Assembly (NCBI RefSeq): GCF_037975245.1
Contig: NC_092582.1
Location: 15,145,077-15,209,076 of the forward strand
Direction of reading: 5' to 3'
Length of the DNA: 64,000 nucleotides
Source of the DNA: Apostichopus japonicus
Lineage: Eukaryota; Echinodermata; Holothuroidea; Aspidochirotida; Stichopodidae
Shown one piece after another: positions 1-64,000 of this stretch; positions within the stretch are counted from its first letter, which is position 1, and the number at the start of each line of letters is the position of its first letter. Both the position numbers and the translations under genes were made by a program. The notes beneath the pieces were generated by a model. The model ran no database searches, was not told the DNA's origin, and saw only the letters and a program-made list of their open reading frames with translations.

Positions 1-1
1 A

Positions 2-1387
2 GTATCGGAAGTTGATTCGTAACATGGGGTTGGTAGGGATTTCCTCTGTAGCTGTGGACTCTTCCTCTTTCTCGCAAATTTCTTCAAAGTTTACATCTGT
101 CACATTTCGTCCCTGATATTCCGCTGGAATTTGACACTGTACGTCATTCTCGATCGCATTCTTCAAGAACCATTCTTGTAAAGACTTCATAGCACAATCA
201 CATGACCACATGTTGTCCTTCAAAATGAGGTCAAATTCGTACATTCCTTTCAAGAATGTCTCAGGGAGACCAGTGAGGAGGTTATGTTGGATATTGAAAT
301 ATAGAATGTTGTCCAGACCATTCAACGACATGGCGTGAACAATAGTGATCATATTATGGTCAAGTTGAATCCATCTGAGCATTTTATTCTTGACAAACGC
401 TTTGCTAGACAGAGTAGCAATATGATTGAAAGAGAGAGATAGGTTTAAAAGTTTCGGCAGTCGTGCCAACAAAGAAACTGGGACACTCGTTAGATGATTT
501 CGGGACAGGTAGAGCATTACAAGATCATGAGTTCCTTCCCCGAAGAGATCACCGTCAACTGTGGATAGGGAATTGTTTTCAACATTTAATAGGGTCAAGT
601 TTTCGAACGCTGCCAAAGCAAACTTGTCTAAGGCTTCAAAATGATTATGTTCCAAACTTAAATATTTGCAAGAAAATTTATAGTTCGGGTTCAGCGTAGG
701 CATCTGTCGCAACCCGTTTCCTGAGAGCGAAATTGTTTCTATACTTGTATGAAATTCCTCCCAGTTTCCCAAATTTGTGCCCATGATGCTGTTGTAGGAT
801 AAGTTCAACGTACGCAATTCGGTTACTCCTGTGAAGGCCATCTCTTCAATAGTTTGAAGACCATTATCAGCCAGCAGAATGACATTCAAATCATTGTTAA
901 ACGTAAAAGCGTACAAATGGATAACTGTGATCATGTTGCCGCTTAAGTCAATGTTTCCAAGATTAGGTGCTAATCTCATCATACGAGTTGGGACAGTGGA
1001 GAGTTTGTTTTGCTGTAGTGAAATTGACTGGAGCCGTGAGTAATTCATTGCGAACAGTTCTTCCGTTAAAGTGGTAATGCCATTAGCAATCATCTCTAAG
1101 CTGCCCACACCGGCAATGGTAGGCAAAGTGAGAGTTCCCATCTGTAGGTCGGGTATGGAGGTATGCGATACACTGAATATTCTCACCCAAGTAAGCGATT
1201 GACTGAAGTTTAGATGAGTCACGTTTCGACCGTCACAGTGCACTATTGGCCAACAACTTGAACACTCGCACTGTTCTGGACAATCTCGTGGAACAAACCG
1301 GCAGTTGTGAACAAGCACCATATAGCAGAACACAGTGACAAAAAGTAGCGTCATCGCCCCTCGTGTTTGGAACAGACAACGAGCCAT
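2..1387 (-). CDS. LRR transmembrane protein, copy A (3' end beyond window)
   Basis: Reading the minus strand from the ATG at 1387-1385 gives 462 uninterrupted codons to the window edge; I checked every codon for stops. The protein aligns along its whole length with the gene at 6664-8208, with a net difference of one codon, so this is an intact paralog, not a pseudogene, as far as it can be seen. It has a hydrophobic leader (the second Met, codon 12 at 1354, gives the tidier signal peptide), a cysteine-rich LRR N-cap (CRFVPRDCPEQCEC), about 12 LRRs, a C-cap (MWSCDC) and an acidic stalk. The membrane span and tail lie outside the window. A pyrimidine-AG just upstream (CTTTCAG) could be the acceptor of a 5'UTR intron. 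The function is unknown; a surface receptor or adhesion role is inferred from architecture. Confidence 0.85.
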   Translation of the reverse strand, partial: MARCLFQTRGAMTLLFVTVFCYMVLVHNCRFVPRDCPEQCECSSCWPIVHCDGRNVTHLNFSQSLTWVRIFSVSHTSIPDLQMGTLTLPTIAGVGSLEMIANGITTLTEELFAMNYSRLQSISLQQNKLSTVPTRMMRLAPNLGNIDLSGNMITVIHLYAFTFNNDLNVILLADNGLQTIEEMAFTGVTELRTLNLSYNSIMGTNLGNWEEFHTSIETISLSGNGLRQMPTLNPNYKFSCKYLSLEHNHFEALDKFALAAFENLTLLNVENNSLSTVDGDLFGEGTHDLVMLYLSRNHLTSVPVSLLARLPKLLNLSLSFNHIATLSSKAFVKNKMLRWIQLDHNMITIVHAMSLNGLDNILYFNIQHNLLTGLPETFLKGMYEFDLILKDNMWSCDCAMKSLQEWFLKNAIENDVQCQIPAEYQGRNVTDVNFEEICEKEEESTATEEIPTNPMLRINFRY

Positions 1388-2124
1388 AATGGGTTGATCT
1401 GAAAGACTGAAAATGACAAAACTTTCTATAGCTACTATAGATATGTATCCATCCATCCATCTAACTATTAATCCATCCATTCATTCATTTATTATATTTC
1501 AGAAATAAAGGAAAACACACTGACATTTCTTGAAAATCTCGAGTTTGGTAATACTTTCTCTGTATTTTGCTATTTACTAAATGAACGCTGTCTTCTTCTT
1601 CTTCTTAGGCCGATTTATAAAGAACGAGATTACTGGTGTTATGATTAGGATTAACATAAAGGTTCTTTTTAGGCGAAAGTTCAACGGGTTTCAAGCATAC
1701 AATGGAGCATCTCAATGACAAATGTGAATATTACATTTGCTCACTTGCTTTTCAAATACGTATATAGTAGCCTATCCAAAGTTTATTATCTTCAGTCGTA
1801 ACTTAGAAAATCTGGCTTCTTTGGAACCCTGAAATGTTGCGATAGATGCTTAGCACTTTTAGCAGATAATATGGCACTCCTCAATTTAACTAACAACTCT
1901 ATTGGCGGCTTGAATATGTTGATGTAAAGGCTATCATGCTTTTATGAGTTATATAGTATATATAGCGGCGGAAATACGATGAAATGTATACTGCTTGCTG
2001 ATATTCCCATGGAAAAATTCCTTCCCTATATGCAAATTCTCGCCGAAAGGACGAATCGCGAATGAACTGTAATGGCCCCACCGGGATTATTTTTCCTGTT
2101 TGGCGACCAAGCTAACAATTAATA

Positions 2125-2490
2125 TAATCAGATGTTGCATTGTGTTAAAATTTGGAGTAGAGGGTTATTGGTCTTCAACTGTAAAAATACAACGCTGTTG
2201 GGTCGTGTTAAAGGATGTGTGACAATGATCTATCATGCCTTTCTACAACAAAATAATATGAAAAATAACAGCAAGCTATGTGTTAAAATTAGGAGACAAT
2301 AATTTATTGTTTTTCAACTATAAGAATGGTATGCTGTTTTTGCGTTGTGTTAAAAGTTGGAAGACAATAAGCTATTGTCTTTCAATAAATATAAAAGCAG
2401 TACACCATTGTGTTGTGTGAAGAATTGTGAAACAATGATTTAACAAAACAAAAAAGTATTGCACTGTTGAGTTGTTTTAAAAGTTTTGGA
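2125..2490. repeat. Degenerate minisatellite with small hairpins
   Basis: A block built around TGTGTTAAAA followed by ACAATAA...TTATTGT recurs about five times with a spacing of about 60-90 bp and strong divergence. One unit contains the self-complementary ACAATAATTTATTGT. It appears to be a decayed tandem repeat. Confidence 0.45.
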
Positions 2491-4514
2491 GAAGATATTT
2501 TTCGGAATTAATATTTGTTGGTGATATTAAAATTTTGTGAATAAATAATGATCTCCATGTTGTCTCTTCGGTGTTAATATAGGTATCGTTCTTCTTTACG
2601 ATGCTACACTGCCTCAACTTTTGCATGACATATTAGTGTTCGTTTATCACAGTAAAGTATTACTTTACAACTTCTAAGTTTTTATTTTCTGCGATCCAAT
2701 TTACTCTCATTGGGAGTCAATAAACACGGCTCGTCCATACCCAACGGTTTAGTACATAGTGTGATGTAATACTGTTAATAGAAGGCCGGAAAGGTACTCA
2801 AGCCCGAGGCCTTTGGGGCTCGCTACCCCGAAAGACCGATTGTAGTTTTAACGGGCCTGATTTGGCTTGTCGACGGTGTCTATTGAAAACCACTGGTTTG
2901 CTCATAAATTCTCTACCGTAGAAAGCTTCGTTTGCTAATAGCCGTTTTCATTATTCGTCGGTGAGGCCACTATTACCAGCATGTAATTATCTTAATTAGA
3001 TTTTTTTCTTTCTTTATTGTAATCCTTCTTCAATTAACATACTAATTTAAAGGTAGCCATACAATCACCAGGCTGTACATTGAGTAATAACAACAATAAT
3101 ACTCTTATCAAAAGAACGTTGCACTTAGGACTTTAGGGTAGGTAACAAGATGACAAGTGAGCAAGCATTCATGGTGAAGAAACACACAAAAAAAGCAACA
3201 TTAACAAGTGTACTTGAAACCTGGCAAATCGAATTGATGACAGTTTGTACAATCAACGTATAGTTAGACGTTGGTAGATATACAGATAGTCTCAATAATA
3301 TCGTTGTAAATCCAGCTCAGAAACACTTGATAGGCCTTTGTTAGTACTTACATAGCGATATATATACTTTAATCTCACAAATAGAACTATATGCATGTTA
3401 AATTTTAAACATTTCCTTAATATTCGGATGTCGATTTTACTTCTTTAGATATTCGACTTCAATCCACCTTGGTCGAAAGAACGTCATGAGATGGCCTCAA
3501 AGTCAAATTCAAATTCACTTTCCATCGACCAAAGACATCGTATGAAAATGCGAAAATGTAACAACTGACCAGATACGGAATAAATATGTTATACGTTGAA
3601 GCCTTCTCTTGGTGAAATATAAAGTCATATTCGACGAAGAAAACTCCCACTCATCTTTTTATCTGTATTTTATTCTGCATTGACTTTCGGCGATTCGATT
3701 TTGCATTCATTATCTAAAAGTTAATCTGTTGATACTGTGGTTGTGAAATTCCTCTCGTGCATATATTTATATAATATATGTAAATCTTGGTGAAATGCAT
3801 AGTCATTTTCAACAAAGAGATTTTGTAAATTGAAGAAACTTGACTTTAGACTAAGTAAAATCAAGTCCCAGTTTCAAAAAACATGTGAGGAAGTTAAGTC
3901 GCAGGGTTCCAATAAAGAACAACGACCCGAAAGTCATGGCTGTATGGTGTTAGCCCATTCTCCTCTAGATCAATGATTATGTGTTTTGAATCAGTTAATA
4001 TGCCAATGAGTATAGAGTTTACATTTGTTGGGTACATGATCTGCGAATCAAATGTGACACTAGAGCACAGGTTACCCCTATTAAATACTACTATGACGTA
4101 AAGCGCTTCCTTGGACAGAGACAGAAATAGTTTGATATAGGCCTATATACAGTTATATGTAAATACTAATTAAATAGTCATGTCATGATATAAAACACAA
4201 GTTTAAAGTTTAAGAAACGGTCTAATAAATAATTAAGCAACGTATGTTTCTTAATCAGAATCTGTTGTCCAGTTTGTTTATCCACGCAACATGCTAGTAT
4301 GTATGTGCCAGTTTGTTTGCTATTAAAAATGATCAATTGTACCATAGGTTGTCAAATGTCAAATACCTAAAATATCAAAATGTTCGTCTATATACGTTCA
4401 TAGTTCAGAAGAAGATTAACAAACAAAGACCTCTACAATAACGGTTATGATGATGCGATTCGGGCAGTTTCGATGTAAGGGGTATTGAGGGTGAAAGTGG
4501 ATCAAATTGTTTGG

Positions 4515-4614
4515 TTATCGTGCTCAAGCTCTACCTATCTTGGGTGAATTTGCTATAAAAAATGTTATCGTGCTCAAGCTCTACCTATGTTGGGTGAATT
4601 TGCTATAGAAAATG
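4515..4614. repeat. Two-copy 50-bp tandem repeat
   Basis: Two adjacent copies beginning TTATCGTGCTCAAGCTC (4515 and 4565) differ at only a couple of bases. Confidence 0.8.
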
Positions 4615-6633
4615 TTATCCAATTGGCAATTTGTGAACAGAATTTAGGCTAACCTTGTCGGTTACACTCTTGATTTGAAGAAACTGGTGTTAAAGAGTGG
4701 CTCAAATTGTTTGGTTTTCTTGCCTATGCGCTTTTAGCCTTTGTTAAGGCGTATCGGCCAATTTTTCTTTGCCAGTTTGAGCTGGGTCGATCCTGATTAT
4801 ATTCATCACGCTATAAGCGATTCGTTCCTGTGATTGCACCGGCCTCTGTAAAGCGTATGTAGAAAGGGGGAGGGAAATATAACAGCCGTAGCATTTCCTA
4901 TTTGTTATGTAGGGAGACTCATTTGCGTCGCTGAGCATGACTCAGCAGAGTCTAATGCGCTATCAAAAACATCATGCATTGGCACATCGTATCACACATC
5001 ACATGCATGGGTAGCATCTGTTCTTTACAGATACCCAGTAAACCCGACTGTAGGAACTATATAAGTATCTTCATCCCTTCGACGATAATTCGTGAATGGA
5101 GTATATGTAGAATCCTCACTAAAGCGTGTCGCTAGGGACATATAGCAGCTATTCCACGCGTTGAATCGAATCGAACATGACTTTGTATAATACAATAAAT
5201 TTGTTAGAGAAACTTTCAGACGACTTAGAAGAATGGGCAAACTTTGCTGTGATCGACTCAAAGTTTTGTAATAGAAAGTAGGTCATCTTTAACAAGGTAA
5301 ATAAACAGCTGACCGAGTCCATGAACATTTCAAGAGCATTTCTCCCTTAGAAGTATAACTTAAGAATTGTCGGTTTGCCTGGCAAGTGATAAGGAGAAGC
5401 CACAAGTTGAAATAGCCAAATCCGTACACGAAAAAGTAGGAAATGCGGGTAGGCCACAAGAAACAACTATATTAATTATTCATAAGACAACTTTTTAAAA
5501 TTTACTTCCATTTTTATGGAATAATTGAACCAGTTAAAGAAAGCTTAAACAACAAGAGTTAGTAACGAGCGAGCAGTTACTTTGCCTCATTTGTAAAACT
5601 GCTTAATGGCCTCCGATGTATCGATGAAGTTAACTAGATTTTATAGAAAGAAAAAAAATGCTTATAGGTAAATGTTAAATCAGATCGTTATGAAATTTAA
5701 GGAAACGTAAAGCACATTAGAGTTATAAGCTTGGATTTGTCAGAGATCAAGGAAAAGGGAGGGGCGAGAGATCTATATGAAGTAAACGACAAGTAATCAC
5801 AAAATTTCCTTTTTTGGGGGGGGGGGGTGGGGGCGGGTAAAACATTTTAATTGTATATCCTCATCATATTTTTGTTTTCGTTTTGCACGTTGAAAATTTC
5901 TTTAATTCTACCTTTAACGTGAACCTATATTGTGTAAAGAGACTTGTCTTAACCATATATAGAACATGAACATTTATTACTAGGTCATAAAGTATATAGT
6001 TGTTGGGAAAGAGGAATCATTTTTTTTTTCAATATTTTACATTTCGAAACTGTGGCACATTAGGTACCGAAAGACGAGCATGAAATTATAGACTTCTTAA
6101 TGATTAACTAATGCGTGTCAAAACCAAATCTATACCATATGATTCAACATATATTGACTATAGTTTTTATTAAATATTGTAAAACAGAAAATAATGATGG
6201 AATTCCAAGTTATACGGTTAAATCCATGCAATTTTTAATTAGTTTATTCATTTCAAGCTTGTGATTTATCCGTGTGAGTATATATGCAAGCAGTGTGCAG
6301 TGCAAACGGTACAGTGTTGTGCTGTATACTGAGTTCTACTGTCTTAAAATATTTTATAAAGTTTTTAAGATTACCATGATATCCAACGTCTAGATCCGAA
6401 AGGTTTAGTCTCTATTTCTAATTATATACAACGTTTAACAGAAATTTCACCGAGTGAAAGAAAAGAATATGCTAATAATATGTTTATGCACAAGAAAACA
6501 ATCGTTATGAGTTATAACCGCGTGCCTTAGTCCCTTTGCAGTCGTTTCGCTGTTCTCAAAAGCAGGTATACGACGATGACACAAAAAGAAAATTAATGCA
6601 AGCAGTTTAAGAGAAAAACATCAATTGACTGAG

Positions 6634-6639
6634 TTTATT
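6634..6639 (-). terminator. Probable polyadenylation signal of LRR copy B
   Basis: The plus strand reads TTTATT, so the minus-strand transcript carries AATAAA about 25 nt after the stop codon of the LRR gene. This spacing fits a very short 3'UTR. Cleavage-site evidence is lacking. Confidence 0.5.
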
Positions 6640-6663
6640 ATAAGGGACACTTTTCTTCAAATT

Positions 6664-8208
6664 TCAATTGGAAAACTGTTTATTGGAGGAATTTTCAGCG
6701 TCTAATTCTTTCTTACAGAGTGGCGTGTCCCGGTCAGTTTGGGTCCGCAACTTGCGACGAAAACTAACGGCTGCTACAATCAGTATAAGCAAGACAACCA
6801 CACCTCCTCCTATCAAGGAGTATGGAATGTTAATTCGTAACACGGGGTTGGTGGGGATTTCCTTTGTAGCTGTGGACTCTTCCTCTTTCTCGCAAATTTC
6901 TTCAAAGTTCACATCTGTCACATTTTGTCCCTGATATTCCGCTGGAATTTGACACTGTACGTCATTCTCGATCGCATTCGTCAAGAACCATTCTTGTAAA
7001 GACTTCATGATACAATCACATGACCACATGTTGTCCTTCAAAATGAGGTCAAATTCGTACCTTCCTTTCAAGAATGTCTCAGGGAGACCAGTGAGGAGGT
7101 TATGTTGGATATTGAAATGTAGAATGTTGTCCAGACCATTCAACGACATGGCGTGAACAATAGTGATCATATTATGGTCAAGTTGGATCCATCTGAGCCT
7201 ATTATTCTGCAGAAACGCTTTGCTAGGCAGAGTAGCAATACGATTGAAAGAGAGAGATAGGTTTAAAAGTTTCGGCAGTCGTGCCAACAAAGAAACTGGG
7301 ACACTCGTTAGATGATTTCGGGACAGGTAGAGCATTACAAGATCATGAGTTCCTTCCCCGAAGAGATCACCGTCAACTGTGGATAGGAAATTGTTTTCAA
7401 CATTTAATAGGGTCAAGTTTTCGAACGCTGCCAAAGCAAACTTGTCTAAAGCTTCAAAATGATTATGTTCCAAACTTAAATATTTGCAAGAAAATTTATA
7501 GTTCGGGTTCAGCGTAGGCATCTGTCGCAACCCGTTTCCTGAGAGCGAAACTGTTTCAATACTTGCATGAAATTCCTCCCAATTTCCCAAATTTGTGCCC
7601 ATAATGCTGTTGTAGGATAGGTTCAATGTACGCAATTCGGTTACTCCTGCGAAGGCCTTCTCTTCTATAGTTTGAAGACCATTATCAGCCAGCAGAATGA
7701 CATTCAAATCATTGTTAAACGTAAAGACGTCCGAATGGATAACTGTGATCATGTTGCCGCTTAAGTCAATGTATGCAAGATTAGGTGCTAATCTCATCAT
7801 TGGAGATGGGACAACGGATAATCTGTTATCACTAAGGATCATTACAGAGAGACGTGTGTAATTCGTAGTGGATACCTGTTCCGTCAAAATGTGAATGCCA
7901 TTAGAGGACAATTCCAAATGCCTTAAGTAAGGCATGTTAGGCAACGCTATGGTTCCTTGCTGTAATTCAGGTATGGAGGTGTTCACTGCAGCGAATATAA
8001 ATACCCAGCTCAAAGATTGAATGAAGTTGAAGTCAGTCACATTTTCACCGTTGCAACGGATCTCTGGCAAACAAGGTGAACATTCGCACTGTTCTGGGCA
8101 ATCTCGTGGGACAAACCGACAACCGAGTGCACAAGCCATGAAGCAGAAGAGAGTGAAGACTAATAATTTCATCGTCGCTGGTTCTTGGAACGGATATGTA
8201 CGAGCCAT
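6664..8208 (-). CDS. LRR transmembrane protein, copy B (complete, single exon)
   Basis: An uninterrupted 514-codon ORF. The signal peptide is most convincing from the second Met (residue 13, MKLLVFTLFCFMACALGC). It is followed by an LRR N-cap with clustered cysteines (about 30-52), 12 LRRs of about 24 residues with LxxLxLxxN cores (about 97-392), an LRR C-cap starting MWSCDC (about 393-440), an acidic linker, one membrane span (about 462-482, GGGVVVLLILIVAAVS) and a 32-residue basic or polar tail. There is no TIR or kinase domain, so this is not a Toll-like receptor. Several NxT/S sites suggest glycosylation. TTTCAG and TTCAG stand just upstream of the ATG and may mark a 5'UTR intron. A type I LRR surface protein is secure; the ligand and pathway are unknown. 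Confidence 0.9.
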   Translation of the reverse strand: MARTYPFQEPATMKLLVFTLFCFMACALGCRFVPRDCPEQCECSPCLPEIRCNGENVTDFNFIQSLSWVFIFAAVNTSIPELQQGTIALPNMPYLRHLELSSNGIHILTEQVSTTNYTRLSVMILSDNRLSVVPSPMMRLAPNLAYIDLSGNMITVIHSDVFTFNNDLNVILLADNGLQTIEEKAFAGVTELRTLNLSYNSIMGTNLGNWEEFHASIETVSLSGNGLRQMPTLNPNYKFSCKYLSLEHNHFEALDKFALAAFENLTLLNVENNFLSTVDGDLFGEGTHDLVMLYLSRNHLTSVPVSLLARLPKLLNLSLSFNRIATLPSKAFLQNNRLRWIQLDHNMITIVHAMSLNGLDNILHFNIQHNLLTGLPETFLKGRYEFDLILKDNMWSCDCIMKSLQEWFLTNAIENDVQCQIPAEYQGQNVTDVNFEEICEKEEESTATKEIPTNPVLRINIPYSLIGGGVVVLLILIVAAVSFRRKLRTQTDRDTPLCKKELDAENSSNKQFSN

Positions 8209-8995
8209 TCTGAATTTTTATCTGAAATGCAGACAAATTTTCAAAACGTATTATAATACACTGCATTATTAAAGGGAATAAATCTAAATAAAGCCTCGCA
8301 TTGACTGTTGCCGTAACTCTCAAGGTGTGGAATTAGGTTCCGAAAACTATTACATTTTCAGACACATTATACAGTAAGTTCAACACTTGATTGCGTTTAT
8401 TCATCAATACAAGGGGACGGTGAAAAATCAGAAGCTTTTGTATACCTGAAAAGTCAGCAAAGTAAACCTTTGCAATATCACTTTTGAAATGTCTATACTC
8501 ACTGTGTATTTGTCATTATATTTTATAATTGAACTTACAGCAAAAGATAACAAAGATTCATGTAAATGATAATATATCACTTTCGTTAACAATATCAACC
8601 ATATATATTTAAGATTCTTCACCATTTTAGAATAGAAAAAGAGTACACACTGTGCATAATAGATGCTTCCTAAAATCGCACATTTCCTAAGATATTAAAT
8701 ACATTGATAGCTTTCCTCATTGTAGATCGAGTATATTAAAAAGATATGTTAGTCTAGCAGCGACATCATCAGTAGCAACAAATTAAGGGCAAGCCATTTC
8801 TATCACCAGTTCACATTTGCTATCTTATTTGGTTCAATTGTTGTCAGTCAAATAGCATTTGTAAAACGGTATTGTACACCTAAGTGGACACTACTTATAA
8901 ATTAGATAATCATGTTATTACAGAAAGCAACACTTTCCTTAATCCAATTGTGTAGGCCTCTTAAAGCAGATAATTGCGTTAAACCATTTATTAAT

Positions 8996-9000
<5 letters not shown>

Positions 9001-9084
<84 letters not shown>
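9001..9084. repeat. TA dinucleotide microsatellite
   Basis: About 42 uninterrupted TA units. The long Tyr-Ile ORF crossing it is an artefact of the repeat. Confidence 0.95.
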
Positions 9085-9087
<3 letters not shown>

Positions 9088-9720
9088 CCCGATAAACCTG
9101 TTTCAACCAATTTCAATCAAGTATGTACACATGTCTCTTCACTATCAATACTTAATAATTTATAACAATTTACCTCAATTGTTTTCAAGTTTCCTTGATA
9201 ACAACTTCCCAGATCGTTGATTCATATAAGATCTTATATATCACCAAATCGTCATTGGTCCTCTATTTTGAAATTGATCAAAATTTCGACGTTGAACACA
9301 AGAATCTACATGGAATCGCGAACAAATGTGAACGACGTTGATGATACGGCAATCATTTCGAGGAGATAAAAATCACCACAAATAGATCGAGTAGAAGTTT
9401 AGTTGTATAAGCACCCGTATCTGAAAGTTATAGTTATTTACTTTCAAAAGAAAGATATTTAGTATTTGAAGGCAATTCTCTGATTGGTTGGTTTCTAGAG
9501 TATGTCATTATCAATGCCACCTTCATTATTGGTTAATAGTATTCATTTTATTCTCAAAGGTGCATTAACACAGCCTAGATTTTAAAATGTAAATATGTAA
9601 ATGAGAGTAAACGACTGCATTAAGTGGTCTAGAAAATGGAAGCTTTCAAGTCGCTCGGTATAAGCCCTTGTCTTCTTTTGTTTTTTAAAAACATATTTTA
9701 TTCATCCGTTGGCTTTAAAT

Positions 9721-10122
9721 GATAAACATTGAAAGAATATTTTATGTGGGCAAATACTTTGCATTATTCATTATTATCTCAGAAATCACAGCTTGTTTAA
9801 CGAATTTCCCAAAATCATAAGAAAAAAAGAAAAAATGCGCATAGGTAAAGAAAAAATGATAAACATTGAAAGAATATTTTATGTGGGCAAATACTTTGCA
9901 TTATTCATTATTATCTCAGAAATCACAGCTTGTTTAACGAATTTCCCAAAATCATAAGAAAAAGAAAAAATGCGCATAGGTAAAGAAAAAATGATAAACA
10001 TTGAAAGAATATTTTATGTGGGCAAATACTTTGCATTATTCATTATTATCTCAGAAATCACAGCTTGTTTAACGAATTTCCAAAAATCATAAGAAAAAGA
10101 AAAAATGCGCATAGGTAAGGTA
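9721..10122. repeat. Three tandem copies of a 135-137 bp repeat
   Basis: Units begin GATAAACATTGAAAGAATA at 9721, 9858 and 9993 and end near GCGCATAGGTAA. The copies are nearly identical apart from A-run length, so the expansion looks recent. Confidence 0.9.
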
Positions 10123-11312
10123 ACTACAAAACCAAGACGAAAGAACTTAATGGGAAAGAGAAAGTTTAAATGTATTCCATTGTATAACTGAAGCTTAGAG
10201 GTTTATATACATAAATTAAACAACTAAAGAAAAACATTTTCTTATTGCGAGCGTATACTTTTATAGTTTCTATACTTTTTGTACCATTACTAGTTTGCAC
10301 TTCAGTTCCGACATGTTCAAAGAATAATTGAACCAGTTAACTAACGGAATAGGTAAATTAACAACAGCTCAACATGCCGAACAAAAAGAAAAAAGCACGA
10401 TTTTTGTGATTCGTGAATATTCAGAATAGCTTTATAAAGTTATTATTTAATGACTCTACAATACAAACAAATATAAAGCAATCATGAATATAAAAAATGA
10501 AAAATACATATAAAGATAACTTAACACGTGACAAACTCGTCTGTATGAGACATGCTTTGCGTAAAAGTTATCAGTTCAACATGCACGATGGACATTTACA
10601 TAGTAAAGTTTCCACATCATGACTGCTCATATTCCCTCTGAAATCTTACAAGGGGAAAGTTACGGTCATATTATAAGGTATAACGTTCTTACTTGCCTAT
10701 CTTATGCAGATATTTCTTTTTTAATAAACTTTCTTTCTAATGCATGTATTTGCATCTCGTCAGGTTAAGGTACAGTAGTATAAGTGCACTTATGCAGGCT
10801 TAGTTTGGTTCTTTTTTATTTTTTTATAAAAATGGGTTAAGACTCGGTAACGGGAGAGAGATATTGGGACATAACGTTTCATCTCGTTCCCCTTTCCCTT
10901 TTGGTTTATATGTGTTTGAGTCTGTTATAAGCTTGCTCGTGAGTGGTCGAAATCTATCTACAAGTTGGAAACATTTTCCAGCTACTTTCCTATGTATTGT
11001 ACACATTGAATTGACGTGCGGACTGCGGAAGACCTTTGGCAAAACGGGTTCGTGTTTTATAGTGCGTTACATAGCTCAACCTATGTAGCTTTTCATGTAA
11101 GATCAATTTGGCAATTTTCATGTAAGATCAAATACGCGTTTGCATTTATTAAGAAACCAAACCATTCCATTATATATATTTTTGTATGTGTACTGTCGGA
11201 GAAAGTAAACAGTGGTGAACCCTCCGTTAAAACTGGGACGAAGGCCAGGAACCTCGGTCCGCAATGTCTTTGTTAAGTTTGTGTTAGTCACTAGGACTCG
11301 ACGAATGGGATG

Positions 11313-11762
11313 AACGTTTATGCCAAGCCATATGGGACAAACACCGCAAAATATATCCTCTTATTAATATACGAATATATACGCGTATTAAATCAGACAA
11401 TAACTGTCATTTCGCATATAGCTTTCACCCACATTTTAGCCTCGCGCTATAAGTGAGCCTTTGTAAAGTTAGTATTTACATGTACTTGATCTAGACAACA
11501 GCTTGACTTAATACGTGTATATATTCGCATTAATATTTTGTATATATTCGAATCAATCCTCATATGTATTCGAATTAATCTTCATATGTATTCGAATGTA
11601 TACGAACGTATTTATATTCGAATTAATACGAGGATATATATACCCCTTATGATTGGCAAATAATATATACGCTTATATATTAAAATCAATACTCGTATAT
11701 ATTCAAATTAATACGCGGATATATTATGTGATGTTTGTCCCACTTGGCTTGCCTTAAACGTT
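11313..11762. mobile_element. Inverted-repeat (foldback/MITE-like) element
   Basis: The left end (from 11313, AACGTTTATGCCAAGCC) matches the reverse complement of the right end (ending 11762). About 39 of 46 positions match, with weaker inverted similarity continuing inward through AT-rich, TTCGAATTAAT-containing sequence. There is no coding capacity. I found no clear target-site duplication, so the exact boundaries and superfamily are open. Confidence 0.6.
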
Positions 11763-12319
11763 GGCCAAATATTACATCGTCATTCTTGGAGTAGTTATTG
11801 ACTCATGATACCCAAACACTATGGACAAACAGTATTGCATGTCAACCAATGACGCACTGGTTCTCATATGGCGGTAAAAGAGCATATTGTGGCTGAGTTA
11901 TGCATTTTTTTTTTTAAATGGAGTAACACATTTAGACCTACAATGATTTGCAGATATCTTCATCAACTTGGCATCAAAGGAGCAAACATGAGGTTTAGCA
12001 TGATATGTGACGATATCTGTAAACCCACAATACCTGTACGAAAAGTACTAGCAATTCGTTTTTTTTTTGTCATGGACTACTCTACATATCCATGGACGTG
12101 TGGGGGTGCTGAACCGGGCCCCGAGAAATTATTTTCCGGCGTCGGATCAAAGCGACAGTTGTAGGGCAAAGTTTTGCGGTTTGAGAGGGAAAATCATGAC
12201 TTTTTTGGGGAAATAGTAACCACTAACCCTATACTCCCCCCTCCCCCCACACACACAAAAGGGGGGAAGGTTGCTGTGTTGCTTTTCTTATCTTGTTTCA
12301 GTTCGCTTTTGCCCAATCA

Positions 12320-12740
12320 TCTCTTTTCCCTGTCTTCCCTATGTTCACTCTTTTCACTCTTTCACTCTTTTCACTCTTTTCACTCTCTTCACTCTTTTCA
12401 ATCTTTTCACTCTTTTCAGTCTTTTCAATCTTTTCAATCTTTTCACTCTTTTCCCTCGTTAAAATCTATTCCTCTTTTCACTCTCTTTTCACTCTTTTCC
12501 CTCTTTCATTCATTTCAATCTCTTCCCCCTTTTCCCTATCTTCCCTATGTTCACTCTTTTCACTCTTTACACTCTTTTCCCTCTTCTCCTTCTTTTCAGT
12601 CTTTTCCCTCTTTTCAATCTTTTCCGTCTTTTCGCTCTTTACCGTTTTCCCGTCTTTCCCCTCTATTCAATCTTTTCACTCTCCGCCCTCTTTTCCATCT
12701 TTTCAATCTTTTCCCTCTTCCTCCTTTTCAATCCTTTCCG
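12320..12740. repeat. Strand-asymmetric pyrimidine minisatellite
   Basis: About 420 bp of nearly pure C/T on the plus strand, made of variants of TTTTCACTC, TTTTCAATC and TTTTCCCTC. It generates spurious Ser/Phe/Leu ORFs in all three plus frames. The polypurine/polypyrimidine character is compatible with triplex (H-DNA) formation. Confidence 0.9.
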
Positions 12741-13573
12741 TGAAAATTATTAGTTGATAACTGTCTTTGAACGGTCATTGGATTTGACAACTTTGACAGC
12801 ACACGTTTGTTTGCAGTCTGTTCTGTTTGTTGTTGTTTATATTCTGCGACAGGTTCAAAATGTGGTATAGCGGGATTTTGAGCGCTATTTCCCCTTCTGA
12901 TCACCTGAAAAATCTTTCCTTCGAATATATTGACCCTCCAAACTATTCAGAGTGATGACAAACCAAAATTTGTATTCCCAAGTGAATCATTGGTGTTGGC
13001 ATTTTCTATGACGTCATCGGCCTAGACTTAAGTAGATACTCTAAAATGTTTTCCGTCTCCTAATGTAAGGGAGGCAGTTATTAAAATAAGCATTTGCCCT
13101 TTAAAGTAGCTCATTTGGTTCAAATTGATAGCATACGTTGAAATATTAATTTAATAATTCCACTATATGGAGCTCAAACAGTTTTCAACTGATAATAATA
13201 CCGTTTCATTTAATTATCATTTTAAGAAGTGAATATTGTATATTCCTACTCAGAAACTCCCACTACGTAAGATGATGCATACTGTACGTATGCATGTAGG
13301 ACTAGACTGGGCCTGGCTTTGCGCTTGAGTACCTTAATACCAGTCGTAGTGCAGTGTACATACTACGCATAAAGCTAGCTGGCTGGTGTGATGTTAGTAT
13401 TACGTTATGTTGTTAGCATTACGAATAAAGGTCGATAGGTCTAATCGCTATGATGGCGAAGTGAATGCTGGAAATGTTAGTACTACTTTCTTCATATTTC
13501 TGATTTGAAACTGTGTTTAATTGAACCAAGGACATTTTTAATTTAGAAGTGAACAGTATATCCTAATTTCAAG

Positions 13574-13734
13574 ATGGGTAATCGTGGAATGGAGGATTTG
13601 ATTCCCTTAGTGAATAAGCTGCAAGATGCATTTGCTACAATCGGGCTCAGTCATACACTCGACCTTCCGCAAATTGCTGTAGTTGGTGGCCAGAGCGCAG
13701 GCAAAAGCAGCGTTTTAGAAAATTTTGTTGGTCG
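13574..13734 (+). CDS. DNM: Dynamin exon 1 (start codon and P-loop)
   Basis: Encodes residues 1-53 plus two bases of Arg54, including GGQSAGKSS with the nucleotide-binding Lys44. The donor is GTGAGT. The 5'UTR appears continuous upstream; whether a further noncoding exon exists cannot be seen. Confidence 0.95.
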
Positions 13735-16700
13735 GTGAGTAAATACAGAAGGTGAAAGCCAAAGAAATTTGGGCTATCCGACAATTCAGTTTCCTTGCCA
13801 ATGTAGCCTAGATCTAGGCTACGTTAGGCATGACCGTTAGTAAGACTCAGGCCTAAGCTAGGCCAACTCAGGGACTAGCCTGAATTAGGACAAATACTAG
13901 ACCTAGGCTTCAGTTCGGGTAAGCTAGCGTAGGCCTGACGTGTGGGCATGTCTATGTCTTAGGCCTAATTTCAAGCAATTGCTATGTATACATAAGTTTG
14001 GCAAAATGAAAAACTAGCCTAGGCCTCCCCATGATCTAATATAGTCAGTATTGCGAAGTTCGGACACCCCTAAGAAATACACGATTTCACCATGATAACC
14101 TACAGCAAGAGCCAATTTCACAAAAAAACTACAAAGCTACAGTTATTTTCTCTCCAAAGTGACACGTGTGCAACGAGTACTTACATATTTGCCAATAAAA
14201 GGAAGTTGTAGTTTTGGGGTGTTTCAAGGCTAAGGAGTCCCGAACTTCGTCCATGCTACTAGTACTACTACTAGTAGTAGTAGTGGAACTAGGGCCTAGT
14301 AATATATATACTTGGATGAAATAAAATGTGGCCTACTTATCCTATTTCTCTCCTTGGATTGTTCCATTCATTTTCTTAGAAGTTTTGTACAGCAATGTTC
14401 TCAAATTATGTTGAGCATCGACACTACACATCCCTTGCGGTGGTAACACGAACTGTAATATTTTCCTACATGGTGATATGGAACATTTTGTTTACACATG
14501 CAGTTTTGAGGTGCACCAAATTAGGGGTAAATAGGATACTGTACTAAGTCTGTAGCATGTACCTGAACACACCTACAGTTGTGAATGAAATGTATAGCCA
14601 TACTGTTAAGCTCTATGTACCGCACAGTACCTGCATTGTCTCTCAACTTGTGCCCAGAGCTTTTACTGAGTCTCAATTGCACAAAGTTCCTATTTTCTCT
14701 ACTTATTGAGGTCTAACTATGTAAGCTGATGGGAGGCAATCTATGAAAGACTATGCTTACCCTATCCAAATGCCATTACCAGCTCTAGACATTTATAAAG
14801 AGTGATAGACAGTACTTAAATTCTTAACAACAGAATCATTGTCAATGCCCATTACTTAGGTATTTTGAGATGTAGTGCCCGGTAAACCTGAACATGAAGA
14901 CCAAACAGTATATAACATGGTTAATTTCTCTTCATTTTAGTATGTTGTAAAAAAAATTAAAACTTTTTGCCATGATTTGCTAAGAACTCATATTGACAAT
15001 AAAAGTTGACATCGTCTGTTAACAGTCATTCCTGTGTAAGAAGCATTATGGACGACATCACAATAGGGATGTTCTGTATCAAGTGATCGACATTGCAGTA
15101 TGTGCAGAGTTTTCAAGGTTACATTAATTGCTAAACAGTATCAGCACCAGGGGTTTTCCCAACATTTACTGTATGAAAAGGAATCACCATTTCAGACTAA
15201 AAGTCAGATTAGTTTGTACCAGCTACATGTATGTGTTCATGGTTTCACCCTTAAGAACTATCCTAGCACTTTTCAGTTACTTATGTCTTGCTTATATATC
15301 CTGTACAGGTTATAGAGTGTAAAGGTTAGAATGTTTTAGGTTTCTTCTTGTAACTTATTTCCTTGTTTTGTGAACTTGGATCTACTGAATTTTGGTAGAT
15401 ATACAGGGAGTCTGGACTTTAATTTGTTAATGATGTTATTCCTTGTACCTTCAGCTTCTATGATTACTGCCAGCTGAACTATGTGCTTTTGTGTGGTTTA
15501 GTGTAGTATTTCCCAAGGGTTATGAAACCAACAGAAGTTCAACTGAAACTCTACCCATTTGGATAAATACCAGCCTAAACCAAGCCTACTGTAAGTGTAC
15601 AGTGGGTCATCATGAGAAGGAAGTAGTCCTCCTTCTTAAAGAATAGATTAAACTTAGTTTCTTTAGGTTGTTATGTGAGATAGATAAGATTTATAATATG
15701 TGCCGTCATTTTGTCCAAATTTACAGTTATTTCTAGCTTACGATATAATTCCTTTAACTGCCAATTCATCGTGAGTTCCAGTAAACCCACAGCTGTGTGC
15801 CAATTTCAATTCATAAAGTTCCACAATTGGCCATTCATTGTCCTAATATGACACCTCTGTGTGGAGCAGGAAACCCCCATTGTGTTCCTCTTAGTTTACA
15901 AATAGAATGGCGTTGGTTGTCAAAGACTTCCTGGTCCTGTTGAGGTCTGTTTGAGGTTTTTAGTCTTTTTGGTACTACGTCCCCATTGAACAAGCTTTTG
16001 TATTCTTAATTAAGACTTAAATAGGCAACTGAGCAACCATAAATTTTACTGATTGGTAGCTTTCCTAGAATATAAACAATGTTTGTACACTTAAAAAAAT
16101 TGAAGTAAATGTTAGTAGTTAAAATAGCTTAATAATGAAAATAGCAAAATACCAATAAATGTAGTTAAAGACTTTGGAAGCTCTTGTACCTAGTACTGTA
16201 CTCTAGTATAATGCAGGTCATGTGTTGCAGGCGAGGAATCAACAAGCTAACAGTACTGTGTAGTTTAGTTAGAGCTTTAAAGTCAGGATAAAGTGCCGGT
16301 GTCACACTAGTTAATTCAGTATCTTTCATATTACGAGAATAATGTGATTTGTGCTACTCTGCACTGACTGTACAGTCATTTCTGTGGTGGTATATTCCCA
16401 GTTGTGCTAAAGGGGGGTAGGGGATGGGGGGGAGGGTTATGTCGAAGGTAATGACAGAGATGCTTTAATTTTGGACATTTAGTCTTTCCAAATCTTCACC
16501 ATGTCACCTAATTCTTTCTCCAGGAAATATTTTCCAAATTTCTGGGATATATTAAGTGTCCACTTTCTCCTCATGGACATAGCGTTAAGTTGTTAAACAA
16601 TGTTGCACTTGTTGAGCTGGCAAAGTAAAAATAAAGTAAATAAATAATTAGAAAATAGATAGCAGGACGTTGTGTTGAAAGACAATAAGAAGAGTTTAAA

Positions 16701-19700
16701 TTAATAATAATAATAATATGTGACTAAAGCTTCTGTTTGTGATTTTATGTTCTGGGAGAAGATTTTGAAACTTTTTTCAACCACCATTGTTTTGGGTGGT
16801 GGCACTGTTTGGGAGAATTAATCCCCATTTTGATTATGATGAGCAATACAGCTCACTAAAGTACAGTACTTTGTAGTGTATCTCAAGTTACAGAACTTTA
16901 TATCTACTGTACTGTCGGGAATGCTCCACTGCGCCTGCCTTGACTAGAATCAAGTGGGAAGCCTACATATATGTACTGTACATACCTGTATGCTGAATAT
17001 AAACAATGCCAGCACTGTTCACTGAAAGGAAGCAGATATAATCATTACAAGTGGATAATTTTGTGAAAGTGAATTACACTTAAAAGTTTATTTATTTTTT
17101 CTTTAGTGAACCCATGGATGTATTGCAATTTGCAATGATGTAATAGTTCCAAGCAATGTTGGCATATATAGCACACTACCCTAGCTGTATCACAGGTCTT
17201 CTGTTGTCACCCTGATACTAAACTTTTTAATCCCTTAAACAAACTTGACAAGATTAGATTGTTACAATACTTTAAACAATTGTCATTAAGCCGTAGTTAG
17301 GTAACTGTTAAACGTGTATGTAAGATCAGTACTTGTAATAAGTAAATGAACAACAGAAAAACTGACTGGGAAACTACAGTATAAACAGCAAAGAAGTACT
17401 TGGCGAGAGCAGTAACTGAAAGGTCATTTAGTATTTGCCTGTGGCAATAGGTTGAATACTACTGGTCACTCATTTAGAAGTTCAAACTTCAATCGATCAG
17501 CAGTTGTGATGCCGGCCTTGAAAGAGAAATACCATTTTGCCGACCTGAAAACATTTAAGACTCCTCACTCGGTGTCTTTTCCCTTCTCCTTCTCCTTGTC
17601 CTTTCATTTTGGGTGGAAATATTGTGGGGGGGGGGGGAGGGGCCTGGAGGTCTATCAATTATTAGCATGCATTAATTTGGTTGTCAGGGGGAAGGGTAGG
17701 CGAGGGATTGTAATCAACCTGTGTGTAACAATATTATGAGACTCTTCCATAAAAGACCGACCTGGCTTAGTGTTATTTACATGTGCTGTATATCTCCATA
17801 GGGAGGTTTGAATTATGATTCTCTTGTCAGTGTTTTGGCAGTGTGACTGATGTATTGTCTTGAGTAGGCAGTCTTGCCTGCTTAATCAAGTGTAGACCAC
17901 TTGAAGAATCTAGACTGTAAGTGGATGTCAGGAATGACAGGCTTTTATTACAGTCCCATCACTTCACTGTCTGATTAGAACAGGTTCATACTGTTACAGG
18001 CATGCAAGATGCTCTACTGTACAGGCCTATATGGTAGCAATACCAACAGTATACACTGCTGCAGGAAGATACAGCATGTATGCAAGTGCAGATTTTTGAC
18101 AAGGGAAAGAAATTCATTACTTAAAAAGCCTTATTTTAGGAAATGACCCTCAACGATCCACACGGACCAGCTTTTTCAAACAAAAAACAGAAAATTCCTT
18201 TTTTATCTGATTTAAAAATAATTCTGGAAAATACATTAATGTTATGACTATGCTATGGTTATGTTCAAGTTGTTTCACCATCAGCAGCTGGTGTCTATGG
18301 TTTTAGGTTCTATCAGATTTGTTTGGCAGTGCTACAATATGTGTAACTTATTTGATTAGCTCTTCTGCATTTTCTGTCTCCTTTATTCGTATTTCTGTGA
18401 TGCTTTGTACATCTAGTTATACATGTATTCATTGTTATGTATTGTGTTATATTTTATGATGTATTCTCTTGTACCTCTTTTGAGGAGATATCTAGAATAA
18501 ACTGAAAGTGAAATTATGAACCATGTACCACACTGTGCATAGATAATACTATAGTACAGTACGGAAACAGCACAATGTTTGATACTGTACAGAACAGGAT
18601 GTACCATGCAGCGTGTGGCCACAGGCCTCTATACAGTACTGTGAACTACATTTGTCAGTACAGCCCATTCCATAATATGCTTGGAATACTGTAATCTCTC
18701 AGGCATTGTGCACAAAAATGGTTAAGAATGCTCTATACAGGGAAATACAAATTTTTGTCCAGATGGTTGATATCATACCTGCACTACGTAGGAAGTCTAA
18801 GAATGACACCAAGTCACTTGATCTCAAATTTTCAGTGGTTTTCCTTGGTTAACTGCATTACTATAGTTGTTTTCCCTTATAGATCTACTGTATGACTTTC
18901 GCTGCTCAATTCCATTTGTAAAATAGTGAAGTTTTTAATGCGATTTAATATTGGCATTTGTTTCATTACCAGAAATGTAAACATTATGTTGACCTTGAAA
19001 ATGAAACGATTTTGCTTCCTCCTGACACCATTGCATCACACATTTCGCCTGCCCTTGGCAGATGGTGAATCAGGGAATAATTTATCCGGTATGGCAAATT
19101 GGTCAAATTGCTATACTAAGTCCACAGCTGTATGTTATAGCAGTTTTGTTACACAGAAACTACAGTATTTTATAATCTGAGACAAAATTCAGAGCCTTCA
19201 GAAGTGCTAGGGCATAATTACTAAATACTAAATTAATATGCCCCGTGAATAATCGGACAGTAATTATTAACAGAAAAAAGTTGTTTTGTGAGCGCCCATC
19301 TGTTGTTCTGTGTTTAGGGGTCATCTGTAAGACTGTAAACATGTCTTCACGACTATCCAGATTAGATAATGAGGGTCAAATTCAGTTAGCCTGTGTTGAA
19401 ATCCGGGTGGGCGTGCAGCTGGCTTTATCAATATGGTAGTTTTCATCTTCCTTTCAAATTCAAATTAATGAATTGCTTCCACATGATATCCATACTGTAT
19501 ATGGTAAACCAATGCGGAGTGCCATTGAAGGATGGGTTTTTTTCAATTGAATATATGTGTCTTAAATGTTGAATTGTAAAGGAAACTAAAAATTACAAGT
19601 ACGGTAAACTGTACATACTTTGTGTATATTAAACATAGTCAAGTAGTTGCATGTTTATGTTACAATCGTTTCATACGAGATAATTTTACGAAACAAAAGT

Positions 19701-22700
19701 GAAAAAGCAGAGTATTAATCGTACTTCATGGAAATCAAAAGCATACCAAATTGACTGTAGGTATCATTTTAATAATACTAGAATTTTGTTGCGTGTCATT
19801 AATTTTCATCGATCAGTATCTCATGTGCTTAAATTTCTTGCAACTGTACAGGCCCTGCTTAACATTGGACTAGAAGCACAGTACAGTACGGTGTCGAACC
19901 CAGCGCTCTGTGTTACATTTGTAATATAAATGGGGATTAGACCCTGCACTCGGGAATCAGGATTAAGTTTGTAATAGAAACGTAGCTCGTTTCTGACCAG
20001 GGATCATTGGTGACCTTTACTCTCCACTGCTGTTTGTTATGTGCATAATGTGACATAGGACTGTAGTAGGCATTAGGTACTAGCACCAGTTCACATCACA
20101 TAGCTGATAATCTGATACTGTGCACGGGGTCAAAATGTAAATGCTGTGAGGGGTTATCACAATCATTTCAATGCCGGATTCTGATGAGTGTGGGGTCTGA
20201 TCCATAATGTAACTTACAGTACTGTATATATATATATGCAGTACCCTACCCTATTTTTATTTTACATGAAGCTTGTGCATGTTTTCCAAGGCATCCTGGG
20301 AGTAGAGCTTTTGTGAAACTCATTCTCTGCGTTGGCTTGTGTAAATGATATGGAAACAAGCAACAGCTAAATGCAAATTATCTTTCTTTATCATTTGGCA
20401 TTTTTCAGCATATATACTGTATAAAAACTCAACCTGTAGTGTGTTAATAGTGAAAATTAAGCAAAATTTCTTGTAATACTTCCTGTCCTTGTCCCAGAAG
20501 CCTGCAAACTGTAGTTAATTCTCAGTAGTTTCATAGTTGGTTTGGTTTAATAGGGAACTTGAATCTACTATGTACAGTAAAACAGTATGATATACATCAA
20601 TGATGGTTTATTAGACCTGCAAATATTGCCATAGGAATTAATAAAATTTATAAAAGACAGTGAAAACATGTTTATCATATATATACCTGCAAGATTTCAG
20701 TTTTGCTTGTTGAGTTCAAGATCGGGCTGGAATTGGGTCGTTGTTAAGAAAATGGCTTTTTCTAGCAAACTGATATGTCTAAACCTCCTCTCTGCCCCCC
20801 CTCCCTTTTTTGTTGTTGAAGAAGATTTGATTGATCAAATGATCAAACTTGAGTGGTACTTTAGATATTCTGTAGTTTACATACATTTTATGCCGGTATC
20901 TGAAACCTGAAGACGTGGTTTAATATTTAAAGCTTTGAGTAAACATTGCAAAACTTGATGGCAATTAAGCAATTTATGCTTACAGTATAATTGAAGGCAT
21001 CCCTGGGATTGTGGTTGTGTTTGATACTGTACCTAATGCAAGTTACCGTTTGCTGCAGTGCATATACACTTAAGCAATATTAATTTGGAATCTGTTGTAC
21101 ACATGTAATCTTCAGTTCAAATACTGTGTTCTAACAAATTTTAATTCAATTTCCTACAATGCTGGGCAGCATACATACATGTGTATATACACGCATACTG
21201 TCACACAAACATCCATACATACATACACACATACATACACCCATACATAGTAGTCCAGCAAAGGTTAAAAAAAAAAGTTAGAAAAAAAGTTAGAAATTTT
21301 ACTCTTGCTTTTTAATGCTAAATTGCTAATGCTATGAAAATTGTCCGGCTGTCGAAACGTCAAAGATCCCCTCATAATTCATTAATAAATACTCACAGAA
21401 TTACATTAATTTGGTAAAAAAAAATCGTCTAGTAGGATGTACTTGGTAATAATACTGTATCTTACGTTAGGAAATTTATTCGGACAAAAATTTCCGACGG
21501 ATCACTATTACAGTGCAGGAAGTATGTATATATAACTAGAGTTTCGTTTGCATCTTTGTAATCTGAGTTGCATTGTGAAACTGGAGATGTTGATGTGAAA
21601 TTTTATCCAGGGATTAATATGCTGTTTGTAAAAAGATACGAAGGTATTCAGTATATAGTTAGAGATAGGAGGGATTTTGTTATAAACTGAAATTTCAATC
21701 AAATCCATATAATATTGCCTATGTCCAGTATCATAAATCACTAATTCACAGAGGTCAATTATAAATGAAAAAGATAAGTCCTTTGTTTCTGGGTTGTTTA
21801 GTTTTTGGTTGGCATCAGTGACAATGGTGATAGTTCCATAACAACTCCCTGGTTACAGTGGGTAACTACCCTTCAGGCTTAGTGATGGGGGTGGGAAGGG
21901 CAGGGGGATGGGGTTCTTGGCAGTTACACATTGTCTTTGCATTAACTTTCATCGATTTTGTAATTTTGCATAGAGCTGTTGCACAATCACTGTGCACGAT
22001 AACATATTAATGTTAACCCTATGTACTACTGTGGGATGATTTATGTGTTCTACTGTACCTGTAGCTATCATCTAGATCGACAGACTTGGTCAGCTCTTTT
22101 AATTTAATACCACTTTTCCTATCTTCTTCATCTTCTTCTTCATCAGAGACTTTTTACCTCGTGGATCTGGCATTGTCACCAGGAGACCTCTTATTTTACA
22201 ACTTATTCATGCCAAGTCAGGTAAGAGGTTTGATGTGTTTTTGATACATGATAAAGTAAAGTATTTTGTGGTATATTTAGCAGCTTCTTGAATATTGATT
22301 TTGGTTACATTTTTACTATTAACTTATCCTGTCACAATCTAATGGGACCCTCCTTGCAATCATATACCGTGACCAAAGATGTACTGTACTCCTCTCGTAC
22401 AGGTCTTATGTTACTGTTGCACTTTCCCATCTACCTAGCCTAGTAACTTTGTACCACTGCCGCCCCCTCTCCCCCCCCCCCATTCACTCTCTTCTGGGTC
22501 AGCGCCCATCACCTCTTCCCTTCCGAATCTGCCATTCCCAAAGTTAGCAGTGTTTTGGTCGCTTGTAAATAGCCAAACCAGGGAGTTTGGGATATGTTAT
22601 AAATTATTTATGAAAGATTCGAGTAAGGGCTCTCTACCATTTGTATCGTTACTGTACATGTATAGTAACATCAATTACTTCCAGTTTCAATTAGAGGCTT

Positions 22701-25700
22701 ATATTAGAACATCATGTACATAGCATTTTTCTAGCATATTTGGGGCCAATACAGCACACCTTTATTAAATACTTTACTGTATTTATTTGTCAGCACAGTA
22801 CTGTGCCATTTCCGTAATGAAAATACTGTAGGTGTCAGTGATATCCAGTGTTAGATAACATCAGGAGGAAGTTCCTTTTTTGGGGGGGTGGCAGGGGGGA
22901 GAACATCCCCTGTGATACTGAATGCATTGTGCCAAATTTGACCCTTTTGTTTTTGCCTTTGCATGATAAATCCCAATATTTGAGCACTTTGAAAGATTCT
23001 TGCTTAATTGAAACTGTCGTGAAAGAAGTTCCACTTTCTATTCGGTTAATATAGTAGTACAGTGTATTTTAAAGACCGATATGATTTATATTACAACTTT
23101 CGTTAACACGGTACTCGTCTTGACTCTTGAATACGTTTTGGTTGAAGATTGCAATTCCCATATATAATTAAACATTTAATGGGGGAAAAAGATCCCATGT
23201 TTGAGTTAGGACTCTGTGAGGTTGGATTTGATGAACATACTGCACAGAATTAAAAGAATTTGACCGGTGTTACTGTGGAGTGGATAAAAGGATGCTGGGT
23301 GGCACCAAAGGGAGTAGATTGGAAAAAAGCAAGGAATCAAAATGTAAATACATAGTTGCTTCTTTGAATGGTAGATCCAGAAGGTAGGTGCCCATAAAGT
23401 GAGGGGGCAGTGCTAAAATGTTCCAATCATGTAGTTTTAGGTACAGTAGGAAAGTGCATACATGTTGACTGGGCGGCGGTAACTCGTCGCTCGTAAATCC
23501 CCAAACTATTACGTGTTGGGGAGGTGCACAGCAACAGTTTTTTTGCCAGTGTGTTTCCACCACAGGCAGCTATTTCAAAATCATCGAACATTGGTGTGAC
23601 TACTATATCCTTCAACCCTGCCCCCCCCCTCCCCCTCCTCTTCCACCCCAATTTCACACCTGTCTCAGCATTCTTGATCGGAGAATAATTTCAAAAGCTG
23701 TTAATTCCAATATGCGCTTTGTAATGAACTTTCAACAACACATGTGCACAATTAGGCAAATACAGTAAGCTACTGTAATACAGTAGCAACACAGAAATTG
23801 ACAGTACATGAAATTTGTGTACTAAATCAGTGACTGCAGGCATACATTCTACATTACTTATTGTGAAATGGTCACTGCAAAACATACCATATTCTGAGGC
23901 CACTGAGGTCATCTCTTGTTTTGATTATTTGAAAGGTTACCAACTCAATTCCCTAGGTTCAAATGCTATGTCACTCAGTCACTGTATTTACTATTTAGAC
24001 AAACGTCGTGCCCGTAACATTTAGGCAAAGCAATTGCGATGGAATATATATAGCCATAGTGTACGTAGTTTACCATAGTTTACATCCAACCCCTGATAAA
24101 TCCATCCTCGTTTTTGTCTTTAACCTTGTGTACTACTTTAGTATATCTTCAACCTACAGTACTTAACGATATTAATTTTGTCTTCGTGTTAGATAGCCTG
24201 TTTGCCTGCATTGTGTATCATTACCCTCGGAATTAAATTTATACAGTAATACGTGGGTGGCAGACTCGGGAGACAAAATCAATGAAAGTTTCTTCATACT
24301 TAGTGAAAGCTGCTAGGTAATTGGAACTGTTTACTCTCCAATGAATCTTAATGTTGTAGGTCAGTAGCATGCATGGAGGAACTGTGAAACTGCATACTTC
24401 TTCAAATTTATGGTTTATCGACTCAAGGGCCGTCTGAAGTTTCTTCAGACTGTACAGTATTAGTACAGTGTGTATGTATGTATGATACAATTACAGTATA
24501 ATATCACTTAGTACAATGTAGATACTGTAATGTACAGCACGGTGTGGTAAAGTACAGAACATTAGCGTTACTAGTACAGTGTGTATGTACAGTACAGTTA
24601 TAGTACAGTATATAATATCTACATACAGTAGAGTACGGTACAATGTATATACTGTAATGTACAGCACAGTACTGTAAAGTACAGAACATTACCGTTACTA
24701 GTACAGTGTGTATGTACAGTACAGTTATAGTATAATGTCTACATACAGTAGAGTACTGTACAGTACTCTACTGTATATACTGTACTGTATAGCACAGTAC
24801 TGTAAAGTACAGAACATTACCGTTACTAGTACAGTGTTTATGTACAGTACAGTTATAGTATAATGTCTACATACAGTAGAGTACTGTACAGTACTCTACT
24901 GTATATACCGTACTGTATAGCACAGTACTGTAAAGTACAGAACATTACCGTTACTAGTACAGTGTGTATGTACAGTACAGTTATAGTATAAATTGTCTAC
25001 ATACAGTAGAGTACTGTACAGTACTCTACTGTATATACTGTACTATATAGCACAGTACTGTAAAGTACAGAACATTACCGTTACTAGTACAGTGTGTACG
25101 TACAGTACAGTTATAGTAATGTCTACATACAGTAGAGTAGAGTACAATATATATAGTGTAATGTACAGCACAGTATGGTAACGTACAGAACATGACCTTT
25201 ACTAGTACTGTGTGTATGTACAGTACAGTTAATATCTATGTACAGTACAGTAGAATTGAAAGAGGAATGCCAAAAATACTGTATGCTTGCCAGATGTTGT
25301 TTTGATTTGAAAAGTTGTTATTTAGATACCACCGGGTCTATCAAGTTAAATTTAATGTCCAAACAAATTTTAGCCAGAATTATATATTTAGATATGTCCA
25401 TAGCTAAACTTGTCATCCTGTAATAGAAAAACAATATGATTGCCAAAGCAGGAAATATGTATACAGTAACTAGTTTATGCTACTGTAGTACAGCACTGTT
25501 CAATTCTTCAATTATGTTGTCGTCTGATATATCCTGTTGGCTACGCTCCTAAAAATATCTTTGTCACTTCCCTTACACTGTACAACATACTTTGCCATAC
25601 ACTGTAGCTCATTCTGCAGTTTCCCTGCAAGGTAAAGAACTTTAGCAACCTGTTGGCATCCTACCGTACTTGCCTCTAGGTTTGAAAGTACAAGTAACTA

Positions 25701-28700
25701 TATATGTGTTAATATTCTGAGTAATTCGCTCGTCAAAAGAAAGCTTGAAGTGAAAACGGATCTGTCAACTGGTATTAATGTGTAACCAGCAACTTTTGTG
25801 CCCGAGCGAAACAGAAGCACTGTCTAAAAGATTACATTTTTCATTTTCTCGTAGGGTACAAATATTGGTTCAGTGGGATATTAATGTATAGTTACAGTAT
25901 TAATGCAGCCTTATAAACTTACATTGCAAATTAATGCACAGCATTAATTGTGGTGCATGAAGTTCATAGAAATGGATGAAACTACAGTAGAGTACGGTAG
26001 ACTCTTATTTGTTAAAATCTCTGATCGCAATACAACATCATATAGTATATGATTTGCACCTTTTTCAGCTGTCATGTGTAAAACTTGAAAATCATAAAAT
26101 ACTGCATTTGAAGTGTATAAGCAAACAATTTGCTGTCTTTCAGCTGCTAGGATTTCCTGTCTGAAAAGTCAACAAGTTTGTCTCATTTATGTCTACTTTG
26201 AAAGTCATATATTTGTTTGTTTTTTCATACCGAAAGGAAGGATTTCAAAGCAGATTTCCTTTTTCCTGCTGACGTACAAAGTGTACATCAAAACTGTCAA
26301 TTCTCTCTTATCTTTATCGATGGTAAATTTTATAATTACTGTCAATTACTACATTTACTACATTTTACTACATTACTACATTTACTACAATTACTACATA
26401 CATGCACGCAGGGCTTGTTGCTGCTTTTAAAACTGTAAATAAATCAGTTTGATACTTGGTAACTTTTCCAGAACATTATTACTGTACATGCAGTAGGAGA
26501 AATAAACCCTACTGTACACATGGCAAAGCAAACATTACCACTGGTGCTTGTTGAAGTAGGGCCAAGTATTTGTTTGGAAGGTTTTTTGGGGCAATATTTA
26601 TTTTGTCTCTCTGTTCATTTTACTTTCTGAAATAAGATGGAGAAACTTTATAGGCATGACATTAATCCTACTGTACATAAAAGCTTTCCGTGCAAATTAT
26701 AGCAGACAAAATTTTCCTAAAGTCTCTCTATCGCTCTCTCTCTCTCTCTGATGCCCTTCTGAGGTTCTGGTCAGTTGAACCATCAACTGTTGCAAATTGT
26801 TTCTTTCATGCCATGAAACGGCATCCTCCGTTTCTTGTCTTTTAACCATGGTCAGTAAATATAAATGTGTGGTTTAAAAGGTGACGCATAGTAAATGCTG
26901 TTATGCTTACTTACTTCACTGTGCATATATCTCTCTTTCCACCTTTTCCTCGACAGAATATGGCGAGTTTTTACATTGCAAAGGCAAGATGTTCACCGAC
27001 TTTGCCGAAATCCGTCAGGAGATTGAAGCGGAGACGGATCGGCTAACGGGATCCAACAAAGGCATCTCCAACGTACCGATCAATCTGAGGGTGTACTCTC
27101 CTCATGGTTAGTATTTGATCCATTAAACCAATTATGGAAAAATATTCTAAGGAATATTATTGAGGTTTGATAACTTTTCGCACCCACACGTTTCAGAGTG
27201 TGGCCCATTCCAACAGTTGTTCCCGTGGCACTGCAGTGCGCCACATCCACGTGTCCCCTGTGGTGCTTCCCATGGGGTGCAGCCATAAAACCAGCGCATG
27301 CAAAATATCTTTATGAGTAACCTCGCAGGTCCCCATCTATACACCTTGCTGTAGAGAGGCAATGGAGGAAAGGTGCCTTGCTTTATAAGGAACCTATGAT
27401 CCATTCGATGGCAGGTCAATTGCCTTTATTATAACCACTTGAGCACAACGCTCTCAATCACGCACCGCTCCAGAAGGTCCCTGTACAGCCATACAACGTC
27501 AATGGCTGATTGTACAGTCCCTGTGAATAGAATACAAGTACCTATGTATACAGTATGCAAATTATTTGGCACTGCCACAGTACACTAGTATTATAAGAAT
27601 GTCGCTAGATCTGTATCCAGAATTGTGATTTTTATCAACACATTTTTCAAACTTTACAAAATGAAATTGTGATGGCCATTTCAATGCATCCCTCATTTAC
27701 ATGTACCCCCCCCTCTCAAATGGTTTCCTCCGCTTTGTTGGGTATTGACCATGTTTTTCTCTTTTCTTCATCCAGTGCTCAACCTGACCCTGATCGATCT
27801 CCCAGGTATGACGAAAGTTCCGGTAGGAGACCAACCGGCCGATATCGAGTTCCAGATCAGGTCCATGATCTTTGAATTCATAACCAAGGATAACTGCCTG
27901 ATCCTAGCAGTCTCACCCGCTAACTCCGATTTGGCCAACTCAGATGCTTTAAAAGTAGCCAAGGAAGTTGACCCTAAAGGTCGGTCCGCATTTCTACATC
28001 TCATACTTTCGAACATTTAGTGGGCACGGGGGGGGGGGGTTCTAAAAACAAACATGGCACAAGAGGTGGTTACCAAAAATCCTTGATTTGTCTTCTGGCC
28101 CTTCCATATTGTTTTATGCCCCTACCTAAAATCGGTGGGTGGAATTTGAAATTAGCGCCCCCCCTACCCCATCTCCTCCCCTACATTTGAAGTCCTTTGC
28201 ACAACACTGTATATATATTTATATGGATAGTGATGGTTATGTAAAAGATGAAGATGTACTTTAATGATGACAAGCAAATTTGCTGTTTATATCAAATTTA
28301 ACCATTGTTGGACAATATGTGTTAGTCAGAGATGGATTCTGGTAGGATTTGTTGCAAAAACTTTTACAAAAAGGATTTTTGTTTCACTCCTTTATTAACT
28401 GTCCTTTTCCTTACCTTTTATACTCTCAGGTGTGAGAACGATTGGTGTTATAACTAAGCTAGATCTTATGGATGCTGGAACTGATGCTCGTGCTATTCTT
28501 GAAAACAAACATCTACCTCTACGCAGAGGTAAACAAGACAACTTTCCTCATAATTTTTTTTAGTTATGTCTGTATGTGGAGAAGGAAGGTGGGGGGGGGG
28601 TTGATGGGAGGAGTGGGGGTGGATGGGAGGAGTGGGTGTGGATGCATAGGGGTAGGGACGGATAGATAGGGGTGGGGTAGGGGTGGGGTAGGGGAGGGGA

Positions 28701-31700
28701 GGGATAGGGGTGGATGGATAGGGGAAGAATGTCATCTGCCTGGGAGATTTTTTTTCCACTGGTGTTTATTATGAGAACCATATCACCTTGTACACTGGGT
28801 ACCTTAGATATAAAGCTATTACTACATCTCATTGTGAATGTGTGCATATAGTTAGCTTCCCTGACAAGATTCTGTCATCTGCTCCTTCAGTAAGAAGGAT
28901 AATTATGCATCTACTAGAACTACTGGACTTTGTAGATTGCAGAATTAATCTGATCTGTTTCCTTAATTAAATTTAATCATTTATTTATTTAATGTGCACA
29001 CCATATCAACATAAATTTTATCACAGGCAAATATAATACAAGCAATAGGTAACAGAAATTGAAACTAAAAATATTAAAACTCACTCAGTAGCAGGAGATT
29101 GAAAAGCAAACAAGGAGGGATATTCACAGCTCCATTAAATCATCATATAAAGGACAATAAACATGTACACAAGTTTGACGAATTTTTATTTTAAAATTTG
29201 ATTTCATCACCCTAATAAAATTATGCTTCCACACACCCTTATTTCCCCTTCCATTCCAGGATCAATTAAAACAAGATATCTAGCTTTTATGACATCATTA
29301 TAATCAGTTGCTATTGCTTTATTCTCCCATTGTTTTAACATCATCTGTTCACTGTATGGTATCGTATTATATTTTGTCAACCATATGGTAAAGATCCACC
29401 AGACCTGTTTGTGGAATCGAGGTGTGCGTCATTGTTTAACAGAAATTCTTATTGGCCTTTCCCATCAAACTCACTGCCTTTTTCTGCCTTTTTTTCTTCT
29501 TCTGTTTTCAGGTTACATTGGCATCGTCAATAGAAGTCAAAGAGATATCGATGGAAGGAAGGACATCAAGGCGGCTCTATCCGCAGAGAGGAAGTTCTTC
29601 TTGAGCCACGGCGAGTATCGCCATCTGGCCGACAAGATGGGTACACCGTTCTTGCAGAAAACACTCAACCAGGTATTCTTGAACGGTGCCACGTGTCAAA
29701 CTGTTGGGCATGAATATGACATGAATATTCAATGACTAACTCTCATACAAAAGGGAGCAGTTGTCACTTTGTAAATATATATATACCCAATGGGTATAAA
29801 TAGTGTGTATCTATTAATTCTCAGCTTCTGAAGAGATATCTATGTTTCAATCATTGATGTTATTACTTTACTGTACTGTACTGTACTTTACTGTACAATA
29901 ATGTACTTTACTGTATTTTATTGTACACTACTGTAATGTATGACTGTATTGTATTTTACTGTACTGTTCGCTACTGTACTTTACTATACTGTACAGTTCT
30001 GTACTGTACTTTACGGAAGTTACTGTACTGTACGCTATTGTACTATAATATAATGTACTTTACTGTACTGTATTTTATTGTTCTGTTATATATGACTGTA
30101 CTGTATTTTACTGTACTGTACTTTACCGTACTTTACTGTACTGTATTTTATTGTACTGTACTATAATGTGTGACTGCACTGTAATTTACTGTACTTTACT
30201 ATACTGTGCTATACTTGACTGTACTGTATTTTACTGTACTGGACTGTACTCTACTGTACTGTACTGTACAGTACTTTACTGTACTATACTTAACTGTACT
30301 TTACTGTTGTGTGTATCGTTTCTATTTACGCCAGTCCCTCACTTCCCTATCTCCTCACAACAACTGCACTTAGGTCTACAAAGTCTAGAGCTCTCTGTAG
30401 AATGAGTAAAAGCAAGGACAAACTCTACACAAGGTATTGCAAGAGTGCAGCCATTATGAGGAGATGAGTAAGTTGGTCATTAACTAAATATCCAAACCAG
30501 GTGAGTTTTGAAATGAAACTCCCAAGTCAGGAGTAAGTCAAGTTTTGTTCAATGCAAAGAACCACACATTTTTGTTTTGTTCCACCACAGCAATTGACCA
30601 ATCATATTCGAGATACGATGCCAGAGCTGAGGAACAAGCTGCAATCGCAACTTTTAAACCTGGAGGAAGAAGTCAAGGATTTCAAAGATTTCAGTTATGA
30701 CGATCCAGCTCGTAGAACGAAAGCCATGTTACAGTAAGTTTTTCGTTACTTAGAGAGCTATCTGTATAGCTGTTTGTATAGAGGTACAAGAGTCCTGTTT
30801 TTTTTTTTGGGGGGGGAGTTTGTGCTGAAAGTACTTTGCTTTTGTAATAATAATAATAGTAATACATCATCCATCAAACACAAAGATCTGCAGATTGGGA
30901 TTTCACCTGTGTATAGTTCAATGTTAGGCTATAGAGTAGGCTTCCTGTTGTAAGCTGATTGACAACTAGAGCTTATGTTAAAAGAGTAATCCATGGCAAT
31001 CAAATTCAATTCTAGAAAGAAGAGAATATTAATATACTACTACACACCAAGTCTGAGATCAATTGCATTACCATGTCAAGAGGAATCAAACATTGAATAA
31101 CTCTCTTAAGCGCCATTTTTTGTAAGAGTGCAAACAACGATATGGCGTCATTATCGCACTTTGGGCAGATCATCTAAAGCGTAGTTAGCGTGGTACTATT
31201 CAAACTAGATTGGATCCTGTTTGATATAAGTTATACATGAGCAAGTATAGGCTATATGACATGACACAAATTAGCAGTACGTACGTACATAAACCCATGT
31301 AGTATTGTTACGACTCACTTTGTTGAAAAAGCTCCGTTTATCAGTACCGTAGGCTACATCTTTCATATTCGAAAGTGCGCTGAGAATATTATAAAGTTCA
31401 TAAATTCATGAACATGGAAATTGGACGGAATCCGTACAAATTTGAGCCTGTTCACCGCCGAAAGCCAGTGATGACAACTAGGGCTGTTACTAGTAGAAAT
31501 AGCATTGGTACCAGTTCCACTAATACTACTTAATCCATTGCAGAATGCGCACCATCCTCAAAATGATCCTCACAGACGACCCTACTTCTGTTAAATTTTA
31601 TAGGTCGCAAGGGAACTAAAAGGTGATATCTCCGGTTTTCAATAAAGTCACAAATGTCGTCGGAAAGTGGTAACAGTGCTGGAACATATTATTAATCTGT

Positions 31701-34700
31701 CAAGCAAGATATAGTAGTGTTGCACCCTCATTGCTAATATTGGCTTTTATCAATACAGATATTGCATATATACCTATAATCAATGCAATGCTAATAAATG
31801 GTTGAGACATATCTGTGGCCCAAGAATTGTTGTATGAGGATTTATTCAGTTATTTAATCAGTCCTGCTCTTGCTATGGAAAATTCTTGGATAATGTTGTA
31901 TCGGAAATACTTAAACCCTGCTTATGCTAAAGACAGACAAAAAACCTTACTCGCATGCCATTGCACTGTAATACATACTCATTTACTCATTCGTTTTTCC
32001 CATGCCTTATGTCGACGGTAAAAGATGCAATATATTCTGTATCATTCATTACAGATTAGTGCAACAGTTTGGGGTGGATTTTGAGAAGAAGATTGAGGGC
32101 TCTGGTGATCAGATCAACACCAGTGAGCTATCGGGCGGTGCAAAAATCAACCGGATATTCCACGAGCGGTATCCATTTGAAGTCGTTAGGATGGAGTACG
32201 ACGAAAAGGAGTTGAGAAGAGAAATCAGTTATGCTATTAAGAACATTCATGGTGTCAGGTACGTACATACTCAACTACATACCTTAGGAATGTTATCAAT
32301 GGTACAATTTTGTACCTTTTAGGATATATCAGGGCATATATCATGGGCATTATCGGCGAGTTAAAGGAATATCCAAGATTTACACCTCTCAATATCCTTG
32401 AATTTCTAACAACAGCGTTGTATCCTATGATCCGTCCTTCGCTTTTTTTTTCATTACCTATGGATATCCAACCTGCAGGGGGACAAAAACTATTATCCTA
32501 ACACACTGTAGCATATGCAAACTGGAGCCTATATTGCAATTTTTGCAAAGGTCCGTGATTATATTTTACCCCAGGCTCATCCCTGATATATATTCATGGT
32601 GTTTGGTGACTCAATTATTTTCCTTATTGGGGTATATCCATGCTAATAATAACATTGACATGGAATCTATGGATTATCACTGTCCTTTTTGTAATATGAA
32701 ATTATGAGTTGTGGGTGAAACCCTCAAACTACATGAGGATGCAAAATTACCAAAAAAAACTTCCAAACAGTATTGAAAGGAATTATTACACTATTTTGCT
32801 TTGATATTTTTTTTAACATGTTTCTATTCATGGTTTTGGTAATACCTTCTTGAAGATAATACTGCAGTTCATATGTGTAGTATTAGTGGCTGGTCAGCAA
32901 AGTTTTTTAATCCTTCAAGCGATACACAAGTTTGCATTGTTTGGTCAGGGATATATTGCATACGTTTCACTCAGTGTTAAATAAACTATTAGAATGCCCT
33001 ATCTGTGGAGAGGAACTTAGAAACGTCTTTTCCGTTCGTATCTCTGTAGTAAGTGTTTACTTTTCTTTGCAGAGTTGGCCTGTTTACTCCTGACATGGCC
33101 TTTGAGGCAATCACTAAGAAACAAATTGCCCGCCTGAAGGAGCCCTCCTTAAAATGTGTGGACATGGTTATCAACGAACTCAACAATGTAGTCAGAGAAT
33201 GCGGTGAAAAGGTCAGTACGTCGTAACCCTAACATATATTTTGAATGAATTCTACAAGGTCTTTTCGTGGCTGCGGTGGGTCATGGATGAGAGATATCTT
33301 TAGGTGTAGACAGAGAGGTTGTAATCTACATGTTGTCGCTGGAGAGGAACCTTTATATTTTTGGTGATCAAAGGACATGCATGGAAATGATAGTTCTATT
33401 ATTTGTTCCTGTAGTAATGAATATTAATGAATATTAATGAAGGTAATGAATATGTATAGTGTTCAAAGAATCATTCTTCATCAGACCAATATATTACATG
33501 ATAATTTGTCAATAATCATTAATGTTATCCACTTTTTCATGATGGGAGGGGAAGGGTCAACACTGAGGTTTAAAGAGATGGTATGGGGATGGCTTTACTT
33601 TTATAGCATCAGTGTTACCCATCATCTTATTTAGTTTAGACATTTCTTTTAAAATGACCTTTAAGGACCAGTTTAAGCTTGTTACCTGAAATCGTGAATA
33701 CTACCTCTTTGTGATAAATTTTTTGACCTATTTTAACATACCCTCTTGATCACAGATGGCGAGGTACCCTAGATTACGAGACGAAACCGAACGCATCATC
33801 TGCACGCACATAAGAGAGAATGAGCAACGGACAAAGGTCATGGTTGCATCTCTCATTGAGATTCAACTAGCCTACATGAACACAAATCACGAAGATTTCA
33901 TCGGATTTGCGAAGTAAGTCACGTCGCAGGAGAGCTCGCATTTCTGTGCTCGTTTATAATCTCTGGTCATGATAATATTGGCAATACCTGTGATATCTTA
34001 GGAGGTAGTAGAGAGGAAAGTTAAGGATGGGGAGGGGGTTGGAAAGATGAAGGAAAGGATGGATGAACTCAGAGATTGAATTAGTTGTCTGTAGTAAATC
34101 AATTATATTAGGCAAAGAGTAGATATTTTTGCATTTTGTTTACTAGCAATGAAATCTCTCTACTACCATCATTGGGTTTAATACTTGTTTACAATGGAGG
34201 ATTAATAGCAAAGGGAATGAGAAGGGGATGAACACAGAAAGAGGCAAAGTTTCTCTTCGATTATTATCAGAAACAATGGAAAGTTTGAAATGTGTTGTTT
34301 CATGTAACTCTGGGATTACATTCTCCTCAGCTGTTTGATCAAGTATTGGGCATATTTTCATCCTCTCGAGAGGTTGTCTGAATTATTTAGCCTTAGTATG
34401 TTTTCATCCTCCAAGACAAATTGAAACAGGATGCTCTTGACAATTCTAAAACAGGATACTGACATTTCCTTTGATTAATAAATATTTCAATGCTAGAGAT
34501 GACTCCCTACAAAAGTGAAAGCAACAAATGTTTTTTGTTTTTTCAAAATATTTGGGGTGAATAGGTCAAAGTAATCATGGGTCATAGAGAGGTACACTTC
34601 TGGAGACTGGTTGGCAAAAGCAAGGATCGTTTTATAGTATTCCACTCGTAAATGTGTCAACTCAGATACAAAAAAAAGTATGGCTAGATCCACTAGCAGA

Positions 34701-37298
34701 GAATAGATTCTTGATCGTCAAAATTTGAATTTGCTTCCAATCGGGATGGCAAGGTCAAACGGGGGCTCATCAAAATGATAAGTTCAACAGCTTTCCATCC
34801 GATGTATATATATATTTTTTTCCCAAAAAAAATTTAACGTGATCTTTCTCAATTTGTTAGTGCCCAAAATAAATCCGATCCTAATGTGGAGAAAAAGAAA
34901 CTTGGCAACCAGGTAAACAATAAGTCAAACCAGTTGTATGCTTTCTGTTCTGGTTTTGTTTGTTTGTTCCATCTGTGGTTCTGTGTGGTTTGATTTTGGG
35001 CTCTATTAACCTTACCTCCTGCGATACTGTATCTGTTTATCCAGCATGTTGCCCTTCGCACTACAGCAATTCTATCAGCATGGGTCGTTTTGAACTAACA
35101 AGTTTTGTCATCTTTTCGAACTGTTCATCTGGGGTGGGGTAGGGGCATCCTTCAAAAGTTTGAAGATACGAATAATAAACAAAGAAAATTAAAAAAACAG
35201 GCACAACCTGTTCTTTATAACAGAGTAAAAAGAGAGCATATTTGACTTTGTGGTGGAAGAAAGTAGAAAAGAAAGAAGAAAGTAATTTTGAATATTGAGG
35301 GGAGGAGAGAGAAGGAGGGGTGGGGGCGGTATTTCTCTTTGAAAAGAGTAGTGCAAAGTTTGCAAGAGCTTTGCATTTCTGATGTAACGGTGATGGAATT
35401 CTGGTGTTGGTTGCTTTTCATTCTGCTCTAACGATATTATAATTTTATATTATTTGGTACTAACCTTCCGTCCCTTTGTACTGCCATCCCGTCCAACCTC
35501 CCCCCCCCCCCCCTCCTTCCCAGACATGATAAAAAGGAACTTCATGGGTACCTCTGCCGGCTTTCATTATACCATGCTCATTTTGAAAGTACAGTCAATA
35601 ATGAATAAGATAGTAGTACTATCGGTCTAAATTGGGAAAAATTTTTCCCAGCGCCAACCAAAAGGAATCGAAAGAAAAATCACTTTCCTAACAAAACTTG
35701 TATAACCACTTGCAAGCCAATTTCTCTAGGGCCCTCTGAAAGACCAAATATGTGCTATGGAAGAGAAAGTTTACCTTGGGAAAGCGTGTTGTTATGGATT
35801 TGTGAGGAAAAATGACAAAGCAGATCCTGAAGTAGTTTTTTTTCCCTTTTTTGGGGGAAACCAGAGTACCTGGATTGACTCTATACATGAATGAATGGAA
35901 TATGGAGGGAAGGGGGGGGGTGGGGGGAATTCATCAATTTCATCATGATTGCTCAAAAAGTAGAGAAATACATTCAAAAGAAGATATAAACACAAGAAAC
36001 TGAACAAGTCAATTTTGGCACCAGATTATTTTTATGTGTATGGATGGTTCCTGTTTGATCCCCCACTCCCCCTCACCGGCCCCCCCCTTCTCTGTCGCCG
36101 TACCTCTCCTTGTATCCATCCTGGTAGTCGTGTTCTTTCCTTCTCTGTATCTGATTGGCCTGTCTGTCTCCTTGCACTCCCTGTGTATTATGTAGTGCGA
36201 CTGCCAGAGCCGCCCGTCAAACACCCAATGGCCCCAGCAAGCCAGCTACTCGGGCCACTAACCAGGTAAAAAAACCTTGTTTATCAGCAGTAACACATAG
36301 CCAGCCGAAAAGAACAGCATCTGCATGCATGTCACCCGCCGCCGCCACATTCCAAGTTTATAGAAGCCGACAAAATGTTCAGCTCTTCACTCTCTCACTC
36401 TCATTTCATGGATTTACATATGAACTTCCCCCCCCCCATCCCCACCCCCATTTCTTTTTCACAATCTCCTCATCGTTTGTTTTTTTTTTTCCATTCGCTT
36501 TGGTATTCATGTATTTATATTATAAAGCACTAAGCCTTTTAATCAGATAAAGTATTGACGTCATTTCTTCCTGGTCTTTAACACCCCCCCCCCCTCAACA
36601 CACGCAAAACAAAAAGAAAACAAGAAATATTTGTGCGATAGTCATACAACATTAATATTTTTGTTATTTTAAGGATGCAGGTTTTAACCCGGTGAGTTTG
36701 TGTGTCTGCGTCTGATCGCATTAGTGCTTTCCTGGTGTGCTTGTTTGAAGCCCCTCCCCTCCTCCCCTCTCTCCCCTGCCAAGTTTTATTTTCCAAGCCT
36801 CAGTCCTCTCCCTTTTCTCGTTCCTTGCACCCCTTGCCTTTTCCTTTACATTCAGTCCGTTTCGATTTGAGGTGAAATTCTAATTTATCATTGGAGTGAC
36901 CAGGGCTACCAAATTTTAACACTAGCCATTTTGTTTCTGGCAACTCATTACTTCTTGTAATCAGTGTCATTTCAGTTTATAAAGATTGTTTGCTTATAAA
37001 TTGTTCAAAAAAACATTTAAGTTTTATTTAAAAATATTAAAACATTTTGTTCAGCATGATTAAATCCTACCAGCAGTTTCCTAGTGCTCGCAACTGTCTT
37101 AATTTTTTATTTACTGCTTTTGTATTCAGTTCTTTAGTTATTCATTTTTGTGTGGATATTTTGTGGATATTCACATTATAGTTTAACAGTGTGATTTGTA
37201 GATCATAATCTGTAGCATTAGCATTGTTCAAAGTTTGAAGTGATTAATTTTGTGTGTTTTCTTTCTGCTCTCCTCTACCTATACTCTCCTCTATACAC

Positions 37299-37346
<48 letters not shown>

Positions 37347-37898
37347 ACCATAACCATACTTATTCACCTGCTTCAATTATTTTTGTCTTTTTTATTCTAA
37401 TATATATTTTTATACTAAGAATGCAAGCATTTGTGACAAGTTGTCAAATCCAGTCCCGATGTGTGTTTAATACATGTGACATAGGAGCAGTTTATAAAGT
37501 GGTATAAATCATTTAAAATGAAAAAGATGAAGTTGCTGTCAGGATTCCATTTACAGAGCTCTTTAAATTACCTGGCAGATTTCTGAACTTTTATCATGCC
37601 ACACTTAAAAGACAAAGCTAAAAAAAAAAAATGAAGCTGTTCCTACCATTCTTCCTTGAAACTGTCTTGATACTGGGGGGGTGGGGGGGGTGGGGGAACC
37701 ATCTGATTTTGTAGTTTGCAGTATATGTATGAACACTGAAAACGATTGTTCTGAGTTGTTCCTGCTTAACCTCAATTTTAATGCAACTTTCAAAGAAAAA
37801 TATTTAAGAACTTGTAATAAAAGTGATAATGCAGTAATTGACCAACTTACATATGTATAGATTTTAGATTCTAAGACTGTTTACAGGTTGTGTACAAT

Positions 37899-37929
<31 letters not shown>

Positions 37930-40900
37930 CATATATATACTGCCATATTGCATATGCATGTATATGCAATCATGCATGCATAGGCAGAATGAAGCGTTTG
38001 ATTCCTACTGGAAACCCAAACCGACCCAGTTTGAACCAGCTGGACCTAATTCCATCATGAAACCAGACATCACTCAGACAGGGGTGTAAGATGCTGCTTT
38101 GAGAGATATTTTCCAAATTTATTGTTAAACTATTCTCGCGAAGAGAACACACTCAGATAAACACCCCACCCCCCCCCTGCCCCCCAAGATGGTCTTTCTT
38201 TCTTTGCTGCATTTTCCTTCAAATTGGACTGTCCAATGTCTTTGGTTTAAATATATGATTATTTCTCCTTTTCTTTTCCCACTGTCAAGCTCTAAGGAAG
38301 CAAAAGAAACTTTTTACACACACCTCACGTAGCACCAGGCTCTAATGTAGATCTTTTTGTGTTCAAAGACCAATTGTTTTTTTTTCATGGCAACTTTACA
38401 ATTTTGTTTCTGCAATGGATTTATCCAAACCACTTAAGCACGAGACACACCCTCCACTTTTTTTTTTCACAAAAATGAATTTAAATAAATTTTTTTTAAT
38501 GATTCTATTCCACTTTGAAAAGTATTTTGTTTTACGCAGAAAATATTTCTCTATAATTATTCATTGAACAATTTATTTGCATAGAAGAAGGAAATTGGAG
38601 ATTTATATGCAGTAAGAAGAGGAGAGTAATACTTTGACACATTTTTTTTTTGAGGGGGGGGGGGCACGAAATGACGAATGTATTCAAACACTGCTGAATG
38701 GAAGTTTGACGCCTTGTGGCCATTTTAGCATATCTGCACCTAGAGCTAATTTTTGCCCCCCCCCCCCCCGTATCTTTTATCCTCCCCAATTGTTCTCTCC
38801 TATATCTGATTATATACGAAGATGTGTTTTGCGAACAACTCTCATCCCTTTCATGATGATGTGAATCGAAATATGAAGTCTTACATTCAGACACTGAAAA
38901 CAAGAATGTTTGGAGCAAGCAAATTTATAGCTCACTATGGTATACAACAGGGATGGCAGAGCCCCCCCCCACATGTAGAAGTATAGAGGGGAGGGAGAGG
39001 GGATGGCAACCTTTGTCCTATGTGAGGTCAAGTCCCCCTCCCGAAGGTCATCACGTCTTTCAGAAGTGCCTTCTCACTGAAAAATGTTTTCTGTGATTTT
39101 TTTGGGCTATTTTTGGGTTTTTTTTTTCAATGCAAATTATCAGACTTGGCAGAATTGTGGGTGAAGGTGGGCAATTTTTTAGCCACCCCCTCCCCCAGCC
39201 AGCTCTGCTCTCCATGTACATGTGATTTGGTGAGTCATGTATTTGTCTATCACTTGACTAAATTTGAAATTATGACTTTGGAAAGATTAAAATATTAAAA
39301 AAAGCCATGTTAATTTTACCTCGTCAAATTTAGACTGTAAACTTTAAAACTTAAAGTCTGTTTTTTTCATCTATGAGCTATCTTTTGTAGAATTTCTGTT
39401 GAGGTTCTAAAGCAAATGCTTCAGTAAGGAGGCAATGTGATATTTATCTCACATAACAGAGATCGTACCTTTAAGTTACCTAGTCGCTTATCACTCATTC
39501 TTAATTTTTTTTCGTTTTTACGACAGAGCGCTCCCAAAGTAAGTCCCGTCCTGTGTGTCTCGTCCCTCATTTTTTTGATAATTTTTTTTGTTTTTGTTTT
39601 TTTCTCATCTACGGAAGACACACGTGTACGTGACAATTATACGCATAGCGTGACATTGCATCTCTGTACGTCGGTTCTTCGATTAATTTTTTTCTGTCCA
39701 TGCCTGCCTCGTGTAGCATTTCTCTAACATGGTGGAGCCTTGCATTATTAAAGAGGGGGATAGTTCTGGGATAAATTTATATACGACTATTAGCAGACAA
39801 ATAATAAAGTTATCCCCGAACTATCCTCTGATTATATAGTTACATTGACATCCATAAGCACATTCCATCTAACTGAAATGTATTAACATATTCTCATGTC
39901 AAAGGTCACATTCAACCTAATTTCTCTACCTCATATGTCATTTTTTTTTTTTTTTTCAATTCTTCAATTTTAATTTCTTCATTTGACAGAAATTTCTTCT
40001 TTTTCTTTTTTTTTTCAATTCTTTAATGAGTTGCAGTAAAAATGTCTCTGTTATCATGAGCTTAAAGCCATATTGTGATAACAGGTTTTAATAGTTATGG
40101 AAATATGAAATAAACTTAAAAAGAGTTTTCTGAAAGTTTATGAATGTAACTGGCAATGTGGCAGTGGGTGAATATAATGTGGGAAATAATCTGTCCACAA
40201 AGAGAAATATTATTCTTTAACAACAAAAACCACAAAAAATTGAAAAAAAAAGCATTTGGATTACAATCACAACAATACCAAGAGAACATCCCAACTGTTT
40301 GAAAGAGGAGAAATCAAAACGAAAATTGTCAGAAGAAAAAAACCATCTTTTTGATGAACATTTGCCATTGAATCAATTACTTTTAAATTCTTGAATGAGA
40401 ATATTGGGATTTCTGTTTTCAGCAGGAATATTTGTCTGCCTTGCATCTACACTGCCATCCCTTTCATTATTCCTCCCCACCACCCTCCCCAATCCCATAG
40501 GAGATTGTATTCTGTGAGTAACCTGTTGAGTGACAATACTACGCTACAATTAACACATATCATATCTCTAGCTTCATATTACATCTTTTGATTTTGTGTA
40601 TAACAGGGATTGGTTTTTTTAAGTCTAACCCACCCAAGGGTTCATCTGGCAAGATTCTTATGTGCCGGCTACTCTCTTTTTTCAATTTTTTTTTTACTCG
40701 TTTTTTACCCACGCATTCATGACCTTACATGGGCTTCCATGCATTTGAAGATCTATTCGTCTCTTCCGCTATCAGTCGTGCTGCCTGGTACACAGTAGAG
40801 ATACATTTAGTTGCAATTATGTGATGGCTTCTGTCATCATTTCTGCCGTTTTCACACATTCTGATCTTTGTTCGTCTATAACAGAAGCGTGCCCAAGTAA

Positions 40901-43900
40901 GTCCATAACTTATTACTGCCATTTATTATGGGTTCATGATGTTCATTCTCATCCACTTATATAAAAAAGAGCTTATACTTGCTTGTTTGGTTATATAATG
41001 TATCTTCAAGATGAATTCACTTGCTGTCATGTGACCTCACTAATTGCAATTCTATCTGTGAAATTCCCAAAAAATCATGTCACTGTGTTTTGTAGCTTAG
41101 GAACTTGCACCAAAGGTTTATAGAGACACCCCGCCCCCAGAAAAAAAAATGCGAACACACAACACTGCACCAAACTGATTCCTTATCCAATTTACGGGTC
41201 GTTAGAAATACCCTTTCGATAAATCCGCAACGTCCTCTAATTGACATCAGTAGGAACATGGTTGTGACATCACACTTGCACTTCATATGGACTCTCCACT
41301 ACATGGGGGGTCTGTTTCCACGGAAACATTTCTAGCCATTTAAATTGTGGTAATGATTCCGAACATTTTACCCACCATGAATGTTTCACCAAGGTAAATG
41401 ATTACGTAGTTTGGGATTTAACATGGGAGTGTTAGAGAAGTCATCGGTCAAGCACATACCATGATCGCAAGACATTGGTCACATGACCGCAAGACATTGG
41501 TCACATGACAAAATATTAGGTATCTATCTTGTACTATTCCTTCAAATTTTAATATGATTCAATGAATGAATGTATGGGAAAAGAGCAGAAGCTTGTTTTT
41601 CAAATGTAGCCATTTCTCTAATCTAATTACCTCTTTGCTTATTTTTCGGTTCTCTATTTTCAATATTTTTTGGATGCAAGGCTACTACTATTACTACAGT
41701 TATTTATTAATAATAGCCATTATAAATTGTTAAACAAAACCAAACTAGATTTTATTCTTCATCATTTGCTGCACTGTAAACATATATTCTAAACATTGTG
41801 ATCAAGAGTTATTACAACGGTGTGGTTGCCAATGAAGTAAACAGCATATAAATACAGGGGTACTTGTACGGCCTTCTTGAGATATTTCTAGTATGTTTGA
41901 AGAATGAATCTGTGAGAAAAGAACATTACAAGAAGCTTGTTTTCAATTGTAGCCGTTTCACTTAATCTAATTCTTTCTTTCTTTCTGTCTTTTTGTTGTT
42001 GTTGTTGTTTTGGTTCATTATTTTCAATATTTTGGATGCTAGGCTACTACTACTAATTTTATTTTAATATCCATCGGGAGATTTTGGTATATAATAGGGT
42101 TTTCTCACACCATGATACTTTCTAAATTGTTAAACATAACCAAAGTTTTTTATCGTCATCTGCCGAGCTGTGAACATTTTATAACATTGTGTTCAAAGAG
42201 ATATTAATAATGGTGTGGGTTTTCAATGAAGTATAAAATAGTATATACAGAGAGGTACACTAATACAGTGTTTTTGCTTTATGATTTTCCTGTGAAATAT
42301 TGTATTATAATTGTTTCAGGCTGTCTGCCATGTATTCTCCATGTTCTGGAATGGTTGAAAATATTGATATTTACAGCGTTAATCTAACAATTACTAAGCT
42401 AGGTACTGTAGTCTGCAAGGTTTTAAAGGGTGATATGCTACACATATTGATATGTACAGCATTAATAGAACAATCACTAAGTTAGATGGTCTGCAAGGTC
42501 TTAAGGGGTGATATGCTACACATATTGACATGTACAGTGTTAATCTAACAATCAAGCTAGGTACTGTAGTCTGCAAGGTCTTAAGAGGTGATATGCTCCA
42601 CATATTGATATGTACAGTGTTAATCACTAAGCTAGCTGGTCTGCAAGGTCTTAAGTGGCGATATGCTACACATATTGATATTTACTGTGTTATCTAACAA
42701 TCACTAAGCTAGGTGGTCGGCAAGGTCTTAAGTGGCGATATGCTACACATATTGAAATGTACAGCATTAATAGAACAATCACTAAGTTAGATGGTCTGCA
42801 AGGTCTTAAGAGGTGATATGCTCCACATATTGATATGTACAGTGTTAATCACTAAGCTAGCTGGTCTGCAAGGTCTTAAGTGGCGATATGTTACACATAT
42901 TGAAATGTACAGTGTTAATCTAACAATCACTAAGCTAGGTGGTCTGCGATAATTTGCCATTGTAAAACTATGACATCAAACCTGTTTGCCTCAAGATCGT
43001 TGATGGTACAATCTGTAACAACTTTAGGAAATGTTCCTCTTTTCATCTGTCAAAAATTACCCTGCACTACCCTAGAGCTGGTACAAGTCGCACAACAAAT
43101 AGCTCATCAAAATATTCACCTTTCTTTCTGCTTTTCTCCTTTTAAAAAGTTAAAGTGTAACTTGGAACCTTTAAAGATTCATCTGAATTGCCTCCCAGAT
43201 TTTTAGAATGCTAGAAAATTGCTAAAATGTTTACAAAAGCAAAAAATTTCTGGAGTTTTTGATATACAAGTGAAGTTATTGCCAGATAATTTAGGAGAGT
43301 TTAGTTGAGAATAAAATTATGTTAAAGAGTGGAACAAATGCTCTGAAAGGGTCAGTAAAATGCTTGTTAAAGTATTCATCATGAGTTGCCATTAAGTGAC
43401 TTCTAGCATATTGTGATTATCTTTTTAATTTCCTGTTGAGATTGTTAACTGTACAGCGAGGGGGTGTATTAACAAATACTTTATCAAAACTAAAATACTG
43501 TATTAAACACACATCATTTATGGTAACGGTTTGGTGCTTGTGACTCAAAAGAGTTACAACACCTTGGTCGAGCTTTATTAACCATATTCCAAATCCTTCT
43601 CAAGTTGTACTTATTCCTGGAAAAAATCTGGTGTAAATCACAGTGTCGTTTTTCAACTTATAACTCGTTCGTTTTGAAATGACCTTTGACTTTGACTTCC
43701 TTTCTCCTTCCTCAGGTGATTCGTAAAGGTTGGTTGAGCATGCATAATATCAGTTTCATGAGAGGCGGGTCGAGAGATTTCTGGTTCGTCCTCACCGCTG
43801 AATCTCTCTCGTGGTTCAAAGACGAAGAGGTAGGGACTCATCTCAAAACTTTTTAACCTTTTCAGATTTTTAGTTTTTGAAGGTTTTCTCGTGTCAAGTA

Positions 43901-46900
43901 CACTCTCTACGGTATCTTGCTGAAGTAGTTTTCAAGTATTTGTAGTATTTGAAAATTAAATCTTACCTCTCTGGAGATCCAAATCCCCCCTCCCCCCTCC
44001 TCCCTCCCACTCTCTCCTTCTCTCTCACACAAGGCTGCACCTTTGAGCAAGATTTCAATAGATATCTATGACACATTGTTTTAAGCCTACAGTAGTTCAC
44101 TTTAAAGTAAAAAGGACAAAAAACACCACGAGAAGTTAGTTTCAGGAGTTCTTTCTTAAACCTTATTTCCTGCTCCAGTTTTTAAATTTCCAGACTCGAT
44201 CTGCATCCAAATACTTCATTACTAGGAACTTGATTCATTACTTGGGACTTGTTTTGACAATCTGTGCTTGGTAATATACAGACACATTTCTTCTCATCCC
44301 CTTCCCCCCCCCACCTTATGATTCTTTAAGCTGTTCTTTTCTGAAACAGATCCATATTTTGAATTTCAAATTAGTAAGAAATTTGTTTGTTTGTTTTGTT
44401 GTGAAACAGGAGAAAGTAAAGAAGATTTAACTCTCTCTCTCTCTCTGTCTCGTGCCCCCACTTATCCATTAAACTGTTCATATTTGAAACATATTTTGAA
44501 TTTCATATTAGTAAGAGATTTCTTGGTTAAAAGGTTGTGAAACAGAATAAAGAAAAGACACCCCCCTCCCTTCTCTCTCTCTCCCTTCTATCCTTTAAAC
44601 TGTTTTTTTCTGAAATAGATCCATATTTTTCAAATTTTAGTGAGAGATCTGTTTATGTTTTTGTCTCGTGAAACAGGAGAAAGAGAAGAAGTACATGCTC
44701 CCCTTGGATGGACTGAGACTACGAGATGCGGAGTCCGGCTTCATGTCCAGGAGAAGTGCTTTTGCTCTCTTCATTCCCGACCAGAGGTGACTAGATTTGG
44801 GCAACTTTTTATTATTATTATTACACAGAGCAGTTATCACATACAGTACCACTGTCAGGGTGGTTTTAAATCTATATTAATCAGTGTATATTGTTGTGAT
44901 TGTCAATTCATTTATTTAAAAATAATCCTTCTGTCCTTCAGCGTGAATCATTTGCATTTCTGGTTAGATGACATCATATTTCATCTCTTGTCTCTTTTTA
45001 AACTCCACTCTGCTTAAAATTTGGCAAAGAAATGCTGAGATTTTATCGTATATTTCCTGATATATTAGTATACCCCCCAGTCTCCCTATTTGTAGGGGGG
45101 GGCGTGTGACTGTGCAAATCTTCCAGAAGAGTATTAACGTGAAAGACTTAATAGGCAGAACTTTTTGCATTGATTTGTAGTAGTGTGTCAAAGATGGTAC
45201 ATTTGAGTGGTAGGTTAATATTTTCTGTAGCTATTCTGGTCATCAAGTTATCCACCTTTTGACAATATTCTATGTGTCCGGAATGCTCTCATAAGACTAA
45301 AGCGATTCCTTCTCCTCCTCGACCTAACACCCATTTATGATGTCCAACACCAATCAGTTCTCCATAACGAAGAATTGTAATAGTGTACATTGTAAATATT
45401 TCAGTTGAGTTCATAGTTCATACCAATGTTAGCTCTTTTTGTTGAGTGTTTGTGTTGCATCTGAGAAACTGAAACAATGGTCTGTTTGCTAGTTAGGTAA
45501 TTAAGTAGTTCAACCACTTTTATCGATGACCCTTGGATGTTTCCAATTTCCTCATCTCCACAACCACTGCAACCACTTTTTGTGTTGCATCTGAGGAACA
45601 GAAACAATGGTCTGTTTGCTAGCTAGGCTATTAAGTAGTTCAACCACTTTTATCGATGAACCTCAGATGTTTCCAAGTTCACTCTTTCCACAAAAACAAA
45701 AACCAAAAAAAATTGTAGTGTTATAATAAAAAATAAACACCAGTGTTTTGTTTGTAATAATCTGCTGGTATCGCAGTGAATGTTGCAGCTGAACTTTACC
45801 CTTTCGTAAATTCGTAAATTAGTCTGCAAAAGATCATCTTGATTAAACTTCTCGGTTGTTTTGTTGGATATTTTCAGTCTTCTTTTTTGACTAAAATGAG
45901 ATTTTCTTTCTCTCATGTCTATACAGGAATGTATACAAAGATCACAAGCAGTTGGAACTGTCTTGTGATACAAATGAAGAGATGGATAGTTGGAAAGCTT
46001 CCTTCCTCCGGGCTGGAGTGTACCCCGAGAGGGCTAAAGAGGCAAGCGAGGGCGATGCTGGGGTGAGACAAAAGGCTATATTTTGTTCTTTTTTTTTAGA
46101 GAGTCAAAAGGAGTCCTTTTCATCTTCGCTCCAAAATTGCACAAAATTCCGTATGTTTTGAAATGTTCCCATTGGACATGGGAATCAGGTTACTATAATC
46201 AATTGTGGAATTGAATTTTGTCACAGTAAGAAGTTTCCAACCCCTCCTCCCCTTCCCCCCCCCCCACTCTCTATTGCTTCCCCTGCTGTTTTTTAGAAAA
46301 TCAAGGTCGTTTGGTTCCTCATGTTGGACAAGTACTGTGGTAACGCTTTAAATTCCAAAGGATTGGCATTTCAAAATATATAATTTAAACAAATTTTCTG
46401 ACTTCCTGGTCCATCTTTGTGTGATCCTCGAGGTCAGACTTCAACTTCTTTTAGAGAACTGCTGAATTAGTCCACAAAAGTAGCATTTGTCTAAAAAATA
46501 CCTAAAAAAAAAAAAACATTTTCCGGTGCCCGAGCATTTCAATCTTTCTCACCATTGTGCGTAGACTGATTCCATATTAATATACAAGCTAACCTTAAGG
46601 ATCACGACAGAATGCTTCTTACCGTAACCCAGGGTTACCTTCAAAAACCTTTCTGAAGACTTATCTGTTACTTGAGTCAATTATTTGTCAAATCTGTCCA
46701 CGATATCATCCCAACCTCTTCCTGTTCCTTGCCTCATCTGCAACTGTGTGAATCATATTCTGTTTTTTTTAATTTTATTTTTATCTTTTAATTTTTTTTT
46801 TTTTTTAGACCCAGGACGTTGGATCGATGGACCCCCAGCTGGAGCGTCAGGTCGAAACCATTCGTAACTTGGTGGATTCTTACATGGGTATCATCAGTAA

Positions 46901-49700
46901 ACAAGTCAGAGACCTGGTCCCCAAGGCACTCATGCACCTCATGATAAATAATGTGAGTCGTTGTTATATATGCCACAATTGTCGTCTTACAATTAAAACA
47001 GCTGCTTGTTGTTTCAATTCTTAAATTACATATTCTTCATTTCTACTCCCGTTTTGGATATTTTCTTCTCCACGGTCCAGTGAACCGTTCCGGCGTACTT
47101 GTCCTTACCTAGCAGTCCCAAGAAAGGTGCAACAGTAAACTTGACCGGTTCATGACAGTAAATCCTTCAGCCCATATTTTGCTATACAGAGTTGGCTAGG
47201 CTAGGTACTGAAGCTGTGTTAAAGTGTTGTAGGCCTCGCCTAGTATCTGTTGTTGAAAGTAACATTTTAGCCAGGTCATCAAACATCAGATGTGATTCCT
47301 ATGTCACAAAGCAGCAATATTGTTGTGGGTTAAAGTACATGTGCATGGTTATATTATTTTGCAAACCCAACTAGCTGGCCTTAAAGGCATTGAAGACTCG
47401 CCCCAAACCGCGTGCCCCGCTATGAAAAAAATAACTTTCTGTTGCTTGCAAGTGAAGTTTTCTTCTTGTTGCTACAAAATGCAGACAGTAATGAAACGTG
47501 ATATCTTGTTATCTTTTATCTAGACCTGAGATGTCCATCGCTGCTATGTACACTGTGTTGTGGGTATTGACCATAGCTGCATGTATTGACTGTACACTAG
47601 TGTCTAATTACCGAAGGTAGCAAGCTGTGTGATATGATAATGATGATGTTGTCTTTGTCTTCTCTCCCAGTGTCGGGATTTTATTCAGGGAGAGATGCTG
47701 GCCCATCTATACTCAGCAGGGAGTCAGGTAAGTTGGATCGAATCGTTCTCTGGATCTCCCGAAGTTGAAAATACTGTATCTCACAGCCCAAAACCCCCTC
47801 TGAAATACCAGCTTATGTCATAAATGCACATTGTTGGAATTTGGGAATAGCTACTTCCACAGCAAGAAATGGAGTGATCCTTAAAAAACAAACACCTAGT
47901 CAGGACCTGGTCGTGAAATCTATAACTTAGTATTCTTCATTAGGAAGTATGAATATGAGTCGCCTTTTTACTTGATCCTTTGAACAGGATCAACTAATGG
48001 AAGAGTCGGCAGACGAGGCCCAGAGGCGAGAGGATCTATTAAAGATGTATGCTACCACCCAGCAGGCCCTCAAGATCATCGGAGAGGTGAACATGAACAC
48101 ACAATCAACCAATCTGCCACCACCAGTGGACAACGATGACCTCATCAAGCCATTTTCTAACGGGTAAGAATTGAAAGTCCATGGATAGGGGGCATGGGGG
48201 AGGGGGGCATGACTTGTGGAATATGCCATATGAATATTCAGATATAAAGCCAGTTCATTTTGTTTTTTAATGTGTACACAAAAATCAAAAACAGGTTGTA
48301 TGTTATACTTAATGACAGTATAATGTTATATGATGAACACTAGAAGAAGAAAAAAACAAGGGTTGTTTATCAAGCTAGTTATCAAAATGAGGGAGAGGGA
48401 GGGAAGTGAAAGAATAAGTTGAAACTAGCCCTTGCCTGCCTAAAAATGTCTTCCTTTCCTTCCACTTTGAATGAGTTAAAATTGAGTGAAACTTGTGGTG
48501 TGATCTCTGCTTACACAATATAAAAGTTGGTATACTGTTATCATCTCGACTAGCATCATTATAAAAATACCCCCCCCCCTCCCCCCAGGAAAAGAAACTT
48601 TAACTGTGCACAGAAATAGGTAACAATATAGTATGTAAGTCCTAATTTTCATCTTCATGAAATGGGTCTTTATAATTGGGACTTTCCAAGTAAATTTTTC
48701 GTCAGGCACTGAAAACAATCTTGGCGTCCCTTCAGAGGCCACTTTGACTACTAGCAGCATCAGACACTACACTTAATTTGACTATCTCTCTGCTTTACAG
48801 GCCGTCTGCTCAACAAGTGGCCCAGCAAAGAAGGCAGGCCCCTCCGTCTAGACCGGCTCCTAACCATGTTGCTCCACCACCTGCGAACCCCCTGCGTCCT
48901 TCACCGGTCCCTTCCATTCCATCTCGTCCAGATGTTCCTTCTAGACCTGCTCCTAGTGTTCCAAGGTAAGTGTGCTGCTTTGTCACTGCTAAAGCTGCAT
49001 AGTGGGCTGGGTTTTCTATAACTAAGTCATTCTAAGCAAAAAATTGTTATATAATTTGTGTGTATATATCTATATATATATATATATTTACGTGTATATA
49101 TATATATATATATCCCCTCACACTGGGATATATTCAGGGTTGAAATCATTGGCTGCTTCTTATATTAGGGTGTTTTTTTTGGGGGTTCATTAACATTTGA
49201 CAGTCTAAAGTATAGTTTGGTTTTGATGTGACTGACAATTCGTCAAAATGTCTTGTTAATTAAAAACATTACATGTTATTGATGTAATTAACTCTGTGAA
49301 CTATTAAATTGCAAAATACTGAATAGCAAATTTAACCAGCATAAAGTCCTCCCATTTATTCTAGTTTTGTTGTTACCTGTGAACTTTCCCTTTCACACAT
49401 TGTACTTCAAATTGTTAAGGTAGGTTAAACCAACATGTCTTTGTGAAGTCAGGAAGGGGAGGGGAGTAAGTCAGAGGAGGGGATGTCAGAGGAGGGGGTG
49501 TGTCAGGGGAGGGGGAGAGTGCAGAGAAATTTTGGGTTAAGCACAATTTTTCTTTAACAGCAGTCATTATTGAGGATATGTAGAGCAGTGAACTATTATT
49601 TCTTTTTCTTCTCCCAATAAAATTTCTCCCCAGGCGGCCAGAATCGGGTAAGCACCCAAACATCCCCAACCGACCAAATATCCCGGCCAGGCCGACGTGA
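13574..49700 (+). CDS. DNM: Dynamin, complete gene (19 constitutive exons, about 837 aa)
   Basis: Dynamin is the large GTPase that assembles into helices around the necks of endocytic vesicles and severs them. Joining the exons listed below gives one frame from [20 protein letters not shown] to a TGA at 49698; all junctions are GT-AG and every phase matches. Motifs: P-loop GGQSAGKSS (Lys44), switch I Thr65, DLPG 136-139, TKLD 205-208, NRS 236-238. The stalk/middle domain follows, then the PH domain (about 516-622, IRKGW...[14 protein letters not shown]), the GED (about 640-745, [20 protein letters not shown]) and a short Pro/Arg tail of about 80 residues with PSRPAP and IPSRP SH3-binding motifs. 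Length is close to vertebrate DNM1-3 (about 860-870). The start has A at -3 and G at +4. Alternative exons lie in the stalk-PH linker. It may be the single ancestral dynamin of its lineage, so no vertebrate paralog number is assigned. Confidence 0.96.
13735..22146 (+). other. Dynamin intron 1 (8.4 kb)
   Basis: Noncoding. It starts with a stretch rich in the palindrome TAGGCCTA (about 13800-14040). Later parts are rich in TACTGTA/TACAGTA words, with a poly-G run near 17625, a short TACA-rich stretch near 21170-21250 and a CTTCTT tract just before the acceptor. Large first introns often hold regulatory elements, but none is identifiable here. Confidence 0.7.
22147..22220 (+). CDS. DNM: Dynamin exon 2 (switch I)
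   Basis: A 74-nt exon encoding (R)[19 protein letters not shown] and the following HAKS. It contains Thr65 of the G2 motif, needed for GTP hydrolysis in dynamins. The acceptor follows a CTTCTTCATCAG tract; the donor is GTAAGA. Confidence 0.95.
22221..26956 (+). other. Dynamin intron 2 (4.7 kb) with palindromic satellite
   Basis: Apart from the satellite at about 24500-25245, this intron has G- and C-runs (22445-22480, 22870, 23620) and a short CT microsatellite near 26735. No coding sequence is supported. Confidence 0.7.
24500..25245. repeat. Tandem satellite, about 120-130 bp period, with 34-nt palindromes
   Basis: About six units of TACAGTA-rich sequence with recurrent landmarks (AGAACATTACCGTTACTAG, GTATGTACAGTACAGTTATA). 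Three central units contain the same 34-nt perfect palindrome (24743-24776, 24871-24904, 25001-25034; core AGAGTACTGTACAGTACTCT). Outer units (24623, 25127) carry degenerate versions. Confidence 0.85.
26957..27106 (+). CDS. DNM: Dynamin exon 3 (GTPase domain)
   Basis: A 150-nt exon encoding [20 protein letters not shown] through ...[12 protein letters not shown], colinear with vertebrate dynamin residues about 79-128. The acceptor is CGACAG and the donor GTTAGT. Confidence 0.95.
27107..27775 (+). other. Dynamin intron 3
   Basis: Contains a probable tRNA-derived SINE in reverse orientation (about 27180-27480). The remainder is unremarkable. Confidence 0.6.
27180..27480 (-). mobile_element. 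Probable tRNA-derived SINE in dynamin intron 3
   Basis: On the minus strand a tRNA-like head (GTGCTCAAGTGGTTA, resembling a pol III A box, with a degraded GGTTC further on) is followed by AAGGTGTATAGATGGGGACC. This resembles a GTGTATAAATGGGTACCTG core that I recall from metazoan SINEs. The tail is unclear. Family assignment is from memory and needs a repeat-library search. Confidence 0.4.
27776..27979 (+). CDS. DNM: Dynamin exon 4 (DLPG motif)
   Basis: A 204-nt exon encoding (V)[19 protein letters not shown] through [20 protein letters not shown]. It carries the G3 motif (D136-G139) and the trans-stabilising switch II region. Confidence 0.96.
27980..28429 (+). other. Dynamin intron 4
   Basis: 450 bp with G- and C-runs near 28030 and 28160; nothing else seen. 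Confidence 0.7.
28430..28528 (+). CDS. DNM: Dynamin exon 5 (TKLD motif)
   Basis: A 99-nt exon encoding (G)[20 protein letters not shown] and [16 protein letters not shown] (205-208) is the G4 guanine-specificity motif. Confidence 0.96.
28529..29511 (+). other. Dynamin intron 5
   Basis: Contains a G-rich minisatellite at about 28588-28730 built from GGGGTGGATGGGAGGAGT-like units with many GGG/GGGG runs, a potential G-quadruplex-forming stretch on the sense strand. The rest is AT-rich and featureless. Confidence 0.65.
28588..28730. repeat. G-rich minisatellite (possible G-quadruplex)
   Basis: Irregular tandem GGGGTGGATGGGAGGAG and GGGGTAGGGGTGGGGTA units. It lies within 60 bp of the exon 5 donor, on the transcribed sense strand. 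Confidence 0.75.
29512..29672 (+). CDS. DNM: Dynamin exon 6 (end of GTPase domain)
   Basis: A 161-nt exon encoding (G)[20 protein letters not shown] through [19 protein letters not shown]. It includes the G5-like NRS and ends in phase 0. Confidence 0.96.
29673..30590 (+). other. Dynamin intron 6 with TACTGTAC satellite
   Basis: Most of the intron is a simple TACTGTACTT-type satellite (about 29868-30306); the flanks show nothing notable. Confidence 0.7.
29868..30306. repeat. TTTACTGTACTGTAC simple satellite
   Basis: About 440 bp of irregular repeats of TTTACTGTACTGTA. It shares its vocabulary with the palindromic satellite in intron 2. Confidence 0.9.
30591..30733 (+). CDS. DNM: Dynamin exon 7 (start of stalk)
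   Basis: A 143-nt exon encoding [20 protein letters not shown] through [11 protein letters not shown], the beginning of the middle/stalk domain. The acceptor is CCACAG and the donor GTAAGT. Confidence 0.96.
30734..32054 (+). other. Dynamin intron 7
   Basis: 1.3 kb; a T/G homopolymer patch near 30800 and nothing else recognised. Confidence 0.65.
32055..32258 (+). CDS. DNM: Dynamin exon 8 (stalk)
   Basis: A 204-nt exon encoding [20 protein letters not shown] through [16 protein letters not shown]. It is highly conserved with vertebrate dynamin stalks, including [19 protein letters not shown]. Confidence 0.96.
32259..33072 (+). other. Dynamin intron 8
   Basis: 814 bp, AT-rich. I looked specifically for a second version of exon 9 here and saw none. 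Confidence 0.6.
33073..33211 (+). CDS. DNM: Dynamin exon 9 (stalk)
   Basis: A 139-nt exon encoding (R)[20 protein letters not shown] through [16 protein letters not shown]. This is the position of the alternatively spliced middle-domain exon pair in vertebrates; only one version is visible here. Confidence 0.95.
33212..33755 (+). other. Dynamin intron 9
   Basis: 544 bp without recognisable elements or a second exon-9-like sequence. Confidence 0.65.
33756..33913 (+). CDS. DNM: Dynamin exon 10 (stalk)
   Basis: A 158-nt exon encoding [20 protein letters not shown] through [17 protein letters not shown] and two bases (AA) of the next codon, which exon 11a or 11b completes with T to give Asn. 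Confidence 0.95.
33914..34860 (+). other. Dynamin intron 10
   Basis: 947 bp; no repeats or coding sequence recognised. Confidence 0.65.
34861..34912 (+). CDS. DNM: Dynamin exon 11a (stalk-PH linker, version a)
   Basis: A 52-nt exon encoding (N)[17 protein letters not shown], resembling the vertebrate linker that begins NAQ and ends GNQ. The acceptor is TTGTTAG and the donor GTAAAC. It enters in phase 2 and leaves in phase 0, exactly like exon 11b downstream. Confidence 0.92.
36196..36265 (+). CDS. DNM: Dynamin exon 11b (alternative linker exon)
   Basis: A 70-nt candidate exon encoding (N)[20 protein letters not shown] plus TNQ. It starts with the same T that completes Asn, ends in AACCAG before GTAAAA and has the same phases as 11a, so it can replace 11a without frameshift. 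Using both would add a frame offset (1+70 nt entered in phase 0), so the pair looks mutually exclusive. The upstream pyrimidine tract ends TATTATGTAG. It is more basic and proline-rich than 11a. No transcript evidence. Confidence 0.75.
36674..36691 (+). CDS. DNM: Candidate 18-nt microexon (DAGFNP)
   Basis: GATGCAGGTTTTAACCCG is flanked by TTTGTTATTTTAAG and GTGAGTTTG. It is in phase 0 at both ends and falls between exon 11 and the PH exon, so inclusion adds six residues (DAGFNP) to the linker. The splice sites are good but the exon is too short to confirm by homology. Confidence 0.55.
39527..39538 (+). CDS. DNM: Candidate 12-nt microexon 1 (SAPK)
   Basis: AGCGCTCCCAAA is preceded by a long T-rich tract and ACGACAG and followed by GTAAGTCC. 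It is in phase 0 and adds Ser-Ala-Pro-Lys. Its length and position equal the 4-residue variable insert just before VIRKGW in vertebrate dynamins (DEIL in DNM1, GEIL in DNM2). Confidence 0.6.
40885..40896 (+). CDS. DNM: Candidate 12-nt microexon 2 (KRAQ)
   Basis: AAGCGTGCCCAA is preceded by TTCGTCTATAACAG and followed by GTAAGTCC. It is in phase 0 and adds Lys-Arg-Ala-Gln. Exon and donor strongly resemble microexon 1 (ACAG-AGCG-TCCCAA-GTAAGTCC), suggesting duplication. Confidence 0.6.
42365..42950. repeat. Intronic minisatellite, about 65-90 bp units
   Basis: About eight units of TCTGCAAGGTCTTAAG-(A/T)GG-GATATGCTACACATATTGA followed by TGTACAGTGTTAATC and CACTAAGCTAGGTGG. Units differ by an optional TAACAATC segment. 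Confidence 0.85.
43716..43829 (+). CDS. DNM: Dynamin exon 12 (PH domain start)
   Basis: A 114-nt, phase 0/0 exon encoding [20 protein letters not shown] and [18 protein letters not shown]. The loop ISFMRGGS corresponds to the membrane-inserting variable loop 1 of vertebrate dynamin PH domains, with Phe-Met keeping its hydrophobic character. Confidence 0.96.
43830..44676 (+). other. Dynamin intron 12 with triplicated acceptor region
   Basis: The last about 350 bp consist of three copies (starting near 44329, 44470 and 44598; spacing about 141 and 128 bp) of the segment containing the real exon 13 acceptor. See findings. C/T-rich stretches lie between. Confidence 0.75.
44677..44786 (+). CDS. 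DNM: Dynamin exon 13 (PH domain)
   Basis: A 110-nt exon encoding [20 protein letters not shown] through [12 protein letters not shown]. The acceptor GTGAAACAG also occurs upstream in two decoy copies. Confidence 0.95.
44787..45926 (+). other. Dynamin intron 13
   Basis: Contains an approximate direct repeat of about 125 bp (TGTTGCATCTGAG-AACTGAAAC; about 45452-45540 and 45581-45670). No coding sequence. Confidence 0.6.
45927..46062 (+). CDS. DNM: Dynamin exon 14 (PH domain end)
   Basis: A 136-nt exon encoding (R)[20 protein letters not shown] through [20 protein letters not shown] and EGDAG. It contains the C-terminal PH helix and the PH-GED linker. Confidence 0.95.
46063..46808 (+). other. 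Dynamin intron 14
   Basis: 746 bp with C-, A- and T-runs; nothing else seen. Confidence 0.65.
46809..46952 (+). CDS. DNM: Dynamin exon 15 (GED)
   Basis: A 144-nt, phase 0/0 exon encoding [20 protein letters not shown] through [13 protein letters not shown], the start of the GTPase effector domain that folds back on the stalk. The acceptor follows a long T tract. Confidence 0.96.
46953..47670 (+). other. Dynamin intron 15
   Basis: 718 bp; no repeats or genes recognised. Confidence 0.65.
47671..47727 (+). CDS. DNM: Dynamin exon 16 (GED)
   Basis: A 57-nt exon encoding [19 protein letters not shown], aligned with the vertebrate GED segment ending LYSCGDQ. Confidence 0.95.
47988..48163 (+). CDS. 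DNM: Dynamin exon 17 (GED end, tail start)
   Basis: A 176-nt exon encoding [20 protein letters not shown] through [18 protein letters not shown] and [21 protein letters not shown] marks the start of the proline-rich tail, as in vertebrates. Confidence 0.96.
48164..48800 (+). other. Dynamin intron 17
   Basis: 637 bp with a G-rich start and a C-run near 48570; nothing else seen. Confidence 0.65.
48801..48965 (+). CDS. DNM: Dynamin exon 18 (proline-rich domain)
   Basis: A 165-nt exon encoding (G)[20 protein letters not shown] and [20 protein letters not shown]. Repeated PSRP and RPxPxP motifs fit SH3 partners such as amphiphysin and endophilin (known for the family). Confidence 0.93.
48966..49633 (+). 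other. Dynamin intron 18
   Basis: 668 bp with a TA-rich microsatellite (about 49068-49112) and a purine-rich GGGGAGG stretch (49455-49515). Confidence 0.65.
49634..49700 (+). CDS. DNM: Dynamin exon 19 (C-terminus and stop)
   Basis: Encodes (R)[21 protein letters not shown] and a TGA at 49698-49700. The acceptor is CTCCCCAG. The stop overlaps a strong donor-like GTGAGT beginning at 49697, so further splicing to a downstream tail exon is possible. Confidence 0.85.
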
Positions 49701-50750
49701 GTAGACGGACGAGATTACCGACTCTCAATCATTATAAATGGAAACTTTCAACAATGGTCCCCTTATTCAACGGAAAAGCTTAAACTGTCTGGATATCTCT
49801 TTATAAAATTAGTACGAAACATGAAAGATTATAACGTTTAATGAGAAAAGATTTTTGTGTGTTTCGTGAAAGTCGATCGCCATCCTTCGGAAGAGCCTGG
49901 TGACATTACGGACATTCCAAAGGAGAAGGGAGGGCGCCGTGGTGCAACGGATCAACCACACGCTGAAATGTGTCCCTAGGGTACTGGGATAAATAGCACC
50001 GGTGGAACATGTAAATTTTAGAAAATTTGGTAACAAGTTTTTGAAAAGGACTTTTCTAACATTTGTAAAAGTTTACTGGTGCCATGAGATGGGGTACATT
50101 TTGAGGTGTGCTTTGCTTTGTTCCAGAATTTTTTTTTGGGGGGGGGTGCAGTAAATTTTAGACATGCTTGTTTTCCTTGGTTAATTTAGGCAGATTATAA
50201 AGGCGCTGCAATATCAGTTTTTTTTCTTGAGATCAAACCACCGTATTCGGGAATTCAAATAGGTTTTTGTTGGATGACAGTATTATGTAATTGTCATTGG
50301 GACAGGGGGGGGGGGCGGCTGGGAAGAGGGTTAGGAATTGGGAGTGAAGGGGTCATATTAATTTTTCATAGAATGTATTTAAGCTAGTTTACACCTGGGT
50401 TTAAGACAATTACCTAGCAATTTTGAAAAAATTTTCCAAATAATTTAAGAACTCTGCTCTTTCCTTTTCTTTCAGTATTTTGCCCTCTTTATTTTGTTTA
50501 TTAATAAGATTTGTACAGTATAACTTGATTTTGGACTTTGGGGCATGACATGTAAATTTCAATTGAGATTCGTCTATTTGCTGTCAGTGGTTAAAACCTG
50601 TCGGAGATGAGAATATGGTGTACTAAATGGGGGAAGGGGGCCAGGGGGAGATGGTGACCCCAACCGGTCAATGTTGACCATTTAAATTGATGTTCACGTT
50701 TTATAAACTAAACTACATTTTTTATTATTTTCCTGGTTCGTGTTCAACTA
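49701..50750. other. Dynamin 3'UTR / downstream sequence
   Basis: Probably 3'UTR at first. A tRNA-like SINE head (A-box-like TGGTGCAACGGAT) occurs at 49929-49990, and there are G-runs near 50140 and 50305. A good pyrimidine-AG acceptor lies at 50460-50474. Confidence 0.5.
49925..49995 (+). mobile_element. Possible tRNA-derived SINE head
   Basis: GGGAGGGCGCCGTGGTGCAA followed by CGGATCAACCACACG resembles the 5' head and A box of tRNA-derived SINEs. The B box is degraded and the end is not definable. Confidence 0.3.
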
Positions 50751-51138
50751 AGGGCAGGCGCATATTCACCGACCCGACGCTACTGTGGCGAAAATTCTGT
50801 CGGGTTGCAGTCGGGTCGGTGCAATATGCACAAAATTTTGCTCACGACCCGAAAGTCGGTCCGCGTCGCGACCAAGTGGGGCATATCGAACATGTTTGAT
50901 ATTTGCGGGGGCCATCGCGACACAGTCGAGTCAGGTCGTGGCAGTTTGCAGCTGTCCACGACCCGACTGTGATCGGATTCTAGTGGATAGCCAATGAGGA
51001 AGCTTCGTGAAATCATGTGGCTAACTGACGATCCGACGCTGGCGCGACTAGGTGGCCACGACCGTCTCCAACTCAACTCCTCGTCTGGGAGAGTCACGTC
51101 AGGTCGCAGTCTGTTCCAGTGCAATTTGCGTCTGTCCT
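50751..51138. mobile_element. 388-bp MITE with imperfect terminal inverted repeats
   Basis: The left end AGGGCAGGCGCATATT matches the reverse complement of the right end (AGGACAGACGCAAATT) at 13 of 16 positions, and a TA dinucleotide flanks both ends. The interior is GC-rich compared with its surroundings and repeats CGACCCGAC-type motifs on both strands. It is noncoding. A TA target site is compatible with Tc1/mariner-type non-autonomous elements, but the superfamily is unresolved. Confidence 0.65.
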
Positions 51139-51608
51139 TAAGATAATGTTTTCCAGTTTGTAAAATGTTGTAATTCTCTCAAAAGGTAAATCCACAAAGT
51201 CACCCAGTAATTTCATGAACTTGTTTCTCTTCCCGAGAATGGATGTCTCCCTGTCTATATTTTTTTCTAATAGAAGTCCACTGCTTGAAAACTGGAAGCA
51301 GTGATATATTAATATGATGCAGAACCGGTCTTCTGTAGGGGGATTAGAGCCCTATTGTTTATAGTGTACCTTTGAAAAACATTATATGACACCTTACGTG
51401 TTCAACATGATTTATGTCACAATCAAACCTATTGTTACAGTGTCATTTCTTTATCTCCAATTTTTTTTTTTTTGCGGACCAAATATGTCATTATTGGTCA
51501 CAAACATACTTTTTCCATGAAGACTGACAATTGTCTCAGTTCACCCCACATTTGTTAATATTTTGACATTGACCTGGTTAATCCTAACAAATCCATTGAG
51601 CAGAGAAT

Positions 51609-51614
51609 AATAAA
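51609..51614 (+). terminator. Candidate dynamin polyadenylation signal
   Basis: The first AATAAA I found downstream of the stop, about 1.9 kb away and beyond the MITE. Variant signals nearer the stop cannot be excluded. Confidence 0.25.
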
Positions 51615-51787
51615 TGGACAAATTCTGACACATATAAGGAATTGTTGTACATTGAAAACCACAGCAGTAGTTTAGGGGGGAGAGAAAAAATATGAAACTT
51701 CAAAACACAAAAATATGAAAACCAATGTAAGGAGTGACAAAGGAATTGGAAAAGCTATTCTAACACCCCTGGCTGACCTCGATCTGA

Positions 51788-51895
51788 ATCAACCCCTAAA
51801 TCAAAAACATATATATATATATGCGTATGTATATATATGTATATATATAAAAACATATATATATATATGCGTATGTATATATATGCATATGTATA

Positions 51896-51948
<53 letters not shown>

Positions 51949-52050
51949 TTAGATATATATATATATATATATTTAGATATATATATATAAATATGAAAAT
52001 CGTAAATATATTACGTCTGTTATATATATATGTGTATATACATGTGTATA
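51788..52050. repeat. TA/TATG-rich microsatellite
   Basis: Compound TA repeats with interspersed GCGTATG and TTTAGA units. It generates spurious Tyr-Ile ORFs on both strands and abuts the truncated left end of the repeat array that follows. Confidence 0.9.
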
Positions 52051-52054
52051 TACA

Positions 52055-55000
52055 GTACTTTTCGGGCTTGAAAATGACCAACCAGATGTACACTTTTTGC
52101 CTGAGAACCAAGTATTTCCCAATAGCTTTTTTTCCCATCCATAACCTTCGTGAAGATTGTCACCAGTCACACATCATGTTCGACCTGATCGCATGTTCTG
52201 TGGATCATTGCTTTTGTAGGTGATTCTACGTCGCGGCCCACAATACCCTACAGTCCACTTTTGAAGGTTTTAAGCCCATTATTTGTTCAGAATTTGAAAA
52301 TTCATATTTCTCGTGAATAAACTCACTTCAAAACATACCCATAATGTTGCAAAAAAATTCATCTATGGACAACCAATATAGAAAAACCTTGAACTCCTAA
52401 CAGACCGGCCAAAATTGCACGAGTAGAGGGAAATATGATGAAGAATGTTGGTGAGGAAATTTTCGAAAATTCAGACACAGTTCATTTATTGGTGTGCAAA
52501 TATTAAAACCTCTTATAACGGCTGTTATAAAACTTGGTTGGAGGAAATGAAACAAATACCAGATATTTCCGAAACCGAACACTACACGCATAGGCGTAGG
52601 AGGCGGGGGCTGCCACCCCCCCACCCGTCCAATATTTTTTTTCTGAAAATTCGGGCAATATGATGAGAATTTTTCGGGCACCTATACTGAAAGAAAAATA
52701 AATTGCAAGACATAGCTAAATCTAAAGGAAATTAATTAAAAATCACCTCCTTGGTAATTAAAATAAAGTTCTAAGCTTTTCCGACTAATTAGCCATTACT
52801 AATGTAAAAGATGCTTTTTCTCCATCTACATAAGACATTTCGTTGTTTAGATGGGCATCCCGCGGTGTACTACGCAACTTTCACGGACCGTACGGTACAC
52901 GATGGCATGCAATGTAATAACCGATGCTTGCTTATATGATATTGGTTATATATTTTTCGGGCAAGTCGTTACAGCTCCCCAAATCAAATTGGGCTCCCTC
53001 GCCTTTGACAGACAGTTTTCAGGTGCGTATCCAGGATTTTCTAACCCGGGGGGCGCGAATTACTATCTAAGCGGAGCGCCACCATCGGTTGGCGCGGAGC
53101 GTACAAGAAAATTTTTGGTTTTGATACCCCCCAGATCACCGGAAATGGCACTTCTCGGGCTTGAAAATGAGCAACCAGATGTACACTTTTGCCTGAGAAC
53201 CAAGTATTTCCCAAAAGTTTTTTTTCCATCCATAACCTTTTTGAAGATTGTCACCAGTCACACATCATGTTCGACCTGATTGCATGTCCTATGGATGATT
53301 GCTTTTGTAGGTGATTCTACGTCACGGCCCACAATATCCGAAAGCCCCACTTTTGAAGGTTTTAAGCCCATTATTTGTGGAGAATTTGAAAATTCACATT
53401 TCTCGTGAATAAAATCACTTGAAAACATACCCATAATGTTGCACAAAATGTCATCTATGGATAACCACTATAGAAAAACCTCCTTGAACCCCTAACAGAC
53501 AGGTCAAAATTGCACGAGTAGAGGAAAGTATGATGAATAATGTTGGTGAGGAAATTTTTGAAAATTCCGACACAGTTAATTTATTTGTGTAGAAATATTG
53601 CAACCTCTTATAATGGCTATTGTAAAACTTGGTTGAAGGAACAGAAAAATAGGAGATATTTCCGATATGAGGTATATCGAAACCGAACACTACACACATA
53701 GGCGTAGGTCCCGTAGGAGGCGGGGGCTGCAGCCCCCCCCCCCCCCGCAACCAAATTTTTTCCAATTTTTTTCGGACACCTACTGAAAGAAAAATAAATA
53801 GCAACGAATAGCTTAAAAATGATCTCCGTGGTAATTAAAATAAAGTTGTAAGCTTGGCCGACATTAGTACTGTAAAAGAGAGTTTTGACATAAATGGATC
53901 TGTATGCTTTTTCCCCTGATCTACATAAGATATTTGGTTGTTTACATTAGCATTTGGCGGTATACTGTGCAACTTTGACGGACCGTGCGGTACACGATGC
54001 CATGCAATATAATGACCGATGTTTGCTTATATGATATTGGCATCGATATGTTGAACGCGCGCTTCGCGCGCGAAAAATTTTGGCTTTTTTTTTCGGGCAA
54101 GTCATTACAGCCCCCAAATCCAATTGGGCTCCTACGCCTTTGACTACACACATAGACAGTTTTTGAGGCTGTTCATCGTGGAAAATGCATTTCATTGCTC
54201 ACTGATATGATGTTATATCTGATCTTTGCTTTACAAATTCGAACAGGCGTGTAGCGAGTAATTGCCTGTAGGCAAACTATCTAAGCGAAGCGCCACCATG
54301 AGTTGGCGCGAAGCGTACAAGAAAAATTTTGGCCGAAAATGCCTCCCAGATCGCTGGAAATGACACTTCCCAGGCCTTGTAAGTTGCATCTAAGCATTGT
54401 CTATTTTGAAATTACTAGCGATGTCATAAAGAAAATTTGCTCGGGGGGGGGGGGCGGTCGCCCCTTCCCGAAATGTTCCCCGACGACTCGGTCGAGTTCA
54501 AGACCAGCCACAGTGGTTCCATATAGCACAATTCTACAATTGTTTAAGGCGTCCATACACACACACGCGTTCTGATAGACCATATATAGTATTTATATAG
54601 ATACATTAGTGAGAGAGGAAAAATGGAAACGTCAAAAATGGAGTTGTCGATGTAAGGGGTAGGGTGAGGCGCACACCCCTTCCGTAATCCTTGATCTGTC
54701 ACTGGCTACCTGTGTATATAATAGGGATCAGCGCTTTAACTATGACTGTTCCTCTTTCTCTTCCCGAGGTCTTGGCTATCTTCTACTCCCTCCTTTCTCC
54801 TTTTTCCCTCTTTTTTTCTTTTTCTTTTCCCTTCCTTCCTCTCCTCCTTTTCTTTTTTTCCCCCTCCTTTTCCCTTTTTTCTTCTCTTTTTTCTCTCCTC
54901 TTTTCCTTACCCGGGGGGCGCGCGCCCCCAACGCCCCCCCCCTGGATACGCACCTGGTTTTGAAGTTGTTCACCCTGAAACGCCATTTTCATGCTCATTG

Positions 55001-55805
55001 ATATGATTTGATATCTGCTGTTTGCTTAAGAAATTCGAACAGGCGCGTAGCGAGGATTTTCCAAGGGAGGGGCGAAGTCTGTAGGCAAACTATCTAAGCG
55101 TAGCGCCAGCATGAGTTGGCGCGAAGCGTAGAAAAAATTTTGGCCGAAAATTCCTCCAGATGGCTGGAAATGACACTTCCCATGCCTTGTTAGTTGTATC
55201 TAAGCATTTTCTATTTTGAAATTAATAGCGATATCATAAAAAAAAATATGCTCGGGGGGGGGGTGGTCGCCCCCTTCCCGAAATGCGTCATGTTCCCCGA
55301 CGACTCGGTCGAGTTCGAGACCAGCCACAGTTGGTTTCATGGCACAATTGTACAATTGTTTCAGGCGTCCATACACACACACACACACGTTATGATAGAC
55401 CATATATAGTATATATATAGATACATTAGTGAGAGAGGAAAAATGGAAACGTCAAAAATGGAGTTGTCGGTTTAAGGGGTAGGGTGAGGTGCACGCCCCT
55501 TCCGAAATCCTCGATCCGTCACTGGCTACCCTGTGTTTATAATAGGGATCAGCGCTATAATGATGTCACTGTTCCTCGTTCTCTTCCCGATGTCTTGGCG
55601 TTTTTCTTTTACTCCCTCCTTTTCTCTCTTTCTTCTTTTTCTTTTCCCTTCCTTCCTCTCCTCCTCCTCATTTTTTCTCCTCTTTTATTTCTCTCCTCTT
55701 TTTCTTACCCGTGGGGCGCGCGCCCCCAACGCCCCCTGGATACGCGCCTGGTTTTGGACGCGGTTTTGTTCATCCGCCAATATTTGTCTGTTTATTGCTA
55801 TTTAA
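52055..55805. repeat. Tandem array of four related 0.8-1.1 kb units (noncoding transposon-like)
   Basis: Units span roughly 52055-53018 (head missing), 53020-54240, 54241-55035 and 55036-55805. The first two share a body beginning CGGGCTTGAAAATGA, offset by 1093 bp. The last two share a body ending in C/T-rich sequence and GGATACGC(G/A)CCTGGTTTT. Heads of units 2-4 share ACTATCTAAGCG and GCGCCA...TTGGCGCG. Short ORFs inside (for example 53041-53279 and 54303-54575) are not recognisable proteins. Confidence 0.75.
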
Positions 55806-55814
55806 GATGGTTGT

Positions 55815-56922
55815 AGGCGTGGGGGGGGGGGCAAAAAAACCTGATTTGCAGTTTTTGCCAAAACTGACCAAAAATCGATCCAAAATCGATTTCGCCAAAA
55901 TGACGTAACAGGGGTTCACCGATGTCCAGGAGCCCAAATTTGCAACTCCCATGTCCATATCTGCTTCCGTTCGGGAGATACGTGGTCCCAAAGGACCCGA
56001 TAGAAATACGTGTTCTTTATAAGTGCACAATTTGGAAAACCCCCTCTTTTCAGCCCCCTCACTTGTCCTCTCTGAAACACCCATCGACATTAAAATTAGA
56101 CGTGGAGTAGGAGACACCCTTGTCTTTGTTATACACCAATTTCGTGTATTTATCTGACCGGGAAAGGCTTTTTGTTTATATGATTTCTATTTTTTTCGTA
56201 AATCATAAATCAGGTTTTTTTCCCCTGCACGCCCCCATGCACACAACACCCAATTCCAAAGTAAACTTCAGATTCGTAATCAGCGTGTCGCGAACTACCA
56301 GAAAAGATACACATTGATCGCCTTTGTGACAAAAAGTTTTTCACCTAAAAAAACGTAGGCCTAAGGGGTACGTACCTCTTGCAGTTTTTGCCAAAACTGA
56401 CCCATTTATTCATAAATGTCAAGATAAAACTCAAGATGACAAACAAAGGTTTGATTTGACTGCTTTGAAATCACGTATCACTGGCAAGATGCGTCGAGCA
56501 CCCTCTTATGACACTTATTTCGCTCAGTTTGCAACTTCAGAGGAACAATAGAAAACCGAAAAACTTTTAGGGACAACAAAAGGTTTGATAACCTTTGTTC
56601 GTCGTAAACGTTTTTCGGTCTTACTTTTCTTTGAGGTGAAAAAAACTTTTTGTGGCAAAAGCAATAAATGTGTATCTTTTTTGGTAGTTCGCGACACGTT
56701 GATTACGAATCTGAAGTTTATTTTGGAATTGGGTGTTGTGTGGGGGCGTGGGGGGCAAAAAAACCTGATTTGCAGTTTTTGCCAAAACTGACCAAAAATC
56801 GATCCAAAATCGATTTCGCCCAAATGACGTAACAGGGGTTAACCGATGCCCAGGAGCCCAAATATGCAACTCCCAGGTCCATATCTGCTTCCGTTCGGGA
56901 GATACGTGGTCCCAAAGGTAGC
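55815..56922. repeat. Composite repeat with direct and inverted copies
   Basis: A block beginning AAAAAAACCTGATTTGCAG and ending GATACGTGGTCCCAAAGG occurs twice in direct orientation (about 55838-55994 and 56758-56921). A separate inverted pair (56207-56347 against 56634-56770) flanks about 290 bp. No coding capacity was recognised. Confidence 0.7.
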
Positions 56923-56924
56923 TG

Positions 56925-57545
56925 CCTAGCCCTCCAAAAGATTTTATTGATAAGATCCAAAGTACTATTTTTAATTTATTTCGAACGGAAAAACTGATAA
57001 AGTAAGGAGACTTACTATGTTTAACCCCATTGAAAAGGGGGGTTTAAAAATAATATATGTTCACAGCTTTGTTGGTGCTCTCAAAACCTCTTGGGTCAAG
57101 CGTTATTGTAATAATGCCAACACGGGGTATTGGAAGCTCTTTTTTCATTCCTCTTTGTCGCCGTCCGGTAAAGAGTTGCTTTTTAATTGTAATTTTCATG
57201 ACCAGGATATTTCCTGTACTTAAAAATACCTTCATTGGACAAATTTGTATGGTTTTGAGTAAGCTTAGCTACCTTTAAGAAACCTTCGGAAGACTTGGGT
57301 GAGCAAATCCCCAATAATTTTATTAGAATTGATAATACCATTGTTTATGACAAAAAGCTTTTACGACGCTGGTTTACTGTTTGGTAGGGAAATGTTTTTG
57401 CCAGATGGGAAGCAATTGTCCAAATAATGCTTTTCTGACCAAAGTCTTTTACATTGTTAAGCTATTGTATGCTTTATAGAAGACTTCCTTTCACATTGTA
57501 TAATTGCACGTGAAAAAAACAAAATAAATCAAATCAAATAACTAA
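56925..57545 (+). pseudogene. Decayed L1-like non-LTR retrotransposon ORF2 C-terminus
   Basis: Joined by eye across at least two frameshifts, the frames read DKIQSTIFN, then NGKTDKVRRLTMFNPIEKGG with LKIIYVHSFVGALKTSWVKR, and later NNFIRIDNTIVYD. This is the pattern found downstream of the reverse transcriptase in L1/Tx1-type elements. The 5' part is missing and the 3' end is A-rich (57513-57545). It is a truncated, inactive insertion. The clade is assigned by recall only. Confidence 0.65.
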
Positions 57546-57566
57546 TAATTATTTCTAAACAGTTAA

Positions 57567-58850
57567 GATTAAATATTAGAAACGAGCACTAATTCTCAAC
57601 AGTTCTAGTGGCGCAGTTTGTAGTGCTCTGGACTGGAGAGACACAGACAAACTCCATGTCTCCGGTTCGATCCCCAGACAGAGCATTTTGATTTTCTGTT
57701 CTTTTCCTTCTTCCATTCTGGACTTTGAAGTTTAAATATTAGAAACGAGCACTAATTCTCAACAGTTCTAGTGGCGCAGTTGGTAGTGCTCTGGACTGGA
57801 GAGACAGACAAACTCCATGTCTCCGGTTCGAACCCCAGACAGAGCATTTTATATTTTTGCTCTTTTACTGATTCCATTCTGGAATTTGAAGTTTAAATAT
57901 TAGAAACGAGCACTAATTCTCAACAGTTCTAGTGGCGCAGTTGGTAGTGCTCTGGACTGGAGAGACAGACAAACTCCATGTCTCCGGTTCGAACCCCAGA
58001 CAGAGCATTTTATATTTTTGCTCTTTTACTGATTCCATTCTGGACTTTGAAGTTTAAATATTAGAAACGAGCACTAATTCTCAACAGTTCTAGTGGCGCA
58101 GTTGGTAGTGCTCTGGACTGGAGAGACACAGACAAACTCCATGTCTTTGGTTCGAACCCCAGACAGAGCATTTTATAATTTTGCTCTTTTACTGATTCCA
58201 TTCTGGAATTTGAAGTTTAAATATTAGAAACGAGCATTAATTCTCAACAGTTCTAGTGGCGCAGTTGGTAGTGCTCTGGACTGGAGAGACACAGACAAAC
58301 TCCATGTCTCCGGTTCGATCCCCAGACAGAGCATTTTGATTTTCTGTTCTTTTCCTTCTTCCATTCTGGACTTTGAAGTTTAAATATTAGAAACGAGCAC
58401 TAATTCTCAACAGTTCTAGTGGCGCAGTTGGTAGTGCTCTGGACTGGAGAGACAGACAAACTCCATGTCTCCGGTTCGAACCCCAGACAGAGCATTTTAT
58501 ATTTTTGCTCTTTTACTGATTCCATTCTGGAATTTGAAGTTTAAATATTAGAAACGAGCATTAATTCTCAACAGTTCTAGTGGCGCAGTTGGTAGTGCTC
58601 TGGACTGGAGAGACAGACAAACTCCATGTCTCCGGTTCGAACCCCAGACAGAGCATTTTATATTTTTGCTCTTTTACTGATTCCATTCTGGACTTTGAAG
58701 TTTAAATATTAGAAACGAGCACTAATTCTCAACAGTTCTAGTGGCGCAGTTGGTAGTGCTCTGGACTGGAGAGACACAGACAAACTCCATGTCTCCGGTT
58801 CGATTCCCAGACAAGCTCCATGTCTGCTGTTCATGTCCATTCAGAGCCTT
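57567..58850 (+). repeat. Eight-copy tandem array of tRNA-like (pol III type) units
   Basis: Units start AGTTCTAGTGGCGCAG at 57601, 57764, 57925, 58086, 58249, 58412, 58573 and 58734 (period 161 or 163 bp). Each has an A-box match (TGGCGCAGTTGG; one base off in unit 1), a B-box match (GGTTCGAACCC or GGTTCGATCCC) and, except for the rearranged unit 8, a T-run after GAGC. A conventional cloverleaf is not obvious: the acceptor ends do not pair, although GCTCTG/CAGAGC and AGACA/TGTCT can. These are best called tRNA-derived units, not tRNA genes. The flank AAATATTAGAAACGAGCA is part of each repeat. Confidence 0.85.
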
Positions 58851-58995
58851 TTACTTTTCTACTCTCTGGAGGGAGTGGAAGTATAAATATAAGAAACGAA
58901 GTTTCTCCAGAGGGAACCGAAATGGTGCAATTGGTAGTTCCATCATTCAGTAAGCGATTGGTTTGGATTGCATCGGTTCAAGTCCCAGGTGAGTA
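58850..58995 (+). repeat. Divergent ninth tRNA-like unit
   Basis: It follows the array with a similar leader (AAATATAAGAAACGAAG), an A box TGGTGCAATTGG and a B box GGTTCAAGTCCC, but a different body. It is an older or distinct member of the same family. Confidence 0.55.
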
Positions 58996-59009
58996 TTCGC
59001 AAAAGGAGT

Positions 59010-59235
59010 TCTGACAAGTGGATAAGGTGAATCCCGAAGGCGGGCGGTCCCCCTCCTCCTGACAGGTGGATAAGGTGAGTACCGAAGGGGAGACAGGGGA
59101 GAGGTGTGGACAAGGTGATGTCGCCGCCCCCTCCCCCTGACAAGGTAAAGGCGCGGACAAGTGGAGTTCGCTGCCACCCCTCCCCCCTGACAAGGTTCAC
59201 GCGCGGACAAATGGAGTTCGCCGCCACCCGTCCCC
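59010..59235. repeat. GC-rich minisatellite
   Basis: Four to five units of CTGACAAGGT...GCGGACAA(G/A)TGGAGTTCGC with CCCCTCCCCC linkers, about 45-65 bp each. GC content stands out from the surroundings. Confidence 0.7.
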
Positions 59236-59334
59236 CCTGACTAGCTATTCGGGGGGTGAAGGAGTAGTGGAAAAAATCTTTTACAAAAACGACTAAGTCC
59301 AAACAGCAGGATCTTTAAATATTTGTAAAGCGTT

Positions 59335-59440
59335 TGAAACCAGAGGCCCACCTAATGGTCTAGCGGTAAAGACTTTTGCTTTTGCATCTCAAGGTCCCTG
59401 GCTCAAACTCAACCTCTGCTTTTCCTTTTACAATACTTAT
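59335..59440 (+). repeat. tRNA-like fragment, third type
   Basis: TGGTCTAGCGGTAAAGAC (A box, with a D-arm GTC/GAC) and GGCTCAAACTC (near B box) are spaced as in a tRNA, then a T-run. Pairing elsewhere is poor; probably a SINE or tRNA pseudogene. Confidence 0.45.
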
Positions 59441-61246
59441 GTAAAAGGAAGAAAAAAAGAGACGGATGCTTGGAAGTAACTTCTTATTTTTTTAATGACA
59501 AATCAGTTCATGGACAGGATGTTTCTTCATCCCTCCCACCACAGTTAATACCCTTCAACTACCTGTCCAGTAACAGGTTATCCCTTATCAAATACTAATC
59601 AAAACATGCAATACATCTTTCATAAACATTCTTAGTGATACTGCATCTACTATTGAGATGGTTGGGTGACAACAGACAGTTTCTAAAATGTTTCTATTAT
59701 TTATAATATCAGCCTGGAGGGCAGTTATTTAATGATACTAAGCAGTCACATGTACATATGGGATAAGCCTATGGCCTTTTACTTCACACCAGGTGGCTAT
59801 CCAATTCACACCGGTACATTCTTTTTGGACATTTTTTTTTTCAAACATTTGGAAGACCATTTTCACATGAGGGCAAAAAGAATGGATTTCTCCTAGATGA
59901 AAATAATAACCCCATCTTACTTTAGCCAGACAGGGCTTGAATCCATGGTTTGCTTGACAATAAGTTCCCAATAAAAAGGAGGTGGCCTTCCATGGCTGAT
60001 TGATGATTCAGTTTACAATAATACCATGGCACCCCTGCTACCATCAATATCATTTTCTTTAACTTTCATTAATTAACTAAATCTGATTTTGAATTAGTTT
60101 TAAATAACTCTTAACTTTTACATTTTTCCCCTCCAGTTTGAAAACGATACTACCATAGCACAAACAACATAAATGTGGAAAGGTTGCTCCCTTTCATTGC
60201 CGTCTCAATCACCCCCCCCCCCCCCGCTCCGACTACCACATCCCAAATTATATACACGAAGATTGCATTATTGCAAGCTTCTTTAAATAAAGCCTTATCA
60301 GTAAACCTGTGCTACTGCAAACTGAAAATTCAATTCAAAGATTCTCCCTCTTCACTTTCATTTCTCCTTCTCGATCCTTCGCCTCACCACCCCCCCCCCC
60401 CACCCCTGGTTCTTCCAACTACCATCCATAACTCCTGCCAATATCAAATTCAGTCACCTTAACATCCCCATAAAGTGTCAGTCGGTCAAGCACCACAATG
60501 TTTGTAGACCAAGAAATCAACAACCGAAACCCATTTTTAAAACTTTAAAGCCACATCAAATAAAGATGCTGTTTTTTTCTTCTTTTTCTCTAAACGAGAT
60601 TAACACACAAACACCAAATCCAAAATATATAGAATTCCAATTCCCATTTTGAATATTCTTCAATTTTTTTTTGGCCAAGCCACGTTAAAAAGTGAGTGTT
60701 ATTCTTTTTGGCCTTCCCCCATCTTTGTGTTTGCATTGCAACAAGGTGTAGTTTTCTCTACTAAAAAAACAAATAAAATCAAATAAAACTTAAATAAAAG
60801 ATGATAACAGCACACGCAGGAGAAGAGTGAGAGCCCTCCCAAATACTACCGGCTTATGTATACAAAAGACCTCACGGACGCAGAATAAGGGTGAAGGAGT
60901 TACACCGATTTGAAGTTCCAAATAACCTGGACTAACCCATTTGACCTGACGTGTGTCATTCCTGTGGTCTTATGATGGATGATTATGAAATGTGGGTGCC
61001 TCACCTGAATGTACCGGGAACCACGACATGCAATACATGCAGATATAATCATGTAACTGTATAATGCCAACACATACATACTGTAACAACGAAGACCAAA
61101 GAAGAGAGTAAAAAAAAAGAAAAATAACATGGTTGGTAAAAGATATCACTCCTATTCGCCTGCTGACATTCCCACTGGGGATCGCATTTGATCCCAGAGA
61201 GACGCGATCTTTCGATCCTTTTTCCGACATCTTGGCAAATCTAGAG
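59441..61246. other. Spacer between repeats and SRP68; includes SRP68 3'UTR
   Basis: No coding sequence recognised. C-runs at 60210-60227 and 60390-60402. The part next to 61247 should be SRP68 3'UTR on the minus strand, but no minus-strand AATAAA was found close to the stop. Confidence 0.55.
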
Positions 61247-61539
61247 TTACTTTTCACCCCCACTCCACCATCCATGCAGGAACCCACCCAAACCCCCCTG
61301 CGCGGCCGATTTATTCTGTTTCTCGTCCAAGGAGGGAATCTCTATATGGTTCAGCACTATGTCAAAGAAGAGCGGTTTGCACGGTGACAGCTTTAAGTCC
61401 GGTGGGAATGCCGTGAAGTTGGGCTTGGCGGCAAGGTCCGGCTGGTTGGCATTGTACCGGTCCAGCCTTTCCACCAGCGGTTGATTGTCCTTCAGACCGA
61501 GTTGCGCCATTCCTTTGCTGATGGAAGGTTCATTGGAAT
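61247..61539 (-). CDS. SRP68: SRP68 last exon
   Basis: SRP68 is a protein subunit of the signal recognition particle; with SRP72 it binds the SRP RNA and supports elongation arrest and targeting to the ER. The minus-strand exon begins after TTTTCAG (61541-61540) and encodes (D)SNEPSISKGMAQLGLKDNQ, PLVERLDRYNANQPDL, FPPDLKLSPCKPLFFDIVLN, HIEIPSLDEK and a Gly-rich end before the stop at 61249-61247. The CKPLFFD-NH motif and the Gly-rich C-terminus are characteristic of SRP68; this region of the family contacts SRP72. An ATG at 61510 is internal and not the start. Confidence 0.85.
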
Positions 61540-62739
61540 CTGAAAATTAACGCAAAGAGGTTCTTGGTAAGCCATGGCCTTTTTTTTTAAAGTATTCTTG
61601 GGTGGAGGGTATTTTCTATGGGTGAGAGTAGTCGGAGGGTTGGGGAAGTCAATTCAAGTAATTGTGAGAAATGTCATTCAATTAGGAACCACATAAGGCC
61701 TATTCTCATCTTTGTAGTAAGTTTGTCAGCTTGAGCTACCTGACAGTTCATAAGTAGGGGGGTATATTGGAATGGAATTTGAGATTTGAATCCCTGAATA
61801 GAGAAAGTTTACAAAAACTTGATAATTTGCAGTCATTTTTTGTTGTTGCTGTCACAAACAGAAATAGATACCCACTTTCTATTATTTGGAGAAGACAGAG
61901 ACTGGTCCAATCGCAGTCTACAAGGCCAGATAAACTCTTTTTATTTTGGCTTTCAATTTCTTTATTCTGACAAATTTCGATAGTACAAAAAAACGGCACT
62001 TTTGATCGGGCTTTTGATACTTCCTTGTGATCCCTGGACATCATACATTCAGCTATGAGCAAAAATAACTGTTGTCTGTCCTGTCCACTACAATACTCCT
62101 ATTGTAACATTTTCAGACCCTAAGGGCTAATAGGTCTCTCCACCCCCCCCTCCCCCCCAAAAAAGGGGTGAAAAAGGGCGGTGCTGCTTCCAACTGAATT
62201 AATCTTTTCACTCATTGTTTAACCAAAGAGAAAAATTTGGGAAAGAAAACATCAGATTATTAATATAAATGCCATATTTCTCTGAATCATTGTCTATGCT
62301 CTGATGGAAAACATTTGTTCCAGTAGCAGGGTTCAATTCCCAGGTTCCAAATGGACTCGGCAGTTTAATCTGCATTTTCCTGACGATCAGACCCAAAAGA
62401 GAACATCGATATGTCTCTCCACCCTTATCCCAAAGAAGAAACCTTTCAGAAACTCAAGGGTACTAAAGGGATTTCTTCCTTTTAAACTAACCAGGGTCCT
62501 ACACAAAATTAACAGGGTAGTAGCATGATGGTCTCTGCCTGATTCCCCCTCCCCCAACCCTATTTCTTTTCTTGATTTTTTGTTATTCATCCTTTCGTAT
62601 ATAGTCCATCTTGCATTTTGCCTTTTGAAAAACAAGAATCCTTAATCTTCATCCAAAGCAGCAAAAAGTTTATTTCCAAAAACAGTAAATTGATTATTAT
62701 TATTATGATTATGATTATTATATTATTATAAGTACATAC
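61540..62739 (-). other. SRP68 last intron
   Basis: 1.2 kb, GT-AG on the minus strand (donor GTATGT at 62739). Contains a C-run with an A-run near 62140 and a TTA/ATT repeat near 62693-62730. No other gene seen. Confidence 0.7.
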
Positions 62740-62818
62740 CTAGAATGGAGGCCACCTGAGCAGAGTACTTCAAGCCGTTGATATCTTGCACAAGAGTGTC
62801 CAATTCCTCTACCTCCAC
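62740..62818 (-). CDS. SRP68: SRP68 penultimate exon
   Basis: A 79-nt exon on the minus strand, encoding VEVEELDTLVQDINGLKYSA and QVASIL plus the first base of Asp, completed by the last exon. The acceptor is ATCGATAG and the donor GTATGT. The join gives QVASILDSNEPSISK, resembling the SRP68 segment with YSxxAxxIL. Further exons must lie beyond the window. Confidence 0.75.
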
Positions 62819-63474
62819 CTATCGATTAAATGAAACCAAAATCTAATCATGAAGTCTTCCACATTCAGTTTTTTAGAGAGTGTCACTACCCGACAAGCCC
62901 TATAGGGTTTTTTAGTACACTTCCTTTCACAAGTTTTGTTTCTTATCTCCTTCTATGTCATATGTCATACTTATGTTAAGATAGAACAAAAATAAATAAA
63001 TGAAATGAAATAAATTAATTAGTTACCTTTTTTTTTAATTCGAGTAAAAGTTTTGTTTTTGTTGTTGTTGATATCGAATCAAAAGGAGTTTAACCCCTGG
63101 TCGACCTGGCGAGAGGTCCTACGGGGGATAATAAGTTTGTTTTTATAGAACAGACATTTTTTTTTTCTTGGAAAAGTTGTTCAGGCAGGGAATTGCTGGT
63201 AAATGAAGTCTTATATATTTACATTGGACAGGATAGCCATAATCATACCCGAGGTCGGAGTCTAAGAGCCAATTAGGGAGGGATTTCTAAAGGAGAGGAA
63301 TTTCTAAGTACTGAGGATTGTGGAGACGGAGTGGTTTCTATTTTTTTGGGTAGGGAGTGGTTGCGGTTTCTATTGTTTGGTAAGGGAGTGGTTGCTACTT
63401 TATGTTTTAATTAATCGGTCATTGTTGGAGTTGTTTGTTTTGTTCTGTATATATAGTATACTTGGAGTCGGGGC
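62819..63474. other. SRP68 intron with retrotransposon 3' region
   Basis: Likely the 3'UTR and tail of the minus-strand retrotransposon that follows; its minus strand ends in an A-rich run (about 63025-63060). The stretch also has a short repeat of GGGAGTGGTT (63350-63400). No host exon recognised. Confidence 0.45.
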
Positions 63475-63999
63475 CTAGACCCATTTAGAAAAGGTTTTTT
63501 TTAATGGAATGAGACTAAGTAGTAACAATTGTGAATACAGAAAGGGTTTGGTTTTTGAGTAGTGAGTTGTTGCGACTTTGTATTTCAGGGGGAGGTCTTC
63601 AATCAAAGGGTCGTTCTCGAGGTTGTTTTTGTGTAACTTGGTGTTGAATTCTTCAAGTTGGGTGAAAGTAGATTTTGTGTTTCCTGCACGGAGAACGTAC
63701 AAAGTAGCAATATAGGTAGGGATTTTGAGTGCGAGTCGATAGCTGTGGTGTGGATTAATTTGTTTATTGGGATTAGAGATGGTAAGCAGGGAGATGCTCC
63801 CGTAACTGAGAATCGGTTTTACTTTGGATTTATAGATTTGGATAATGGTTTTCGGAGGGAAGTTATATTTTTGTGAGAGGATTTGAATGGATTTAAGTTG
63901 GGACCAGCAGCGTCCTGCAGTTCTGTTACAATGTAGATCAAACGATAATTTGCTATCGAAAGTGGTACCGAGGAAGGTTGCATTAGGAGTAGCAGTGAT
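63475..63999 (-). CDS. Non-LTR retrotransposon reverse-transcriptase ORF, C-terminal part
   Basis: The minus strand is open for 174 codons from the window edge to the stop at 63477-63475. Reading inward it contains FLGTTFDSKLSFDLHCNRTA, GRCWSQLKSIQ, PPKTIIQIYKSKVKPILSYG and TFTQLEEFNTKLHKNN. The FLGxTFDxxLxFxxH and YKxxVxPILxYG patterns are typical of the region after the RT catalytic core in Jockey/I/CR1-type elements. It has no internal stop, so the insertion may be fairly young. It lies in the same orientation as SRP68, probably within an intron of it. Confidence 0.75.
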   Translation of the reverse strand: MTATPNATFLGTTFDSKLSFDLHCNRTAGRCWSQLKSIQILSQKYNFPPKTIIQIYKSKVKPILSYGSISLLTISNPNKQINPHHSYRLALKIPTYIATLYVLRAGNTKSTFTQLEEFNTKLHKNNLENDPLIEDLPLKYKVATTHYSKTKPFLYSQLLLLSLIPLKKTFSKWV

Positions 64000-64000
64000 T

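Follow-up and report, generated by a model that had tools for sequence, protein, structure and literature searches.

Two 12-nucleotide candidate exons that share an intron of the one classical dynamin gene we detected in a sea cucumber genome are, to judge from sequence, probably genuine alternative cassette microexons that were generated by a short local duplication. An initial annotation had described the pair as in-phase microexons, each flanked by ACAG and GTAAGTCC, that encode SAPK or KRAQ just before VIRKGW at the position of the vertebrate GEIL/DEIL insert, and this description of the sites agrees with what we found.

The dynamin gene and its 12-nucleotide exon candidates

The + strand of the window, the 64-kb stretch of Apostichopus japonicus DNA analyzed here, carries one dynamin gene. 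Its exons were placed by tblastn with a DNM1 probe, resulting in a model of 18 exons (13574-48965) that is translated without stop codons and does not include the end of the PRD. With the first candidate microexon included, Pfam assigned Dynamin_N to residues 34-207, Dynamin_M to 215-501, PH to 520-621 and GED to 649-738. A PH-GED query against the whole assembly (671,581,487 bases in 35 contigs) returned seven matches, six of which are exons of this same gene; the seventh, on contig C20, shows 35% identity and covers the GED part only. Therefore, one classical dynamin gene is found in the A. japonicus genome. In viral and prokaryote collections, where little was expected, tblastn found no dynamin relatives among 4 viral and 30 genome pattern stretches, and no title or shown abstract among the literature matches listed dealt with echinoderm dynamin splicing.

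Around the site of interest, constitutive exon 10 (33756..33913, +; equivalent to vertebrate exon 12), placed by tblastn and the spliced model, ends with HEDFIGFA followed by AA in phase 2, and exon 11 (34861..34912, +; 52 nucleotides, equivalent to vertebrate exon 13) leads from phase 2 to phase 0 and ends with KKKLGNQ. Constitutive exon 12 (43716..43829, +; phase 0), supported by tblastn, Pfam and the spliced model, starts the PH domain with VIRKGW. The phase-0 intron separating NQ of exon 11 from VIRKGW of exon 12 is 8.8 kb in length. A block of direct repeats with spacings of mostly 70-83 and 148-150 nucleotides occupies positions 42354-42998 of the same intron.

Both candidates lie in this intron, AGCGCTCCCAAA (ME1, encoding SAPK) at 39527..39538 and AAGCGTGCCCAA (ME2, encoding KRAQ) at 40885..40896, each on the + strand, in phase 0, between ACAG and GTAAGTCC, and with a single occurrence in the window. 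Splicing ME1, ME2 or both into the 18-exon model kept the frame with no stop codon, and placed the encoded residues directly before VIRKGW in the predicted products LGNQ-SAPK-VIRKGW, LGNQ-KRAQ-VIRKGW and LGNQ-SAPK-KRAQ-VIRKGW. The junction predicted upon skipping both, from exon 11 to exon 12, is CTTGGCAACCAG-GTGATTCGTAAA, and those predicted upon inclusion are CTTGGCAACCAG-AGCGCTCCCAAA-GTGATTCGTAAA for ME1 and CTTGGCAACCAG-AAGCGTGCCCAA-GTGATTCGTAAA for ME2. Acceptor scores of 8.6 (ME1) and 6.8 (ME2) and donor scores of 8.0 (ME1) and 8.8 (ME2) are inside the range of the remaining exons of the gene.

Vertebrate neuronal microexons are in-frame cassette exons of up to 27 nucleotides and carry an SRRM3/4-type UGC element a short way 5' of the acceptor. 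The structural features of cassette microexons are present in both candidates, which are no longer than 27 nucleotides, have near-consensus AG/GT sites and keep the frame whether included or skipped. They resemble the neuronal programs as small in-frame cassettes, but may differ from them in that no TGC lies within 40 nucleotides upstream of either acceptor: the nearest TGC is at −110 for ME1 and −41 for ME2, and the 150 nucleotides upstream contain one (ME1) and five (ME2) copies of this SRRM3/4-type motif, with 2.0 expected. Within 150 nucleotides, ME2 is followed downstream by nine YCAY (2.9 expected) and four TGC (2.0 expected) motifs; there is also a downstream TGTNTGT for ME1 and a downstream ACTAAY for ME2 (one each, 0.1 expected), and counts of the remaining splicing-factor motifs were near expectation. 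All of these excesses are to be read against the many motifs tested. No known RNA family reached its gathering threshold in the window, and no dynamin microexon is mentioned in the available portions of PMC12626424 or PMC9741552.

Some further features of the window and the genome were recorded. Two minus-strand frames for leucine-rich-repeat proteins, at 2-1480 (running off the left end of the window) and 6667-8217, are 81% identical over 463 aligned residues, which suggests a tandem duplication. On visual inspection, a minus-strand open frame at 63478-63999 resembles a portion of a LINE-type reverse transcriptase; it matched no Pfam family at E 0.001. The mitochondrial genome is contig C35 (16,099 bases); AAA in its COX1 stands at positions where a solved COX1 chain has asparagine, in line with the echinoderm/flatworm code, and frames identified by eye as ND1 and ND2 share the strand of COX1, an order known from sea urchins and sea cucumbers rather than starfish. 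Pieces of COX1 were also seen on the minus strand of contig C29 (G000:C29:14745-31219) and are possibly nuclear copies or assembly pieces.

The insert site compared with vertebrate dynamins

The insert in vertebrates is a 12-nucleotide phase-0 exon, which in DNM2 (exon 13b) spells GEIL. The site in the sea cucumber gene corresponds residue for residue to DEIL of dynamin-1, as the four-residue insert occupies residues 516-519 of the model and DEIL likewise occupies 516-519 in chain 6dlu_B. In the five phmmer alignments shown, all of them to dynamin-1 chains, SAPK stands opposite DEIL without gaps from KMARYP through the PH domain. Gene family, insertion point directly before VIRKGW and insert length of four residues are thus common to the candidates, dynamin-1 DEIL and DNM2 exon 13b; by contrast, two candidate exons are present here and one there, SAPK and KRAQ replace GEIL and DEIL, and the sea cucumber exons are predicted from sequence. 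Neither peptide resembles DEIL, and four residues are too few for similarity to be judged. A literature search for the dynamin insert 'GEIL' retrieved no paper title or shown abstract on it.

That the DNM2 insert is alternatively spliced, as the initial annotation had stated, is borne out by the available text of PMC9652393, which places exon 13b between exons 13 and 14. The further proposal that a duplicated microexon elaborates this switch by offering a choice of inserts holds for the position and, probably, for the duplicated unit; however, SAPK and KRAQ are unlike DEIL, and the two inserts could be used in frame jointly as well as singly. The same text reports that 13b was not found together with exon 12b in mouse and that splicing affects Golgi targeting of DNM2. 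Muscle exon 12b is likewise an alternative insert in the stalk-PH linker, with 10 residues added at an FAN/AQQ junction one exon upstream, as read from the primers in that part of PMC9652393. At the level of 12b, the sea cucumber candidate is a 70-nucleotide replacement exon (see below), whereas DNM2 12b is an added exon.

DNM1 and DNM2 also possess the paired alternative exons 10a/10b, which are mutually exclusive and encode part of the middle domain. A second middle-domain exon of this kind was sought in the sea cucumber gene and rejected, given that two probes gave a single strong match (33077-33214, E 1e-19 and 1e-20) and that all remaining matches in the same search had E values of 0.06 or worse. 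The portion of PMC2916854 available suggests that exon 10a is possibly unique to vertebrates.

Rarity and probable kinship of the twin microexon candidates

The initial annotation had noted that the twins resemble each other over exon plus donor, and the resemblance in fact reaches further upstream. The best local alignment spans about 60 columns, from just under 40 nucleotides upstream of the exon through donor position +8, delimiting two proposed duplicated units (39487..39546 and 40845..40904, both +) that each comprise a pyrimidine tract, ACAG, a 12-nucleotide exon and gtaagtcc. Its score was 43, compared with a maximum of 31 in 300 shuffles. When ACAG and GTAAGTCC were held fixed and only the intron and exon parts were shuffled, none of 3000 shuffles reached 43 (maximum 37). 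Unit homology therefore extends beyond the shared splice signals, making local duplication likely, and the claim of a duplicated microexon is upheld to that extent. Taken separately, the intron parts are modestly similar (p 0.002 with base shuffling and 0.015 with order-1 shuffling), and the exons alone gave p 0.022. Speaking against kinship, the intron part of ME1 aligns better with the tract that precedes the exon at 46815 (score 30) than with its counterpart at ME2 (24); that of ME2 scores at most 20 against the other acceptors of the gene. Among 1301 AG-ended pyrimidine-rich control 40-mers, the twin score was reached by 7 for ME1 and 1 for ME2; as the control set still contains the sites of the twins themselves in shifted form, more weight was given to the fixed-signal shuffles.

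Aligning the exons with gaps reveals two opposite indels, an extra base at the start and a missing one further in, yet both copies measure 12 nucleotides; we infer from this that a duplicated exon unit may have been under pressure to remain a multiple of three. A branch site could plausibly be aligned in both copies (TTCTTAAT and TTCTGAT). The encoded SAPK and KRAQ show no likeness to each other. No third copy of the unit was found in the window, the next score among the best 40 windows being 31 (46741-46781 and 5821-5851). The regions 39460-39570 (ME1) and 40800-40930 (ME2) each had one match in a genome search that ignores simple repeats and highly frequent words. As either flank has this single match, the twins' derivation from a transposon is unsupported. 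Searches combining terms for duplicated microexons found no paper.

The pattern ACAG-N12-GTAAGT occurs twice on the two strands of the window, both times on the sense strand of the 8.8-kb intron, against an expectation of 0.18 (two were reached in 1 of 100 shuffles), and it was absent from both strands of 20 further 10-kb samples of this genome (400 kb in all). We also scored candidates with a splice-site matrix, whose thresholds were set post hoc so that both twins just pass, and whose figures accordingly serve as a guide. Under this matrix, the intron contains two open candidates of up to 18 nucleotides with a length divisible by three, compared with a mean of 0.09 in order-2 Markov copies of the intron (0 of 300 reached two), two in 96.5 kb of real window sequence (a 6-nucleotide and a 9-nucleotide pair) and none in 400 kb of genome. 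For candidates of up to 60 nucleotides, three are present in the intron, where 0.24-0.27 were expected from real-sequence controls (three in 96.5 kb of window and 11 in 400 kb of genome). Looser thresholds gave four open candidates on the intron sense strand and one or two on the antisense strand.

These comparisons bear on the possibility that the 12-mers are not exons at all, but AG-N12-GT pairs that arose by chance in an intron rich in T. Pairs of equal or better quality do occur elsewhere in the window, such as the 6-nucleotide AG...GT pair at 6804-6809, with a splice score similar to or above those of the twins, and the 9-nucleotide pair at 59066-59074 (+; VDK), with strong splice scores and a location outside the modelled dynamin exons; neither pair has a known role. 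However, two candidates in 8.8 kb stand against two of up to 18 nucleotides in about 496 kb, and chance would also have to account for the exact insert position, the correct phase and the similarity of the twins, so that we regard it as improbable. It is also rather unlikely that just one twin is a used microexon, and that its copy has decayed or was never used and merely bears remnants of splice signals. Duplicates need not stay functional, the ME2 acceptor is the weaker of the two (6.8 vs 8.6), and the two peptides are unrelated. By contrast, consensus splice sites, a length divisible by three, the phase and an open frame have been kept in both copies despite divergence of the exons, and the indels appear to compensate each other.

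A different question is that of origin, namely whether the twins and the vertebrate DEIL/GEIL microexon are orthologous, going back to a deuterostome ancestor, with the duplication occurring in this lineage; such an origin is compatible with both twins being genuine microexons. Sharing of gene family, insertion point and four-residue length speaks for such descent, which we nevertheless hold to be doubtful, as there is no sequence likeness to DEIL and as a study cited in PMC9741552 found no microexon common to mouse and fly, indicating that deep conservation is not to be assumed. The most probable reading is that both twins are alternative cassette microexons derived from a local duplication.

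Further exon candidates and possible splicing control of the stalk-PH linker

Additional candidates missed by the initial annotation lie in the same intron. An open 70-nucleotide candidate, exon 11' (36196..36265, +), agrees with exon 11 in its phases and lies between a TAG acceptor and a gtaaaa donor; the junctions predicted from it start with ACTAACCAG. Using exon 11 and exon 11' together introduced 17 stops into the spliced model and using neither introduced 10; because both or neither breaks the frame, the two would be usable only as alternatives, as is typical of a mutually exclusive pair with a frame-locked choice. The candidate has a GC content of 64%, compared with 44% in its flanks, and would encode a linker rich in Ala, Thr, Pro and Arg. 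Comparable open candidates numbered 9 in 90.8 kb of the window and 29 in 400 kb of control sequence, none of which (0/9 and 0/29) ends with NQ; without regard to the NQ end, such candidates are common (0.7-1.0 per 9.8 kb). Four others with the same phases are open in this intron region (35067-35133, 39064-39166, 39199-39229 and 39460-39538), and the first of these, 67 nucleotides in length, has splice scores (7.8 and 8.0) above those of 36196-36265 (3.6 and 7.2). The matching ends and the GC content are thus what could mark 36196-36265 as an exon. Weaker microexon candidates are an 18-nucleotide one encoding DAGFNP (36674..36691, +; phase 0, donor gtgagt), which is open, divisible by three and was spliced into the model, and a 27-nucleotide one encoding LCSPCTCDL (39203..39229, +), which is open and divisible by three and stands outside the spliced model. 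Given the 70-nucleotide and the further small candidates, splicing control may extend over the entire stalk-PH linker instead of being confined to one four-residue switch.

We infer that the twins are used in transcripts, are regulated and affect the protein, and a possible course is as follows. One microexon would have been duplicated locally together with its pyrimidine tract and donor. Depending on whether one copy, both or neither is included, the protein would then carry SAPK, KRAQ, the two in succession or no insert, starting at residue 516 in what would be the flexible stretch that joins the stalk to the PH domain. According to a review (PMC12550548, as far as available), stalk and PH domain are connected by flexible linkers, which permit regulatory PH-stalk contacts. 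Either SAPK or KRAQ would make the linker four residues longer and place one or two basic residues immediately ahead of the PH domain, and together with a possible choice between exon 11 and the 70-nucleotide exon 11', splicing would set both the length and the charge of the linker. In the accessible text of PMC9652393, the 12b peptide of DNM2 lies near the autoinhibitory stalk-PH interface, and DNM2 with 12b assembles into larger oligomers and shows increased lipid-stimulated GTPase activity. By analogy to mammalian 12b and 13b, the sea cucumber inserts would be expected to shift the PH-stalk autoinhibitory contact or the membrane preference, and a shifted contact could alter self-assembly, lipid-stimulated GTPase activity or the target membrane. 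A more extended and speculative version, to which we give a low probability, is a combinatorial linker in which the choice between exon 11 and exon 11' (52 or 70 nucleotides) is multiplied by up to four independent cassettes (18, 27, 12 and 12 nucleotides), and up to 32 in-frame forms differing in length and charge would take the place of vertebrate paralogue diversity (DNM1, 2 and 3).

The stalk-PH linker may accordingly be a splicing hot spot that tunes dynamin autoinhibition; most centronuclear-myopathy mutations of DNM2 fall at the neighbouring autoinhibitory interface, according to the part of PMC9652393 available. The twins would also exemplify exons whose small size lets them escape ordinary gene prediction. 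If an invertebrate with a single classical dynamin indeed varies this linker by means of a duplicated microexon and a replacement exon, the stalk-PH linker would represent a recurrent target of splicing evolution, and an ancestral origin of the four-residue insert could be tested against a convergent one from one intron aligned across deuterostomes.
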